From Candidatus Binatia bacterium (GTDB taxonomy: Bacteria > Desulfobacterota > Binatia > UBA9968 > JAJDTQ01): a DNA stretch of 64,000 nucleotides. The notes beneath the pieces were generated by a model. That model searched no databases. It was not told where the DNA came from and saw only the letters and a list, made by a program, of their open reading frames with translations. Shown piece by piece: positions 1 to 64,000 of this stretch; the stretch's first letter is position 1; each line of letters begins with the position of its first letter. The translations under genes were made by a program, and so were the position numbers. The stretch covers positions 1 through 64,000 of the forward strand of contig JAJEAI010000124.1 in the NCBI GenBank assembly GCA_022824205.1, read 5' to 3'.

Positions 1-136
1 GCCCTTGAAATTCCAGTTGCTCCAAAATACACTCTGTCATCGTGGGACCTCGTTCCTCGACCCGCCAAGTCGTTGATATAATTGCTTTATATCACGAACT
101 GAGGTCCCTCTCCCCACCCTTGGTGAAATATCCGGG

Positions 137-1189
137 CTAGACCGACGGGATCACCCATGCGTCATCCACCGCGATGCGCAGCTTCTCGCCGACGGCCGGC
201 GGCCGCCGGAGCCACAGCCGTACCGGTGTCTTGGCATCGTCAGCCGTCGCCTCCACGGCATAGACGCCGCCGCGATAGCTCGTGCGCCGGACAGTGGCGG
301 CAAAGCCGCGGCCCTCGTCGGGGCGCAGGGCCTCGGGTCGGAGACAGAGCCGCACCGGCCCGTTCGTGGCGTGGCTGCCGGCCCTTACGGTGCACTCATG
401 GCCGAACACCCTTGCGCGGCCACGGCCCTCTACCGGCGCTTCCGTCAGGGTCGCCTCGACGATGACCCCCTCGCCGATGAAGTTCCCTACCATCGGCGTT
501 TCGGGTTCGTCGTAGAGTATTTCGGGCGCCGCCGTCTGCTCGATGTGACCGTCGGACATGACCGCGATGCGGTCTGCCATGGCCATTGCCTCGGCCTGGT
601 CGTGGGTGATGTAGACGATGGTCGTGCGGGTCTTGCGGTGCAGGTCGACGAACTCGCCCTGCATCGCGGCCCGCAGGTGGACGTCGAGATTCGCCAGGGG
701 CTCGTCGAACAGGAGGATCCGCGGTTTCATGACCAGACATCGGGCCAGCGCCACGCGCTGGCGCTGGCCTCCGGAAAGGTCCGCCGGACGGCGCGCCGCC
801 AGACTCTCCAACCCCACGGTGGTGAGAGCGTCGAGGACCGGCCCGCGGCGGTCCCTGGCATTGACGCCGGCGACCCGCAACGGGTAGCCCACGTTGTCAG
901 CCACGCTCATGTGCGGCCACAGCGCATAGGACTGGAAGACGATCCCCACCCGGCGCTGCTCCGGTGGCACGTGGGCGCCGGAGCCCGACATCTCCGTCCC
1001 GTCGAACAGAACGCGGCCCGACGTGGGGCGCTCGAAGCCGGCGATGAGACGCAGGATCGTTGTCTTGCCGCAGCCGGAGGGGCCCAGCAAGGCCAGAAAC
1101 TCGCCGTCCTCCACCGTGAGCGTGACGCCGTCGACGGCCCTGATCGTACCGAAGTCCTTTGACAAGCGCTCCAAGGTCAATTGTGCCAT
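137..1189 (-). CDS. ABC transporter ATP-binding protein (spermidine/putrescine/Fe3+ import type)
   Basis: Walker A GPSGCGKTT, signature LSGGQRQRVALAR, Walker B ILLFDEPLANLD, C-terminal TOBE-like region. Confidence 0.93.
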   Translation of the reverse strand: MAQLTLERLSKDFGTIRAVDGVTLTVEDGEFLALLGPSGCGKTTILRLIAGFERPTSGRVLFDGTEMSGSGAHVPPEQRRVGIVFQSYALWPHMSVADNVGYPLRVAGVNARDRRGPVLDALTTVGLESLAARRPADLSGGQRQRVALARCLVMKPRILLFDEPLANLDVHLRAAMQGEFVDLHRKTRTTIVYITHDQAEAMAMADRIAVMSDGHIEQTAAPEILYDEPETPMVGNFIGEGVIVEATLTEAPVEGRGRARVFGHECTVRAGSHATNGPVRLCLRPEALRPDEGRGFAATVRRTSYRGGVYAVEATADDAKTPVRLWLRRPPAVGEKLRIAVDDAWVIPSV

Positions 1190-1385
1190 CGCGTTGCACC
1201 GTTCGGTTGGGCCGACCGCGTTCCCGAAGCATGGAGATAACAGGATATGGGCGATGACGCGACATCAGTGTCGTGTCCCGCCAATTCGTGCGATAATATG
1301 CCGCACCGGACCCTCCGTGGTCGGCTTGTTGAAGGTACCCACGTTTCGTCCGAACCCCTGATCTCTTGGAAGTACGGATTCCGCC

Positions 1386-2267
1386 ATGGCCAATGACCGC
1401 GTGACCGTGGGATTGATCCAGTCCCGGGCGTCCCTGGATCCCCACCGCAACCTCACCGCCACCGCCCGGCGCATTCGGCTGGCCGCCGCGGGCGGCGCCC
1501 GGATCGTGTGCGTCCAGGAACTCTTCCGCTCGCGGTATTTTCCGCGGACCGAGGACACGGAAGCCTTCGCCCTCGCGGAGCCGATTCCCGGGCCCACCAC
1601 CGAGTGTTTCTCTCCGCTGGCGCGGGAGCTGGAGGTGGTGATCGTGGCGTCGGTGTTCGAGGCGCGCGCCCCCGGTGTCTATCACAACACGGCCCTGGTC
1701 ATCGATGCGGACGGGGAGATCCTGGGGCGGTACCGCAAGATGCACGTCCCGGACGACCCCGGTTTCTACGAGAAATTCTACTTCACGCCCGGCGATCTGG
1801 GGTTCCGTACGTTCCGGACCCGCCATGCCCAGGTCGCCGTGCTCATATGCTGGGACCAGTGGTTCCCGGAAGCGGCGCGGCTGGCGGCCCTGGGCGGGGC
1901 GGAGATTCTGTTCTACCCCACGGCCATCGGCTGGGGCGCGGGCGAGACTGCGGCCGCGCGCCGCGCCCAGCTCGAGGCGTGGGAACTGGTGCAACGCTCC
2001 CACGCGGTGACCAACGGCGTTTACGTGGCGGCGGTGAACCGGGTGGGCCGGGAGGACGACGTAACCTTTTGGGGCCGTTCCTTTGTCACGGACCCGTCGG
2101 GCCGGGTGCTGGCGCGCGCCGGCAAGACCAGGCCGGAGACACTGCTGGCCGGTTGCGACCTCGGGGCCATCGCCGAGGCGCGTCACAACTGGCCCTTCCT
2201 GCGCGACCGGCGTATCGATGCCTATCAAGGGCTGACACGGCGCATGCTGGACGACGTCCCGGATTGA
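1386..2267 (+). CDS. aguB: N-carbamoylputrescine amidase (nitrilase superfamily)
   Basis: Nitrilase fold motifs, CWDQWFPEAAR catalytic Cys region; next to agmatine deiminase. Confidence 0.9.
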   Translation: MANDRVTVGLIQSRASLDPHRNLTATARRIRLAAAGGARIVCVQELFRSRYFPRTEDTEAFALAEPIPGPTTECFSPLARELEVVIVASVFEARAPGVYHNTALVIDADGEILGRYRKMHVPDDPGFYEKFYFTPGDLGFRTFRTRHAQVAVLICWDQWFPEAARLAALGGAEILFYPTAIGWGAGETAAARRAQLEAWELVQRSHAVTNGVYVAAVNRVGREDDVTFWGRSFVTDPSGRVLARAGKTRPETLLAGCDLGAIAEARHNWPFLRDRRIDAYQGLTRRMLDDVPD

Positions 2268-2273
2268 CGGACG

Positions 2274-3491
2274 ATGGCGGGCGGGAACGAAGAAGTCAGC
2301 GGCCGTGGTACGATGCCGGCCGGCGCGGGGACGGACAGTGACAGGTCCGCGCGCGCCGGGCGTGGCGGTGTCCCGGCTGGAGGCGTGGCGGGCCGCGCGG
2401 CCGCGTCCGAGGGCGCAACGCTCGATCAAGCCGAAACCGCGGACCTGACGGACCCGCGCCGGCAAGGCTACCGGATGCCCGCCGAGTGGGAACCCCATGC
2501 CGCCACCTGGCTTGCCTGGCCCCACAACCTGGACACGTGGCCCCACGACCTCGATGGGGTCCGGCAAACCTGGGTCGAGTTCATCCGCGCGCTGCTCCCC
2601 GGCGAGAGGGTCCACCTGCTCGTGAACGGGGCCGCGGCCGGGAGGGAGGCCGCGACGTGGCTGGAACGCGGCGGCGTTGACCCTGGCGGCGTCACGTTTC
2701 TCCACCTTCCTACGGTCGACGTGTGGATCCGGGACTACGGGCCGACGTTCATCACGCGCGCGGCGCCTTCCGCGGCCTTGGCATTCGTGGACTGGCGTTT
2801 CAATGCCTGGGGGTTGAAGTATCCGGACTACGTGGCCGACGACGCCGTGCCGCGGAAGCTGAACGAGGATTTGAGACTGCCCGCGTTCACGCCGGGAATC
2901 GTGCTCGAAGGAGGCTCCATCGACGTCAACGGCGCCGGCCTCTGCCTCGTCACCGAGGAGTGCCTGCGCAATCCCAACCGCAATCCCGGTCGCGGCCGGG
3001 AGGGTATCGACGCGCTGCTGAAGACAGCGCTGGGCCTCGAGCGCGTGCTCTGGCTGCCCGCGGGCATGGCCGGCGACGATACCGACGGCCACGTCGACAA
3101 CCTCGCGCGCTTCGTGGACCGGGAGACGGTGGTGTGCGTGGTGGAGCCGGACCCCGCGGACGAGAACCACCGGGCGCTCCAGGAGAACCACCGCTGTCTT
3201 GCCGCCGCCGCGGACGCGGCCGGCCGGCGCCTCCGCGTCGTCCCGCTGCCGCAGCCGGACCCGGTGACGGCGGACGGCGCGCGCCTGCCCGCGAGCTATG
3301 CCAACTTCTACATCGCCAACGGCGTGGTGCTGGTACCGCTCTACGGCGGCCCCAGGGACAGGGTCGCGCTGGATACCCTGGCGGACCTGTTCCCCAAGCG
3401 CCGCGTGACCGGCATCGACGCGCGCGCGCTGATCCTGGGCCTGGGCGGCATCCACTGCGTGACCCAGCAGGAACCGGCGGTAACCCGGTGA
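2274..3491 (+). CDS. aguA: Agmatine deiminase (peptidylarginine deiminase family)
   Basis: GYRMPAEWEPHAATWLAWPHN, WIRDYGPTF, GDDTDGHVDNLARF, GGIHCVTQQEPA; true start may be 2475. Confidence 0.92.
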   Translation: MAGGNEEVSGRGTMPAGAGTDSDRSARAGRGGVPAGGVAGRAAASEGATLDQAETADLTDPRRQGYRMPAEWEPHAATWLAWPHNLDTWPHDLDGVRQTWVEFIRALLPGERVHLLVNGAAAGREAATWLERGGVDPGGVTFLHLPTVDVWIRDYGPTFITRAAPSAALAFVDWRFNAWGLKYPDYVADDAVPRKLNEDLRLPAFTPGIVLEGGSIDVNGAGLCLVTEECLRNPNRNPGRGREGIDALLKTALGLERVLWLPAGMAGDDTDGHVDNLARFVDRETVVCVVEPDPADENHRALQENHRCLAAAADAAGRRLRVVPLPQPDPVTADGARLPASYANFYIANGVVLVPLYGGPRDRVALDTLADLFPKRRVTGIDARALILGLGGIHCVTQQEPAVTR

Positions 3492-3578
3492 ACTGGCAGC
3501 TTGACAGCCCGCGCGGGGCTCTCTAGTGTTTTGCCTCGGGGTCGACCAGCAAAGGTATCGGCGCGGCTGGTCGCTGTT

Positions 3579-3827
3579 TCACCAGATCATGCGCGTGACC
3601 CGGTAGTGGGCCTGGACGTACTCCTTGGCCTGGGCTTCGGCGGCCTCGGCCGATGCGGCGCTGAAGCGGAGCGGCAGCCCCTTTCGCGCCAGCACCAGGC
3701 AGGCGTCGTCGAGGCTGGCGCCCCCGATGAGGATGAGGTACGCGGACCACGCACCGGCTTCCTCGACCGAGCGGATCTCGACCCGGACGACGCCGTCGAT
3801 GGAAGGAACGTGAATGTCGAGCTTCAT
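3579..3827 (-). CDS. Hypothetical protein, 82 aa
   Basis: ORF MKLDIHVPSIDGVVRVEIRS..., divergent from queF; no family recognised. Confidence 0.5.
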   Translation of the reverse strand: MKLDIHVPSIDGVVRVEIRSVEEAGAWSAYLILIGGASLDDACLVLARKGLPLRFSAASAEAAEAQAKEYVQAHYRVTRMIW

Positions 3828-3899
3828 GCCGGGGCAGTCTGAAGTCCGGGGCGGTCCAAGTCAAGGTCTGTCGTAAATCACCAGTGAAAGGCGAGCACC

Positions 3900-4289
3900 G
3901 TGCCGACGCAACCCAGCAAGGAGCTTCAGACCATCCCCAATCCGCGGCAGGACCGGGACTACGAGGTGGCCATGGAATGTCCCGAGTTCACTTGCGTGTG
4001 TCCCAAGACCGGGCAGCCCGATTTCGCCACCATTCGCATCCGCTACGTTCCCGGTCCCCGCTGCGTCGAGTTGCTGTCGTTGAAGCTCTATCTCTGGTCG
4101 TACCGCGGGGAGGGCGCCTTTCACGAAGACGTCGTGAACCGCATCCTGGACGACTTGGTGGCGGCGTGCGCGCCCAAGTACGCCAGCGTGGAAGGCGACT
4201 TCAACGTCCGGGGCGGCATCCACGCGGTGGTGACGGCGGAGCACGGCGCGCGGCCCGATGGCGCGGGCCGGACCCTCGCCGCGCGGTGA
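3900..4289 (+). CDS. queF: NADPH-dependent 7-cyano-7-deazaguanine reductase
   Basis: [41 protein letters not shown]; type I short form. Confidence 0.9.
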
Positions 4290-4291
4290 CC

Positions 4292-5668
4292 ATGGCCGGC
4301 GCAACCGACACCCTGAGCAAGCTCCCGCCCCAGAACCTGGAGGCGGAGGCGTCCATCCTGGGCGGTGTGCTGCTGGACAACGAGGCCATCAACGCCGTCA
4401 TCGAACTGGTCAACCCGGACGACCTCTACCGGGAATCGCACCGCAAGATCTTCCGCGCCATGGTGGCGCTGTGGGACCGCAACGAGCCGGTGGACCTCAT
4501 CACCCTGAGCGACCAACTGAAGAGCATGGGGGAGCTGGAAGCCGCCGGCGGCTCGGCCTATCTCGCGGAGCTCGCGAGCCAGGTGCCCACCGCCGCCAAC
4601 ATCGCCTACTACGCGCGCATCGTCCGGGAAAAGGCCATCCTGCGCCACCTGATCCGCGCATCCACCGACATCGCCACCCGCGGGCTCGAAGAGCGCGGCG
4701 ACGTGGACCTGTTCCTGGACGACGCCGAGAGCGCCATCTTCGACATCGCGGAAAAGCGCATCAGCAAGACCTTCGTCCGCCTCGGCGACGTGATGACGGA
4801 CGCCATCAAGCGGGTGGACGAGCTCTACCACCGCAAGGAGCTGGTCACGGGCGTGGGCACGGGCTACGCGGACCTCGACCGGCTCACCGCGGGCTTTCAA
4901 CCGTCGGACCTGCTTATCGTCGCCGGCCGGCCGGGCATGGGGAAGACGGCCTTCGCTCTCAACATCGCGGTCAACGCCGCGCTCAAGGGCGTCGGCGTCG
5001 CCGTCTTCTCCCTGGAGATGGCCATGGAGCAGCTCGTCCTGCGGATGCTCTGCGCGGAGGCGCGCGTGGACAACGCGCGGCTGCGGACCGGCTACCTCAA
5101 GGACCATGAATTCCCCGCCCTGGTGCAGGCGGCCGGGCGGCTGGCGGAGGCGCCGGTGTACATCGACGATACGCCGGCGGTGACGGTGCTCGAAGTGCGC
5201 GCCAAGACGCGGCGGCTGCTGCGCGACCGAAGTCGGAAGGTCGGCCTGGTGGTCATCGACTACCTGCAGCTCATGCGCGGGCACCGCGACTCGCCGAACC
5301 GTGAGCAGGAGATCTCGGAGATCTCGCGCTCGCTCAAGGCCCTGGCCAAGGAATTGAACGTCCCCGTCGTCGCCCTGTCGCAGCTCAACCGCCGCGTGGA
5401 GGAACGCGGCGACAAGCGCCCGGTGATGGCGGATCTGCGCGAGTCCGGCGCCATCGAGCAGGACGCCGACGTGATCATGTTCGTGTATCGCGAGGACGCC
5501 TACGAAAAGGACCGGACCAAGCACACGGGCGTCGCCCAGATCCTCATCGAAAAGCAGCGCAACGGCCCGGTGGGTACCGTGAAACTCACGTTCCTCAACG
5601 AATACACGCGCTTCGAGGACTACTCGGGACGCGACGACGAGGAGTATCCGGACGCCCAGGAGTACTAG
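4292..5668 (+). CDS. dnaB: Replicative DNA helicase DnaB
   Basis: NLEAEASILGGVLLDNEAI N-domain, GRPGMGKTAFALN, VVIDYLQLM, SQLNRRVEERGDKRP; start trimmed from ORF 3884 to ATG 4292. Confidence 0.95.
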   Translation: MAGATDTLSKLPPQNLEAEASILGGVLLDNEAINAVIELVNPDDLYRESHRKIFRAMVALWDRNEPVDLITLSDQLKSMGELEAAGGSAYLAELASQVPTAANIAYYARIVREKAILRHLIRASTDIATRGLEERGDVDLFLDDAESAIFDIAEKRISKTFVRLGDVMTDAIKRVDELYHRKELVTGVGTGYADLDRLTAGFQPSDLLIVAGRPGMGKTAFALNIAVNAALKGVGVAVFSLEMAMEQLVLRMLCAEARVDNARLRTGYLKDHEFPALVQAAGRLAEAPVYIDDTPAVTVLEVRAKTRRLLRDRSRKVGLVVIDYLQLMRGHRDSPNREQEISEISRSLKALAKELNVPVVALSQLNRRVEERGDKRPVMADLRESGAIEQDADVIMFVYREDAYEKDRTKHTGVAQILIEKQRNGPVGTVKLTFLNEYTRFEDYSGRDDEEYPDAQEY

Positions 5669-5821
5669 CACGCTACGGTGGGTACCCGCGGGGGCGACCT
5701 GCGGGTCGCGCCTACGGCGGACAGACTTCTGGAGCGGCGCATCGTGACAGGCGATAGCATGTTGCCGGCAACGAGGCACGCTACGGTGAATTCCCGTAGG
5801 GGCGACCTGCGGGTCGCCCTA
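5668..5821. repeat. Two ~45 bp direct repeats, each with a ggcgacc/ggtcgcc hairpin core
   Basis: GCACGCTACGGTG..CCCG..GGGGCGACCTGCGGGTCG at ~5668-5714 and ~5776-5821. Confidence 0.85.
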
Positions 5822-5929
5822 CCCCGCCACAATCCGATGGCAGCGCAACAGCGTCCTTCCACTCCAGTCGGCTGACGCCTCCCTGCGCTCAGGACGAACG
5901 GTTGCAAGGTCCTTTCTCCGTTCGTTCCT

Positions 5930-6547
5930 TCAACGCCGTCCCAGGATACCTCTCACCCGCGCGGCGACGTCCTCGCCCCGGGTCAGGTAGCTGATCATGG
6001 CGGCGGCGTCGGCGCCGCTCTCCCAGGTCTGCGCCACGTTGTCCGCGGTGATGCCGCCGATGGCAACGATGGGGAGGCGCACGCGGCCTCTCACGGACCG
6101 GAGCATGGCGGGGCCGCGGGAGGCATAGCCGGTCTCCTTGGTGCGGGTCGCGAACATGGGGCCAAAGCCGATGTAGTCGGCGCCCCCCCGCTCGGCTTCC
6201 TCGGCCTGCTCCACGCTGTGGGTGGAGATGCCGATCAAGCGGTGGCCCATGAGCGGCCTGGCCGCTTCCAGCGGCAAATCGTCCTGGCCCAGGTGCACGC
6301 CGTCCGCGCGCGCGGCGAGGGCGACGTCCACGCGGTCGTTGACGATGAACAGGCACCCGGCCCGCTCCGTGCGCTCGCGAACGTCCACGGCCATGCGCAG
6401 GAACTCGCCGGCGGGACCGTCCTTCACCCGCAACTGGAGCATTGAAACGCCCCCCGCGAGCATGGCGTCGACCACTTCCGGCAACGGGCGGCCCCCGGTT
6501 TGGGCCGTATCCACGATGGCGTAAAGGCGTGAGGGCAGTCGGGTCAT
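5930..6547 (-). CDS. thiE: Thiamine-phosphate synthase
   Basis: QLRVKDGPAGEFL, FIVNDRVDVALAARADGVHLGQDDLP, DYIGFGPMFATRTK, AIGGITADN. Confidence 0.93.
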   Translation of the reverse strand: MTRLPSRLYAIVDTAQTGGRPLPEVVDAMLAGGVSMLQLRVKDGPAGEFLRMAVDVRERTERAGCLFIVNDRVDVALAARADGVHLGQDDLPLEAARPLMGHRLIGISTHSVEQAEEAERGGADYIGFGPMFATRTKETGYASRGPAMLRSVRGRVRLPIVAIGGITADNVAQTWESGADAAAMISYLTRGEDVAARVRGILGRR

Positions 6548-7983
6548 GGTTCCCTCTTCACGGTGATGCCCAGGTCCGTGATCTTTTTCCGTAGCGTGTT
6601 GCGGTTGATGCCGAGCATCTGGGCGGCGCGGATCTGGTTGCCGCGGGTTGCCTTGAGGGTCATCTCGATGAGCGGGCGCTCAACGTGTCCCATGATGGTG
6701 GCGTGCAGGTTCTCCACGTGCACGTCGCGCGTGCGCCGGAAGTACTCCTCCAGCCGTCCGCGAATGATCTCTTCGAGCGTCAGGCTGTCGTAGTCCGGCG
6801 CCCTTTCCTGCGGGTTCGACAGGGCGAAGTCCCGCGCCGACAGGATCGGCCCGGGGGAGAGCACGGCGGCGCGGATGAGCACGTTCTCCAGCTCCCGCAC
6901 GTTGCCGGGCCAGTCGTACTGCTGCAGCTCCCTGAGCGCGTCCGCGGACACCCCCGATACCAGCGTGCCCATGTCGTTGTTCACCTTCGCGATGAAGAAG
7001 TCGATGAGGGCCGGCAGGTCGCTGCGCCGGTCCCGGAGGGGCGGGATCTCGATGGGGATGACCTTGAGGCGGAAGTAGAGATCGTCCCGGAACCGTTCCT
7101 CGTGGACGGCCTTCTCCAGGTCCCGGTTGGTGGCCGCCAGCAGCCGGGCGTCCGACCGCAGCAACTCCTTGCCCCCGACGCGCTGGTAGGACCCGTCCTG
7201 CAGCACCCGCAGGAGCTTGGTCTGAAGGTCCAGCGGCAGTTCGCCGATCTCGTCGAGGAACAGCGTCCCCTCGTGAGCCATCTCGAAAGTGCCCAGGCGC
7301 CTTTCCAGGGCGCCGGTGAACGCCCCCCGCTCGTGTCCGAACAGCTCGGACTCGAGCAGGTCGCGCGGGATCGCCGCGCAGTTCACCGGCACGAACGGCT
7401 TGTTCCAGCGCGAGGAATTGTAGTGGAGGGTCTTGGCGACGAGTTCCTTGCCCGTGCCGCTCTCTCCCTGGATCAGGATGGTGGTGTCGGTCCCCGCCAC
7501 CTGTCCGATGGTCTTGAAGACCTCCTGCATGGCGGCGCTGGTGCCGATCATGTTGACGCCGGGCTCGTACTTCTTCTTGACTTCCTCCTTGAGATCGCTC
7601 AGCTCCCGGCTCAGGCGGCGCCGCTCCAGCGCCCGCCCGAGCACCACCATCAGCACGTCCAGGTCGAAGGGCTTGGTGAGGTAGTCGAAGGCGCCGGCCT
7701 TCATGGCGTCGATGGCATTGCGCATGGTGTTCTGCGCGGTCATGACGATGAAGGGCGTCCGCAGGCCGGCTGCCTTGGCGGAACCCAGCAGCGCCAGCCC
7801 CTCCATGTCCGGTAGATGGATGTCCACCAGGGCGGCATCGAAGGCGGACTCGCCCATCAACCGCTCGCCCTCGTGTCCGGTGGTGGCGGCGGCCACCCAG
7901 TAGCCTTCCTTCTCCAGCGCCTTGCGCAGCACGCGGCTCAGGGATTCTTCGTCCTCCACCAGCAGGATGCGCCCCAGTTCCAT
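6544..7983 (-). CDS. Sigma-54-dependent NtrC-family response regulator
   Basis: Receiver domain ILLVEDEESLSRV, AAA+ GESGTGKELVAK, ELFGHERGAFTGA, Fis-type HTH RAAQMLGINRNTLRKKI; start trimmed to ATG 7983. Confidence 0.94.
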   Translation of the reverse strand: MELGRILLVEDEESLSRVLRKALEKEGYWVAAATTGHEGERLMGESAFDAALVDIHLPDMEGLALLGSAKAAGLRTPFIVMTAQNTMRNAIDAMKAGAFDYLTKPFDLDVLMVVLGRALERRRLSRELSDLKEEVKKKYEPGVNMIGTSAAMQEVFKTIGQVAGTDTTILIQGESGTGKELVAKTLHYNSSRWNKPFVPVNCAAIPRDLLESELFGHERGAFTGALERRLGTFEMAHEGTLFLDEIGELPLDLQTKLLRVLQDGSYQRVGGKELLRSDARLLAATNRDLEKAVHEERFRDDLYFRLKVIPIEIPPLRDRRSDLPALIDFFIAKVNNDMGTLVSGVSADALRELQQYDWPGNVRELENVLIRAAVLSPGPILSARDFALSNPQERAPDYDSLTLEEIIRGRLEEYFRRTRDVHVENLHATIMGHVERPLIEMTLKATRGNQIRAAQMLGINRNTLRKKITDLGITVKREP

Positions 7984-7988
7984 GGTGT

Positions 7989-9116
7989 TCAATCCTGTTG
8001 GGCGGGCAGCGAGACCTTGAATACCGATCCCTCGCCCACCCGGCTCTCCACGCTCAGGCGCCCCCCGTGCTCCTTGACGGTGGTGTCGCATACGGCCAGC
8101 CCCAGACCGGTGCCGCGGCGCTTGCGGGTGAAGAAAGGCGAGAAGATGTGCGGCAGGTCCGCTTCGTCGATGCCCGTGCCTTCGTCGCAAACGTCGACCC
8201 TGACGAACTTGGTGCCGGCGGTCTGTCCCGTGCGCGGGAGGAAGTCCGTGTCCATGTGCGAGGCCACGGTGAGGCAGTCGCCCGGGCCCATGGCCTGAAG
8301 CGCGTTCTTCACGAGATTCAGGAAAACCTGGATGAGGCGGCCCCGGTCGCCCGTCACCGGCGGCAGGCTGGGGTCGAAGGAGCGCTGGATGCGCACCCCG
8401 GCGGCGTCGGCCGCGGGGGCCTCCAGCCGCAGCACGTGCTCCAGCAACTCGTGCACGTTGAGCGGCTCCAGGTGGAGGCCGGCCGGCCGCGCGAGGTCCA
8501 GGAGCTGGTCCAGCAATTGATTGACGCGGTCCACCTCCCGGATCATGATGTCGGTGTTTTCCACGAGCGACACGTCGTGCGTCACCTCGGCGCGGATGAG
8601 TTGCGCCGCGCCCTTGATTCCCCCGAGCGGGTTCTTGATCTCGTGGGCCAGGGCGGCGGCCACCTTGCCCAGCAGGGCAAGCCGGTCCGACCGCCTCAGG
8701 TCCTCCTCCATGGCCTGCCTCAGGGTGCGGTCGCGCAGCAGCAGCACGCTGCCCGCGACCTGTCCGCGGCGGTCCCTGAGCGGCGACACCAGGGCGCTCA
8801 CCGGCACCGTTCCACGCCGCGGCTTGACGAAGTCGTTCTCCGCGCGGCTGGTGCTTTCATCGGGTCCGAGGCTGTTGTCGACCATGTCCAGCAGCCACCC
8901 GTTGGCGCGGAACAGGTCGCGCGCGTCCCGCGCCAGCAGGCTGCGGGCGGAGCGTCCGGTGAGGGTCTCGGCCGCCTGGTTGACGAAGGACAGGGCGCGC
9001 ACGCGGTCCACCACCAGCACGGCGTCCTCAAGGCTCGTGAGCACGTCCTGCCACGAGACTTCCGCCGCCAGGGTGCCCGAGTGGGGCGCGGTGGGCATGA
9101 GCCTGGGGTTGTGCAT
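7989..9116 (-). CDS. PAS-domain sensor histidine kinase (NtrB-like)
   Basis: ALAHEIKNPLGGIKGAAQL H-box, NLVKNALQAM N-box, RGTGLGLAV G-box; start trimmed. Confidence 0.92.
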   Translation of the reverse strand: MHNPRLMPTAPHSGTLAAEVSWQDVLTSLEDAVLVVDRVRALSFVNQAAETLTGRSARSLLARDARDLFRANGWLLDMVDNSLGPDESTSRAENDFVKPRRGTVPVSALVSPLRDRRGQVAGSVLLLRDRTLRQAMEEDLRRSDRLALLGKVAAALAHEIKNPLGGIKGAAQLIRAEVTHDVSLVENTDIMIREVDRVNQLLDQLLDLARPAGLHLEPLNVHELLEHVLRLEAPAADAAGVRIQRSFDPSLPPVTGDRGRLIQVFLNLVKNALQAMGPGDCLTVASHMDTDFLPRTGQTAGTKFVRVDVCDEGTGIDEADLPHIFSPFFTRKRRGTGLGLAVCDTTVKEHGGRLSVESRVGEGSVFKVSLPAQQD

Positions 9117-9298
9117 GGACGGTTTCAGACCGGGGATGATAGCCGTTGTCGGGACGGGTTTCAAACCCGCCCGCGCCTCCGGAAGACCAGGGCCGAGCGC
9201 AATCGTTTGCTTGCATTCGGCCGTGTCAGTGTGTAAGAGTTGAACATCGGTGGGCAGCTTGCCCGCTTTTTTATTTGAGGTGGGTAGTTGAGGTGCCG

Positions 9299-9790
9299 AT
9301 GGCGACGCGCGAGACACGGGAGCGCCTCTGGGAGATCGTCGAGCCACTGGCCGCGGACCAGGGTCTGGAGGTGGTGGACATCGAGTTGCGGCATGAAGGG
9401 AGAGCGGGGCGCGTGCTGCGGGTGTACCTGGACAGGGTGGAGAAACGGGACGAGACCGAGGCTCCCGGCCTCGACGAGCTGGGCCGGGTAAGCCGGGAAC
9501 TCAGCGATCTGCTGGACGTCTACGACGTGGTGGAGGGCGCGTACACACTGGAAGTCTCGTCCCCCGGCGTCAACCGTCCCCTGCGCAAGCCGGAACATTT
9601 CGCGCGCTTCGTGGGACAGAGGGTCCGGGTCCGGACCCAGGAGATGATCGGCGGCCGGAGAAAATTTTCGGGACCCCTGCACGGTGCCGCCGGAGACGGC
9701 GTCGTGGTGCTGCAGGACGGGCACGAGGTCTTCATTCCGTTCGGCCTGATCGTCAAGGCGAACGTCGAGTACGAGTGGGCGTCACCCTGA
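9299..9790 (+). CDS. rimP: Ribosome maturation factor RimP
   Basis: VVDIELRHEGRAGRVLRVYLDR, LEVSSPGVNRPLRKPEHF; start trimmed to ATG 9299. Confidence 0.93.
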   Translation: MATRETRERLWEIVEPLAADQGLEVVDIELRHEGRAGRVLRVYLDRVEKRDETEAPGLDELGRVSRELSDLLDVYDVVEGAYTLEVSSPGVNRPLRKPEHFARFVGQRVRVRTQEMIGGRRKFSGPLHGAAGDGVVVLQDGHEVFIPFGLIVKANVEYEWASP

Positions 9791-9811
9791 CGCGGCCCCG
9801 GATGGGGGAGA

Positions 9812-11244
<1,433 letters not shown>

Positions 11245-11248
<4 letters not shown>

Positions 11249-11508
11249 GCGCCCGCGCGCCGGAGCGGACCTGTCTGGGTTGCGGTGGGCGTGACGCCAA
11301 GACCGCCATGCGACGGGTCGCCATCACGGAAAACGGCTTGGAACCCGAAGAGGTCCGGGGACGAGGAGGCTATCTGCATAACCGCGAGGATTGTTGGCGA
11401 GCTTTCTTGAAACGGAAGAGCCTGTACCGGGCATTTCGTCGTGATCTGCCTCGCGGAGGTCGTGAGGAGCTGGTGGAAAAGCTTCGCGCTCAATGGAGTG
11501 GGAAATGA
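11245..11508 (+). CDS. ylxR: YlxR family (DUF448) RNA-binding protein
   Basis: [24 protein letters not shown]; located between nusA and infB. Confidence 0.92.
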
Positions 11509-14420
11509 GCAAACTGAGAGTGCATCAACTGGCCAAGCAGCTCGATATGGAGCCGAAGGATCTCATCGCCTTGCTCGACAAGATCCGGGTGCGCGGCAAG
11601 AAGGCTCAGAGCTCCCTCGACGATTCGGAGGTCGAAGCCGTCAAGACGGCCCTGGCCGCCGCGGAAAAGCCCAAGGTCACGGTCGGCGAGGAACGCGTGG
11701 TGGTGGACCGCACCATCACCGCGGAGGACCAGGACATGGGCGAGGTGCAGGCACACGAGAAAGTGGTCGAGCGCCGCGTCCGCGCCAACGTCATCCGGCG
11801 TCGCCGAAGCACGGTCGAGTTGGTCACGCGCCGGCCCATCCACCCGGTGCCGCCGCCTCCCGAGGAGGAAGAGGAAGCGGCGGCGGAGGCCGCGGAAGCG
11901 CCGGCTCCCGTGGCGTCCTTCCCCGCCGCCCGGCTCGAGGCGCCCGTGGCGCGGCCCCCGGAGACGCCGTCGCAACCGGCGGCGCCTCAGGAGGCCGCGG
12001 TGGCCGAGGGGCATGAAGCGGCGGCCCACGAACCCGAGCCGGTTGAAACCGTGGAGCTGCCGGTCGCGCGGGAAGCCGCGCCCCCGGCCGAGGAGGTACA
12101 GGAGCGGCCGGCGGTCGAGACTCCGCCGGAGCAGCCGCCCGAGCCCGCGGAGATCGTTGCCTCGGAGGAGGCCGGAGCGGAGATCGCCGTCCCGGCCGGG
12201 GAGTCGGAGGAGCCCGTCCCGTCCGAGGCGCCGGCGCCACTCGAGGCCAACGGCGCCGCCGCGGCGGGAACCAATGGGAGCGCCGCGCCCGAGGCGGAGA
12301 CGGTGGCTCCGGACGGTGTGGCACGGCCCGCGGGACCGCGCATTCTCGGTCGCATCGACTTGAACCGCAAGGCGGCGCCCGCGCCCAAGCCGTCGCCGGA
12401 TGGAGGACAGCGGCGGGAAACCAAGGCCCCGGAGCCGGAGGGCCAGGACAAGGGCGTCAAGACCGCCAAGGGCAAGAAGCGGGTCATCCGCAAGCAGGAA
12501 GTCATCGAGCTCAAGGAACGGGAGTTCCGCTCGCCGCGCGGCCGGGTGCTGCGGAAGAAGCGCGCCCTTCCGGGCAAGGAACAGCGCAAGACCGCCATCA
12601 CCGTGCCCAAGGCGAGCAAGCGAGTGGTGCGCGTGGCCGAGGTCGTCACCGTAGGCGACATGGCCAAGTCCATGGGCGTCAAGGCAGGCGAGGTCATCAA
12701 GAAACTCATGGGCCTGGGCATGATGGCCACCATCAACCAGGTGCTCGACTTCGACACGGCGACCCTGGTGGCCAACGAGTTCGACTACCAGGTCGAGAAC
12801 GTGGCCTTCGACGTGGAAACCGCGCTGCAGGGTCAGCACGAGGTGGCGGAGTCCGAAGAGGGTCTGGAGCCGCGGCCGCCGGTGGTCACGATCATGGGCC
12901 ACGTCGACCACGGCAAGACCTCGCTGCTGGACGCCATCCGCAGCACCCACGTGACCGACGCCGAGGCCGGCGGGATCACGCAGCACATCGGCGCGTATCA
13001 CGTTCGGGTGGAAGGGCGGGGTGTCACTTTCCTCGACACTCCCGGGCACGAGGCCTTCACCGCCATGCGCGCGCGTGGGGCGAAGGTCACGGACATCGTG
13101 GTGCTGGTGGTGGCGGCGGACGACGGCGTCATGCCCCAGACCATCGAGGCGGTGGATCATGCCCGCGCGGCCGAGGTGCCGATCATCGTGGCGGTGAACA
13201 AGATCGACCGGCCCGACGCCGATCCCGAGCGGGTGCAGCGCGGCCTCTCCGACCACGGCCTGATTCCCGAGGCGTGGGGCGGCGACACGATCTTCGTGCC
13301 GGTGTCCGCGGTGACCCGTGAGGGCATCCCGAACCTGCTGGAGATGCTGTTGCTCCAGGCGGACGTGCTGGAGCTCAAGGCCAATCCCAACAAGCTGGCC
13401 CGGGGCGCCGTGGTGGAGGCCAAGCTGGAGCGGGGGCGCGGGCCGGTTTCCACCGTGCTGGTGCAGGAAGGGACGCTGAAGGTCGGCGATCCCATCTTCG
13501 CCGGACCCCATCACGGCAAGGTGCGCGCCATGATCGACGATCAGGGCCGGAAGGTGGACCAGGCGACGCCGTCCTTCCCGGTGGAGATACTGGGCCTTCA
13601 GGGCGTGCCGCAGGCGGGTGAAGCGTTCTCGGCTCTTACGGACGAGGCCACGGCCCGGCAGTTGGCCGAATTCCGGGAAACCCAGCAGCGCGAGGCCGAG
13701 CTGGCGAAGACCAGCAAGGTATCCCTGGAGGAGTTCTACGACCAGATCAAGGCGAACGAGGTCAAGGAACTGCGGGTGGTGCTCAAGGGCGACGTCCACG
13801 GTTCGGTGGAAGCCCTCGGCGAAGCCCTCACCCGTGTGTCCACGGACGAAGTCAAGATCCGCGTGATCCACGGTTCCGTGGGTGGCATCACCGAAAGCGA
13901 CGTGTTGTTGGCCAGCGCCTCCAACGCCATCGTCATCGGCTTCAACGTCCGACCCGAACCCAAGGCCACGAACCTTGCCATGCAGCAGGGAGTGGACCTG
14001 CGCCTCTACACCATCATCTACGAGGTGATCGACGACATTCGCTCAGCCATGGAAGGCATGCTGGAGCCGGTCTACCGCGAGGAGTTCCACGCACGCGTGC
14101 AGGTTCGCGAAGTGTTCAACATCCGCGGCGTCGGCACCATCGCGGGCTGTGCGGTTACCGACGGGAAGATTCAGCGTTCCAGCATGGTCCGTCTCCTGCG
14201 CGACCAGGTGGTGGTGCACGAGGGACGGCTGGCGAGCCTCAAGCGCTTCAAGGACGACGTGCGCGAAGTGGGCACGGGTTACGAGTGCGGCATTGCCATC
14301 GACGGGTACCAGGACGTGAAGATCGGCGACGTCATCGAGGGTTTCGAGAAGATCCCGGTCACCCGCGCGCAACTGCGCGGCGACGGCGGTGGCGCCGCCC
14401 AGCTTTCCGCGGACCGGTAG
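11505..14420 (+). CDS. infB: Translation initiation factor IF-2
   Basis: [41 protein letters not shown]; long Pro/Ala/Glu N-terminal linker. Confidence 0.97.
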
Positions 14421-14463
14421 CGCGGCAGCCGCCCAACGGTGAAGTCGCGGAGAGGCCGGCGAC

Positions 14464-14751
14464 ATGGTGATCGGCGTCCTCAAGCTCGTGCTGATCCTGC
14501 CGGAGAACCATTCCCTCAAAGGGAAACGGTCCGTGCTGCGCAAGATTCAAGCGCGCGTCTCCAACCGGTTCAATGTTTCCACGACGGAGTGTGGCGACCA
14601 GGACTTGTGGCAGCGGGCGTTGATGGGATTCGCGGCCGCGGGCAGCAATCCGCGAATCGTGGAAGCCACGCTTCGTGACGTGATGGAGTTCGTGCACCGC
14701 ATGGGTCTGGCGGAACTGGGCGAGTCCGAACTCCGCGTCCTGCACGAATAG
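14464..14751 (+). CDS. DUF503 family protein
   Basis: LILPENHSLKGKRSVLRKIQARVSNRFNVSTTE; conserved position between infB and rbfA. Confidence 0.85.
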   Translation: MVIGVLKLVLILPENHSLKGKRSVLRKIQARVSNRFNVSTTECGDQDLWQRALMGFAAAGSNPRIVEATLRDVMEFVHRMGLAELGESELRVLHE

Positions 14752-14831
14752 GCGGCGACATCATTTCCGCGGACCAAGCCGTGTCGAATCGTCGCCCGGA
14801 CAAGAAGTGGCACCAACGCCCCGAATCGTCA

Positions 14832-14999
14832 TTGATAAGAAAATAAAATCTTGTTCAATGATTTCTGGTAGTTACGGAATCCCGCCACACCCCAACGAGT
14901 CATTCCCGCGAAAGCGGGAATCCAGGGGCGGTGGCGGGGCGCTGCAGCGGCGTTTTCCCGCTCCACCCCTCCTGGATTCCCGCTTTCGCGGGAATGACG
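14832..14999. repeat. Composite palindromic repeat, copy 1
   Basis: Leader TTGATAAGAAAATAAAATCTTGTTCAATGATTTCTGGTAGTTACGGAA then CATTCCCGCGAAAGCGGGAATCCAGG ... CCTGGATTCCCGCTTTCGCGGGAATGACG. Confidence 0.92.
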
Positions 15000-15016
15000 A
15001 CTAGAGGCATTGGACT

Positions 15017-15385
15017 TTGGCAAGAAATCGTCAAAAGACAGGCATTCCGCGTTCGCAGCGTGTGGGCGACTTGCTGATCGAGTTCGTTTCACGGCTGTTG
15101 ACGCGTTCCCTCAACGATCCGCGGCTCGCTTCGGTGACGCTGACCGCGACGGACGTGCGTCCCGACCTCAAGCACGCCACTCTCTACTTCACGGTGCGCG
15201 ACGGTGAGGGGTCCAGGGATGAAGCGCTCCTGGGCCTGCGCGCGGCCACGGGCTTTATCCGAAGTCGCATCGCCGTCGACCTCGATCTGCGCTTCGTGCC
15301 CGACCTCGAGTTCGTCCATGACGACGCCCCGGAGCGTGCCCGCCGCATCGAGGACCTTCTCAGCCAGGTCCGGTGCAAGGCATAG
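15017..15385 (+). CDS. rbfA: Ribosome-binding factor A (TTG start)
   Basis: RVGDLLIEFVSRLLTRSLNDPRLASVTLTATDV, FVPDLEFVHDD. Confidence 0.9.
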   Translation: MARNRQKTGIPRSQRVGDLLIEFVSRLLTRSLNDPRLASVTLTATDVRPDLKHATLYFTVRDGEGSRDEALLGLRAATGFIRSRIAVDLDLRFVPDLEFVHDDAPERARRIEDLLSQVRCKA

Positions 15386-15408
15386 TCGGAAGGACTTCAC
15401 GGGACATC

Positions 15409-16314
15409 ATGCATCTGGTCACGAGCGGCATCCTGCTGGTGGACAAGCCCGAGGGCCCATCCTCCGCTCGGGTGGTGGCCACGGCGAAGCACATCACGGG
15501 CGCGCGCAAGGTGGGGCACCTGGGTACGCTGGACCCGTTCGCTTCGGGGCTCCTGCCGCTGGCGGTCAATGAAGGGACGAAGGTGGCGCAGCACTTCCTG
15601 GACGCCGACAAGGGGTACACCGGCGTGGTCGAGCTCGGAGCCGAGACGGACACCCAGGACCGCACCGGCAAGGTGCTGGTCCGGCGTGACGCACCGCGGT
15701 TGGGTCCGTCGCGGCTCGAAGCACTGCGCCGCGAGTTCAGCGGCAGCCTGCGCCAGGTACCGCCCATGTATTCGGCGCTCAAACAGGACGGAACCCGGCT
15801 CTACGAGTTCGCGCGCAAGGGCGTCGAGGTAGGGCGGGAGGCACGCCACATCCGGGTGGACATCACCCGTCTGGAGCAAGTGTCGCCGACGGAACTTGAG
15901 TTCGATCTGACCTGTTCCAAGGGCACCTACGTGCGCACCCTGGCGGCGGACATCGGCAGCGCTCTGGGTTGCGGCGGCTACCTGAGCCGCCTGCGCCGGG
16001 TGGCGTCCGGTCCGTTCCGCATCGACGGCGCGCTCACCCTGGACGCCTTGCGGGAACTGCCGGATGCCGGTGCCGTCCCGCTGGTGCCGCTGAATCAAGC
16101 CCTGGGCCACCTGCGCGGCGCCGTCGTGGACCGGGCCGCGGCCGACGGAATCAGGCGCGGCCTTCAGGGCGCGCTGGCGGGCGTTGGAATGCCGGACCCG
16201 GGCGAGACCAACCGGCGGGTAGTGGACCCGGACGGGGAACTGGTGGCGCTGATCGGCTGGGAAACGATGGTGCGGAGGTGGCGCATCGTGCGGGTCTTCA
16301 ACGGTTCCGGGTGA
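15409..16314 (+). CDS. truB: tRNA pseudouridine(55) synthase
   Basis: [46 protein letters not shown]. Confidence 0.95.
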
Positions 16315-16408
16315 GCGCGGCCGCCTTCCGGCGCGGCTTTTGCAAGTGCGCGGCCGGTATGCTAAAAAGCAGATCAAATCAAAAGACAGGAGAAAGAAAA
16401 GGGTACAG

Positions 16409-16678
16409 ATGGAATCAGCTCGGGAGCAGACCAGCGAGACGATCAGGCAATTCAGACTTCACGATTCGGACACCGGTTCGCCTGAGGTGCAAGTGGCGAT
16501 TCACAGCCACCGCATCACCTATCTGACAGAGCATCTGAGAACTCACAAGAAGGACCATCACACGCGGATGGGCCTGCTCAGGCTCGTCGGCAAAAGGCGG
16601 CGGCTTCTGGACTATCTCAAGAAAAGGGACGTCCGGAGGTACCAGACCTTGATCCAGCGGCTGGGTATTCGTCGATAG
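16409..16678 (+). CDS. rpsO: 30S ribosomal protein S15
   Basis: [52 protein letters not shown]. Confidence 0.97.
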
Positions 16679-16746
16679 ATACCTGGCCGTTGTCGTCCCT
16701 TCCCGCGTTCTTCTCTTCAGCCCCCACTGCCCTCGAGGGTACACCT

Positions 16747-18843
16747 ATGCAAACAAAGATCGAGTTGGACTATTGCGGCCGACCTCTATGCGTCGACGTC
16801 GGCAAGGTCGCCAGGCAGGCCGACGGCGCCGCGCTGGTGCGGTTCGGCGAGACCGTCGTCCTCGCCACCGCCGTGGCCTCCAAGGACATCCGCGAGGAGA
16901 TCGACTTCTTCCCGCTCACCGTCGACTACCAGGAAAAGACCTTTGCCGCCGGGCGCATCCCCGGCGGTTTTTTCAAGCGCGAGGGACGCCCCTCGGAAAA
17001 GGAAATCCTTACCTGCCGCCTCATCGACCGATCCATCCGGCCGCTGTTCGCGGGCGGTCTCAAGGCGGAGACGCAGATCATCGTCACCGTGCTGTCCGCC
17101 GATGGCGAAAACGACACCGACATGGTTTCCATGTTCGCCGCTTCGCTGGCCATCGAGATATCGGACATCCCGTTCAACGGCCCTCTGGCCGGCGTCCGGG
17201 TGGGCCGCGTCAACGGCGAGTGGGTCATGAACCCGCTCCAGAGCCGGATTTCGGATTGCGACGTCAACATCTTCCTCTCGGGAACCCGGGACGGCATCCT
17301 GATGGTGGAAGGGGGCGCGTCGATCGTGCCCGAGGAGGGGGTGCTGGATGCGCTGTTCCAGGGCCACCAGGCGATCCAGCCCCTCATCGACCTGCAGGAA
17401 AAGCTCCGGGAGCAGCTCGGCAAGCCCAAGCGGATCGCCCCCCAGGAAGAGAAGGACGAGACGCTGACGGGCTGGGTGCGGGAGCGCGCGCGGGAAAAGG
17501 TCAAGGAGGCGGTGTGCATCGCCGACAAGAAGCAGCGCAACTCCCGCATCGACGAGGTGGGCGGCGAGGTCCAGGCGGCGGGCGCGGAAGAGTTCCCCGG
17601 ACGCGAAAAGGAGATCAAGGGCGCCTTCAGGGCGCTGGAGAAGTTCGAGCTCCGGGACCTGGTGTTGCAGCGCAAACGCATCGACGGCCGCGGCCTCAAG
17701 GACGTGCGCCCCATTACCTGCGACGTCGACCTCCTGCCGCGCACCCACGGGTCGGCGCTCTTCACCCGCGGCGAGACCCAGGCGCTGGTGGTGGCCACCC
17801 TGGGCACGTCCTCCGACGCGCAACGCGTCGACGCCCTCACCGGCGAGCAGTTCAAGAAGTTCATGCTGCATTACAACTTCCCTCCCTACAGCACCGGCGA
17901 GGTGAAGTTCCTGCGCAGTCCGGGGCGGCGTGAGATCGGCCACGGCGCGCTGGCTGAGCGCGCGCTGGTGCCCGTCCTGCCCGACGAGGACGCGTTCCCC
18001 TACACTCTGCGCGTGGTCTCCGAGATCCTGGCGTCCAACGGCTCCTCCTCCATGGCGAGCGTGTGCGGCGGCTCCCTGTCGCTCATGGACGCCGGCGTTC
18101 CCATCAAGGCGCCGGTGGCGGGCATCGCCATGGGCCTCATCAAGGAAGGCGACGAAGTGCGGGTGCTGACCGACATCCTCGGCGACGAGGACCATCTCGG
18201 CGACATGGACTTCAAGGTCGCCGGCACCCGGGAAGGCATCACCGCGCTGCAGATGGACATCAAGATCGGCGGCGTCAACCGCGAGATCATGCAGGAGGCC
18301 CTGTACCAGGCGCGGGAAGGCCGCCTTCACATCCTCGACATCATGGACGGTACGCTGGCGGAGACGCGCCAGGAGGTCTCGCGCCACGCGCCGCGCATCA
18401 CCACGATCAAGGTGCGGCCCGAGAAGATCCGCGACATCATCGGACCGGGAGGCAAGGTCATCCGCGGCATCGTCGAGGCCACGGGAACCAAGATCGACGT
18501 GCAGGACGACGGCACCGTCACGGTGGCGTCCAGCGACGAGGCGGGCAGCCGCCGGGCCCTGGACATGATCGAGGGCATCGTCGCCGAGGTGGAGATCGGC
18601 CGCATCTACAAGGGCACGGTCCGGCGCGTGATGGACTTCGGCGCGTTCGTCGAGATCCTGCCGGGCACCGACGGACTGGTCCACATCTCGCAGATCGCCG
18701 ACGACCACGTGCGCCGCGTGAGAGACGTGCTCAACGAGGGCGACGAGCTGATGGTGAAGGTGCTGGACGTGGACCGGCAGGGCAAGATCCGTCTCAGCCG
18801 CAAGGAGGCCCTGAAGGAAGAACAGACCTCCGAGCAGGTGTAG
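16747..18843 (+). CDS. pnp: Polyribonucleotide nucleotidyltransferase (PNPase)
   Basis: GRIPGGFFKREGRPSEKEIL, KH IIGPGGKVIRGI, S1 domain; start trimmed to ATG 16747. Confidence 0.97.
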   Translation: MQTKIELDYCGRPLCVDVGKVARQADGAALVRFGETVVLATAVASKDIREEIDFFPLTVDYQEKTFAAGRIPGGFFKREGRPSEKEILTCRLIDRSIRPLFAGGLKAETQIIVTVLSADGENDTDMVSMFAASLAIEISDIPFNGPLAGVRVGRVNGEWVMNPLQSRISDCDVNIFLSGTRDGILMVEGGASIVPEEGVLDALFQGHQAIQPLIDLQEKLREQLGKPKRIAPQEEKDETLTGWVRERAREKVKEAVCIADKKQRNSRIDEVGGEVQAAGAEEFPGREKEIKGAFRALEKFELRDLVLQRKRIDGRGLKDVRPITCDVDLLPRTHGSALFTRGETQALVVATLGTSSDAQRVDALTGEQFKKFMLHYNFPPYSTGEVKFLRSPGRREIGHGALAERALVPVLPDEDAFPYTLRVVSEILASNGSSSMASVCGGSLSLMDAGVPIKAPVAGIAMGLIKEGDEVRVLTDILGDEDHLGDMDFKVAGTREGITALQMDIKIGGVNREIMQEALYQAREGRLHILDIMDGTLAETRQEVSRHAPRITTIKVRPEKIRDIIGPGGKVIRGIVEATGTKIDVQDDGTVTVASSDEAGSRRALDMIEGIVAEVEIGRIYKGTVRRVMDFGAFVEILPGTDGLVHISQIADDHVRRVRDVLNEGDELMVKVLDVDRQGKIRLSRKEALKEEQTSEQV

Positions 18844-18884
18844 CGACGGATCATCAAGCAAGGGCGGAAATCCAAAACAGATCA

Positions 18885-18913
18885 GGCACGGCGGGCTCCA
18901 GGCCCGCCGTGCC
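18885..18913. terminator. Perfect 12-bp hairpin downstream of pnp, no U-run
   Basis: GGCACGGCGGGC-tccag-GCCCGCCGTGCC. Confidence 0.5.
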
Positions 18914-18951
18914 CCCATGGCGATGGGATCGCCGAGGGTGTCACCCATCCG

Positions 18952-20241
18952 ATGTTCCACAAGACGGTTCTGGACAACGGCGTCAGGATTCTCACCGAAC
19001 AGCGCTCCGGGACACGGGCGGTGAGTCTCGGCATCTGGGTCGAGAACGGTTCCCGCCACGAAGAGCGACGTCAGGGGGGCCTGTCCCACTTCCTGGAGCA
19101 CCTGCTGTTCAAGGGCACGAAGGCCCGCAGCGCGCAACGGATCGCCGAGGAGATGGACGCCGTCGGCGGCGTGCTCAACGCCTTCACCGGCAAGGAAAAC
19201 ACCTGCTACTACGCCAAGGTGGTGGACGAGCATCTGCCCTTGGCGGTCGACGTCCTGAGCGACCTCTTTCTCAACTCGGTGTTCGATGCGGAGGAGATCG
19301 AGCGCGAGCGCACCGTGATCCTGCAGGAGATCGCCTCGGCGGACGAGAACCCCGAGGACTTCGTCCACGATCTGTTCAGCCTCGATTACTTCGGCGACCA
19401 TCCCCTGGGGCGGGCGGTGTGCGGTGAAGTGGACACCGTTGCCGGCTTCACCCGGGACGATCTCGTCGGGTTCATGGCCGAGCGTTACCTGCCCGGGCGG
19501 GTCATCATCGCCGGCGCGGGGAATCTCTCGCATGCCAAGCTGGTGGATGCCGTGGGCGGCGCCTTCGGCGCGCTCGAGGCCAAGCCGTTGCAGGCACCGC
19601 CGGCGGCGCCCGGGCCTCGCTCCGGCCTGTTCCACCACCCGCGCCAGCTCGGGCAGGTGCACATCTGCCTGGGGGTGCCGGCGCTGCCGCACGGCGACCC
19701 GCGGCACTACGTGGCACACGTTCTCAACGCGTTGCTTGGGGGCGGCATGAGTTCGCGCCTGTTCCAGGAGATACGCGAGCGGCGCGGCAAAGCGTACTCC
19801 GTCTATTCGTTCCTGTCCCCTTACCGGGATACCGGCTACCTCGGCCTCTATGTCGGCACCAAGGCGGAATGGGCGCGGGAGGTCATCGACCTCGCCGTGG
19901 ACGAGATGGCCAAGGTGGCCGCGGGCCAGGTGACCGAGGAAGAGCTCGGGCGCGCGCGCGAGCAACTCGTCGGGCACACGTTGCTGGGCCTCGAGTCCGC
20001 GGACGCGTGGATGACGCACGTGACCCGTAGCGAAATGCACCGCGGCGCACAGATTTCGGTGGAGGAAATCACCCGTGGCCTGCGCGATGTCACGCCGGAA
20101 GCCGTGACCGAGTTGGCACGGGAGTTGTTCGTGCCCGGCGCCATGACCGCCACCCTGCTGGGCGACCTGGAAGGGCACAGCGTCGGCGGCGCCGGGTTCG
20201 GCGGGGCGGCTCCCGAGGACGCCGCCGCGGTCAATCCCTGA
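18952..20241 (+). CDS. M16 family zinc peptidase (processing peptidase-like)
   Basis: HFLEHLLFKGT (HxxEH), ENTCYYAKVVDEHL, GGGMSSRLFQEIRERRGKAYSVYSF. Confidence 0.95.
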   Translation: MFHKTVLDNGVRILTEQRSGTRAVSLGIWVENGSRHEERRQGGLSHFLEHLLFKGTKARSAQRIAEEMDAVGGVLNAFTGKENTCYYAKVVDEHLPLAVDVLSDLFLNSVFDAEEIERERTVILQEIASADENPEDFVHDLFSLDYFGDHPLGRAVCGEVDTVAGFTRDDLVGFMAERYLPGRVIIAGAGNLSHAKLVDAVGGAFGALEAKPLQAPPAAPGPRSGLFHHPRQLGQVHICLGVPALPHGDPRHYVAHVLNALLGGGMSSRLFQEIRERRGKAYSVYSFLSPYRDTGYLGLYVGTKAEWAREVIDLAVDEMAKVAAGQVTEEELGRAREQLVGHTLLGLESADAWMTHVTRSEMHRGAQISVEEITRGLRDVTPEAVTELARELFVPGAMTATLLGDLEGHSVGGAGFGGAAPEDAAAVNP

Positions 20242-20380
20242 GGGTGAGGTTGCAGAGGGACGCCGCCGCGGGTTTTTTCAACCCTTGGGGCTGAAGTTGC
20301 AGAGGAACGGGAACGTTGCAAATACACCATTCCCGCGGAACAGGCTGTGTCAATACTCATGACGCAGAGATTCCTCAATA

Positions 20381-20410
20381 CGTCATTCCCGCGGAAGCGG
20401 GAATCCATGG
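20381..20410. repeat. Single dRS3-like arm of the palindromic repeat family
   Basis: CGTCATTCCCGCGGAAGCGGGAATCCATGG just upstream of dut. Confidence 0.85.
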
Positions 20411-20428
20411 GTGGAGGATCCCGCTGTC

Positions 20429-20926
20429 ATGGCCGACATCAAGGTCCAGATCAGGAGGGTGAGGGACGGCAAGGCCGCCGTTCCCTTGCCGCGTTACATG
20501 ACCGAGGGTTCGGCGGGGCTGGACCTGGCCGCCGCCGTGGAGGACGAGGTCTCGCTGGCGCCGCTGGAGCGGGCGCTGATACCCACGGGCTTCGCGCTGG
20601 CGCTGCCGCCAGGCTACGAGGCGCAGATCCGTCCCCGGAGCGGGCTGGCGCTGAAGCACGGCGTCACTCTGGTGAACAGCCCCGGCACCATCGACTCGGA
20701 CTACCGCGGCGAGGTGCAACTGGCGGTCATCAACCTGGGGCGGGAGCCCGCGACCATCCGCCACGGCGACCGCATCGCCCAGATGGTCGTCCAGTCTGTC
20801 CCTTGGGTGCGATTGGAAGAGGTGGACGAACTGCCCGCGTCCACTCGTGACGCCGGCGGCTTCGGACACACCGGCGCACAAGAACCGGGAAGGGCACGTG
20901 CCGGCGACGGTACCAAGGAACCATAG
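20429..20926 (+). CDS. dut: dUTP diphosphatase
   Basis: [55 protein letters not shown]. Confidence 0.95.
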
Positions 20927-20957
20927 ACGACTCTGGTTCCGGACATACTCGCGGAAA

Positions 20958-22256
20958 ATGATCGATCGCTACACACGCCCCGAGATGGCGCGGATCTGGT
21001 CCGAGGAGAACCGCTTCGGCAAGTGGCTGGAGGTGGAGATCCTGGCCACCGAAGCGCTGGCCGAACTGGGCAAGGTGCCCGTGGACGTGCCCGCGCGCAT
21101 CCGGCGCAACGCGCGTTTCGACGTCGCGCGCATCCGCGACATCGAACGCGAGGTGCACCACGAGCTGATCGCGTTCCTGCGCTGCGTCGCCGAGTCCATC
21201 GGCGACGACGCCCGTTTCGTGCACGTCGGCATGACCTCGTCCGACGTCATGGACACGGGGTTCTCGCTGCAGCTCAAGGAGGCCAGCGCGCTCCTGGTGG
21301 AAGACGTGCGCACGTTCATGTCGGTGCTGCGGGAGCAGGCGCAGCGCTACAAGGACACGCCCATGATGGGGCGCACCCACGGGATCCACGCCGAGCCCAT
21401 CACCTTCGGCCTCAAGCTGGCGCTGTGGCACGAAGAGATGGCGCGCAACCTGGCGCGCCTGGAGAGCGCGGTGGCCGAGGTATGCTGCGGCATCGTTTCC
21501 GGCGCGGTGGGCACCTACGCGCAGGTGCCTCCGGAGGTCGAGGCGTACGTGTGCAAGGCCGCGGGCCTCACCCCCGACCCGGTGTCCAACCAGATCATCC
21601 AGCGCGACCGCCACGCCTATTTCTTCAGTGTCCTGGCCGTGCTGGCCAGCTCCATCGAGAAGTTCGCCGTGGAGGTCCGCCACCTCCAGCGCACCGAGGT
21701 GCTGGAAGCCGAGGAGCCCTTCGCCGCGACCCAGATGGGATCGTCCGCCATGCCCCACAAGCGCAACCCGATCCTGTCGGAAAACGTGTCCGGCCTGGCG
21801 CGGCTGGTGCGTTCGTATTCGGTATCGGCCCTGGAGAACGTCGCCCTGTGGCACGAGCGCGACATCAGCCACTCGTCGGTGGAGCGGGTCATCGGCCCCG
21901 ACGCCACCATCCTGGTGGACTTCATGCTCTACCGGTTTACCCGCGTCATCCGCGGCCTGTGCGTCTACCCCGAGAACATGGAGCGCAACCTCGCCCTGAG
22001 CGGTGGCGCGGTGTTCTCCCAGGGCGTGATGCTGCGCCTGGTGGAGAAGGGGCTCGCGCGCGACGAGGCCTACAAGATCGTCCAGCGCCACGGGCTCGTG
22101 GCCGCCAAGGAGGGCAAGGACCTCAAGCAGCAGTTGCTGGAGGACGCCACGGTCACGGAGCATTTGAGCCCCGGCGAGATCGACGAGATCTGGGAGCTCA
22201 AGGACTGCTTCCGGCACGTGGACACCATCTTCGAACGGGTTTTCGGCGCGGTGTGA
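20958..22256 (+). CDS. purB: Adenylosuccinate lyase
   Basis: MIDRYTRPEMARIWSEENRF, GMTSSDVMDTG, GRTHGIHAEP, GSSAMPHKRNPILSEN. Confidence 0.97.
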   Translation: MIDRYTRPEMARIWSEENRFGKWLEVEILATEALAELGKVPVDVPARIRRNARFDVARIRDIEREVHHELIAFLRCVAESIGDDARFVHVGMTSSDVMDTGFSLQLKEASALLVEDVRTFMSVLREQAQRYKDTPMMGRTHGIHAEPITFGLKLALWHEEMARNLARLESAVAEVCCGIVSGAVGTYAQVPPEVEAYVCKAAGLTPDPVSNQIIQRDRHAYFFSVLAVLASSIEKFAVEVRHLQRTEVLEAEEPFAATQMGSSAMPHKRNPILSENVSGLARLVRSYSVSALENVALWHERDISHSSVERVIGPDATILVDFMLYRFTRVIRGLCVYPENMERNLALSGGAVFSQGVMLRLVEKGLARDEAYKIVQRHGLVAAKEGKDLKQQLLEDATVTEHLSPGEIDEIWELKDCFRHVDTIFERVFGAV

Positions 22257-22313
22257 AGAGCACCCGCGCCGGACTGGATTCAAACCGCGCCCGCGCGGCG
22301 TACGAGGAGAGCC

Positions 22314-23021
22314 ATGGAAAAGCGTGAGTTCATGTACGAGGGCAAGGCGAAGAAGCTCTACACCACCGACGATCCCGCCAAGATGATCCAGTATTTCAAG
22401 GACGACGCCAGCGCCTTCAACAAGAAGAAGCTGGGCAGCGTCACCTCCAAGGGAGTCGTCAACAACGCCATCTCCGAGGTGCTGTTCAAGCACCTGGAAG
22501 CCAACGGCGTGCCGACGCACTTCCTGGATCGCCTCAACGAACGGGAGATGCTGGTGTGGAAGCTGGACATGCTCCCCATCGAGGTGATCATCCGGAACAT
22601 TGTGGCCGGCAGCATGGCCAAGCGCCTGGGTCTGGAGGAGGGGCAGTCGCTGTCCACGACCATCCTCGAGTTTTGCTACAAGTGCGACGAGCTGGACGAT
22701 CCGATCATCAACGACTACCACATCATCGCGCTGGGCTATGCCACCGCGGAGGAGCTGGAGGAGATCAAGCGTCTCACCTTCCGCACCAACGAGCTGATGA
22801 AGGCGTTCTTCGACGAGCGCGACCTGATCCTCGTGGACTTCAAGCTCGAGTTCGGGAAGCGCGACGGACAAGTCGTCCTCGCCGACGAGATCTGCCCGGA
22901 CACATGCCGGTTCTGGCAGAAGGGCTCTCTCGAGAAGATGGACAAGGACCGCTTCCGCCGCGACCTGGGCGGCGTCGAGGAAGCCTACCAGGAGGTCTGC
23001 CGCCGGGTGACCGGAGGGTAA
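22314..23021 (+). CDS. purC: SAICAR synthase
   Basis: MYEGKAKKLYTTDDP, SKGVVNNAISE, LPIEVIIRNIVAGSMAKRLG, DEICPDTCRFW. Confidence 0.97.
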   Translation: MEKREFMYEGKAKKLYTTDDPAKMIQYFKDDASAFNKKKLGSVTSKGVVNNAISEVLFKHLEANGVPTHFLDRLNEREMLVWKLDMLPIEVIIRNIVAGSMAKRLGLEEGQSLSTTILEFCYKCDELDDPIINDYHIIALGYATAEELEEIKRLTFRTNELMKAFFDERDLILVDFKLEFGKRDGQVVLADEICPDTCRFWQKGSLEKMDKDRFRRDLGGVEEAYQEVCRRVTGG

Positions 23022-23082
23022 GAAGGAGTCCGTGGCGGAGTGTTGTCGCCCGCTCCGTTGTTGCCGGCCTCTCTCTCCGTCA

Positions 23083-23260
23083 TTGATACGAAGATATAAT
23101 CTTGTCCGATGAATTCAGGTAGTTACAGACATCCGTCTTCATCATTCCCGGCCCCCCCAATACGTCATTCCCGCGGAAGCGGGAATCCAGGATGGGTGGG
23201 GCCTGGGGCAATGGGCCGCCACACAACCACCCCTGGATTCCCGCTTCCGCGGGAATGACG
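23083..23260. repeat. Composite palindromic repeat, copy 2 (more diverged leader)
   Basis: TTGATACGAAGATATAATCTTGTCCGATGAATTCAGGTAGTTACAGA ... GTCATTCCCGCGGAAGCGGGAATCCAGG ... CCTGGATTCCCGCTTCCGCGGGAATGACG. Confidence 0.9.
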
Positions 23261-23289
23261 GGTCGTTTGGGCGAACGCGCCATCGAATC

Positions 23290-23532
23290 ATGCTCGTCAA
23301 AGTCTTCGTAACCCTCAAGGAGGGAGTCCTCGACCCCCAGGGCAAGGCCGTGGAGAACTCCCTCCACAGCCTCGGCTTCGGCGGCGTCAAGGAAGTGCGC
23401 GTGGGCAAGTACCTGGAGCTGAGCCTGGACGTGGCCGAGGCGGAGGACGCCGAGCAGCAGGCGCGGCGCATGTGCGAGAAGCTGCTGGCCAACCCTGTCA
23501 TCGAGAACTACCGCTTCGAGGTCACGGGGTAG
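23290..23532 (+). CDS. purS: Phosphoribosylformylglycinamidine synthase subunit PurS
   Basis: VKVFVTLKEGVLDPQGKAVENSLHSLGF, GKYLELSLD. Confidence 0.95.
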   Translation: MLVKVFVTLKEGVLDPQGKAVENSLHSLGFGGVKEVRVGKYLELSLDVAEAEDAEQQARRMCEKLLANPVIENYRFEVTG

Positions 23533-23536
23533 CCGG

Positions 23537-24241
23537 ATGCGCTGGGGGGTGGCCATCTTTCCCGGCTCCTGCGACGACGACGACGTCGTCCATTGCCTGC
23601 GCCACGTTCTCGGGCACGACGTGCGCCCCCTGTGGCACAAGGACCCGTTCGACGGCGAGTGCGACGGCGTGGTGCTGCCGGGCGGTTTCTCCTACGGCGA
23701 CTACCTGCGCGCCGGCGCCATGGCCCGGTTCGCGCCGGTCATGCAGGGCATCGTCGACTTCGCCGCGGCGGGCGGGCTGGTGCTCGGCATCTGCAACGGT
23801 TTCCAGATCCTGTGCGAGGCCGGGCTGTTGCCCGGCGCCCTCACGCGCAACGAGTCGCTGCGCTTCGTGTGCCGGCGCGTGACCCTGCGCGTGGAAAACG
23901 CCGAGTCGCCGTTTACGTGCGCGGCCGAACCCGGCGCCCTGCTGGAGATGCCGGTGAAGCACGGCGAAGGCCGCTACTACGCCGATGCTCTGACCCTCAA
24001 GCAGGTTCGCGACCACGGACAGGTGCTGTTGCGCTACGTGGACACGGCCGGCCGGACCTCCGACGAAGCCAATCCCAACGGCTCGATGCAGAACATCGCC
24101 GGCGTGTGCAACCGAGGGCGCAACGTCTTCGGCCTGATGCCGCATCCGGAGGATGCCACGGAAGAACTGCTCGGGGGCGTCGGCGGCCTGACCGTTTTCT
24201 CCTCCATGGCCGCCGAGGTTCGGCGGCGGAACGGCGCGTAA
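23537..24241 (+). CDS. purQ: Phosphoribosylformylglycinamidine synthase subunit PurQ
   Basis: [47 protein letters not shown]. Confidence 0.96.
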
Positions 24242-24405
24242 CTCGATGCCCCGGTTCAACAAAAAGGTTGGGGATCCACAAGTCTTTTGTCCATGGGCTG
24301 CGCCGCGCTTTCGCGCGTGACGCCGAGGCTACTCGTCATGCCGGCGTGCAACAAGACACGCTCAGGTTCGTACCGGTATCCGTGACGCATCGTGCAGGCA
24401 GCGAC

Positions 24406-26637
24406 ATGAGCGACGCAACGAACCCCGACCCAGCGCCCGTGACCCCCGAGGTGGTCCACGCCCACGGTCTGACCGACCACGAGTACGCCGGGATCCTGCG
24501 CCTCCTGGGACGCGCGCCGAACCTCACCGAGCTGGGCGTTTTCTCGGTGATGTGGTCGGAGCACTGCAGCTACAAGAGTTCGCGCAAGCACCTGAAGCAG
24601 CTTCCCACCGACGGCCCCCGCGTCATCCACGGCCCGGGTGAAAACGCCGGCGTCATGGACATAGGCGATGGCCTCGCCGTGGTGTTCAAGATCGAGAGCC
24701 ACAACCACCCCTCCTTCATCGAGCCATACCAGGGGGCGGCCACCGGCGTGGGCGGTATCCTGCGGGATGTCTTCACCATGGGCGCCCGCCCCATCGCCAG
24801 CCTCAACTCGCTCCGGTTCGGCGCCATCCGCCACGCCAAGACTCCCTACCTGGTGAACGGCGTGGTGGGGGGCATCGGCGGCTACGGCAACTGCGTCGGC
24901 GTGCCCACCGTGGGCGGCGACATCTACTTCGACGCATGCTACGACGCCAACATCCTCGTGAACGCCTTCACGCTGGGCCTGGCGGAGCGGGACCGCATCT
25001 TCACCGGCAAGGCCCGGGGCGCCGGCAACCCGGTGGTGTACGTCGGCTCCAAGACCGGCCGCGACGGGGTCCACGGCGCCACCATGGCGTCCGAGTCATT
25101 CTCCGAGGACTCGGAGCAGCGCCGTCCCACGGTGCAGGTGGGCGACCCCTTCACCGAGAAGCTCCTCATCGAGGCCTGCCTGGAGCTGATGCGCACCGAC
25201 GCCATCGTGGGCATCCAGGACATGGGCGCCGCGGGCCTTACCAGCTCGGCCGTAGAGATGGCCGGACGCGCGGGCTCGGGCGTGGAGATGGAGCTGGCGC
25301 ACGTGCCGCTGCGCGAGCAGGGCATGACCCCCTACGAGATCCTGCTGTCCGAGTCCCAGGAGCGCATGCTGCTGGTGGTGCATCCGGAGTCCGTGGCCGA
25401 AGTCCGGGCCATCTTCGAGCGCTGGGACCTGGACGCGGTGGTGGTGGGCCGGGTCATCGACGAGCCCGTGTTCCGGGTGCTGTCGGAGGGCCGTCCGGTG
25501 GCCGACATCCCGGTGGCCGCGCTCACCGACGCCGCACCGGCGTACGACCGGCCCGCCAGGCGGCCGCCGCGCCAGGACGAGATCCAGCGCCTGGACGCGG
25601 ACGCGCTGGCGCAGCCCGAGAGCATGACCCGGGTGCTGGAGCAACTGCTGGATTCCCCGAACCTGAGCTCCCGGGAGTGGGTCTACCGCCAGTACGACCA
25701 CTACGTGCGCGGCAACACGGTGCTGGCGCCGGGCGCGGACGCCGCGGTGATCCGCGTCAAGGGGACGTCCAAGGGACTGGCCCTCACCGTGGACTGTAAC
25801 GCGCGCTACTGCTACCTGGACCCCCACGCGGGCGGCATGGCCGCGGTGGTCGAGGCGGCGCGGAACCTGTCGTGTGTCGGGGCGACGCCGCTGGGGCTCA
25901 CGGACTGCCTCAACTTCGGCAACCCCGAGCGGGAGGACGTCATGTGGCAGTTCTCCCAGGCCATCCGAGGCATGCGCGAGGCGTGCCTGGCGCTGGAGAT
26001 CCCGGTGGTGAGCGGCAACGTGAGCTTCTACAACGAGACCGACGGCGTCTCCATCCACCCCACGCCCACGGTGGCCATGGTGGGCCTGCTGGAGGACGTG
26101 ACGCGCATCGCCACTCCGTGGTTCAAGGAGGAGGGCGACCTGGTGGTGCTGCTGGGCCTCAACCGCGACGAACTGGGGGGCAGCGAGTACCTCAAGGTCG
26201 TGCACGGACAAGTGGCGGGCAAGCCGCCGGAGGTGGACCTGGCGCTGGAGCGCGGGATACAGCGGACCTGCCGGTTGGCGGTGGAACAGGGGCTGCTCTC
26301 GTCGGCCCACGACGTTTCCGAGGGGGGACTGGCCGTGGCCCTGGCGGATTGCTGCGTCTCACACCCCGACCCCGAGGGTCCGGGAGCGGTCATCGAGATC
26401 GAGCAACGCGGGCGCGCGGACGCGCTCCTGTTCGGCGAATCGCATTCGCGTATCGTGGTATCGCTGAAGGAAAGGGACTACGGTCGGTTGCAGGACATCG
26501 CGACCCGGGAGGACGTTGTGATCGCGGTCATCGGGGAAGTGGGAGGGGACCGTCTGGCCATCAACGACCTGGTGCGGGCACCGGTGCAACGGCTGCGTAA
26601 CATTTGGTCGACGGCCCTGGAGCGGTGTGTTAAGTGA
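24406..26637 (+). CDS. purL: Phosphoribosylformylglycinamidine synthase subunit PurL
   Basis: [54 protein letters not shown]; start trimmed to ATG 24406. Confidence 0.97.
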
Positions 26638-26705
26638 CGAACAGGCTCGGGAAAGGGGGAACCGCCGGACAACGCACCCGGCAGTGTTCCTCCGGACAGG
26701 ACGCG

Positions 26706-28133
26706 ATGTTCGACAAGTTCCATGAAGAGTGCGCGGTGGTCGGGGTCCACGGCCATCCCGAGGCCGCCAACATGGTGTACCTGGGGCTCTACGCCCTGCA
26801 GCACCGCGGCCAGGAATCGTCCGGCATCGTGTCCTCGGACGGCGAGGTCCTCATCTCCCACCGCCAGATGGGCCTGGTGGCGGACATCTTCAAGGAAGAC
26901 ATCATCAAGAACCTGCGGGGCGCGTCGGCCATCGGACACAACCGCTATTCCACCAGCGGGCACACCGACCTCAAGAACGCCCAGCCGTTCGTGGTGGAGT
27001 ACGCCGACGGTCCCATCGCCGTGTCCCACAACGGCAACCTGATCAACGCCAACCAGCTCCGGCAGCAACTCGAGGAGTCCGGCTCCATCTTCCAGTCCAC
27101 CTCCGACACCGAGGTGATCGTCCACCTCATCGCCACCTCCAAGGAGAAGACCCTGACGGACCGCGTCATCGACGCCCTCCACCGGGTCAAGGGCTCCTAC
27201 TCCCTCGTGTTCCTCACCACCCACACCATGATCGCCGCCCGGGACCCGTTGGGTTTCCGGCCGCTGATCGTGGGCCGGTTCCGCGGGCGCGGGGATGGGG
27301 ACGCCTGGGTGGCGGCGTCGGAGACCTGCGTGCTGGACCTGATCGAGGCGGAGTACGTGCGCGAGGTGGAGCCGGGCGAAGTGCTGGTCTTCAGCCGCGG
27401 CGGCATGGAGTCCCTCAAGCCCTTCCCGGAGACCGTTCCCGCCCGGTGCATCTTCGAATCCATCTACTTCGCCCGGCCCGACAGCAACGTCTACGGCCAC
27501 AGCGTCTACCAGTACCGCAAGGAGCTGGGCCGCCAGCTCGCCCGCGAGAGCCACATCGACGCCGACATCGTGACGCCCGTGCCCGACTCGGGAGTGCCCG
27601 CCGCCATCGGCTACGCCGAACAGTCCGGCATCCCCCTCGACCTCGCCCTGATCCGCAACCACTACGTCGGCCGCACCTTCATCGAGCCGCAACAGCACAT
27701 CCGCAACTTCGGCGTGAAGATCAAGCTCAACGCCATGCGCGAGGTGCTCCAGGACAAGCGCGTGGTGGTGGTGGACGACTCCATCGTCCGCGGCACCACC
27801 AGCCAGAAGATCATCCGCATGCTGCGCGAGGCCGGCGCCGCCGAGGTCCACGTACGCATCAGCTCACCCCCCACCATCAGCCCCTGCTACTACGGCATCG
27901 ACACCCCCACCCACAAGGAACTCATCGCCTCCGTCCACTCCGTCGACGGCATCCGCGACTTCATCGGCGCCGATTCCCTCGCCTACCTGAGCCGCGAGGG
28001 CCTCTACACTTTCTTCAAGGGTGACGACGCCGGCTACTGCGACGCCTGCTTCACGGCGAACTACCCCGTGCTGGCGGATGACAATGGGAAGACGCCGCAG
28101 TTGCATTTGTTCGAGGCGGTGAGCCGGCGGTGA
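26706..28133 (+). CDS. purF: Amidophosphoribosyltransferase
   Basis: ECAVVGVHGHPEAANMVYLGLYALQHRGQESSGIV, VVVVDDSIVRGTTSQKII; start trimmed to 26706. Confidence 0.96.
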   Translation: MFDKFHEECAVVGVHGHPEAANMVYLGLYALQHRGQESSGIVSSDGEVLISHRQMGLVADIFKEDIIKNLRGASAIGHNRYSTSGHTDLKNAQPFVVEYADGPIAVSHNGNLINANQLRQQLEESGSIFQSTSDTEVIVHLIATSKEKTLTDRVIDALHRVKGSYSLVFLTTHTMIAARDPLGFRPLIVGRFRGRGDGDAWVAASETCVLDLIEAEYVREVEPGEVLVFSRGGMESLKPFPETVPARCIFESIYFARPDSNVYGHSVYQYRKELGRQLARESHIDADIVTPVPDSGVPAAIGYAEQSGIPLDLALIRNHYVGRTFIEPQQHIRNFGVKIKLNAMREVLQDKRVVVVDDSIVRGTTSQKIIRMLREAGAAEVHVRISSPPTISPCYYGIDTPTHKELIASVHSVDGIRDFIGADSLAYLSREGLYTFFKGDDAGYCDACFTANYPVLADDNGKTPQLHLFEAVSRR

Positions 28134-28272
28134 GAGTGGCGATCCTGTCGCAGAAATGGGGCTATCCGGTGGTTCATGCAGCCAGGCGCCCTCTTGAGCC
28201 GTGCTGCGGCGGCCCAGTGGCCACGCAAGTGTCCGGATACAAGATCATGTGAGGTACACTGGGGTCGCTGTC

Positions 28273-28306
28273 GTTCAGCGAAGCCAGGTGCACGACTTCG
28301 CTGAAC
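28273..28306. terminator. 11-bp perfect inverted repeat between convergent purF and ATPase genes
   Basis: GTTCAGCGAAG-12 nt-CTTCGCTGAAC. Confidence 0.45.
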
Positions 28307-28371
28307 AGTTTCACGAGAGCGCTCCGAGGCGCCCGGCCAAGGAGTCGAAGTCTTCGGGAATGACGAGAACG

Positions 28372-29664
28372 TCATTTCGAGCTTCCCTGGTCGTTCCTGT
28401 CGCCTTCGGTGAAGGAAAGTGCGGTCTCCATCCAACCGCCGCTCAGAAGCCGGCCCAATCCTTGAGTCTTGCGCAACTTCCTGGAGTCGGGCAGATCGGC
28501 GACCGGACGGATAATCGCATCGCTCGTCTCCTCCAGACGACCCACCACGGAGGTGTTCTCGTACGTCCTGTCGTTCACCATGGACAACAGTTCGGGAGAA
28601 TGAGTCGTAGTAATTACCTGAATGTCGCCTTTCGCGGTTTGCGCCTCCATGAGATCGAGCAGAAGTTGAACTCGTGAGGGATGGATGCCGTTATCGATTT
28701 CCTCGAAGAAATAAAGGCCCTTCGCGTTCTCCGAGAGTAATGTCGCCAACATCGCAAGGAAACGAAGGGTACCGTCGGAGATGCTGTAGGCTGATAGTTT
28801 TCGATCTCCGCTCTCGCATATGACAAGCTGAACCAGACCGGTGATGGTATCGACAGGAAAGTCGAAGTCCACTACATCCATTGGAGTGAGCTCTCGGATC
28901 CACTGTATCAAACTGTCCTTGCGTCTCGGTTCAGAGCAAATTTGTCGCAGAACAGTAGGCAAATTGTCGCCGTTGTCTCCCAGAACGGCTTGGCCTGGGA
29001 ACGCTGGCTTTCTCATTCTATCGGGAAGCAGATCAAAAAAGCGCATGTTTGAGAGGATTTCAGTCGCATATTCAGCCGCATCCTTGTGGGACCGCCGCAC
29101 CCTTAAATGTTCTCCTATCTGGGTCAGCGCGGGTTGGCCGGGTCTTACGGAGATTCGATCACCATATTTCTTTTGATCTCCGACCTTGCCCATACGGAGG
29201 AGTAAGTTATTCTCGTCCTCCTGGAGGTCCACCGGGTCTGGTTCACCCGGGTGGCATGTATAAATGGTTGTTTTGCCGTCCTCCAGTTCCTCCTGAAACA
29301 CCCGAAAGCCGCCGAAATTGGGTATGTCGCTCTGTACCCCTATCGAATAGTTACTTTGTCTTCGACTTTGCTTCATTCGAATCGAAAGCATGAAGCCGTA
29401 ATATCCATCGACTTGTTGGAGACGGCTGATTTCCTTCGGAGCACCTCTAATCGACTCCCACTCGGCCTGACCACCCGCCCCGTATTTTCCGCCCATGATC
29501 TCCGCGAGCGTGTAACCACGGCCGATTCCGTGGAGGAAACGGAAGGCGTCCCGGATATTACTCTTGCCGCTGGCATTGGCGCCAACGACCACGGTGAACG
29601 GACCGAGGTGCAACCTCTCGTTGGCGAAGTTTTTGAAGTCCACGAGCCTCAGCTCAGTGATCAC
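28372..29664 (-). CDS. AAA family ATPase (RecF/OLD/AAA_21-like)
   Basis: Walker A VVGANASGKSNIRDAF, Walker B LYFFEEIDNGIHPSRV, TTHSPELLSMV; visibly AT-richer than neighbours. Confidence 0.88.
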   Translation of the reverse strand: MITELRLVDFKNFANERLHLGPFTVVVGANASGKSNIRDAFRFLHGIGRGYTLAEIMGGKYGAGGQAEWESIRGAPKEISRLQQVDGYYGFMLSIRMKQSRRQSNYSIGVQSDIPNFGGFRVFQEELEDGKTTIYTCHPGEPDPVDLQEDENNLLLRMGKVGDQKKYGDRISVRPGQPALTQIGEHLRVRRSHKDAAEYATEILSNMRFFDLLPDRMRKPAFPGQAVLGDNGDNLPTVLRQICSEPRRKDSLIQWIRELTPMDVVDFDFPVDTITGLVQLVICESGDRKLSAYSISDGTLRFLAMLATLLSENAKGLYFFEEIDNGIHPSRVQLLLDLMEAQTAKGDIQVITTTHSPELLSMVNDRTYENTSVVGRLEETSDAIIRPVADLPDSRKLRKTQGLGRLLSGGWMETALSFTEGDRNDQGSSK

Positions 29665-29968
29665 GGTTTATCTCCTGGTCCGAGTGCCGGCTGGCGCGGC
29701 GGAAGGCGTCGTTGTCGAACCCTCGGTTGCCGACCAGTACTTCTTAGCGCATGTTATCTCCACAAATGCTTCCGCCATGGTGGAGAATATTTTAACCGTG
29801 TAGGAGTAAGGGGGCAACTCACCAGTGGCTCGGTGACCGAACGGTCCCGTTTCACGGGGTGCCGCGAGGGGGCGGACCGGAGCCGTATTTGGCCGGTGAT
29901 CAATACCGGTGTAAAGTCTTCCATCATTCCACTGAGACCAAGACATCGGGCGGCGGGAGAACGTTGAG

Positions 29969-30628
29969 ATGAGCGAACTGACCTTGGTGATCGGCAACAA
30001 GAACTACTCGTCCTGGTCCCTTCGGCCTTGGCTGGCCCTGCGCCATGCCGGTGTCGCGTTCGCCGAAAGGATGGTCCTGCTGTTCGACGAGAACTGGAAA
30101 GAAGCCATCGCCGCCGTATCCCCGTCGCGGCGCGTGCCGGTGTTGCTTCACGGCGAACGCACCATATGGGAAACCCTTGCGATCCTGGAATACGCCCACG
30201 AGCTTTTCCCCGAGGCCGGCCTGTGGCCCGAGGATCGGGATGCCCGTGCGATGGCTCGTTCGATCGCCTGCGAAATGCATGCGGGCTTTACCGCGCTGCG
30301 CAACTGCATGCCCATGAACCTGCGTCGCACGGACCTCAAGGGCAAGGGCCGTGGCCCCGGCGTCGCGGAAGACATCGCCCGGGTATGCGAGATCTGGCGG
30401 GAGTGCCGTGACCGCTACGGCGAGCGAGGCGAGTTTCTCTTCGGCGGTTTCGGCGCGGCTGATGCCATGTTCGCCCCGGTCGTCACCCGCCTGGACACGT
30501 ACGGGGTTGAGCTCGACGACACGTGCGCCGCCTACAGCCGTGCTGTGCTGACGCTGCCCGCCTTTGTCGAATGGTGCGATGCGGCGCTTCAAGAACCTTG
30601 GATCGTGCCCGAAGACGAGATCGATTGA
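29969..30628 (+). CDS. Glutathione S-transferase family protein
   Basis: LVIGNKNYSSWSLRPWLALRHAGVAFAERMVLL, SRRVPVLLHGERTIWETLAILEYAHELFPE. Confidence 0.9.
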   Translation: MSELTLVIGNKNYSSWSLRPWLALRHAGVAFAERMVLLFDENWKEAIAAVSPSRRVPVLLHGERTIWETLAILEYAHELFPEAGLWPEDRDARAMARSIACEMHAGFTALRNCMPMNLRRTDLKGKGRGPGVAEDIARVCEIWRECRDRYGERGEFLFGGFGAADAMFAPVVTRLDTYGVELDDTCAAYSRAVLTLPAFVEWCDAALQEPWIVPEDEID

Positions 30629-30703
30629 ATCCCGTCACGGGAAAATCATGGAACTCGCGCGGTCCGGGGAAGTCCGGGCAAGACCTGACAGAACGATTGG
30701 ACC

Positions 30704-30949
30704 TTACTTGCCAGGTGGAACAGATCGCGCATTTCGTAGTTTGGCGAAAATCGCCTGTTGTTCCACGAGCCCGGACGTGGTTCTTGTCTCAGTTGCTAGC
30801 GCGGCCTCGAAGGCGCCGTTCATGGCCTCGATGTGCTCAGCCACGTTGACGTTGCGGAGGTCCTGGCGTCGCAGTTCCTCGAGTTTCGCGGCTGCCAGGC
30901 GCCAGCGTTCGACATAGGCGCGCAGTTCTTTTTCCTCTTTGCGAAGCAT
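30704..30949 (-). CDS. Conserved-looking hypothetical, 81 aa, predicted helical
   Basis: ORF MLRKEEKELRAYVERWRLAAAKLEELRRQDLRNVNVAEHIEAMNGAFEAAL...; charged helical pattern. Confidence 0.55.
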   Translation of the reverse strand: MLRKEEKELRAYVERWRLAAAKLEELRRQDLRNVNVAEHIEAMNGAFEAALATETRTTSGLVEQQAIFAKLRNARSVPPGK

Positions 30950-30964
30950 GTTGTGCGAGACAGT

Positions 30965-31903
30965 TTACGTCTTGGGTTCAGAGACAACAACCTTGTCCCA
31001 GGTCCGAAGTTCACGCGCGGCCTCGGCAATGGATTCGGTGAGTTCCGGCGTGGTGTTCGAGAGCATGGGCAGGATCGGCCCCATCCGTGCGACGCCGGCA
31101 AGGCCTACGGCGTCGTGCAGGACCGTGATGGGGCCGTGGCTGTTTCTGAGGGTCTCCAGTGGGCGGAAGTGTTCGCGATAGAGATCGGCGGTATCGAAAT
31201 CGCGGCCCTTGCAGGCTTCGAGGACTCGCCGGGAACCGTTTGGAGCAATGCACACCAGTCCTGAGGTGAATCCCGCCAGCCCGAATGTCCTGATATGGGC
31301 AATGGCCGGCTGCTCGCCGATTCCGCTGATAATGTTCTCCGCTCCGATCGCGCGACAAAGGTCGTCGAGGTAGGGGTCCGTGGTTTCGTCGGTACGGGGT
31401 ACGGCGTATTTCACTGCAAACACCCGCTTCGTGTCGAAGAGGCGGGCGACTTGGTCGGACCGAAGGTAGTTGTCCTCCTTTATGTAGATGATGAACGGCT
31501 TGCCGAAGGCATCGCCGAAGCGCTTGAGGGCTTCTTCGATCCCGTCCTGCGTCGAGACTCCCTGGAAGGGCAACGCCATGGCGGTTTCGTTTCCCAGCCG
31601 GTGAAGGACCCCGCACTGATCCATCATCTTGCCGAAATCGGGTCCGACGGAGGCGATGATCCGCGTGCCCGGTGACGCCGCGGCCAGGATCTTCTCGAGG
31701 ACCAACTCGAACACGCTTGTCGATATGTGGTAGACATTGGCGTTTCCCCCGTAGAGGATGTGTCTCACCCCACCGGCCTCGATGTGTTTGAGCAGTGTTT
31801 CGTTGGCCGCGAAGTTTGGCGTCAGGTCTTCATTCCAGGCCAATGGCGGTACGGCCACTACCGAGTCTCCCAGCCAATTCGACGTATGTGAGGTCTCTGT
31901 CAT
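30965..31903 (-). CDS. Dihydrodipicolinate synthase/N-acetylneuraminate lyase family protein, divergent
   Basis: DapA-like TIM barrel pattern; FIIYIKEDN and VFAVKYAV align with catalytic Tyr and Lys segments; start trimmed to ATG 31903. Confidence 0.8.
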   Translation of the reverse strand: MTETSHTSNWLGDSVVAVPPLAWNEDLTPNFAANETLLKHIEAGGVRHILYGGNANVYHISTSVFELVLEKILAAASPGTRIIASVGPDFGKMMDQCGVLHRLGNETAMALPFQGVSTQDGIEEALKRFGDAFGKPFIIYIKEDNYLRSDQVARLFDTKRVFAVKYAVPRTDETTDPYLDDLCRAIGAENIISGIGEQPAIAHIRTFGLAGFTSGLVCIAPNGSRRVLEACKGRDFDTADLYREHFRPLETLRNSHGPITVLHDAVGLAGVARMGPILPMLSNTTPELTESIAEAARELRTWDKVVVSEPKT

Positions 31904-31976
31904 GGTCGTCCTTTGCGACACTCGGTGGACCGACTCGGGTTCGGCGACGGCTCGCGACTCAAGAACGTGGTTCCGG

Positions 31977-32762
31977 TCAGCGGTCCTCCAAGGCCCAGCT
32001 GCCTCCGAGCCGAGTGGTGGCAAGCGTTGCGTGTTGCGCTGGCCCCGCGGTCAGCGCGTCCGATGCCCGGTCCAGGGCCTTGTAACCGATCTTGCGGCTA
32101 TCGTCGTTTCGAATATTCAGCCCGCCATTGTCCGAGAATCCGAAAACGATGTGGAAACCCTCCTCTTCGGTGGCGATACACGCCCTGACGGCTCGCACCA
32201 GGTCCCGATGACTGATCCAGGTGTAGCGCGATCTCGTGTCCCGCGGAGACTCGAGGAACGATCCGATTCGCAGTGAGATACCGGTGATTCCGTGTTTCGT
32301 GCACAGGTACTTCAGATAGACTTCACCGAAGGCCTTGGAGATTCCATAGAGACTGTCGGCACTGTAGGGCATGTCGTCCGACAGCGGATCCGAAAGGTCG
32401 TACATGCCCACCACGTGCGTCGAACTGGCAAAGATGATCTTCCGGACGCCGTTCCGCCGGGCCGCTTCGAAAACGTTGCGAGCGCCCTCGATGTTCAATC
32501 GCGAAACCGCCTCCCAGTCCTTGGCGTTGGGCGTGCCCGCAAGATGGATGACGCAATCGATGTCCCTGACCGCGTCGACGGTGCGTTCGAAATCGGTGAT
32601 ATCCCCTTCCACCCACTCCACCCTGTCACTCCTGGTTCGTTTCTCGGGCACGGTGATGTCGAGAAGGCGCAGTGGGTGTTCACCCTCCAGGGCCTTGGCC
32701 AGAACGGAGCCGATGCGCCCGCCGGCGCCGGTCAAGAGAATCCGTGCCGCCACTTCAGTCAT
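31977..32762 (-). CDS. NAD-dependent epimerase/dehydratase, uronate dehydrogenase-like
   Basis: LLTGAGGRIGSVLAKAL, FASSTHVVG, YGISKAFGE, LRIGSFLESPRDTRSRYTWISHRDLVRAV. Confidence 0.85.
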   Translation of the reverse strand: MTEVAARILLTGAGGRIGSVLAKALEGEHPLRLLDITVPEKRTRSDRVEWVEGDITDFERTVDAVRDIDCVIHLAGTPNAKDWEAVSRLNIEGARNVFEAARRNGVRKIIFASSTHVVGMYDLSDPLSDDMPYSADSLYGISKAFGEVYLKYLCTKHGITGISLRIGSFLESPRDTRSRYTWISHRDLVRAVRACIATEEEGFHIVFGFSDNGGLNIRNDDSRKIGYKALDRASDALTAGPAQHATLATTRLGGSWALEDR

Positions 32763-33486
32763 CGCTCTCGAACATTCGCTGTCTCGCGTTGGCGATATGT
32801 TGGCGCATGCTGGCGCGGGCTTCTTCCGGGTCACGTTTTCGTATGGCTTCAAAGACGGCGGTGTGCTCCGCGCGGATCAGGTGGAAACGTTTCGTCGGCC
32901 TTCGGTTGGAGAGGTATGACGTGAGCTGCATTCCGACTCGTATGTTCTCGTACAAGGATGCGAAGGCCTTGACGTAGTAGGTGTTCTGCGTGGCGTTGCA
33001 GACCGCGAGGTGGAAGTTGTAATCCGCGTCGACGCTCGATGCGCCTGAACGGAGCTTTTCGTTGATTTGGTCCAGCGCGCGCTTGATCTGTTTCAGACTG
33101 TCGTCGTTGTGCCTTTCGGCGGCGAGGGCAGCGATTTCGCCCTCGATCCCGGTGCGAAACTCGAAACAGCGCTGGATATCCTGAATGCTGGAAATCGGCG
33201 TATAGGCCAGCATGGCGGAATCGGGCGTGGCCCTGACGTAACTGCCGGACCCGCGCCGCGAAATGATCAGGTTGTCGTCGCGCAATTTCGCCAATGCCTG
33301 ACGCAGCACAGGCCTGGAGACGCCAAGTTCCCCGGATAGCTGGACTTCCGTCGGCAGTTTCGACCTGGCGGGATACTCGCCGCTCAGGATCCTCTCGAGC
33401 ACCTTCTGGTAGACCAGGTCGCACAAGGATGTCGAGTCGGCTTGTTGTGGGTCATGGCGCGGTCGCAATTCTGATGCGTAATTCAT
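32755..33486 (-). CDS. GntR family transcriptional regulator, FadR/FCD subfamily
   Basis: wHTH SKLPTEVQLSGELGVSRPVLRQALAKLRDDNLIISRRGSGSYV, FCD C-domain; ATG at 33486 (ORF 33513 start is TTG). Confidence 0.93.
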   Translation of the reverse strand: MNYASELRPRHDPQQADSTSLCDLVYQKVLERILSGEYPARSKLPTEVQLSGELGVSRPVLRQALAKLRDDNLIISRRGSGSYVRATPDSAMLAYTPISSIQDIQRCFEFRTGIEGEIAALAAERHNDDSLKQIKRALDQINEKLRSGASSVDADYNFHLAVCNATQNTYYVKAFASLYENIRVGMQLTSYLSNRRPTKRFHLIRAEHTAVFEAIRKRDPEEARASMRQHIANARQRMFESDD

Positions 33487-33502
33487 TTGACAACCTTCAT
33501 CT

Positions 33503-33524
33503 GTTGTTATCAAATATATACAAC
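33503..33524. promoter_or_regulatory. Candidate GntR operator, AT-rich inverted repeat
   Basis: GTTGTTATCAAATATATACAAC, 16 bp upstream of GntR ATG. Confidence 0.45.
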
Positions 33525-33574
33525 TTGTTGGTGCCTGTCAAAGAGCTTCCGCGGAGCAACTCCCGCGGGCAGCG

Positions 33575-34723
33575 TCAGCACCATGTCGAGGTGCCTCGCG
33601 CCAGACCGGGGTCGAGCCCGATACCGAGGCCGGGGGCGTGGGACAATGCGACCACGGGGCGGGCTCTCCGGGTTTCTGGCGGGACTCGGATGTAATCCGG
33701 CCAATCGTCTTCGACCAACTGGCGTTCCAGCATGAGCACGGCGGGCACGGCGTGGCAAACCTGAGCCGTTGCGGCGTCCATGATGGGGCCGTCGGGATTG
33801 TGGGGTGAAAACGCGATTCCCTTTTCGCGGGCCATGTGACCGAGGCGTAGAAGGTTGCCCGGTCCGCCACAGTAACGGATGTCCGGATTGAGCACGTCGA
33901 AGGCGCCCTTTTCCAGCGCCAACGTGTGTTCGTGAATACCCGAAAGATATTCGCCCCCGGCCAGGAGCACGTTCCTCTCGCTCGCGTAGTGCCGCAGCCT
34001 CGCCAGGTCGGCGAATGTGTCGGGCCTTTCGGTGATGATGCCTTCTATCCAGAAGACGCCGTACGCCGCGAGCCGGTCAATCACCGCCGTCGCCGTGGCG
34101 ACGTTGAATCGCCAGTGACAGTCGACCATGAGCCGGACCCGGGGGCCGATGGTGTCGCGCACCGCGGCCACGACATCGCACCCGCGGTCGATACCCGCCG
34201 GGCTGCCGTCGCCGTCACGCCAATCGACCCCGTCGAACGGGGCCACCTTGATGCCGGTAAAGCCGGCGGAGAGCGCCGACATGGCCTTTTCCCGCCAGGT
34301 CGAGAGCCTTCGATCGACGACGGCCCGGTTGATGTTGGCGTAACTCGTGATCCGGTCATGGCGAGCTCCACCCAACAACATCCACACCGGCATGCCCGCG
34401 CGTTTGCCCAGAAGGTCCCAATAGGCTTGTTCGAAGGAACTGACGGCCGCGGCCATGGGCAGGCCGTCCCTCCAAGCCGGTACGGCATCGAGGCCGCGAA
34501 GAAGGCTCGTGACCGGCATCCCGACAACCCGGTCCTTCACGTTGTCGATGCATGACAACACCGCCTTGTGGTTGCCGCGATGGGTCGCTTCGCCGACGCC
34601 GGTTACGCCGTCGGCGGTCGACAAGACGAGAAAGACGAAGGTGGTGCGTGAATCCACGGGCGCCACGACAGGTTTCGCGGAGGCAATGATCGGGTTCCAT
34701 TGCACGTTCGAGTCGGGGGTCAC
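33575..34723 (-). CDS. Mandelate racemase/muconate lactonizing enzyme family (enolase superfamily)
   Basis: GVGEATHRGNH, GFTGIKVAPFDG, RLMVDCHWRF, FWIEGIITE, LAGGEYLSG, NPDIRYCGG. Confidence 0.92.
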   Translation of the reverse strand: MTPDSNVQWNPIIASAKPVVAPVDSRTTFVFLVLSTADGVTGVGEATHRGNHKAVLSCIDNVKDRVVGMPVTSLLRGLDAVPAWRDGLPMAAAVSSFEQAYWDLLGKRAGMPVWMLLGGARHDRITSYANINRAVVDRRLSTWREKAMSALSAGFTGIKVAPFDGVDWRDGDGSPAGIDRGCDVVAAVRDTIGPRVRLMVDCHWRFNVATATAVIDRLAAYGVFWIEGIITERPDTFADLARLRHYASERNVLLAGGEYLSGIHEHTLALEKGAFDVLNPDIRYCGGPGNLLRLGHMAREKGIAFSPHNPDGPIMDAATAQVCHAVPAVLMLERQLVEDDWPDYIRVPPETRRARPVVALSHAPGLGIGLDPGLARGTSTWC

Positions 34724-34756
34724 GGCAACTCCTCGTGAGGCGGCGCACGCTCGACG

Positions 34757-35641
34757 TCAATACCTCAAGGGTTTCTCGGGGAGCCCTCCCGGGCTTAAGG
34801 GCAATGCGTACAGACAGCCGTCGTCCGGTTTGTCCGAGAGCTGCCTGGTGACCGGATCGCGGCCGATGGTGGTAACGAACAACGTTCGCAGATCGGGTCC
34901 GCCGAACGCGCACATCGTGGGGCGCGCCACCGGAAGATCGACATGCGAAGTCAGCTCTCCTTCGGGCGAAAATCGCAACAGCTTGCCCGCTTCGTTGGCC
35001 GCCGTCCAAAGAAATCCTTCACTGTCCACGGTCGCGCCGTCCGGCCGTCCGGGGTACTGCGTCATGTCCACGAACAGCCGTTGATTCGAAAGGGTGCCGC
35101 CGGCGTCCTCATAGTCGAAGGCCCAGATCTTCTGCACGTCCCGGTGCGCGTCGGAAAGATACATCGTCCCGCCGTCGGGGCTCCATGCGACGCCATTCTG
35201 TACCACGAGCCCGGTCACCAGAGGTTCCGACATTCCGTCCCGGTCGAAACGGAACAGGCAGCCCGACGCGGTGCCGTCGATGGGGTCGTTCATGCTTCCC
35301 ACGAAAAGGCGGCCATCCAGACTGGTGCAGCCGTCGTTGAAGCGCACGCCCGGCGGCAGGTTCCCCTCCGCATGCAACGCAATGTCGAGCGTGTCGCCAA
35401 GGATGGTGAATCGGTACAAGCCGGATTCCATCGCCCCTACCAAGCCGCCCGCCACGTGCCAGACGATGCACCCGATCTTCTCCGGCAAGGACCAGCGTTT
35501 TGTAACCCCGGCTTCCACGTCGGTCCTGAACAGGGCGGGTCCCTGGACGTCGATCCAGTACAAGACCTGTTCGACCGGGTGCCATAGCGGACACTCGCCC
35601 ACCAGGGCTCTCTTCTCGCTTATGCGGTGTGCCATTCCCAT
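34757..35641 (-). CDS. SMP-30/gluconolactonase/LRE family lactonase
   Basis: LVGECPLWHPVEQVLYWIDVQGPALFR, RFNDGCTSLDGRLFVGSMN, NGVAWSPDGGTMYLSDAHRD, RPDGATVDSEGFLW. Confidence 0.93.
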   Translation of the reverse strand: MGMAHRISEKRALVGECPLWHPVEQVLYWIDVQGPALFRTDVEAGVTKRWSLPEKIGCIVWHVAGGLVGAMESGLYRFTILGDTLDIALHAEGNLPPGVRFNDGCTSLDGRLFVGSMNDPIDGTASGCLFRFDRDGMSEPLVTGLVVQNGVAWSPDGGTMYLSDAHRDVQKIWAFDYEDAGGTLSNQRLFVDMTQYPGRPDGATVDSEGFLWTAANEAGKLLRFSPEGELTSHVDLPVARPTMCAFGGPDLRTLFVTTIGRDPVTRQLSDKPDDGCLYALPLSPGGLPEKPLRY

Positions 35642-35656
35642 AGGGGGGGTCTCGGG

Positions 35657-37141
35657 TCAGAAGCGTGCAAGCCGTCGCGCCATCAGCAGGGAGACCACCG
35701 ACAGCACCAGAAAACCGAGAGCAAGAGGCTCGGTGACGAGCGGAGCGAGGGTCTGTTCGGATCCCAGCAGTTTCCGGACGTTCCCCTCCACCAACGGCCC
35801 TAGAATCAGCCCCAATACAAGCGGCGGCAGGGGATAGCGAAGGTGCTCCATAATGTAGCCAAGGCACCCGAAACCGATCATGACCCACACGTCACCGAGG
35901 GAGTTGTTGAGCGAGAACACGCCGTAGATGCACATGGCGAGCAATACGGGATTGAGGGCGTAGAGCGGTGTCCGGACGACGTGAACTATGTACCGGCCCA
36001 CGGCGAAGAGGACGGCCACCATCATCATGCTGCTGATGAAGAGCGAGAAGTAGATGCCGTAGAGTATTTCGGGCGTGGAGCCGAACAGTTGAGGTCCCGG
36101 CTGGGCGCCGTGGATCATCAAGCCACCCAACAGGACCGCCGACGTCGGGTCGCCGGGAATTCCGACTGTCAACGCGATGATCAGACCGCCTCCGATGGTG
36201 GCATTGTTGGCCGTCTCGGAGGCGATGAGACCTTCGATGGACCCTTTGCCGAACCGGTCTCGGTCCGCTGAAGCATTCCGCGCCTGTGCGTAGGCGATCA
36301 GGGCCGCGGGGCCGCCACCCAAGGCCGGGATCACGCCGACGAACGTCCCGATGATGCCGGACCGGATGTAGTTCATCTTGTTGGCGAAAACGTCACGAGC
36401 CGAAGGCAGGTAGCTTCCGCCGGGGTCGAGCTTCAAATCATGCGATGACTCGGCCCTGGTGAAGATGGGCGTCTTCATGAGTTGGGAGACGGCAAACAGG
36501 CCGATCAGGGCGGGAATCAGCCTGAAACCGGCCTGCAGGTCGGTGAGACCGAAGGTGAAGCGCGGCAACCCGTCTTCCTGTGTCAAGCCGACCGTTGCCA
36601 GCAGCATCCCCAGGACGGCGCTCAACAAGCCCAGCGCGGTGGAGGAGCCGGTGAGTGCGGCGACGGAGGTCAGGGCGAAGATGCTTACGGCCGCGTATTC
36701 GGCGAAGTGAAACTTGAGCGCGAAGCGCGCCAGCAACGGAGCCAACAGTACGAGGAAGAGGGCCCCGATAACGGTGCCGCAGAAACTGGCGACGATGGCG
36801 TTGCCGATGGCGCGTCCTGCTTCCCCTCGCTGCGCCAAGGGAAAACCATCCAGAACGGTTGCCATGGAGGCGGGCGTGCCGGGCAGGCGGAGGAGGATGG
36901 CGGTCAACGCTCCCCCGGACATTCCGCCGACGTAGACCGCCGTCAGTATGGCGAACGCCTCGTCCGGGGGCATCGTGAACGTCACGGGAATCAACAGCGC
37001 CACCGCGATGGTCGGCCCCAGTCCAGGGGTGACGCCAACGGCGAGGCCCCCTGTCACCCCCAGGAGGAGCAGCAACAGAATCCTCGGCGAAGACAGCGCT
37101 GCCAGACTGTCCCAGGGGATGTTTCCGATCGCTTCCAGCAT
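35657..37141 (-). CDS. Tripartite tricarboxylate transporter large permease TctA family
   Basis: GVTGGLAVGVTPGLGPTIAVALLIPVTF, GGMSGGALTAILLRLPGTPASMATVLDGFPLAQRGEAGRA, GIPGDPTSAVLLGGLMIHGAQPGP. Confidence 0.95.
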   Translation of the reverse strand: MLEAIGNIPWDSLAALSSPRILLLLLLGVTGGLAVGVTPGLGPTIAVALLIPVTFTMPPDEAFAILTAVYVGGMSGGALTAILLRLPGTPASMATVLDGFPLAQRGEAGRAIGNAIVASFCGTVIGALFLVLLAPLLARFALKFHFAEYAAVSIFALTSVAALTGSSTALGLLSAVLGMLLATVGLTQEDGLPRFTFGLTDLQAGFRLIPALIGLFAVSQLMKTPIFTRAESSHDLKLDPGGSYLPSARDVFANKMNYIRSGIIGTFVGVIPALGGGPAALIAYAQARNASADRDRFGKGSIEGLIASETANNATIGGGLIIALTVGIPGDPTSAVLLGGLMIHGAQPGPQLFGSTPEILYGIYFSLFISSMMMVAVLFAVGRYIVHVVRTPLYALNPVLLAMCIYGVFSLNNSLGDVWVMIGFGCLGYIMEHLRYPLPPLVLGLILGPLVEGNVRKLLGSEQTLAPLVTEPLALGFLVLSVVSLLMARRLARF

Positions 37142-37600
37142 TCAACGGTCCAGGAGTCCGGGTGGCAATTCCACGTCCACCCCTAGCTGAAAGACCGCAA
37201 GGACGAGGAAGGTCCCCACGACGGCGACAGCGAGTCCCCGGATGATGGACCTACCGGACACCGGCGACCAGCCCAGAGCAAGGAGGAACAGGAAAGGCGG
37301 GGTCGCCAGGAGGAAACCGATGGGCTCGACGGAAACGATGTAGAGAAGGCTCAAGGCCGGCAGCCTGAAACCGCGCGTGTCCGGGCGGGTCGGGGAATAG
37401 GTGTCGGGCGAGCGTACCGACGTGATGGAAATCCACGCGGCCAGACACAGAAGAGCCGCGATAAGCACTCGCGGCCAGAAGGCCATTCCTACCGGGTCCC
37501 AATCGAACCGCGGGAGATAGAAGCTGCGAACGAACAGGACGGCGCAAACGAGAACCAAGCACGACAGAAAGAGAAAGTGGGCTGAACGTGGTGAGCTCAT
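37142..37600 (-). CDS. Tripartite tricarboxylate transporter small subunit TctB family
   Basis: Four predicted TM segments; directly abuts tctA. Confidence 0.85.
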   Translation of the reverse strand: MSSPRSAHFLFLSCLVLVCAVLFVRSFYLPRFDWDPVGMAFWPRVLIAALLCLAAWISITSVRSPDTYSPTRPDTRGFRLPALSLLYIVSVEPIGFLLATPPFLFLLALGWSPVSGRSIIRGLAVAVVGTFLVLAVFQLGVDVELPPGLLDR

Positions 37601-37734
37601 TGACGGCTATGCGGCCTTCAAGAAGCGTGGCCCGGGTGGCGTGGTCAGGTACGCTTCCCGGGCCGCCGCTCAATCCCTTCGCTTCGCTGTGGACATCCCT
37701 CCCGGCGAACCATTCGCGCGGTACAAAGCTACAG

Positions 37735-38685
37735 TTAGAATCCCAGGCTCTTGGCCAGACTTTCCGTTAGCTCTACTTCCTTCTTGATCAGATCAGCCAG
37801 AGCACCTGCCGGCAAATAACCCCAGTCAAAACGGATCTTTCGAAGCCCGGCCTGGTATTCCTTGTCGTTGCCGAGCTTTGCCACGGCCTTCGCCAGGATG
37901 TCTTTTCTCTCCTGCGGCACCCCTATCGGGACACCGAAGCCGTAGAAGAGCCTGAACACGAGATCGACTCCCTGCTCCCTGGCCGTTGGCACATTGGGCA
38001 GGAACGCCAACCGTTCGGGCGACAACACGGCCAGGATCTTCAATTCGCCGGAATCATGCAGGGCGGCAACCCCGGCGACCGGCTCGATCAACGCATCGAC
38101 ATGACCTCCCAATACCGCGGCTTTCTTCTGCGCGCCACCGCCTGCGTTGACCAGTTTGAGGTCCGTCTCGGTAGCCCGTTCCACCTGGGCGGCGACAAAC
38201 TGGGCCGGGGTCCCGACACCCATTGCCAGACCTACGTTGCCCGGATTCGACAATGCAGCGGACTTGTAGTCCCCCAAGGACTTGTATGGACCGTCGCCCT
38301 TGGCCGATACGGTCAGTGCGACGTATCCCACGTTGGCGACCGGCTCGAAATCGCTGACGCTGACCTTGCTCGCGCCGATCGCCTTCTTTACCAACATCGC
38401 GTTGGTAAGCTGAGTGATGGTATAGCCGTCCGGCTTGGCCTGGCTTGCTTCGGTCCATCCGATGCTGCCTCCCGCGCCGGATACGTTCTTGACGACGATT
38501 TCGGTGCCAAGGTGCTTCTCCAGGTACCTTGAGGTAAGGCGCATGATCACGTCCGAACCTCCGCCGGGTTTGTAGGGGATGATCAGCCGAACGGGTTTGT
38601 CCGGATACCCGGCGGCCGCCACTCCTAGCGGAGCAAGGATCATCGTAAAGCAGGCGTACAAGATCAAGGTCTTCGCGGTTCTCAT
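37735..38685 (-). CDS. Tripartite tricarboxylate transporter substrate-binding protein TctC family
   Basis: Signal peptide; YPDKPVRLIIPYKPGGGSDVIMRL, VKNVSGAGGSIGWTEASQAKPDGYT. Confidence 0.95.
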   Translation of the reverse strand: MRTAKTLILYACFTMILAPLGVAAAGYPDKPVRLIIPYKPGGGSDVIMRLTSRYLEKHLGTEIVVKNVSGAGGSIGWTEASQAKPDGYTITQLTNAMLVKKAIGASKVSVSDFEPVANVGYVALTVSAKGDGPYKSLGDYKSAALSNPGNVGLAMGVGTPAQFVAAQVERATETDLKLVNAGGGAQKKAAVLGGHVDALIEPVAGVAALHDSGELKILAVLSPERLAFLPNVPTAREQGVDLVFRLFYGFGVPIGVPQERKDILAKAVAKLGNDKEYQAGLRKIRFDWGYLPAGALADLIKKEVELTESLAKSLGF

Positions 38686-38847
38686 GACTTTCTCCTCTCT
38701 CGGCTTTCAGAAATGCCTGACCCAGTCTTATTTTATCTGGTTTTTACTAAAATTTACTTATTCTGTCAAGCAGAATCCCGATGTCAGGCTACTGGTGCCG
38801 AAGAAGGGTCCGAGGAAAACAACCGTTTTAGAATTTACGGCGTCGCA

Positions 38848-40596
38848 TCAACAGGAACCGGCGTTCTGCTTCCCGCGCAACGCCGTAGTCGCGGCGTGGT
38901 CCAGGACGATCGCGCCTTGTTGGCCGCCCAGAACCACCCCGTAGTCGCTCCGTGCCCTCTCCACCGACACGTACCCTTGCCGCACGTCTTCCAGCACCGC
39001 CTCCGGGCTGCGTTCGAAGGCCGTGCCCACGCCGCCGCCCCCCGGCCGCTCCATCCGCAGCACGTCGCCGCTCTTGAGCCGCTGGTCGCCGAAGCGCGAC
39101 GGCATGCTGCGCTCGTCGCCGGCACCGGGATTGATGATGCAGCCGCCCGTGCCGCCGGCGTGGCCGCCGGCAATGCCCTGGGGTGCGAGGGCGTGCTTGT
39201 CGGTGCGCATGGAAAAGCGCACTTCGTCCTGGAGGATGCGGTATTCGCGGACGAAGCCCAGGCCGCCGCGGTGGCGGCCGGGGCCGCCGGAGTCGGGGAG
39301 AAGCTCGAAGCGTTCCACCCGGGTGGGAAACTCGGACTCGATGATCTCCACGGGGGCGATCTTGCCGTTGCTCAGATGGAAGGAGGTGGCGGAGGCGCCG
39401 TCCCTGCCGTTGCGGCCGCCGACGCCACCGGCGAAGATTTCGTACTGGACATAGCTGCGCTTGCCGTCGCGGGCGCGGCCCCCCAGGGCGATGGCGCCGC
39501 TGCCGGAGCCTTCGGCGATGGTCTTGTCCGGGACCAGGGAGCCCATGGCCTGGAGCACGGCCTCGGCCACCACCAGCGCGGTGGGCATGTAGGCGTTGAC
39601 CGCGGCGGGGTAGTCGGGGCAGACCACGGTTCCCTGCCGGAAGCGGGTTTCCACCACCCGTGCCAGACCCTGGTTGATGGGCAGGAACGGGTCCACGAGG
39701 GCGATGAGGCAGTAGTAGCAACAGGCCCGCACCAGGGGCGGGCGGATGTTGGCCGGGCCGGTGGTCTGGGGGCTGCATTCCGAAAAGTCGAACAGGATGC
39801 GGTCGCCGGTCTTCTCCACGGTGACGCGGATGCGCACGGGCTTGTCGAGGTCGATGCCGTCGTTGTCGACGCACGCCTCGCCCGTGTAGCGGCCGTCCGG
39901 CCAGGAAGCGATGACCTGCCGCAACCGCCGTTCGGCGTGACCCGCCAACTCCTCGGTGGCGGCCATGACCGTGGGCTTGCCGTACTTGTCCAACAGCTCC
40001 GTCATGCGACGCTCGCCGAGCCGGTTGGCGCCCACCTGGCCGCGGATGTCGCCCACCACGACCTCCGGCGTGCGGCTGTTGGCGTGGATGAACCACTCCA
40101 GTTCGCGCACGGGCCGGCCGCCGTCCATGAACTTGACCGCGGGCAGGTGCAGGCCCTCCTGGAAGATCTCCCGTGCGGTGCCCGAGCCGCTGCCGGGGAC
40201 GGTGCCGCCGATGTCGCTCTTGTGCGCCATGCTGGCGCAGAAGCCCACCCACTCCCCCTTGTAAAAGACGGGTGTCAGCACGCCCATGTCCGGAGCGTGA
40301 GGGCTGCCGCCGCGGTACGGGTGGTTGACGATGTAGGCGTCGCCCTCTTGGAGTTGGTCCGGTGAGAACCGTTCGAGAAGGCCCTCGGTACAGGCAGGGA
40401 ACGCGCCCATGTGCAGCGGCAGCACCACGTGCTGGGCGATGACCTCGGCCCGGGTGTTCAGGATCGCGCAACTGGCGTCGTGGGATTCCCGGATGATGGT
40501 GGAGAAACCCGTGCGGAAGAGCGAGGTCTGCATCTCCTGCACGATGCCGTCCAGGGCGGCGCGGATGACCTGGACGGTGATGGGGTCGGCTGTCAT
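38848..40596 (-). CDS. Hydantoinase B/oxoprolinase family protein (paralog 1)
   Basis: DPITVQVIRAALDGIVQEMQTSLFRTGFSTIIRESHDASCAIL, GMGVLTPVF..MAHKSDIGG. Confidence 0.94.
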   Translation of the reverse strand: MTADPITVQVIRAALDGIVQEMQTSLFRTGFSTIIRESHDASCAILNTRAEVIAQHVVLPLHMGAFPACTEGLLERFSPDQLQEGDAYIVNHPYRGGSPHAPDMGVLTPVFYKGEWVGFCASMAHKSDIGGTVPGSGSGTAREIFQEGLHLPAVKFMDGGRPVRELEWFIHANSRTPEVVVGDIRGQVGANRLGERRMTELLDKYGKPTVMAATEELAGHAERRLRQVIASWPDGRYTGEACVDNDGIDLDKPVRIRVTVEKTGDRILFDFSECSPQTTGPANIRPPLVRACCYYCLIALVDPFLPINQGLARVVETRFRQGTVVCPDYPAAVNAYMPTALVVAEAVLQAMGSLVPDKTIAEGSGSGAIALGGRARDGKRSYVQYEIFAGGVGGRNGRDGASATSFHLSNGKIAPVEIIESEFPTRVERFELLPDSGGPGRHRGGLGFVREYRILQDEVRFSMRTDKHALAPQGIAGGHAGGTGGCIINPGAGDERSMPSRFGDQRLKSGDVLRMERPGGGGVGTAFERSPEAVLEDVRQGYVSVERARSDYGVVLGGQQGAIVLDHAATTALRGKQNAGSC

Positions 40597-40678
40597 ATCT
40601 GTCCTCGAAGCGTCATTCCCGCACCCTCTCCGTGATTTCTGCCTTCTCCTCCGTCATTCCCGCCTTCTCCTCGGTCAT

Positions 40679-40845
40679 TGATGTGAAAATAAAATCTTGT
40701 TCAATGATTTGTGGTAGTTACGGAAGCCCGCTACATCCCAACGAGTCATTCCCGCGGAAGCGGGAATCCAGGCGGGGTGGGGCCTGGGAATGAGGCCGCC
40801 ACACTCCCCACCCCTGGATTCCCGCTTCCGCGGGAATGACTCGTT
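40679..40845. repeat. Composite palindromic repeat, copy 3, with perfect 33-bp arms
   Basis: Leader TTGATGTGAAAATAAAATCTTGTTCAATGATTTGTGGTAGTTACGGAA; AACGAGTCATTCCCGCGGAAGCGGGAATCCAGG at 40740-40772, its reverse complement at 40813-40845. Confidence 0.95.
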
Positions 40846-40869
40846 AGGGGGGATTGGTGCCCGTTCCCT

Positions 40870-42657
40870 TCAACGGCTTTCGTTGCCCGCCTCCGCCCGT
40901 TCCCGCCGCACCGCCGCCGTCCGCGTCTCATCCACCACAAAGCCGCCGCCGCTCTCCTCCACCGCCACGCCGTATACCTCCAGGGCGTTGTCCGGCGAGA
41001 CGTAGCCGTTCTTCACGTCCCTGACCACGGCCTCGGCGTCGCGTTCCAGGGGCTCGCCCAACCCGCCGCCGCCCGGGGTCTCCAGCCGGAAGACGTCGGC
41101 CCGGCGCACGGCGACGTCGGAGCAGCGCGACGGGATCTCCCGTTCGTCCCCCGAGCCGGGGTTGAGGATGCCCTTGCCGGTGCGGCCGTTGCCGCCGCCT
41201 TCCACTCCCTTGGGCGCCACCACGTGTTTGGTGGAGCGGAGCGAGAAGCGGCCTTCGGGGTTCAGGAACTCGTACTCGCGCACAAAGCCCAGGCCGCCGC
41301 GGAATTCACCAGCGCCGCCGGAGTCGCGCACGAGCTCGAAGCGGCGCAGCCGGGTGGAGAACTCGGACTCGATGATCTCGATGGGGGCGATGCGCGCGTT
41401 GGACTGGTTGACGTTGGTGCCGGACACGCCGTCCTTGCCGGTGCGGGCGCCGGAGCCGCCGCCGAAGATCTCGTACTGCACGTAGCTGCGGCCGGTCTTC
41501 TCGTTCCGGCCGCCGATGATGATGGAGCGGCTGGCGCAGCCGTCGGCGATCTTCTTGACCGGCGTGAGCTGGCTCAGGGCCTCGAACAGGGCCTCCACCA
41601 GGGCGTGCACCGTGGGGTTGTAGGTGTTCACCGGCGCTGGGAAGCGCGGGTTGAGCACGCTGCCCTCGGGGCAGTTCACCTCCACCACCCGCGCCAGCCC
41701 CTGGTTGGTGGGCAGCGCCGGGTCGGTGAGGGCGGTGAGGCAGTAGGAGCATGCCGCCCGCACCACCGACGGCCGGATGTTGGCCGGGCCGCGGGTCTGG
41801 TCGGCGCTGCCGGTGAAGTCGAACAGCAGACGGTCCCCCTTCTTGTCGATGCGCACGCGGATGCGCACCGGTTTGTCCAGGTCGATGCCGTCGCTGTCCA
41901 GGAAGCGCTCTCCCTCGGCGCTCTTGTCGGGCCAGGTCGAGACCTCGTTGCGCACCCGCTCCTCGGTGAGCTGGAACAGGCGGTCGTAGCAGGCGAGCAC
42001 GGTCTCGCGCCCGTACTTGGCCATCATCTCGGCGAAGCGCCGCTCGCCCAGGCGCGCCGCGCCCACCTGGCCACGGATGTCGCCCACCACCAGCTCGGGC
42101 GTGCGGCTGTTGCAGCCGATGATCTCCTCGATGTCCTTGCTGGTCTTGTAGCGGTCGATGTACTTGACCGGCGGCACCTGCAGCCCCTCCTGGTACACCT
42201 CCCGCGCCTGGCTCCAGCAGCTCCCGGGCACCGGCCCGCCGATGTCGCTCTTGTGCGCCATGGTGGAGGAGAAGCCCACCCACACGCCCTCGAAGAAGAT
42301 GGGCGTCATCACGCACATGTCCGGGGCGTGGGGGCTGCCGCCGAGGTAGGGATGGTTGGTGATGTACGCGTCGCCCTCGTGGATCTCCTCCGGCGGATAG
42401 TTGCGCAGCACGCCCTGGGCGCAGGCCGGGAACGCGCCCATGTGGAGCGGCAGCACCACGTGCTGCGCCGCCACCTCGCCGTCGCGGGTGAGGATGGCGC
42501 AGCTCGCGTCCTGGGACTCGCGGATGATGGTGGAGAAGCCGGTGCGGAAGAGCGAGTTCTGCATCTCCTGCACGATGCCGGCCAGCCGCGCCTGGATCAC
42601 CTGGAGGGTGATGGGGTCCGCGGCGGCGGGGTCTACGTGGGTTTCCGGATGTGCCAT
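40870..42657 (-). CDS. Hydantoinase B/oxoprolinase family protein (paralog 2)
   Basis: DPITLQVIQARLAGIVQEMQNSLFRTGFSTIIRESQDASCAIL; start trimmed to 42657 because upstream ORF is repeat-derived. Confidence 0.94.
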   Translation of the reverse strand: MAHPETHVDPAAADPITLQVIQARLAGIVQEMQNSLFRTGFSTIIRESQDASCAILTRDGEVAAQHVVLPLHMGAFPACAQGVLRNYPPEEIHEGDAYITNHPYLGGSPHAPDMCVMTPIFFEGVWVGFSSTMAHKSDIGGPVPGSCWSQAREVYQEGLQVPPVKYIDRYKTSKDIEEIIGCNSRTPELVVGDIRGQVGAARLGERRFAEMMAKYGRETVLACYDRLFQLTEERVRNEVSTWPDKSAEGERFLDSDGIDLDKPVRIRVRIDKKGDRLLFDFTGSADQTRGPANIRPSVVRAACSYCLTALTDPALPTNQGLARVVEVNCPEGSVLNPRFPAPVNTYNPTVHALVEALFEALSQLTPVKKIADGCASRSIIIGGRNEKTGRSYVQYEIFGGGSGARTGKDGVSGTNVNQSNARIAPIEIIESEFSTRLRRFELVRDSGGAGEFRGGLGFVREYEFLNPEGRFSLRSTKHVVAPKGVEGGGNGRTGKGILNPGSGDEREIPSRCSDVAVRRADVFRLETPGGGGLGEPLERDAEAVVRDVKNGYVSPDNALEVYGVAVEESGGGFVVDETRTAAVRRERAEAGNESR

Positions 42658-42772
42658 GTCATCTCTTCCGGCAGGCTGTCGGCCTGCGTTACGGGTGCCG
42701 TTTTCATTGCCCTGAAATGGATGCACCGAGCCTCGGGCTCCGTAAATGGCGTGTCTCGCCCACGCCACGCCG

Positions 42773-42800
42773 CCTGGATTCCCGCTTCCGCGGGAATGAC
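42773..42800. repeat. Single right arm of the palindromic repeat family
   Basis: CCTGGATTCCCGCTTCCGCGGGAATGAC. Confidence 0.85.
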
Positions 42801-42834
42801 TTAACGGCAGTTTTTGCCCCATGAGTCCTTGATG

Positions 42835-44904
42835 CTAACCTTTCGCCGTGATGATCAAGTTCTTGTAGTCGTCCACCCGTGCCTGCTGTTCCGGATGGAT
42901 CACCGTCGTTGTGTCCATCTGCTCCACCACCGCGGGGCCGGCCAGCGCGTGCCCCGGCTCCAGCCGGTCCCGGTCGTAGATGGGAGTGTCCTGAAAGCCC
43001 GGGTCGCGGCCGAAGAAGATCCGGCGCTCGCCCGTACGGGCGTCGTCGACGCTCTTTCCCGTGGCCGTGAACGGCGACAGCCGGGTCTGCGGCACCCGCC
43101 CCTCCGACACGAGCCGCACGCTCACCAGCTCCACCGGCTCCGACTCGGCCTTGTGGCCGTGGGCCTGCTCGTGCACCTCGTGGAAGCGCTGCTGCGCCAG
43201 CTCCATGTCCTCGGGCGCAAGCGGCGGGGTCGGACACGGCACCGTCAACTCGTAGCCTTGGCCGGCGTAACGCAGGTCCAGGTACGGCGTCAGCACGATG
43301 TCTTCTTCGGCGAAGCCCTCGCCGGACAGTTCCTCCCGCGCCTGCGCCCTGAGCTGGTCGAACAGCACGTTGATGTCGTCGGGCCCGAGTTCCTGCATGG
43401 GCGCCAGCTTGGAGCGCACATGGTCGTGCTTCACGTCCGACATGAGCAGGCCCAGCGCGGAGTTGACCCCCGGCGTCAGCGGCACGAGCAGCGTCGGGAT
43501 GCCCAGGTCCAGCGCCAGCCGCCCCGCGTGCATGGGGCCGGCGCCGCCGAAGGCCACCAGGGTGAACTCCCGTATGTCGTAGCCGCGCTGGGAAGACACC
43601 GCCTTGATGGCCTCTTCCATCTTCACGTTGATGATGCGGAGAATACCGTCGGCGGCCTCGTGGAGGCTCAGCCCCAGGGGCTTGGCGATGCGCTTCTCCA
43701 CAAGCGATTCCGCCTTGCCCTTGTCCAGGGTGAGCCGCCCGCCGAGGAAGTGGTCCGGGTCCAGCACTCCCAGGATGACGTTGGCGTCGGTGACGGTGGC
43801 GTTCTCGCCGCCCCGGTCGTAGCAGATAGGGCCGGGGTCGGCGCCGGCGCTGTCGGGTCCCACCTGGAGCGCCCCCACCGAGTCGATGCGCGCGATGGTG
43901 CCGCCGCCGGCGCTCACCGTGTGGATGTCGAGCATGGGCAGGCTGATGGGCCGCTGGCTGATGCGCCCCTGGGTGGTCACCACCGGACGCCGCTGGTGGA
44001 TCAGCGCCACGTCGCAACTGGTGCCGCCCATGTCGAAGGTGATGATGTTGTCGATGCCCACCTTGCCGCTGGCGCCCAGGGACGAGATCACGCCGCCCGC
44101 CGGGCCGGAGAGCACCGTGGCCACGGGGATGCGCGCCGAGGTCCTGAAGGTCGAGACGCCGCCGTTGGACTGCATGATGTAGAGCTGCGGCGTGTTTACC
44201 CCCATCTCCCGCAGGCGCGTCTCCAGCAAACCCAGGTAGCGGCTCATCACCGGCGCGATGTACGCGTTGATGACCGTCGTGCTCATGCGGTAGAACTCGC
44301 GGATCTGCGGCAGCACCTCGCACGACAGCGACAGGCTCGCCTCCGGAAACTCCTCGGCCATGACCTCCTTGACGGCCAGCTCGTGGTCGAGGTTCAGGAA
44401 GGAAAACAGGAAGCACACGGCCACGGACTCGACGCCCTTGGCCTTGAGCCGGCGGATGGCCTCCGCCGCCTGCGCCGGGTCCACCGGCGTGAGCGCGTTG
44501 CCCTGGAAATCAACCCGCTCGCGGACCTCCTCGGTGGTGTAGGGGGTGGCCAAGAGGCGCGGCTTCTCGAAAAAGAGATCGTAGGTCACCGGCCCGTAGC
44601 CCCGGCTCTGCTCCATGACCTCGTAGATGCCGCGGAAGCCCTCGGTCACCAGCAGCCCGGTGACCGCTCCCTTCTCCTCCAGGAGGGCGTTGGTGCCCAC
44701 GGTGGTGCCGTGGGAGAAGAAGCTGACGTCGCCGGCGGGGACGCCTCGGTCGAGCAACTCCCGGACCCCGTTGAGCACCGCCTGGAACGGCTCCTTCGGC
44801 GTCGACGGCACCTTGGTGATGCTGATCTCACCGCTGTCCTCGTTGAAGAATACGAAGTCGGAGAAGGTCCCGCCGGTGTCCACCGCTACTCGATATCGCG
44901 CCAT
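42835..44904 (-). CDS. Hydantoinase/oxoprolinase subunit A family protein
   Basis: MARYRVAVDTGGTFSDFVFFNEDSGEISITKVPSTP, FDMGGTSCDVALI, GGAGPMHA; start trimmed to 44904. Confidence 0.94.
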   Translation of the reverse strand: MARYRVAVDTGGTFSDFVFFNEDSGEISITKVPSTPKEPFQAVLNGVRELLDRGVPAGDVSFFSHGTTVGTNALLEEKGAVTGLLVTEGFRGIYEVMEQSRGYGPVTYDLFFEKPRLLATPYTTEEVRERVDFQGNALTPVDPAQAAEAIRRLKAKGVESVAVCFLFSFLNLDHELAVKEVMAEEFPEASLSLSCEVLPQIREFYRMSTTVINAYIAPVMSRYLGLLETRLREMGVNTPQLYIMQSNGGVSTFRTSARIPVATVLSGPAGGVISSLGASGKVGIDNIITFDMGGTSCDVALIHQRRPVVTTQGRISQRPISLPMLDIHTVSAGGGTIARIDSVGALQVGPDSAGADPGPICYDRGGENATVTDANVILGVLDPDHFLGGRLTLDKGKAESLVEKRIAKPLGLSLHEAADGILRIINVKMEEAIKAVSSQRGYDIREFTLVAFGGAGPMHAGRLALDLGIPTLLVPLTPGVNSALGLLMSDVKHDHVRSKLAPMQELGPDDINVLFDQLRAQAREELSGEGFAEEDIVLTPYLDLRYAGQGYELTVPCPTPPLAPEDMELAQQRFHEVHEQAHGHKAESEPVELVSVRLVSEGRVPQTRLSPFTATGKSVDDARTGERRIFFGRDPGFQDTPIYDRDRLEPGHALAGPAVVEQMDTTTVIHPEQQARVDDYKNLIITAKG

Positions 44905-45218
44905 TGGAGTTGCGTTAACACGATTCTTGGGGGCGTTCAAATCCGCCCCCGGCACGTCGCCGCCGGGCCGAAACACGGGCGCAAGAGCGCGCGGCCGGCT
45001 TGGCCCGGCCCGTATCCGGTGACCGCGGCTTGCCGGTGACAAGGGCTCCGGCGCGTGCGCGGCCGTCTTTCGCCGGCCGCCGCGGGGGTTGCGAGAGTAG
45101 GGGGCTCGAACCCGCCGTGTTGCTTGACAGTCGCCGCCGTTTCCCGATAGAGCAGTGCCAGAAAACTTCGCGGCCGCAGGCGCCGCCGCGGCGCCGCGGC
45201 GGCCGGAGAGGAGCACTC

Positions 45219-45989
45219 ATGATCGAAGGTTTGCAGGGCAAGGTGGTGATCGTCACGGGCGGCGGGCACGGCATCGGTCAGGCGTATTGTGAAGGGTTTA
45301 CCAAGTCCGGTTCGCGCGTGGTGGTGGCCGACATCGACAAGGACGCGGCGGAGTCGGTGGCCGCCGGCCTGGGCAAGATGAGCGAGGCGGGTTCCCTGGC
45401 GGTGCACGTGGACGTGGCCGACGACGACTCCACCAAGGAGATGGTGGCCAAGACCGTCGAGCAGTTCGGCCGGGTGGACGTGCTGGTGAACAACGCGTCG
45501 ATCTTCGCCACCATTCCCATGAACCGGGGCCGCATCGAGGAGATCAGCATCGAGGAATGGGACAAGCTCATGTCCGTGAACTTGAAGGGCGTGTTCCTGT
45601 GCTGCCGCGCGGTGCTGCCGCAGATGCGCCAGCAGAAGTCCGGCAAGATCATCAACGTGGCCTCCGGCACCGCGCTCTCCGGTCCTCCCGGACGGATTCA
45701 CTACGTGGCCTCCAAGGCCGGCGTCATGGGCTTCAGCCGCACCCTGGCGCGGGAGGTGGGAGACGACAACATCCAGGTCAACATCCTGTGTCCCGGCTCG
45801 ACCCTGTCCGAGGTGAACCCCACCGAGGAGATCGTCAAGATGCGCGAGAGCAGCATCGGCCAGCGCGCCATCAAGCGCGTCCAGGTGCCCCAGGACCTCG
45901 TCGGCGGCGTGCTGTTCATGGCCTCGCCCCTGGCCGACTTCATGACCGGCCAGACTCTGGTGGTGGACGGCGGCCAGAACATGCACTGA
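45219..45989 (+). CDS. Short-chain dehydrogenase/reductase
   Basis: VVIVTGGGHGIGQAYCEGF, LVNNAS, YVASKAGVMGFSRTLARE, PLADFMTGQTLVVDGGQNMH. Confidence 0.94.
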   Translation: MIEGLQGKVVIVTGGGHGIGQAYCEGFTKSGSRVVVADIDKDAAESVAAGLGKMSEAGSLAVHVDVADDDSTKEMVAKTVEQFGRVDVLVNNASIFATIPMNRGRIEEISIEEWDKLMSVNLKGVFLCCRAVLPQMRQQKSGKIINVASGTALSGPPGRIHYVASKAGVMGFSRTLAREVGDDNIQVNILCPGSTLSEVNPTEEIVKMRESSIGQRAIKRVQVPQDLVGGVLFMASPLADFMTGQTLVVDGGQNMH

Positions 45990-46014
45990 CGTCCAAGGGC
46001 GGGACACGACCACG

Positions 46015-46065
46015 ACGTCATTCCCGCCCCCGCCCCTGGATTCCCGCTTCCGCGGGAATGACGAT
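46015..46065. repeat. Partial/deleted copy of the palindromic repeat
   Basis: GACGTCATTCCCGCCCCCGCCCCTGGATTCCCGCTTCCGCGGGAATGACG; a further half arm at ~46090-46110. Confidence 0.8.
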
Positions 46066-46134
46066 TCGGGGGGTATCAGCGTTGACACCGCCTCGGAAGC
46101 GGGAATCCGGGCGGGATGAGGCGGGGCAGGGCGC

Positions 46135-47535
46135 ATGGCTGGGCACGCCAACCACGGACACGCCGGCACCATCGGCCGGCTCGTTGACCTGCTCGGCCGG
46201 GACGCCGTCCTCACCGGCGCCGCCGATCTGGATCTGTACGCTTGGGATGCCCTGAGCCACAGCCGCATCCACCCCGCGCACCCCATCGTTCCCGTTCATC
46301 CTCTGTGTGTCTGCACGCCGGCCGACACCGCCGAGGTCCAGGCCGTGGTACGGCTGGCCAACGAGGTCCGGGTGCCGTTGGTACCCTATGGCGGCGGCTC
46401 CGGGCTCATGGGCGCGGCCGCCTCCCTTGCGCCGGGCATCGTCGCGGACCTGCGGCGGATGAACGCCGTCCTCGAAATCGACGCGGACTCGCGCACCGCA
46501 CGGGTCCAGGCCGGGGCCGTGCTGGAGACCGTGGACGCGGAGTTGCACGGCTCGGGCCTCATGCTGGGCCACGATCCCTGGACATTGCCGGTGGCCACGG
46601 TGGGTGGCACCGTTTCCACCGACGGTCTCGGTTACCGGGGCGGCAAGTACGGCTCCATGGGCAACCAGGTGCTGGGTCTGGAGGCGGTGCTGCCCCAGGG
46701 AGATGTGTGCCGCACTCCCGCCGTGAGCAAGCACTCCACCGGCGTCGATCTCAAGCACCTGTTCATCGGCGGCGAAGGCTGCTTCGGGATCGTCACCGAG
46801 GTGACGCTCCGGGTCTTCCCGGTCCCGGAGGCGCGCTCCCTCCATGCCCTGCGGTTCGACTCGTTCGCCGCGGGCTTCGATGCGGTGTGTGACCTGACCC
46901 GCGCCGGCTGCCGGCCCATTCTTTTCGACTACGGCGACGAGACCGAGGACCCGGACGGGCCGTCGATCCTCTTTCTGGGCTTCGAAGGGAACCCGGATCT
47001 GGCGGCCGCGGAAGAACACGTGGCCCTGGACGCCTGCGGGCGCCGCGGTTCCCACGAACTCGCGGCCGAACGGGCGGAGCATTTCTGGCGGGAACGCCAC
47101 TCCGCGGCCCGGCGCTTCGCCGCGAACCGGACCGAGCGCCGCAAGCGCGGCCAGGCCGGGGCGCATCAGGACTGGGTGCACGTGGCCCTGCCGGCATCGC
47201 GGGTGCTGACCTTCCGGCGCGAGGCCATCGCCCTGGCCGCGGCCCGCGGGGTGCGTTTCCGCGACAGTGGGCTCTGGACCGGCCCGGAATTGTTTTCCCT
47301 GCGGCTGGCGAAGGAGGGGGGCGACCGGGCGCGCGTCGAGCTTGGCGACACGGTGGCGGCTTTGCTGGATCGTGTCCACGCTTACGGCGGGTCCGTGGAA
47401 TATTGCCACGGCGTGGGCGTCAAGCTCGCCCCCTTCATGGTCCGGGAGCATGGCCAAAGCCTGGATCTGATGCGTTCGCTCAAACGCTGCATGGACCCCA
47501 ACGGCATCATGAATCCCGGCAAGCTGGGCCTGTGA
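46135..47535 (+). CDS. FAD-binding oxidoreductase (GlcD/AGPS-like FAD/FMN dehydrogenase)
   Basis: VPLVPYGGGSGLMGAA, GTVSTDGLGYRGGKYGSMGNQVLGLEAVL, C-terminal MDPNGIMNPGKLGL. Confidence 0.92.
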   Translation: MAGHANHGHAGTIGRLVDLLGRDAVLTGAADLDLYAWDALSHSRIHPAHPIVPVHPLCVCTPADTAEVQAVVRLANEVRVPLVPYGGGSGLMGAAASLAPGIVADLRRMNAVLEIDADSRTARVQAGAVLETVDAELHGSGLMLGHDPWTLPVATVGGTVSTDGLGYRGGKYGSMGNQVLGLEAVLPQGDVCRTPAVSKHSTGVDLKHLFIGGEGCFGIVTEVTLRVFPVPEARSLHALRFDSFAAGFDAVCDLTRAGCRPILFDYGDETEDPDGPSILFLGFEGNPDLAAAEEHVALDACGRRGSHELAAERAEHFWRERHSAARRFAANRTERRKRGQAGAHQDWVHVALPASRVLTFRREAIALAAARGVRFRDSGLWTGPELFSLRLAKEGGDRARVELGDTVAALLDRVHAYGGSVEYCHGVGVKLAPFMVREHGQSLDLMRSLKRCMDPNGIMNPGKLGL

Positions 47536-47659
47536 CGCGATCCGCCCGTTTCGTGTCGTGCACGCCGCCTTTGACAATCCCGTCAAATGTCGATACCCTC
47601 GCATTCAGGAATGAGACGACGAATCCATCGGATACGGGCAGACAGCCTGAACGGCCAAG

Positions 47660-47695
47660 AAGGAACTGCACCCACGGGGGCGGTTCCTTTTTTTG
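47660..47695 (+). terminator. Rho-independent terminator
   Basis: AAGGAACTGCACCCACGGGGGCGGTTCC followed by TTTTTTTT. Confidence 0.75.
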
Positions 47696-47722
47696 TCGGA
47701 CTGGCGCCGACGGGAGGGCACC

Positions 47723-48457
47723 GTGTTGCGTGAGCAGTTGGAAACACTCGCGGTTCTGCAAGGCATCGATCTCGAAGTGAAGGAACACAAGGACGCGCAG
47801 ACTGAACGGCGCCAGGAGATCGACAAGCGCGAGCGCGATATCGCCAGACTCGCGGCCGAGGTAAAGACGTTGAGGGAGGCGTGGGCGGAGCGGGACCGCG
47901 TGCGCCGGGACAAGGAGCATGTCATCCACGACGCCAACCGGAAGGCCACCGACAAGCGCATGCGCATGAGCCACGTGAAGAATCTCAAGGAACTGCAGGC
48001 GCTCCAGCGGGAGATCGGCGTCATCAAGGAGTCCAACGCCATCCTGGAAGAGGAACTACTCGAGGTGCTGACCGACCAGGAGGAACACGAGGGGGTACTC
48101 AAGCAGAAGGAAGAGGAGCTGAGCACACTCCAGGACGACTGGAACGGGCGAAAAGGACCCTTGGAGCAGGAGATCGCGGACCTGGAGCACAAGATCGACC
48201 AGACGCGCGACCTGCGCGCGGCCACCGCGTCCCGTCTGAACGGCGATCTGGTCGACCGCTACGAGTTGTTGTTCAACCGGCGCGGCGGCACGGCGGTGGT
48301 GGTGGTGTCGTCCGCCATCTGCCAAGCCTGTTACATGAACATCCCACCGCAACTTTGGAATGACGTGCTGCGCAACGAGCGCGTGAACCTCTGCCCCAGT
48401 TGCCAGCGCATACTGTTCTACAACCCGCCGGCACCGGAACAGGGCGGGCAGCCGTAG
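47723..48457 (+). CDS. Coiled-coil protein with C-terminal C4 zinc ribbon (CT398/CdsZ-like)
   Basis: Long coiled coil; CQACYMNIPPQLWNDVLRNERVNLCPSCQRILFY; GTG start at 47723. Confidence 0.85.
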   Translation: MLREQLETLAVLQGIDLEVKEHKDAQTERRQEIDKRERDIARLAAEVKTLREAWAERDRVRRDKEHVIHDANRKATDKRMRMSHVKNLKELQALQREIGVIKESNAILEEELLEVLTDQEEHEGVLKQKEEELSTLQDDWNGRKGPLEQEIADLEHKIDQTRDLRAATASRLNGDLVDRYELLFNRRGGTAVVVVSSAICQACYMNIPPQLWNDVLRNERVNLCPSCQRILFYNPPAPEQGGQP

Positions 48458-48459
48458 TG

Positions 48460-48499
48460 TCGCGTCCCGCAAATCAGTGGCATGATTTGCGGGACGCGA
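48460..48499. repeat. Perfect 17-bp inverted repeat with 6-nt loop
   Basis: TCGCGTCCCGCAAATCA-gtggca-TGATTTGCGGGACGCGA. Confidence 0.9.
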
Positions 48500-48566
48500 T
48501 ACCGGCGTTGCACAAACCGCTCCCGCCGGGGTTGCATCCGCGCCGTTGAGACGGGAAACTGTGTCT

Positions 48567-48949
48567 GGACCAGCGGACCAGACGGTCGCCTCCGCGCCTT
48601 GCGTGGAGGAGGAAAGTCCGGACTCCACAGGACAGGGTGGCCGTTAACGGCGGCCTCGAGCGATCGGGGGAAAGTGCCACAGAAAACACACCGCCCGGTG
48701 GGTTCCGGCCATACGCCGGTCCTCCGGGTAAGGTTGAAAAGGCGAGGTAAGAGCTCACCGGTCCGCCAGTGATGGCGGATGCTTGGTAAACCCCACCCGG
48801 AGCAAGACCAAATAGGAGGGTTGGGTCGTCCGCCCGAAGCCCTCGGGTAAGGTCGCTGGACCCCGCGAGCAATCGCGGGGCTAGATGAATGACCGTCCCG
48901 CTTCTCGTTGGGAAGTGCGACAGAATCCGGCTTACCGGTCCGCTGGTCC
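48567..48949 (+). ncRNA. rnpB: RNase P RNA (bacterial type A)
   Basis: Conserved GAGGAAAGTCCGGACTCCACAGGACAGGGTGG, GTAAACCCCACCCGGAGCAAGACCAAATAGG, AGATGAATGACCGTCC, CGACAGAATCCGGCTTACCG; termini GGACCAGCGGACC/GGTCCGCTGGTCC pair perfectly. Confidence 0.95.
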
Positions 48950-49208
48950 CCCTCCCGCCGTCACCCGGCGATCCACCACGCACGGCCACCACCGTTCCAC
49001 GCTGTCCCGCGGCAGGGCCGCGTCCGCCGTTCCGCTCCGCTCCCGAGAATTTTTTTCGCGCGCCGAGGCGCGAGAATGAGTTCTCCAGCCCACATCTTGT
49101 GGCAGGCTTGCCCCGCCCGGCGCTGCCATACCCAGATATAGGAAAAAACCGTGCCGTTCCGCGTCGGTTTGGTGCCTCGTCAAACGCCGAAAATGTGACG
49201 TTTTCGTG

Positions 49209-49237
49209 TTGACGAGGGGTTGGCGCGACGGTATATT
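49209..49237 (+). promoter_or_regulatory. Sigma-70-like promoter of mraZ/dcw cluster
   Basis: TTGACG (49209-49214), 17-nt spacer, TATATT (49232-49237). Confidence 0.75.
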
Positions 49238-49246
49238 CGCGTCAGG

Positions 49247-49271
49247 TGGGATAAAGTGGGATAAAATCCCA
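49247..49271 (+). promoter_or_regulatory. MraZ-binding repeats
   Basis: TGGGA-TAAAG-TGGGA-TAAAA-TCCCA: two direct TGGGA boxes at 5-nt spacing and an inverted third. Confidence 0.8.
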
Positions 49272-49281
49272 TGAGAGATCC

Positions 49282-49734
49282 ATGTTTCGCGGACGTTACG
49301 AGCATACGGTCGATACCAAGGGTCGTCTGAGCATTCCGGCCAAGTATCGCGAAATCCTCCTCGGCAAGGGAGATGACCGCCTTATTATCACAAACTTTGT
49401 GGTCAGCTCCAAGCGTTGTCTGGACGTCTACCCGCTCGACGAATGGGCGGCGCTGGAGGAGGCGGTGCGCCAGCGCCCCAAGTTCGACCCCAACATGGTG
49501 CGGTTTCAGACCTACTACCTGGGTGGGGCGGTGGAATGCGAGGTGGACACCCACGGACGCATTCTCATCCCGCCCACGTTGCGCAAGTACGCGGACCTCA
49601 AACGCAACGTCATGCTGGTGTCCGCGGGCGAGAAGTTTCGCATCTGGGACAAGGGCGCCTGGGATCAGGTGTTCACGGAGGCTGAAGAGCAACTCATGGA
49701 AGATCCGGGATCCTTCTCGGACCTGGGCCTGTAA
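49282..49734 (+). CDS. mraZ: Transcriptional regulator MraZ
   Basis: MFRGRYEHTVDTKGRLSIPAKYREIL, CEVDTHGRILIPPTLRKYADL. Confidence 0.96.
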   Translation: MFRGRYEHTVDTKGRLSIPAKYREILLGKGDDRLIITNFVVSSKRCLDVYPLDEWAALEEAVRQRPKFDPNMVRFQTYYLGGAVECEVDTHGRILIPPTLRKYADLKRNVMLVSAGEKFRIWDKGAWDQVFTEAEEQLMEDPGSFSDLGL

Positions 49735-49768
49735 GTCTCGAGGCGGTACCGGAAGAAAGGAGCGATCC

Positions 49769-50137
49769 ATGATCGGACTCGACCGAAAGGCCATTCAGGA
49801 TATCGCCGTCATCGACGTCAACGGCGATATCGACCTCCGGGAGATGGTGCGGATCAAGGACATGATCGGCGGCCTGATCGAGAAGGAACGGCACAAGGTG
49901 GTGCTGAACCTCAAGGCCGTGGACCACATCAACTACCTCAGCATCGGAGTCCTGCTGGATCGTCTCAGACTGCTGCGGGAGATGAACGGTGACCTGAAAC
50001 TCTCCGGCATGAGCCCCTACCTGAAGGACATCTTCCGCGTGGTGGGCATGGACGGGGTGTTCGAATACTACGCTTCGCTCGACGAGGCCATCGAGAGCTT
50101 CGACGATGATTGGGAGGGAGCGGCCACCTGTCATTGA
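49769..50137 (+). CDS. STAS domain protein (anti-sigma factor antagonist-like)
   Basis: IAVIDVNGDIDLREMVRIKDMIGGLIEKERHKVVLNLKAVDHINYLSIGVLLDRL; start trimmed to ATG 49769. Confidence 0.85.
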   Translation: MIGLDRKAIQDIAVIDVNGDIDLREMVRIKDMIGGLIEKERHKVVLNLKAVDHINYLSIGVLLDRLRLLREMNGDLKLSGMSPYLKDIFRVVGMDGVFEYYASLDEAIESFDDDWEGAATCH

Positions 50138-50149
50138 CCGGCTGCCGCC

Positions 50150-51094
50150 ATGAGCTACGCGCACGAGCCCGTGATGCTTGACGAGGTGCTGGAGATACTC
50201 GCGCCGGCGCCGGCGCGGCGATATCTGGACGCCACCGTGGGGGGCGGCGGACACGCGCGCGCGATCCTGCGCCGGTCGTCCCCGGACGGCGAGCTGTTGG
50301 GGCTCGATTGGGACGACGCGGCCATCGACGCTGCGGGCCGTGCCCTGGCCGGCTACGGTGGGCGCGTGACTCTCCGCCGGGCGGGATTCACCGAGGCGCG
50401 AGCGGTGCTGGAGGAGTCCGGTTGGACGGGCGTGGACGGCATGCTGCTGGACCTGGGGCTGTCCTCGCATCACCTCGACGTTCCCGACAGGGGCTTCGGC
50501 TTCGCGCGCGATGCGCGGCTCGACATGCGCATGGACCGGCGCCGTTCGCCGGACGCGCACGAGCTGGTGAACACGCTGTCGGTGGGCGAGCTTGAGAAAC
50601 TGATACGCGACTTCGGCGAGGAGCCCGGAGCGCGCCGGATCGCGCGGGCGATTGACGCCGAACGACGCAGGGGGACCATCGAGACCACCCGGCAACTGGC
50701 CGAGACCGTCGCTCGCGCCGCGGGCGGCCGCCAACGCGGTACGCGCGCGCACGTGACACATCCGGCCACCCGCACGTTCCAGGCGTTGCGCATCGCCGTG
50801 AACCGGGAGCTGGAAAACCTGGAGACGTTTCTCGACTCGGCCTACGAGATGCTGCGCGCCGGCGGCCGGCTCGTCATCATCTCGTTTCATTCGCTGGAGG
50901 ACCGGCTGGTCAAGCGCGCCTTCCACAAGTGGGGTCTGGATTGCGTGTGTCCGCCGCGCCTCCCCGGGTGTGTTTGCGGCTGGAACCGCAAGGCCACCAC
51001 CGTCACGCGCAAGCCCCGGGTACCCGGGGAAGCGGAGGTGCGGGCCAACCCCCGGGCGCGCTCGGCCCGGCTCCGGGCGGTGGAAAGGGTGTAG
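50150..51094 (+). CDS. rsmH: 16S rRNA (cytosine(1402)-N(4))-methyltransferase
   Basis: HEPVMLDEVLE, YLDATVGGGGHARAIL, LLDLGLSSHHLDVPDRGFGF, HSLEDRLVKRAF. Confidence 0.96.
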   Translation: MSYAHEPVMLDEVLEILAPAPARRYLDATVGGGGHARAILRRSSPDGELLGLDWDDAAIDAAGRALAGYGGRVTLRRAGFTEARAVLEESGWTGVDGMLLDLGLSSHHLDVPDRGFGFARDARLDMRMDRRRSPDAHELVNTLSVGELEKLIRDFGEEPGARRIARAIDAERRRGTIETTRQLAETVARAAGGRQRGTRAHVTHPATRTFQALRIAVNRELENLETFLDSAYEMLRAGGRLVIISFHSLEDRLVKRAFHKWGLDCVCPPRLPGCVCGWNRKATTVTRKPRVPGEAEVRANPRARSARLRAVERV

Positions 51095-51140
51095 CGGCAC
51101 AAGGGAACGCCGGCCTTGGCGCGGATATCGAGGAGGGTTG

Positions 51141-51488
51141 ATGTTCAAATCCAGGCAGGAACCGACCAGGGAAACAGGCGTTCTCGATCAGCAGGAGGTG
51201 GCCGAGGCCCGGGCCGCGGCGCGGCGCAGCGATGCGTTGCTGCCCATCGTGTTGAGCTGCCTGCTGGTGGCCTTGGCGTTGCTGCTGGTGTGGCAGCGCC
51301 TTCGCGTCGTGCAATTGGGGTACGTGCTCTCCACCGCCGCCAAGCTGGAGCGCCGGCTGGAGCAGACGAATCGCGAATTGAAGCTGGAGTTGGGGTCGCT
51401 GACGGCTCCCGACCGCGTCGAGACCATGGCGCGCAAGCGTCTCGGACTCAAGGACCCGGACGGTAAGCAAATCGTCATCGTGCCATGA
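51141..51488 (+). CDS. ftsL: Cell division protein FtsL-like
   Basis: Single TM then coiled coil; APDRVETMARKRLGLKDPDGKQIVIV; position between rsmH and ftsI. Confidence 0.82.
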   Translation: MFKSRQEPTRETGVLDQQEVAEARAAARRSDALLPIVLSCLLVALALLLVWQRLRVVQLGYVLSTAAKLERRLEQTNRELKLELGSLTAPDRVETMARKRLGLKDPDGKQIVIVP

Positions 51489-53437
51489 GCAAGCACGAGC
51501 CACAGGATACTGCCGCAAGAATGCGGTTTCGGTTGCGGATAGCCGGGGGTCTGCTCCTGGCGCTGTTGCTGACGGTGGCGCTTCGCGCCATACAGCTCCA
51601 GGCCTTCGACGGGGAGCGGCTCGCGCGCATGGGCGAGAAGCAGCACCTCCAGGAATGGATCGTCCAGCCCGAGCGCGGCACCATCTTCGGCGGCGACGGC
51701 GATGCCCTGGCCATCAGCATCGAAACCCAGTCGGTGTACGTGCGCCCCCGGCGCTTGAAGGTCACCGGCAAGGTCGTAGCCGACGTAGCGCGCGCTCTCC
51801 ACATGAAGCGCGGCGACGTGCGCCGCAAGATGACCGCGGGCGAGCCGTTCGTGTGGCTCAAGCGGCAAGTGACGCCGCGCGAGGCGCAACGCGTCCGGCG
51901 CCTCAAGATCGAAGGAATCGGATTCTACCATGAGCCCAAGCGGTACTACCCGCAAGGGCGACTCGCCGGGCAGGCCCTGGGAGTCGTGGGAAGGGACGCT
52001 CAGGGCCTGGAAGGGGTCGAACGCAGCTACGATCGGTACATTCGCGGGGAGACGAGGTCGTGGGTGGCGGAACGCGACGCGTTGGGCCGCCGCATGCTGG
52101 TGGCGGGTCTGGACGAGTGGAAGCTCCAGCCCGGCGCGGACGTGCGCCTCACCTTGAATACCGCGCTTCAGCATCTGGCGGAAAAGCACCTGGAAGCCAC
52201 GGTCAAGCGCTACCGCGCCAAGGGCGGCACCGTGGTGATGGCCGACCCCTACACCGGTGCGATCATGGCGCTGGCCACCTACCCCTTCTTCGATCCCAAC
52301 CAGTTTCAGAGCCAGGATCGGAGCCGCTGGCGCATCCGCGCGATCACGGATACCTACGAGCCGGGTTCCGTCTTCAAGGCCGTGCTGGCCGCGGCCGCCC
52401 TGGAGGACGGCGTCGTGGGGCGGGAGGATCTGATCTTCTGCGAGTACGGCAAGTACCGCTACGGCGGGCGCACCATCCACGACTTCAAGGAGTACGGCTG
52501 GTTGTCGTTCGCCAGGGTGCTGCAGCTCTCCAGCAACATCGGCGTCGTCAAGGTGGCGGCGAAGCTCGGCAAGGAGCGCTACCACCGCTACGTTCGCCGT
52601 TTCGGTTTCGGACAGAAGACCGGCGTCGACCTTCCGGGAGAGGTGGAAGGGAAGGTTCGGCCGCACCGCGACTGGTATGACATCGACCTGGCCGCCGTCT
52701 CTTTCGGGCAGTCCGTCGCGGTGACGCCCTTGCAAATGGTGATGGCCTTCTCTGCCATCGCCAACGGCGGCTGGCTCGTGCGTCCCTACCTGGTGGACCG
52801 GGTGGTGGACGAGGACGGCCGGGTGCTGTTGGACAACAAGCCCGAGCTGGTGCGCCGCGTGGTGTCCCGCGACACCGCCCGGGCCGTGGTGGACATCCTG
52901 AAGGGCGTCGTGGCCGAGGGCGCCACGGGCAGCCGGGCCGCCGTGGCCGGATTCCAAACGGCCGGGAAGACCGGCACCTCCCAGAAGGCCGACCGCGTCA
53001 AGGGGGGCTACTCCAAGACCAAGCGAGTGGCCTCGTTCGCCGGGTTCGTCCCCGCCGACGAACCCCGCTTCGTCATGCTGACGCTGGTGGACGAGCCCAC
53101 GAAGGAAGTCTACGGCGGCCTGGTGGCGGCGCCGCTCTTCCGGCGCATCGCCGGCCCGGCCCTGCACGCGCTCGGAGAGAAGCCCGATCGTCGCCTCCTG
53201 GCGGTCACGCCCGCCACCGGAAGAAACGGCGTCGTCCGGGTGTCGCGCGCGCCCACCCGGCGTGGAAAGGGAGCCGGTTCCGGCGGGAAGCCGAACCTCG
53301 TCGGGATGAGCATGCGCCAAGCCGTCCACGAGGCCCGGAAGCTCCGGCTCTCGGTGGTGCTCCAGGGGCACGGCTACGTCGCCGCGCAAAGGACGGACCG
53401 GGGCGGCCGGCGCCTCGTCCTGACGCTCAAGGAATGA
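51485..53437 (+). CDS. ftsI: Peptidoglycan D,D-transpeptidase FtsI/PBP3 with C-terminal PASTA-like domain
   Basis: YEPGSVFKAVLAAAALEDG, LSSNIGVVKVAAKLG, AGKTGTSQKAD; C-terminal PNLVGMSMRQAVHEARKLRL. Confidence 0.94.
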   Translation: MSKHEPQDTAARMRFRLRIAGGLLLALLLTVALRAIQLQAFDGERLARMGEKQHLQEWIVQPERGTIFGGDGDALAISIETQSVYVRPRRLKVTGKVVADVARALHMKRGDVRRKMTAGEPFVWLKRQVTPREAQRVRRLKIEGIGFYHEPKRYYPQGRLAGQALGVVGRDAQGLEGVERSYDRYIRGETRSWVAERDALGRRMLVAGLDEWKLQPGADVRLTLNTALQHLAEKHLEATVKRYRAKGGTVVMADPYTGAIMALATYPFFDPNQFQSQDRSRWRIRAITDTYEPGSVFKAVLAAAALEDGVVGREDLIFCEYGKYRYGGRTIHDFKEYGWLSFARVLQLSSNIGVVKVAAKLGKERYHRYVRRFGFGQKTGVDLPGEVEGKVRPHRDWYDIDLAAVSFGQSVAVTPLQMVMAFSAIANGGWLVRPYLVDRVVDEDGRVLLDNKPELVRRVVSRDTARAVVDILKGVVAEGATGSRAAVAGFQTAGKTGTSQKADRVKGGYSKTKRVASFAGFVPADEPRFVMLTLVDEPTKEVYGGLVAAPLFRRIAGPALHALGEKPDRRLLAVTPATGRNGVVRVSRAPTRRGKGAGSGGKPNLVGMSMRQAVHEARKLRLSVVLQGHGYVAAQRTDRGGRRLVLTLKE

Positions 53438-54966
53438 GGCCGATGCTGCTGCGGGAGCTGCTGCATACACCGGATGTCCGGGAAGAATGGGGCCCCGTGG
53501 ACCGCCAGGTCCAGGGGCTCGCGTGCGATTCGCGCCGGGTACGCCCCGGTTCCGTATTCTTCGCCCTGCCCGGGCAGCGCGCCGACGGCCATGACTTCGT
53601 CGGCGACGCGGTCGAACGAGGGGCGGCGGCGGTGGTGGTGGAACGGCCGGTGGCGGTGCCGTCCGGGACCGTCTGCGTGAGGGTGTCCAACGCGCGCCGC
53701 GCGCTGGCCCGCGCCGCCGCGGTGTTCTTCGGCCGTCCGAGCCGCTCGCTCGTGCTGGTGGGCGTCACCGGGACCAACGGCAAGACCACGGTCACCTACC
53801 TGCTGGAGGCGATCCTTGGCGCGGCGGGGCGCGCCTGCGGGGTCATCGGCACCATCAGCCGGCGCTACGGCGGATGGGAGCAGCCCGCGCCCCTCACCAC
53901 GCCCGAGGCCCTGGAGATCCAGGAGCTGTTGGCGGAGATGGCGGGCGCCGGGGTGGGGTTCGTGGCCATGGAGGTCTCCTCCCACGCCCTGGACCTCCAT
54001 CGGGCGCACGGGCTGGATTTCGACGGGGCGGTGTTCACCAACCTGTCGCGCGACCACCTCGACTACCATGGCGACATGGATGCGTATTTCCGCAGCAAGG
54101 CGCGGTTGTTCGCGGAGTGCCTGCCCGCCAGCGTCAAGGACCGGCCCTTCGCGGTCATCAATGCGGACGACCCCCGGGGGCCCGAGCTGGCGCGGCTGAC
54201 CCGTGATACCGGGCTGGCGGCCCTCACCTACGGCCGCTCGTCCCGCTGGGACGTGCATCCGGTGCGGCTGGACAGCGACGTGGACGGCCTGCGGGGAACC
54301 CTGGCATGCGGTGGGCAAGAGATCGGGTTCGCATCGCCGCTCATGGGCGAGATCAACCTGGAGAACATCCTGGCGGCAGCCGGCACGGCGTGGGCGTTGG
54401 GGACGGCGCCGGAGGCCATTGGCGCCGGGCTCGCCCGGCTGAAGCGCGTGCCCGGACGGTTGGAACGCGTGCCCAATGAGTTGGGGGTCACCCTGGTGGT
54501 GGACTACGCGCACACGCCGGATGCCTTGGGCAAGGTCATACACGCCTTGCGGCCGTTGACCCGCGGGCGGCTGATCACGGTGTTCGGCTGCGGCGGCGAT
54601 CGGGATCCCGGCAAGCGTCCGCTCATGGGGGAAATCGCCGCCGGCGCGAGCGATGCCGTGGTGGTGACCTCGGACAACCCGCGCGGCGAGGAGCCGCTGG
54701 CGATCATCCGCGACATCGAGGACGGTGTGCGGCGCGGCGGCATGCGCCGCATGGGCGCGGGTGGCGCCGGGCACGCGCGGCGCGGTTACCGGGTGGAACC
54801 GGACCGGCGCGCCGCGATCCGGCTGGGCTTGTCGCTGGTCGATCCCGGCGACGTGCTGCTGGTGGCCGGCAAGGGGCACGAGGACTACCAGATCCTCGGC
54901 GAGCGCAGGATTCATTTCGACGACGGGGAAGTGCTGCGGGAGGAAGCCGCCAGGTCACTGGCCTAG
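53434..54966 (+). CDS. murE: UDP-N-acetylmuramoyl-L-alanyl-D-glutamate ligase MurE
   Basis: LVGVTGTNGKTTVTYLLEAIL, EVSSHALDLHRAHGLDFDGAVFTNLSRDHLDYHGD, TSDNPRGEEPLAIIRDI. Confidence 0.96.
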   Translation: MRPMLLRELLHTPDVREEWGPVDRQVQGLACDSRRVRPGSVFFALPGQRADGHDFVGDAVERGAAAVVVERPVAVPSGTVCVRVSNARRALARAAAVFFGRPSRSLVLVGVTGTNGKTTVTYLLEAILGAAGRACGVIGTISRRYGGWEQPAPLTTPEALEIQELLAEMAGAGVGFVAMEVSSHALDLHRAHGLDFDGAVFTNLSRDHLDYHGDMDAYFRSKARLFAECLPASVKDRPFAVINADDPRGPELARLTRDTGLAALTYGRSSRWDVHPVRLDSDVDGLRGTLACGGQEIGFASPLMGEINLENILAAAGTAWALGTAPEAIGAGLARLKRVPGRLERVPNELGVTLVVDYAHTPDALGKVIHALRPLTRGRLITVFGCGGDRDPGKRPLMGEIAAGASDAVVVTSDNPRGEEPLAIIRDIEDGVRRGGMRRMGAGGAGHARRGYRVEPDRRAAIRLGLSLVDPGDVLLVAGKGHEDYQILGERRIHFDDGEVLREEAARSLA

Positions 54967-54996
54967 CGGCCGAGGGATGACGGTGCGCGAAGAGTC

Positions 54997-56394
54997 ATGG
55001 ATTGGACCATCGAAGAGCTGGCGCGGGCGGCCAGGGGGACCATCGTCCAGCGCGGCGCGGCGCTCCGGCTTGGAGAGATATGCACGGACTCGCGCCGGAT
55101 GGAGCCCGGCGACGTGTTCGTGGCGCTCCGGGGCGAGTTCCACGACGGACACGCGTTCGTCCCCGAGGCGGCGCGGCGCGGGAGCGGCTGCGTGATCGTG
55201 CAAGGGAACGTGGATGTGCCGCGGGAGGTGGCGGTGATTCGCGTGCGCGACACCTTGCGGGCGCTGGGCGACGTCGCCTTTTCCCACCGCCGGAAGCTGG
55301 CGCCGCGGGTGCTGGCGATTACCGGTTCGAACGGAAAGACCACGACCAAGGAGATGCTGTTCTCGATCCTGCAACGCGCGCGCCTGGACCACCGTCCGTT
55401 GCGCGGCCGGGTGCTCAAGACCGAGGGTAACTACAACAATCTCGTGGGGTTGCCCCTGACTCTGCTGCGCCTGCGCGAACGCCACCGCGCCGCGGTGGTG
55501 GAGCTGGGCACGAATCGCCCGGGCGAGATCCGCCGGCTCACGGCCATCGCCGAACCGGACGTGGCGGCCATCACCTCGGTGGGTCCCGCGCATCTTTCCG
55601 GTCTGAAAACGGTCGCGAGGGTGGCGCGGGAGAAAGGCGCGATCTTCCGCGGTCTGGGGGCGCACGGCACCGCCGTGGTCAATCTCGACGACGCCCGGGT
55701 GGTGCGCCAGAGCCGCGGATTCCACGGGCGCGTGGTGACCTACGGCACGGGCGGGCACGTGCGCGGGGAGGCTTCGGAGGTGCTCGCCGGCGGGCGCCTG
55801 CGCTTCGACCTGCGCGTGGGCCGTGTGCGCGAGCCGGTGCGCCTGCGCTTGTGCGGGCTGCACAACGTGCGCAACGCGGTGGGCGCCGCGGCCATGGCGC
55901 ACGCCTTCGGAGTGGACGTGACGGCCATCCGCAAGGGGCTGGAAGCGGTGCGTCCCGTCTCCATGCGCATGGAAGTCGAGCGCTGGCGCGGCATCGGCAT
56001 CATCAACGACGCCTACAACGCCAATCCGGCCTCCATGGAAGCGGCCTTGGCCGCGCTACGGGCGATCCCCGCGCGGGGGCGGCGCGTGGCGGTCCTGGGC
56101 GACATGCTGGAGATGGGCGAGAACGAGAGCGCCTGCCACCGCGAACTGGGTGAGACCGCGGCGCGCAGCGGCCTCGACGCACTCTACGTCCTGGGCCGCT
56201 TCGCCCGCGAGATCGGGCGCGGCGCCGTCGGCGCGGGCATGGAACCGTCGGCGGTGCGGGTGGCGCGCGGCCACCGGTCCCTGGGGAACGAGTTGCGCGG
56301 CGTCCTGCGCAAGGGCGACTGGGTGCTGGTCAAGGGCTCCCGCGGCGCGGCCATGGAACAGGTGCTCGTGGCCATGAAGGATGGAGGAGCCTGA
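54997..56394 (+). CDS. murF: UDP-N-acetylmuramoyl-tripeptide-D-alanyl-D-alanine ligase
   Basis: ITGSNGKTTTKEMLFSIL, TEGNYNNLVGLPLTLL, NDAYNANPASMEAAL. Confidence 0.95.
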   Translation: MDWTIEELARAARGTIVQRGAALRLGEICTDSRRMEPGDVFVALRGEFHDGHAFVPEAARRGSGCVIVQGNVDVPREVAVIRVRDTLRALGDVAFSHRRKLAPRVLAITGSNGKTTTKEMLFSILQRARLDHRPLRGRVLKTEGNYNNLVGLPLTLLRLRERHRAAVVELGTNRPGEIRRLTAIAEPDVAAITSVGPAHLSGLKTVARVAREKGAIFRGLGAHGTAVVNLDDARVVRQSRGFHGRVVTYGTGGHVRGEASEVLAGGRLRFDLRVGRVREPVRLRLCGLHNVRNAVGAAAMAHAFGVDVTAIRKGLEAVRPVSMRMEVERWRGIGIINDAYNANPASMEAALAALRAIPARGRRVAVLGDMLEMGENESACHRELGETAARSGLDALYVLGRFAREIGRGAVGAGMEPSAVRVARGHRSLGNELRGVLRKGDWVLVKGSRGAAMEQVLVAMKDGGA

Positions 56395-56397
56395 CCC

Positions 56398-57474
56398 GTG
56401 TTGTACCTGCTGCTCTATCCGCTGCATTCGACGTTCCCGGTGCTGAACGTGTTCCGCTACATCACGTTCCGCGCGGCGCTGGCGGCGCTCCTGTCGCTGT
56501 TGCTTTCCTTCGTCATCGGCCCCTGGCTCATCCGTTCCCTCAAGCAGTGGCAGATCGGCCAGCACATCCGCGAGGACGGGCCCGCGCACCATGCCGGCAA
56601 GGCCGGCACCCCCACCATGGGGGGCACCCTGATCGTGCTGTCCCTGACGCTGTCCACGCTGCTCGTGGCGGACGTCACCAACGTGTACGTGCTGCTGGCC
56701 CTGGTCGTGACCGTGGCGTTCGCGGCCATCGGTCTCGTCGACGACTGCCTCAAGCTGAGGCGCAAGAGCAGCCGCGGCCTCTCCATGTGGAGCAAGCTCG
56801 TGCCCCAGACCGCCGTAGCCGCGGCGGCGGTGGCGGTGCTGCTGTCGCAGCCGGACTTCACCAGCACGGTGGCGGTGCCGTTCTTCAAGAACGTGCAGCC
56901 GGACCTGGGGCTCTGGTACGTGCTCTTCGCGGTGGTGGTGGTGGTGGGCGCCTCCAACGCGGTGAACCTCACCGACGGCCTCGACGGGCTCGCCATCGGC
57001 CCGGTGATGACGGCGGCGGCCGCCTACGCGATCATCGTCTACCTCGCGGGCCACGCGAAGTTCGCCGAGTACCTGCAGATCCCCCACGTGTCCCGGGTCG
57101 GCGAGTTGACGGTGTTCTGCGCCGCGGTGGTGGCGGCGGGCATGGGCTTCCTGTGGTTCAACACCTATCCCGCGCAGATCTTCATGGGAGACGTCGGCAG
57201 CCTCGGGCTCGGGGCCGCCCTGGGGATCGTGGCGGTCATCAGCAAGAACGAGATCCTGCTGGTCCTGGTGGGCGGGGTCTTCGTGGTGGAGGCGGTGTCC
57301 GTCATCATACAGGTGGCCTCGTTCAAGACGCGCGGCAAACGCGTCTTCCGCATGGCGCCGATCCACCATCACTACGAGCTCAAGGGCTGGCCGGAGCCGC
57401 AGATCATCGTGCGGTTCTGGATCGTGTCGATCATCTGCGCGCTGTTCGCGTTGAGCACGCTGAAGCTGCGCTGA
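56398..57474 (+). CDS. mraY: Phospho-N-acetylmuramoyl-pentapeptide transferase
   Basis: AGKAGTPTMGGTLIVL, NAVNLTDGLDGLAIG, FMGDVGSLGLGAALG, MAPIHHHYELKGWPE; GTG start. Confidence 0.97.
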   Translation: MLYLLLYPLHSTFPVLNVFRYITFRAALAALLSLLLSFVIGPWLIRSLKQWQIGQHIREDGPAHHAGKAGTPTMGGTLIVLSLTLSTLLVADVTNVYVLLALVVTVAFAAIGLVDDCLKLRRKSSRGLSMWSKLVPQTAVAAAAVAVLLSQPDFTSTVAVPFFKNVQPDLGLWYVLFAVVVVVGASNAVNLTDGLDGLAIGPVMTAAAAYAIIVYLAGHAKFAEYLQIPHVSRVGELTVFCAAVVAAGMGFLWFNTYPAQIFMGDVGSLGLGAALGIVAVISKNEILLVLVGGVFVVEAVSVIIQVASFKTRGKRVFRMAPIHHHYELKGWPEPQIIVRFWIVSIICALFALSTLKLR

Positions 57475-57536
57475 GGGGGTCGGGAGTGGCGTCGGTCGCA
57501 ACGAACCTGGAGCCGGTCACCGACGGCAAGCCGGTC

Positions 57537-58871
57537 ATGGAACTGAAAGGCAAGAACATCATGGTGCTGGGCCTGGCGCGCACGGGCCTGGCGGTGGCGC
57601 GATTCGTGACGCGTCGCGGCGCCGCCGTGGTGGGCGTGGACGCGCGCGCCGCCGAGGAAATGGCACAGGCCCGGGCGGCGTTGGCGCCGCTTCCGGCGGT
57701 GTGCCACTTCGGCGTCGAGAACACGGCCTGGCTGGATGGGGTGGACGCGGTGGTGCCGAGTCCGGGAGTGCCGCGGGACAACCCGCTGCTCGTGGAGGCC
57801 GCGCAGCGCGGCATCGAGGTGTTGAGTGAGATCGAGCTGGCGGCGCGCTTCGCGTCCATGCCGCTCGTGGCCGTCACCGGCACCAACGGAAAGACCACCA
57901 CCACGAGCCTCCTGGCCGCCATGCTGGAGGCGGCGGGCCTGCGCGCGTTCGCCGGCGGCAACATCGGCAAGCCCTTCATCGACCATGTGGACGAAACCTG
58001 GGACTGGGGCGTGGTGGAGGTGAGCAGCTTCCAGCTCGAATGGGTGCGGGACTTCCGCCCGCGCATCGCCCTGTTCCTCAACCTGAGCGAGGACCACCTC
58101 GACCGCTACGACGGGCTGGACGGTTACGGCGCTGCCAAGGCCCGGATCTTCGCCGCTCAGCAGCCGGGGGACGTGGCGGTGCTGAACCGCGACGATCCCT
58201 GGGTGTGGGACCTGCGGGGCCGGTTGACCGCCCGGGTGGTGTCCTTCGGATGGTCCGAAGTCGCCGAGGGGGCCTTCGTCGCGGGAGATGAGATCGTGTG
58301 GCGCGGCGAGGGCGCGGAGGAGCGTTTGCCGTTGCGGGAGCTGCGGCTGCGCGGGGTGCACAACGTCGAGAACGTCATGGCGGGCCTGTGCGCGGCACGG
58401 GCGGCCGGCGTCGCGGCGTGTGCCGCCGCGACCGCCGCACGGCGCTTCCCCGGCATCGAGCACCGGCTGGAGTTCGTGCGCGAGCTGAGCGGCGCGCGCT
58501 ACTACAACGACTCCAAGGGCACCAACGTCGGTGCGGTGGAGAAGTCGCTGGCGAGCTTCCGCGAGCCCGTGGTGCTGATCGCCGGCGGGGTGCACAAGGG
58601 CGGCAGCTACGACGCCCTGGCGCCGCTGGTGCGCGAACGCGTGCGCACGCTGATCCTGCTGGGCGCGTCCGCGCCGCTCATGAGGACGGCGCTGGGAGCG
58701 TCGGCGGACACGGTGGTGGTGCCGGACCTCGCCGCGGCGGTGCACGCCGCGCGCGCCGCGGCCCGCCCGGGCGACGTGGTGCTGCTGTCGCCGGCGTGCT
58801 CGAGCTTCGACATGTTCGAAAATTATGCCGAGCGCGGCCGCGCATTCAAGGAGCTGGTGCAGGCCCTATGA
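57537..58871 (+). CDS. murD: UDP-N-acetylmuramoylalanine-D-glutamate ligase
   Basis: MVLGLARTGLAVARF, VTGTNGKTTTTSLLAAML, NLSEDHLDRYDG, NDSKGTNVGAVEKSL; alternative GTG start 57486. Confidence 0.95.
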   Translation: MELKGKNIMVLGLARTGLAVARFVTRRGAAVVGVDARAAEEMAQARAALAPLPAVCHFGVENTAWLDGVDAVVPSPGVPRDNPLLVEAAQRGIEVLSEIELAARFASMPLVAVTGTNGKTTTTSLLAAMLEAAGLRAFAGGNIGKPFIDHVDETWDWGVVEVSSFQLEWVRDFRPRIALFLNLSEDHLDRYDGLDGYGAAKARIFAAQQPGDVAVLNRDDPWVWDLRGRLTARVVSFGWSEVAEGAFVAGDEIVWRGEGAEERLPLRELRLRGVHNVENVMAGLCAARAAGVAACAAATAARRFPGIEHRLEFVRELSGARYYNDSKGTNVGAVEKSLASFREPVVLIAGGVHKGGSYDALAPLVRERVRTLILLGASAPLMRTALGASADTVVVPDLAAAVHAARAAARPGDVVLLSPACSSFDMFENYAERGRAFKELVQAL

Positions 58872-59974
58872 GCGGGATCCGCCACATGGACCGCTGGATG
58901 GTCGTGAGCCTCATGGTGCTGCTCGCCATCGGCATCACCATGGTGTTGAACACCAGCTTCCTCTTTTCCCAGGAACGCTTCGGCGACGGCACTTACCTCT
59001 TCCGCAAGCAGTTGGCGGCGGTGGCGGTCGGCGTCGCCGGCCTGTGCGTCGCCGTCGTGCTGCCCCCCTCGGTCTACCGCCGGCTCACCGTTCCGCTCTT
59101 CGTCGTGGCGCTGGCGTCCCTGGTGCTGGTGCTCGTGCCTGGGGTCGGCCTGGAGCGGGGCGGCGCGCAGCGCTGGCTCGGGGTGGCGCCGTTCGTGTTT
59201 CAGCCGTCCGAGCTGGCCAAGGTGAGCTTCGTTCTCTACCTGGCCTACACCCTCGCCCGGAAGGGCGAACGGTTGGAGCAGTTCTTGTCCGGGCTGCTGC
59301 CGCCGCTCCTGGTGAGCGCGGTGTTCGTGTTGCTGCTTCTGGCGGAGCCCGATTTCGGCTCGGCGTTCATCCTCGCCATCCTCGCCATGGGGATGTTCTT
59401 CGTCGCGGGCGGGCGGATGGTGCACCTCGCCGCCATGGCTCTGGCGGCGCTACCCGCGGCCGTGTTCCTGATCCTGTCCGCGGATTACCGGTTGAAGCGG
59501 TTCCTGGCCTTTCTGGACCCGTGGAGCGATTCGGCCGACAGCGGCTTTCAGATCATCCAGTCCTACATCGCCTTCGGTTCGGGCCAGTTGTGGGGCCGGG
59601 GGCTGGGGCAGAGCCGGCAGAAGCTCCACTACCTGCCGGAGGCGCACACGGACTTCGTCTACTCCGTCATCGGCGAAGAGCTGGGGTTGTGGGGCGCCCT
59701 GCTGGTGGTGCTGCTGTTCGGCATCCTGCTGTTTCGCGGGATGCGTCTGGCGCTGAGACGCGAGGACGCGTTCACGCGCCTCATGGTGTTCGGCCTGACC
59801 CTGCTGCTGGGGCTTCAGGCGCTCGTGCACATGAGCGTGGTCATGGGTCTGGTGCCCACCAAGGGCCTGGTGCTGCCGTTCGTGAGCTATGGCGGCTCGG
59901 CCATGGTGGTGCACCTTACGGTGGCGGGGATGCTCTTGAGCGTTTCCTGCCGGAGGGACGAGCCATGCGGCTGA
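58868..59974 (+). CDS. ftsW: Lipid II flippase/glycosyltransferase FtsW (SEDS family)
   Basis: Multi-TM SEDS; GGAQRWLGVAPFVFQPSELAKVSFVLYLA, LPEAHTDFVYSVIGEELGLWGALLVVLLF, PFVSYGGSAM. Confidence 0.95.
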   Translation: MSGIRHMDRWMVVSLMVLLAIGITMVLNTSFLFSQERFGDGTYLFRKQLAAVAVGVAGLCVAVVLPPSVYRRLTVPLFVVALASLVLVLVPGVGLERGGAQRWLGVAPFVFQPSELAKVSFVLYLAYTLARKGERLEQFLSGLLPPLLVSAVFVLLLLAEPDFGSAFILAILAMGMFFVAGGRMVHLAAMALAALPAAVFLILSADYRLKRFLAFLDPWSDSADSGFQIIQSYIAFGSGQLWGRGLGQSRQKLHYLPEAHTDFVYSVIGEELGLWGALLVVLLFGILLFRGMRLALRREDAFTRLMVFGLTLLLGLQALVHMSVVMGLVPTKGLVLPFVSYGGSAMVVHLTVAGMLLSVSCRRDEPCG

Positions 59975-61101
59975 TCGTGGCCGGTGGAGGCACCGGCGGC
60001 CATCTCTTCCCCGGCCTCGCGGTGGCGCGGGAGTTTCTCCGGCGTCACGAGGACGCGCGCATTCTCTTCGTGGGAAGCCGCTGGGGCATCGAGAGCCGGG
60101 TAGTCCCGCAGACCGAGTTCCCGCTGGAGCTGTTGCCCATTCGCGGCCTCAAGGGGCGCGGCCTCAAGGGGCTTGTGGAGGGTCTGTACGGCATCCCCCT
60201 GAGCCTGTGGCGCTCCCGCGCCATCATCCGCCGGTTCGATCCCCAGTGCATCATCGGCCTGGGAGGCTACGCCTCGGGTCCGCTGCTGCTGGCCGGCGTG
60301 TCGCGGCGCATCCGCTGCGCCGTGCTGGAGCAGAACCTGCGCCCGGGGCTCACGAACCGTGTCCTGGGCCGGCTCGTGGACCGGATCTTCACGAGCTTCC
60401 GCGAGAGCGTGGACTACTTTCCCCCGGACAAGGTCGTGCTCGCCGGCACGCCCGTGCGCTGGCGCGAGTTGCCGGAGGTGAAGCGGGAGGGGGAACGTTT
60501 CCACCTGCTGGTCTTCGGGGGCAGTGCCGGGGCGCGCCGGATCAACGAGGCGGTGCTGGGCGCGCTGGCGCACCTGGGCGAGGCGGCGGCCGGGTTCCGC
60601 GTCACGCATCAGACCGGGCGCGCGGACGAGGAACGGGTACGGCGGGGCTACGCGTCGCTGCCGTGCGGGGCCGAGGTGCTGCCGTTCATCGACCGCATGG
60701 ACCAAGCCTACGCCGAGGCCGACCTGGTGGTCTGCCGCGCCGGCGCCTCGACGCTGGCGGAGCTGACGTTGTTCGGCAAGCCGGCGGTGCTGGTTCCCTA
60801 TCCCTACGCGGCCCACGACCACCAGCGGCTCAACGCCCTGGCGCTGGAGAAGGCCGGCGCCGCGGCGATGATCGTGGAGCGGGAGCTGACCCCCGCCGGG
60901 TTGGCGGAGACCCTGCGCACGCTCCACGGCGACGGCGCCCGGCGCCGCGCCATGGGCGAGGCGGCGGCGCGTCTGGGCCGGGGCGACGCGGCGGAGCGCA
61001 TCGTCGACGAGTGCCACGCACTGGTGCCCGCGTGGTCGCGACGCGGACCGGCCGGCGGCGGCTCGCCGCGTTCGGCGGCCAAGGGAGCGGCAGGACCATG
61101 A
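59965..61101 (+). CDS. murG: UDP-N-acetylglucosamine transferase MurG
   Basis: MRLIVAGGGTGGHLFPGLAVA, GLGGYASGPLLLAG, DLVVCRAGASTLAELTLFGKPAVLVPYPYAAHDHQ. Confidence 0.96.
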   Translation: MRLIVAGGGTGGHLFPGLAVAREFLRRHEDARILFVGSRWGIESRVVPQTEFPLELLPIRGLKGRGLKGLVEGLYGIPLSLWRSRAIIRRFDPQCIIGLGGYASGPLLLAGVSRRIRCAVLEQNLRPGLTNRVLGRLVDRIFTSFRESVDYFPPDKVVLAGTPVRWRELPEVKREGERFHLLVFGGSAGARRINEAVLGALAHLGEAAAGFRVTHQTGRADEERVRRGYASLPCGAEVLPFIDRMDQAYAEADLVVCRAGASTLAELTLFGKPAVLVPYPYAAHDHQRLNALALEKAGAAAMIVERELTPAGLAETLRTLHGDGARRRAMGEAAARLGRGDAAERIVDECHALVPAWSRRGPAGGGSPRSAAKGAAGP

Positions 61102-62510
61102 AGGGCTCGGCGCGGCGCGAGACCCCGCCGTTCGAGCGGCGGCATCGGGTGCACTTCGTCGGCATCGGCGGCGTGGGCATGAGCGGCATCGCGGAGGTGC
61201 TCTTGAACCTGGGCTATGAAGTGAGCGGCTCGGACCTGCAGGAGAGCGACGCCACCCGGCGGCTGCGAGCGCTGGGGGCGGCGGTGCACATCGGCCACGA
61301 CGCCGCCCACCTGCCGGAGGATCTCTCGGTTGTGGTGATCTCCGCGGCGGTGAAGTTCGCCAACCCCGAGGTGACGGCGGCCAAGGAACGGCAGATTCCG
61401 GTGATCCCGCGGGCGGAGATGCTCGTTGAGCTGATGCGCATGAAGTACGGCGTTGCCGTGGCCGGAAGCCACGGCAAGACCACCACCACGTCGATGATCG
61501 GCCACGTGCTCACCGAGGCGCACATGGACCCGACCCTGGTCATCGGCGGCCGGGTGCGCTCGCTCGCGGGCAACGCTCAGATGGGCAAGGGCGACATCCT
61601 GGTGGCCGAGGCCGACGAGAGCGACGGCACGTTCCTGCTCCTCTCCCCGGCGGTGGCCGTGGTGACCAACATCGACCGCGAGCACATCGATTACTACGGC
61701 ACCCCCGAAGCCCTGGCCGATGCCTTTCTGGCGTTCGTCAACAAGGTGCCGTTCTACGGCGTCGCCGTGCTCTGCCTGGACAACCCGACGGTGCGCGCGC
61801 TGATGCCCCGGGTCAAGAAGCGGGTGGTGACCTACGGCCTTTCGGCCGACGCCGACTTCAACGCCGACCGCGTGGCAACCCGGCAAATGGAGTCGACGTT
61901 TTCGGTGCGGCACCGTGGCCGCGCTCTCGGGACCGTGGCACTGCCCATGCCCGGCCGCCACAGCGTCGCCAACGCGCTGGCCGCCCTTGCCGTGGCGGCC
62001 GAGCTGGGGGTGGCGTTCGATCGAGCGGCCTCGGCCCTGGGGGCCTTCGCCGGCATTCACCGGCGCTCGGAGATCAAGGGAGAGGTGGCCGGAGTGTTGG
62101 TCATGGACGACTACGGGCACCATCCCGCCGAGATCGAGACCACCTTGCAGGCCATCACGGAGGGGTGGGGCCGGCCGTTGACGGTGGTGTTCCAGCCGCA
62201 CCGTTTCAGCCGCACGAAGGATCTGTTCGAGGACTTCGTGCCGGCCTTCGACCGCGCTGACCGGCTGATCCTCACGGAGATCTACGCCGCCGGAGAGGAG
62301 CCCGTGCCGGGTGTCAGCGGCGAGGAACTGTATCGGGCCATTCGGCGTCGGGGCCACATGGACGTCGAGTACGTCGCCTCCGGGGATGCAATTGCCGGAG
62401 GGTTGATGCCCCGACTGGAGGAAGGGGACATGGTCCTCACCCTCGGGGCGGGGGACGTCTACAAGGTCGGGGAGGCTTTGCTTGAGTGCCTGCGGGAACA
62501 GCGCCCATGA
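61098..62510 (+). CDS. murC: UDP-N-acetylmuramate-L-alanine ligase
   Basis: HFVGIGGVGMSGIAEVL, VAGSHGKTTTTSMIGHVL, EADESDGTFLLLSP, DDYGHHPAEI. Confidence 0.97.
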   Translation: MKGSARRETPPFERRHRVHFVGIGGVGMSGIAEVLLNLGYEVSGSDLQESDATRRLRALGAAVHIGHDAAHLPEDLSVVVISAAVKFANPEVTAAKERQIPVIPRAEMLVELMRMKYGVAVAGSHGKTTTTSMIGHVLTEAHMDPTLVIGGRVRSLAGNAQMGKGDILVAEADESDGTFLLLSPAVAVVTNIDREHIDYYGTPEALADAFLAFVNKVPFYGVAVLCLDNPTVRALMPRVKKRVVTYGLSADADFNADRVATRQMESTFSVRHRGRALGTVALPMPGRHSVANALAALAVAAELGVAFDRAASALGAFAGIHRRSEIKGEVAGVLVMDDYGHHPAEIETTLQAITEGWGRPLTVVFQPHRFSRTKDLFEDFVPAFDRADRLILTEIYAAGEEPVPGVSGEELYRAIRRRGHMDVEYVASGDAIAGGLMPRLEEGDMVLTLGAGDVYKVGEALLECLREQRP

Positions 62511-63421
62511 GCACGGACCGGTTGGCCGCGGACCTCGGCGGCATCGCCGGCCTGGAGGTCAAGGCGGGCGAGCCCCTGGCCCGTTACACCTCCTTCAAGG
62601 TCGGTGGTCCGGCGGATTGCTTCGTCGAGGCGCATACGACGGCGGGCCTGAGCGCCTGCCTGGAGCTGCTGGCGCGGCAGTCCGTTCCGTTCCTGCTGCT
62701 GGGCAACGGCAGCAACATGCTGGTGAGCGATCATGGCGTGCGCGGCGCGGTGCTGCGGCTGCGCGGGGAGTTCCGCCGGGTGCGCTGGCTGGACGACGGA
62801 GCGCGCGTGGGCGCGTCCTGCGCCGTGAGCCGGCTGGTGCGCGAGGCGGTGCGCCGCGGACTCGGAGGGTTGGAGTTCGCGGAGGGGATTCCCGGCAGTG
62901 TCGGAGGCTCACTGGTGATGAACGCGGGCGCATACGGATCGGAGATGGAACGCGTGGTGTCCAGGGTTGAGGGGCTCACCGCGGCGGGTGCGTCGTTGGC
63001 GTTCGGGCGCGACGAGCTGCACTTCGCCTACCGCGAGACGCGGCTTCCCGCGGGCGCGGTGGTGACCCGCGTGGAACTCGCGCTCACGCCGGACGCGCCC
63101 GCGGCGGCGGAGACGCGCATGCGCGAGATCATGGCGCGCCGGCGTGCCAGTCAACCGTCCGGCCGCCCGAACTTCGGGTCGGTCTTCCGCAATCCGCCGG
63201 GGGACCACGCCGGCCGGCTGATCGAGGCGGCGGGGCTCAAGGGACTGCGCGTGGGACGCGCGGAAGTGTCCCGGCACCATGCCAACTTCATCCAGAACCT
63301 CGGCGGGGCGCGCGCCGAGGATGTCCGGCGACTGATCGAGCAGGTGTGCGGCGCGGTGGAGAGCCGTTTCGCGGTCACCTTGCAGCCGGAGGTTCGATTC
63401 GTCGGGGAATGGCCGCGATGA
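62507..63421 (+). CDS. murB: UDP-N-acetylmuramate dehydrogenase
   Basis: YTSFKVGGPADCFVE, LLLGNGSNMLVSD, GIPGSVGGSLVMNAGAYGSEM, GSVFRNPPGDHAGRLIEAAGLKG. Confidence 0.96.
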   Translation: MSTDRLAADLGGIAGLEVKAGEPLARYTSFKVGGPADCFVEAHTTAGLSACLELLARQSVPFLLLGNGSNMLVSDHGVRGAVLRLRGEFRRVRWLDDGARVGASCAVSRLVREAVRRGLGGLEFAEGIPGSVGGSLVMNAGAYGSEMERVVSRVEGLTAAGASLAFGRDELHFAYRETRLPAGAVVTRVELALTPDAPAAAETRMREIMARRRASQPSGRPNFGSVFRNPPGDHAGRLIEAAGLKGLRVGRAEVSRHHANFIQNLGGARAEDVRRLIEQVCGAVESRFAVTLQPEVRFVGEWPR

Positions 63422-64000
63422 GCACACAGGCGGGAAGATTCCGGTCCCACCGCGTGGGGGTCCTTTACGGCGGTCCTTCCGCGGAGCGGGAGGTGTCGCT
63501 GGTGTCGGGCAAGGAAGTGGCCGGCGCCCTGCGGGAACGCGGTTACGCGTCGGTGTCGCTCATCGACGTGGAGCCGGATCTGCCCGCGCGCCTGCGCGAG
63601 GAACGCATCGACGTGGCCTTCATCGCGCTTCACGGCAAGCTCGGCGAGGACGGCTGCGTGCAAGGGCTCCTGGAGGTCATGGGGATTCCCTACACGGGCT
63701 CGGGGGTGACCGCCTCGGCGCTGTGCATGGACAAGGTTCTGGCCAAGCAGGTGCTGCTGCGCAACCGCGTTCCCACGCCGGCCTACGAGGTGGTGGCCGC
63801 GGACCGCTGGGAGGACGCCAGACTGCCGCTGCCGGTGGTGGTCAAGCCGCGCGCCGAAGGGTCCACGATCGGCGTCACCATCGTACGCCGGCGGCCCGAC
63901 ATGGCGCGGGCGGTGCGCGACGCCTGCCGCTTCGACCGCGACGCGCTGGTGGAGACCTATGTGCCGGGCCAAGAGATCACGGTGGGCCTTCTCAACGGCG
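63418..64000 (+). CDS. ddl: D-alanine-D-alanine ligase, truncated by window end
   Basis: VGVLYGGPSAEREVSLVSGKEVAGAL, FIALHGKLGEDGCVQGLLEVMGIPYTGSGVTASALCMDK. Confidence 0.93.
   Translation, partial: MSTQAGRFRSHRVGVLYGGPSAEREVSLVSGKEVAGALRERGYASVSLIDVEPDLPARLREERIDVAFIALHGKLGEDGCVQGLLEVMGIPYTGSGVTASALCMDKVLAKQVLLRNRVPTPAYEVVAADRWEDARLPLPVVVKPRAEGSTIGVTIVRRRPDMARAVRDACRFDRDALVETYVPGQEITVGLLNG

Follow-up and report, generated by a model that had tools for sequence, protein, structure and literature searches.

The DNA analysed here (hereafter the window, 64,000 nucleotides) belongs to a Candidatus Binatota MAG of 4.82 Mb in 209 contigs, and holds three copies of an AT-rich leader fused to paired palindromes. 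Is this composite a discrete mobile element, as the earlier note had suggested in calling it a larger non-autonomous unit than a simple REP, or is the leader an attachment to a repeat of a known kind? We searched the window for the palindrome ATTCCC-N8-GGGAAT, permitting one mismatch, and recovered nine loci, all of them exact, where shuffling predicts 0.13. Six form head-to-head pairs (14902/14976, 23167/23237 and 40748/40818), so that the pattern is indeed present in each arm of the composites, and three are single (20385, 42778 and 46040). The N8 resolves to GC-N4-GC. The leader core has exact matches at 14840 and 40686, against an expectation of 0.00. Across the whole genome, 682 palindromes and 65 leader copies (at three or fewer mismatches) were counted, with none for the reversed and control patterns, respectively; these counts are approximate, because MAG assemblies break at such repeats. 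The features of the window are as follows.

14758..15017, plus strand: copy 1, whole 260-bp segment, absent from the sister species G001
14827..14899, plus strand: copy 1 leader (module F2), with CGTC and an AT-rich hairpin TCATTGA/TCAATGA, a GTAG..CTAC-type hairpin and a CACCCCAACGAG junction
14900..14926, plus strand: copy 1 left REP, CGTC-1-type (family as in PMC3733652), with stem ATTCCCGC/GCGGGAAT, 4-nt loop and tail CCAGG
14927..14970, plus strand: copy 1 spacer, 44 nt, of a minor type (most leader copies have spacer type A)
14971..14999, minus strand: copy 1 right REP, head-to-head with the left REP
20383..20408, plus strand: solitary REP without leader, preceded by F1-like CAGGCTGTGTCAA
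23078..23164, plus strand: copy 2 leader, diverged variant F2v, from sequence comparison
23165..23259, plus strand: copy 2 head-to-head REP dimer, from the palindrome search
40673..40745, plus strand: copy 3 leader, from the leader-core match
40746..40840, plus strand: copy 3 REP dimer, head-to-head, with a type A spacer, from the palindrome search
42774..42799, minus strand: solitary REP without leader, from the palindrome search
46036..46061, minus strand: solitary REP without leader, in a 126-bp segment that is missing in G003

About 7 of the 73 leader bases distinguish copy 1 from copy 3, so that the two leaders are nearly identical, as had been noticed from the sequence, and the divergence of the copy 2 leader (23078-23164) was likewise evident. 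The start of copy 1 needed adjustment: its leader begins at 14827 (CGTCATTGATA), five bases upstream of the 14832 given earlier, and the DNA that is absent from G001 at this site (14758-15017) exceeds the 14832-14999 first delimited. This segment includes an F1-like outer module (14758-14826), the leader, the dimer and, directly against the start codon of rbfA, a tail of 18-20 bp. In its gene context, copy 1 has DUF503 on one side and rbfA on the other, within an infB-DUF503-rbfA-truB cluster; copy 2 is located between a SAICAR synthetase gene and purS, and copy 3 separates two hydantoinase B genes that are neighbours on the minus strand (38851-42822). The copy 1 insert extends as far as the first base of the start codon of rbfA (codons TTG-GCA-AGA here, GTG-GCA-AGA in G001), and its tail (15005-15020) bears AGAGG nine bases upstream of that codon; from its sequence, the repeat may therefore provide rbfA with a new ribosome-binding site.

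The palindromic half of the composite is already known, because it matches the published CGTC-1 family of REPs, which includes the Neisseria dRS3 repeats to which the palindrome had been likened. CGTC-1 REPs have an 8-bp stem starting with AT, a 4-nt loop, an unpaired CGTC (or TGTC/CCTC) tag and a CCA tail (PMC3733652), and are found mostly as head-to-head dimers with spacers of 20-100 bp (Di Nocera et al., 2013; PMC3733652). The window copies show the same 8-bp stem beginning with AT around a 4-nt loop (ATTCCCGC-N4-GCGGGAAT). To describe the element more widely, we used a sample of 1.37 Mb of the genome, enriched for leader-bearing contigs, in which 270 REPs form 107 head-to-head dimers among 119 close neighbouring pairs, with spacers of 41-51 bp and a single exception of 109. 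Tails of CCAGG and heads ending in CG before TC predominate among the heads without a leader. Stem, loop, CCA tail, CGTC head tag and head-to-head dimers are thus shared with the family, whereas heads on the leader side are mostly GAGTC and depart from the CGTC tag, many dimers carry an AT-rich flank module, and the host phylum is absent from that survey (PMC3733652). The CGTC-1 dimers of Halothiobacillus neapolitanus (PMC3733652) are a close parallel in being regularly joined to another repeat; there, however, the dimer sits inside 41-bp palindromes, whereas here the 73-bp leader is mostly one-sided and alternates with other modules. Many REPs, for example near L076 11030-11065, also carry a partly palindromic loop insert of 22-24 bp (about TTGCCCTCGACCCCGATCGGGG), often in just one arm of a dimer.

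Is the leader joined to these dimers other than by chance? Each of the 71 full-length leaders in the sample continues into a palindrome (the strict pattern for 68, variant REPs for the other three), and 57 of the 71 lead into a head-to-head dimer. Chance co-location, which would have undone the proposal, is excluded by this linkage and by the shuffling expectations. The reverse association, whose measurement the earlier note had advised, is partial: about a third of REP dimers in the sample carry the leader, as do 8 of 26 in the first-numbered contigs and the window contig, which were unselected for leaders. The leader opens with CGTC and the AT-rich TCATTGA/TCAATGA hairpin, followed by the GTAG...CTAC hairpin, and in nearly all sample dimers it stands on one side only. 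It is one of several outward flank families: F1 (with end GTTTTGACACAGCCTGTTCCGCGGGAATGACG); F2, the leader itself; F3, a GC-rich palindrome followed by another REP-like unit; and F4, tandem CGTATTGGGGGGCCGGGAATGA units. Its presence is also coupled to what lies between the REPs. An initial, loose scheme for classifying spacers proved too permissive, and under the stricter classification used here the asymmetric spacer type A occupies 47 of 54 leader dimers versus 11 of 40 dimers that lack both leader and F3 (p=5.6e-9), with a mostly fixed polarity in leader dimers (42:5). Leader, REP, spacer A and REP thus behave as a polar unit of about 170 bp. An assessment of whether dimers avoid genes was dropped, since the genome is GC-rich and its long spurious ORFs would make any such result untrustworthy.

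Comparison with the sister species G001 and G003, in which the flanks of tested loci are mostly 85-97% identical, shows segments present in this species (G000) and missing from orthologous sites. At window copy 1 the 260-bp segment is missing in G001 with an exact junction, and the G003 site holds a segment of 83 bp in which there is a single REP but no leader. Among 20 leader loci with a G003 ortholog, six are empty, three contain other DNA without a REP and 11 contain a leaderless REP; the leader is present at none of the 20. Among 12 with a G001 ortholog, five were scored empty (one retains a partial REP) and about four have a REP with another flank; the others share the leader or are ambiguous. 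Where an aligned sister site has a REP but no leader, another flank module substitutes for it. For example, the G001 ortholog of window copy 2 is a REP dimer with an F1 module in the leader's place, and at C104:16972 the outer flank and right half are as in G001, while G000 has the leader as its left module where G001 has F1, and the two spacers are different.

One way to read these sites is as a classical MITE, in which leader and dimer together would make up a fixed, non-autonomous transposon bounded by CGTCATT...AATGACG and dependent on a DDE transposase for its movement. Such ends do recur, inserts of 220-420 bp are missing at orthologous sites, and a unit at C134:8771 has GTCATT-like sequence at both junctions when compared with G003. 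The most transposon-like copy that we observed, a 335-bp element at G000 C50:27701-28035, carries a leader at each end, in inverted orientation, with REP-REP-F3-REP between them. Yet about ten empty-site junctions yielded no consistent target-site duplication (there is one possible 6-bp case), the absent inserts range from 222 to 416 bp with differing outer modules and so lack fixed terminal inverted repeats, the leader is one-sided in nearly all dimers, and no autonomous copy was seen, the systematic transposase search having been for Y1_Tnp. The same points separate the unit from bacterial MITEs such as NEMIS/Correia, ERIC and RUP (as in PMC3733652), which it resembles in size, lack of coding capacity and hairpin: here neither fixed ends nor a consistent target duplication nor, in the Y1_Tnp search, a cognate transposase was found. 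We consider a classical MITE improbable. Linkage, polarity and presence/absence thus speak for the larger mobile unit envisaged earlier, but a discrete unit with ends of its own does not survive the variable lengths, the lack of a consistent duplication and the alternation of the leader with other flank modules. The leader best fits the description of a module that can be exchanged within a REP mosaic.

At the other extreme, perhaps nothing but recombination is at work; old REP dimers would then have acquired the leader through gene conversion from one REP site to another, and no leader unit would have transposed. A REP without leader is already in place at 11 of the 20 G003 sites, the left module was swapped cleanly at C104, and the whole composite was swapped at window copy 2. 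Against this stand 11 leader-site comparisons with an empty orthologous site (six in G003 and five in G001, including window copy 1 in G001), as conversion cannot seed a site that lacks homology unless the relative has lost the element. We regard recombination as the sole process as unlikely, if less so than a MITE. An empty site in a relative could reflect deletion there, and movement is what the comparison of sequences suggests.

It might also be asked whether the leader is selected beside the REP hairpins as a functional RNA or regulatory element, such as a terminator, attenuator or mRNA stabiliser. The predicted fold of the copy 1 DNA strand is strong (z = -9.9), driven by the REP dimer, and copy 1 is placed between DUF503 and rbfA in the infB-rbfA-truB cluster. 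However, 69 leader variants gave no informative covariation (their variation is too low for a covariation test), neither an Rfam match nor a terminator-like site was found, and the copy 1 insert is missing from the same operon in the sister species. A conserved RNA was rejected as a candidate on the Rfam and covariation results, and a functional element of this kind seems very improbable, the least likely of the readings discussed here.

The palindrome occurs in all nine congeners examined, in 682, 567, 362, 114, 77, 64, 13, 10 and 5 copies, and F1 ends broadly track this gradient. The leader is limited to two of the nine, the sister species G000 and G001. Because the palindrome is in all nine, F1 follows the gradient and the leader is in two only, the order of appearance was probably REP, then F1, then leader. 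Among named contigs, an exact 28-base piece of the leader matched only those of a relative, a 'Candidatus Binatia' MAG. A phage or plasmid origin was rejected, as the leader was in no viral contigs and phage and plasmid records gave no match. The connection to a phage integrase that the earlier note had proposed to look for gained no support, the enzyme search having been for Y1_Tnp. No catalogued element with the same boundaries as the leader unit was found in the literature searched or in viral, phage and plasmid collections; as far as could be searched, the leader thus appears to be a new, lineage-limited module of known CGTC-1-type REPs.

Alongside the observed linkage, polarity, restricted distribution, empty and filled sites and alternation of modules, we place an explanation that we hold to be reasonably probable: a lineage-specific composite REP family, with a CGTC-1-type dimer core and a 73-bp leader module, amplified in polar units of about 170 bp and mosaic in its products. 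The hairpin-forming unit would reach new sites by copying in trans, for which the likeliest agent is a HuH/Y1 enzyme (RAYT-type) that acts on single strands and leaves no target duplication. At resident REP sites, recombination between shared CGTCATT/REP arms would then swap spacers and flank modules (leader or F1), as a few alignments suggest, and the outcome would be a mosaic and not a transposon whose ends are fixed. The least secure part of this mechanism is the enzyme step, the RAYT role being a lead drawn from gene proximity and co-occurrence.

CGTC REPs, dRS3 included, have been reported without a dedicated transposase (PMC3733652). A search for one, proposed in the earlier note, turned up exactly one Y1_Tnp gene in each of eight congeners and none in the ninth, G008 (10 palindromes). 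The protein combines Y1_Tnp with a slightly sub-threshold match to Bac_DnaA_C (a DnaA-type HTH), a content that fits subclass 2.1, which is reported not to be REP-associated (PMC6006769). The downstream neighbour, read from flanking DNA, is apparently the same LLM-type gene in all eight carriers. CGTC REPs stand on both sides of the gene in G000, G001 and G003; G005 has them on one side, and in the four REP-poor carriers they are absent from its flanks. In the sample, 1.0% of ORFs have an exact palindrome no farther than 230 bp away on each side, an approximate comparison because the nearest exact downstream palindrome in G000 lies slightly beyond 230 bp of the Y1 gene; and because the species share ancestry, the flanking counts more nearly as one suggestive event than as three. 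Across the class, palindrome-rich genomes more often carry RAYT relatives (14/16 versus 30/132; p=4e-4 at genus level, uncorrected for phylogeny), but none of 30 Y1 loci in nine REP-bearing members outside the genus was flanked by CGTC REPs, and a general RAYT-CGTC link across the class was rejected. No common TIRYT-style inverted repeat was found around the Y1 gene. The search has thus yielded a REP-flanked gene in four REP-rich congeners, a link that is absent outside the genus and that we treat as a lead. Paired inverted REPs, a single-copy Y1 HuH gene and REPs near that gene in REP-rich species recall the REPINs, BIMEs and RAYT REPtrons of GTAG REPs (PMC2817692, PMC3116915, PMC6006769), whereas the repeats here are of the CGTC class and the protein, by domain content, fits the subclass 2.1 described above. 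That this single-copy protein mobilises CGTC REPs and the leader unit is a tentative proposal, which we think doubtful; if true, it would give the CGTC superfamily its first dedicated transposase. Within this genus, which spans 5 to 682 REP copies per genome and in which a marked subfamily has expanded in two sister species, readable empty and filled sites, together with a single candidate enzyme gene in each of eight of the nine species, make REP spread and the swapping of flank modules testable. Around the gene itself (L076 11237-12211; G000 C157), we also noted a promoter-like site (TTGACA...ATAAT) and a GGGTCARACCTTGAACT motif that is conserved immediately upstream of the gene start in each of the eight carriers and may be an operator or TIR.

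Two further features of the window lie close together. A 71-bp palindromic segment at 48458-48528 (TGTCGCGTCCCGCAAATC...GATTTGCGGGACGCGATAC) is missing in G003 and, judging from its sequence, possibly belongs to a separate MITE-like family; G003 in turn has inserts of 159 and 193 bp (L209:11661 and L211:7350) with AGTGTC...GACACT-like ends, which are possibly related to it. The stretch at 48570-48950 encodes a class A RNase P RNA (E = 4e-99).
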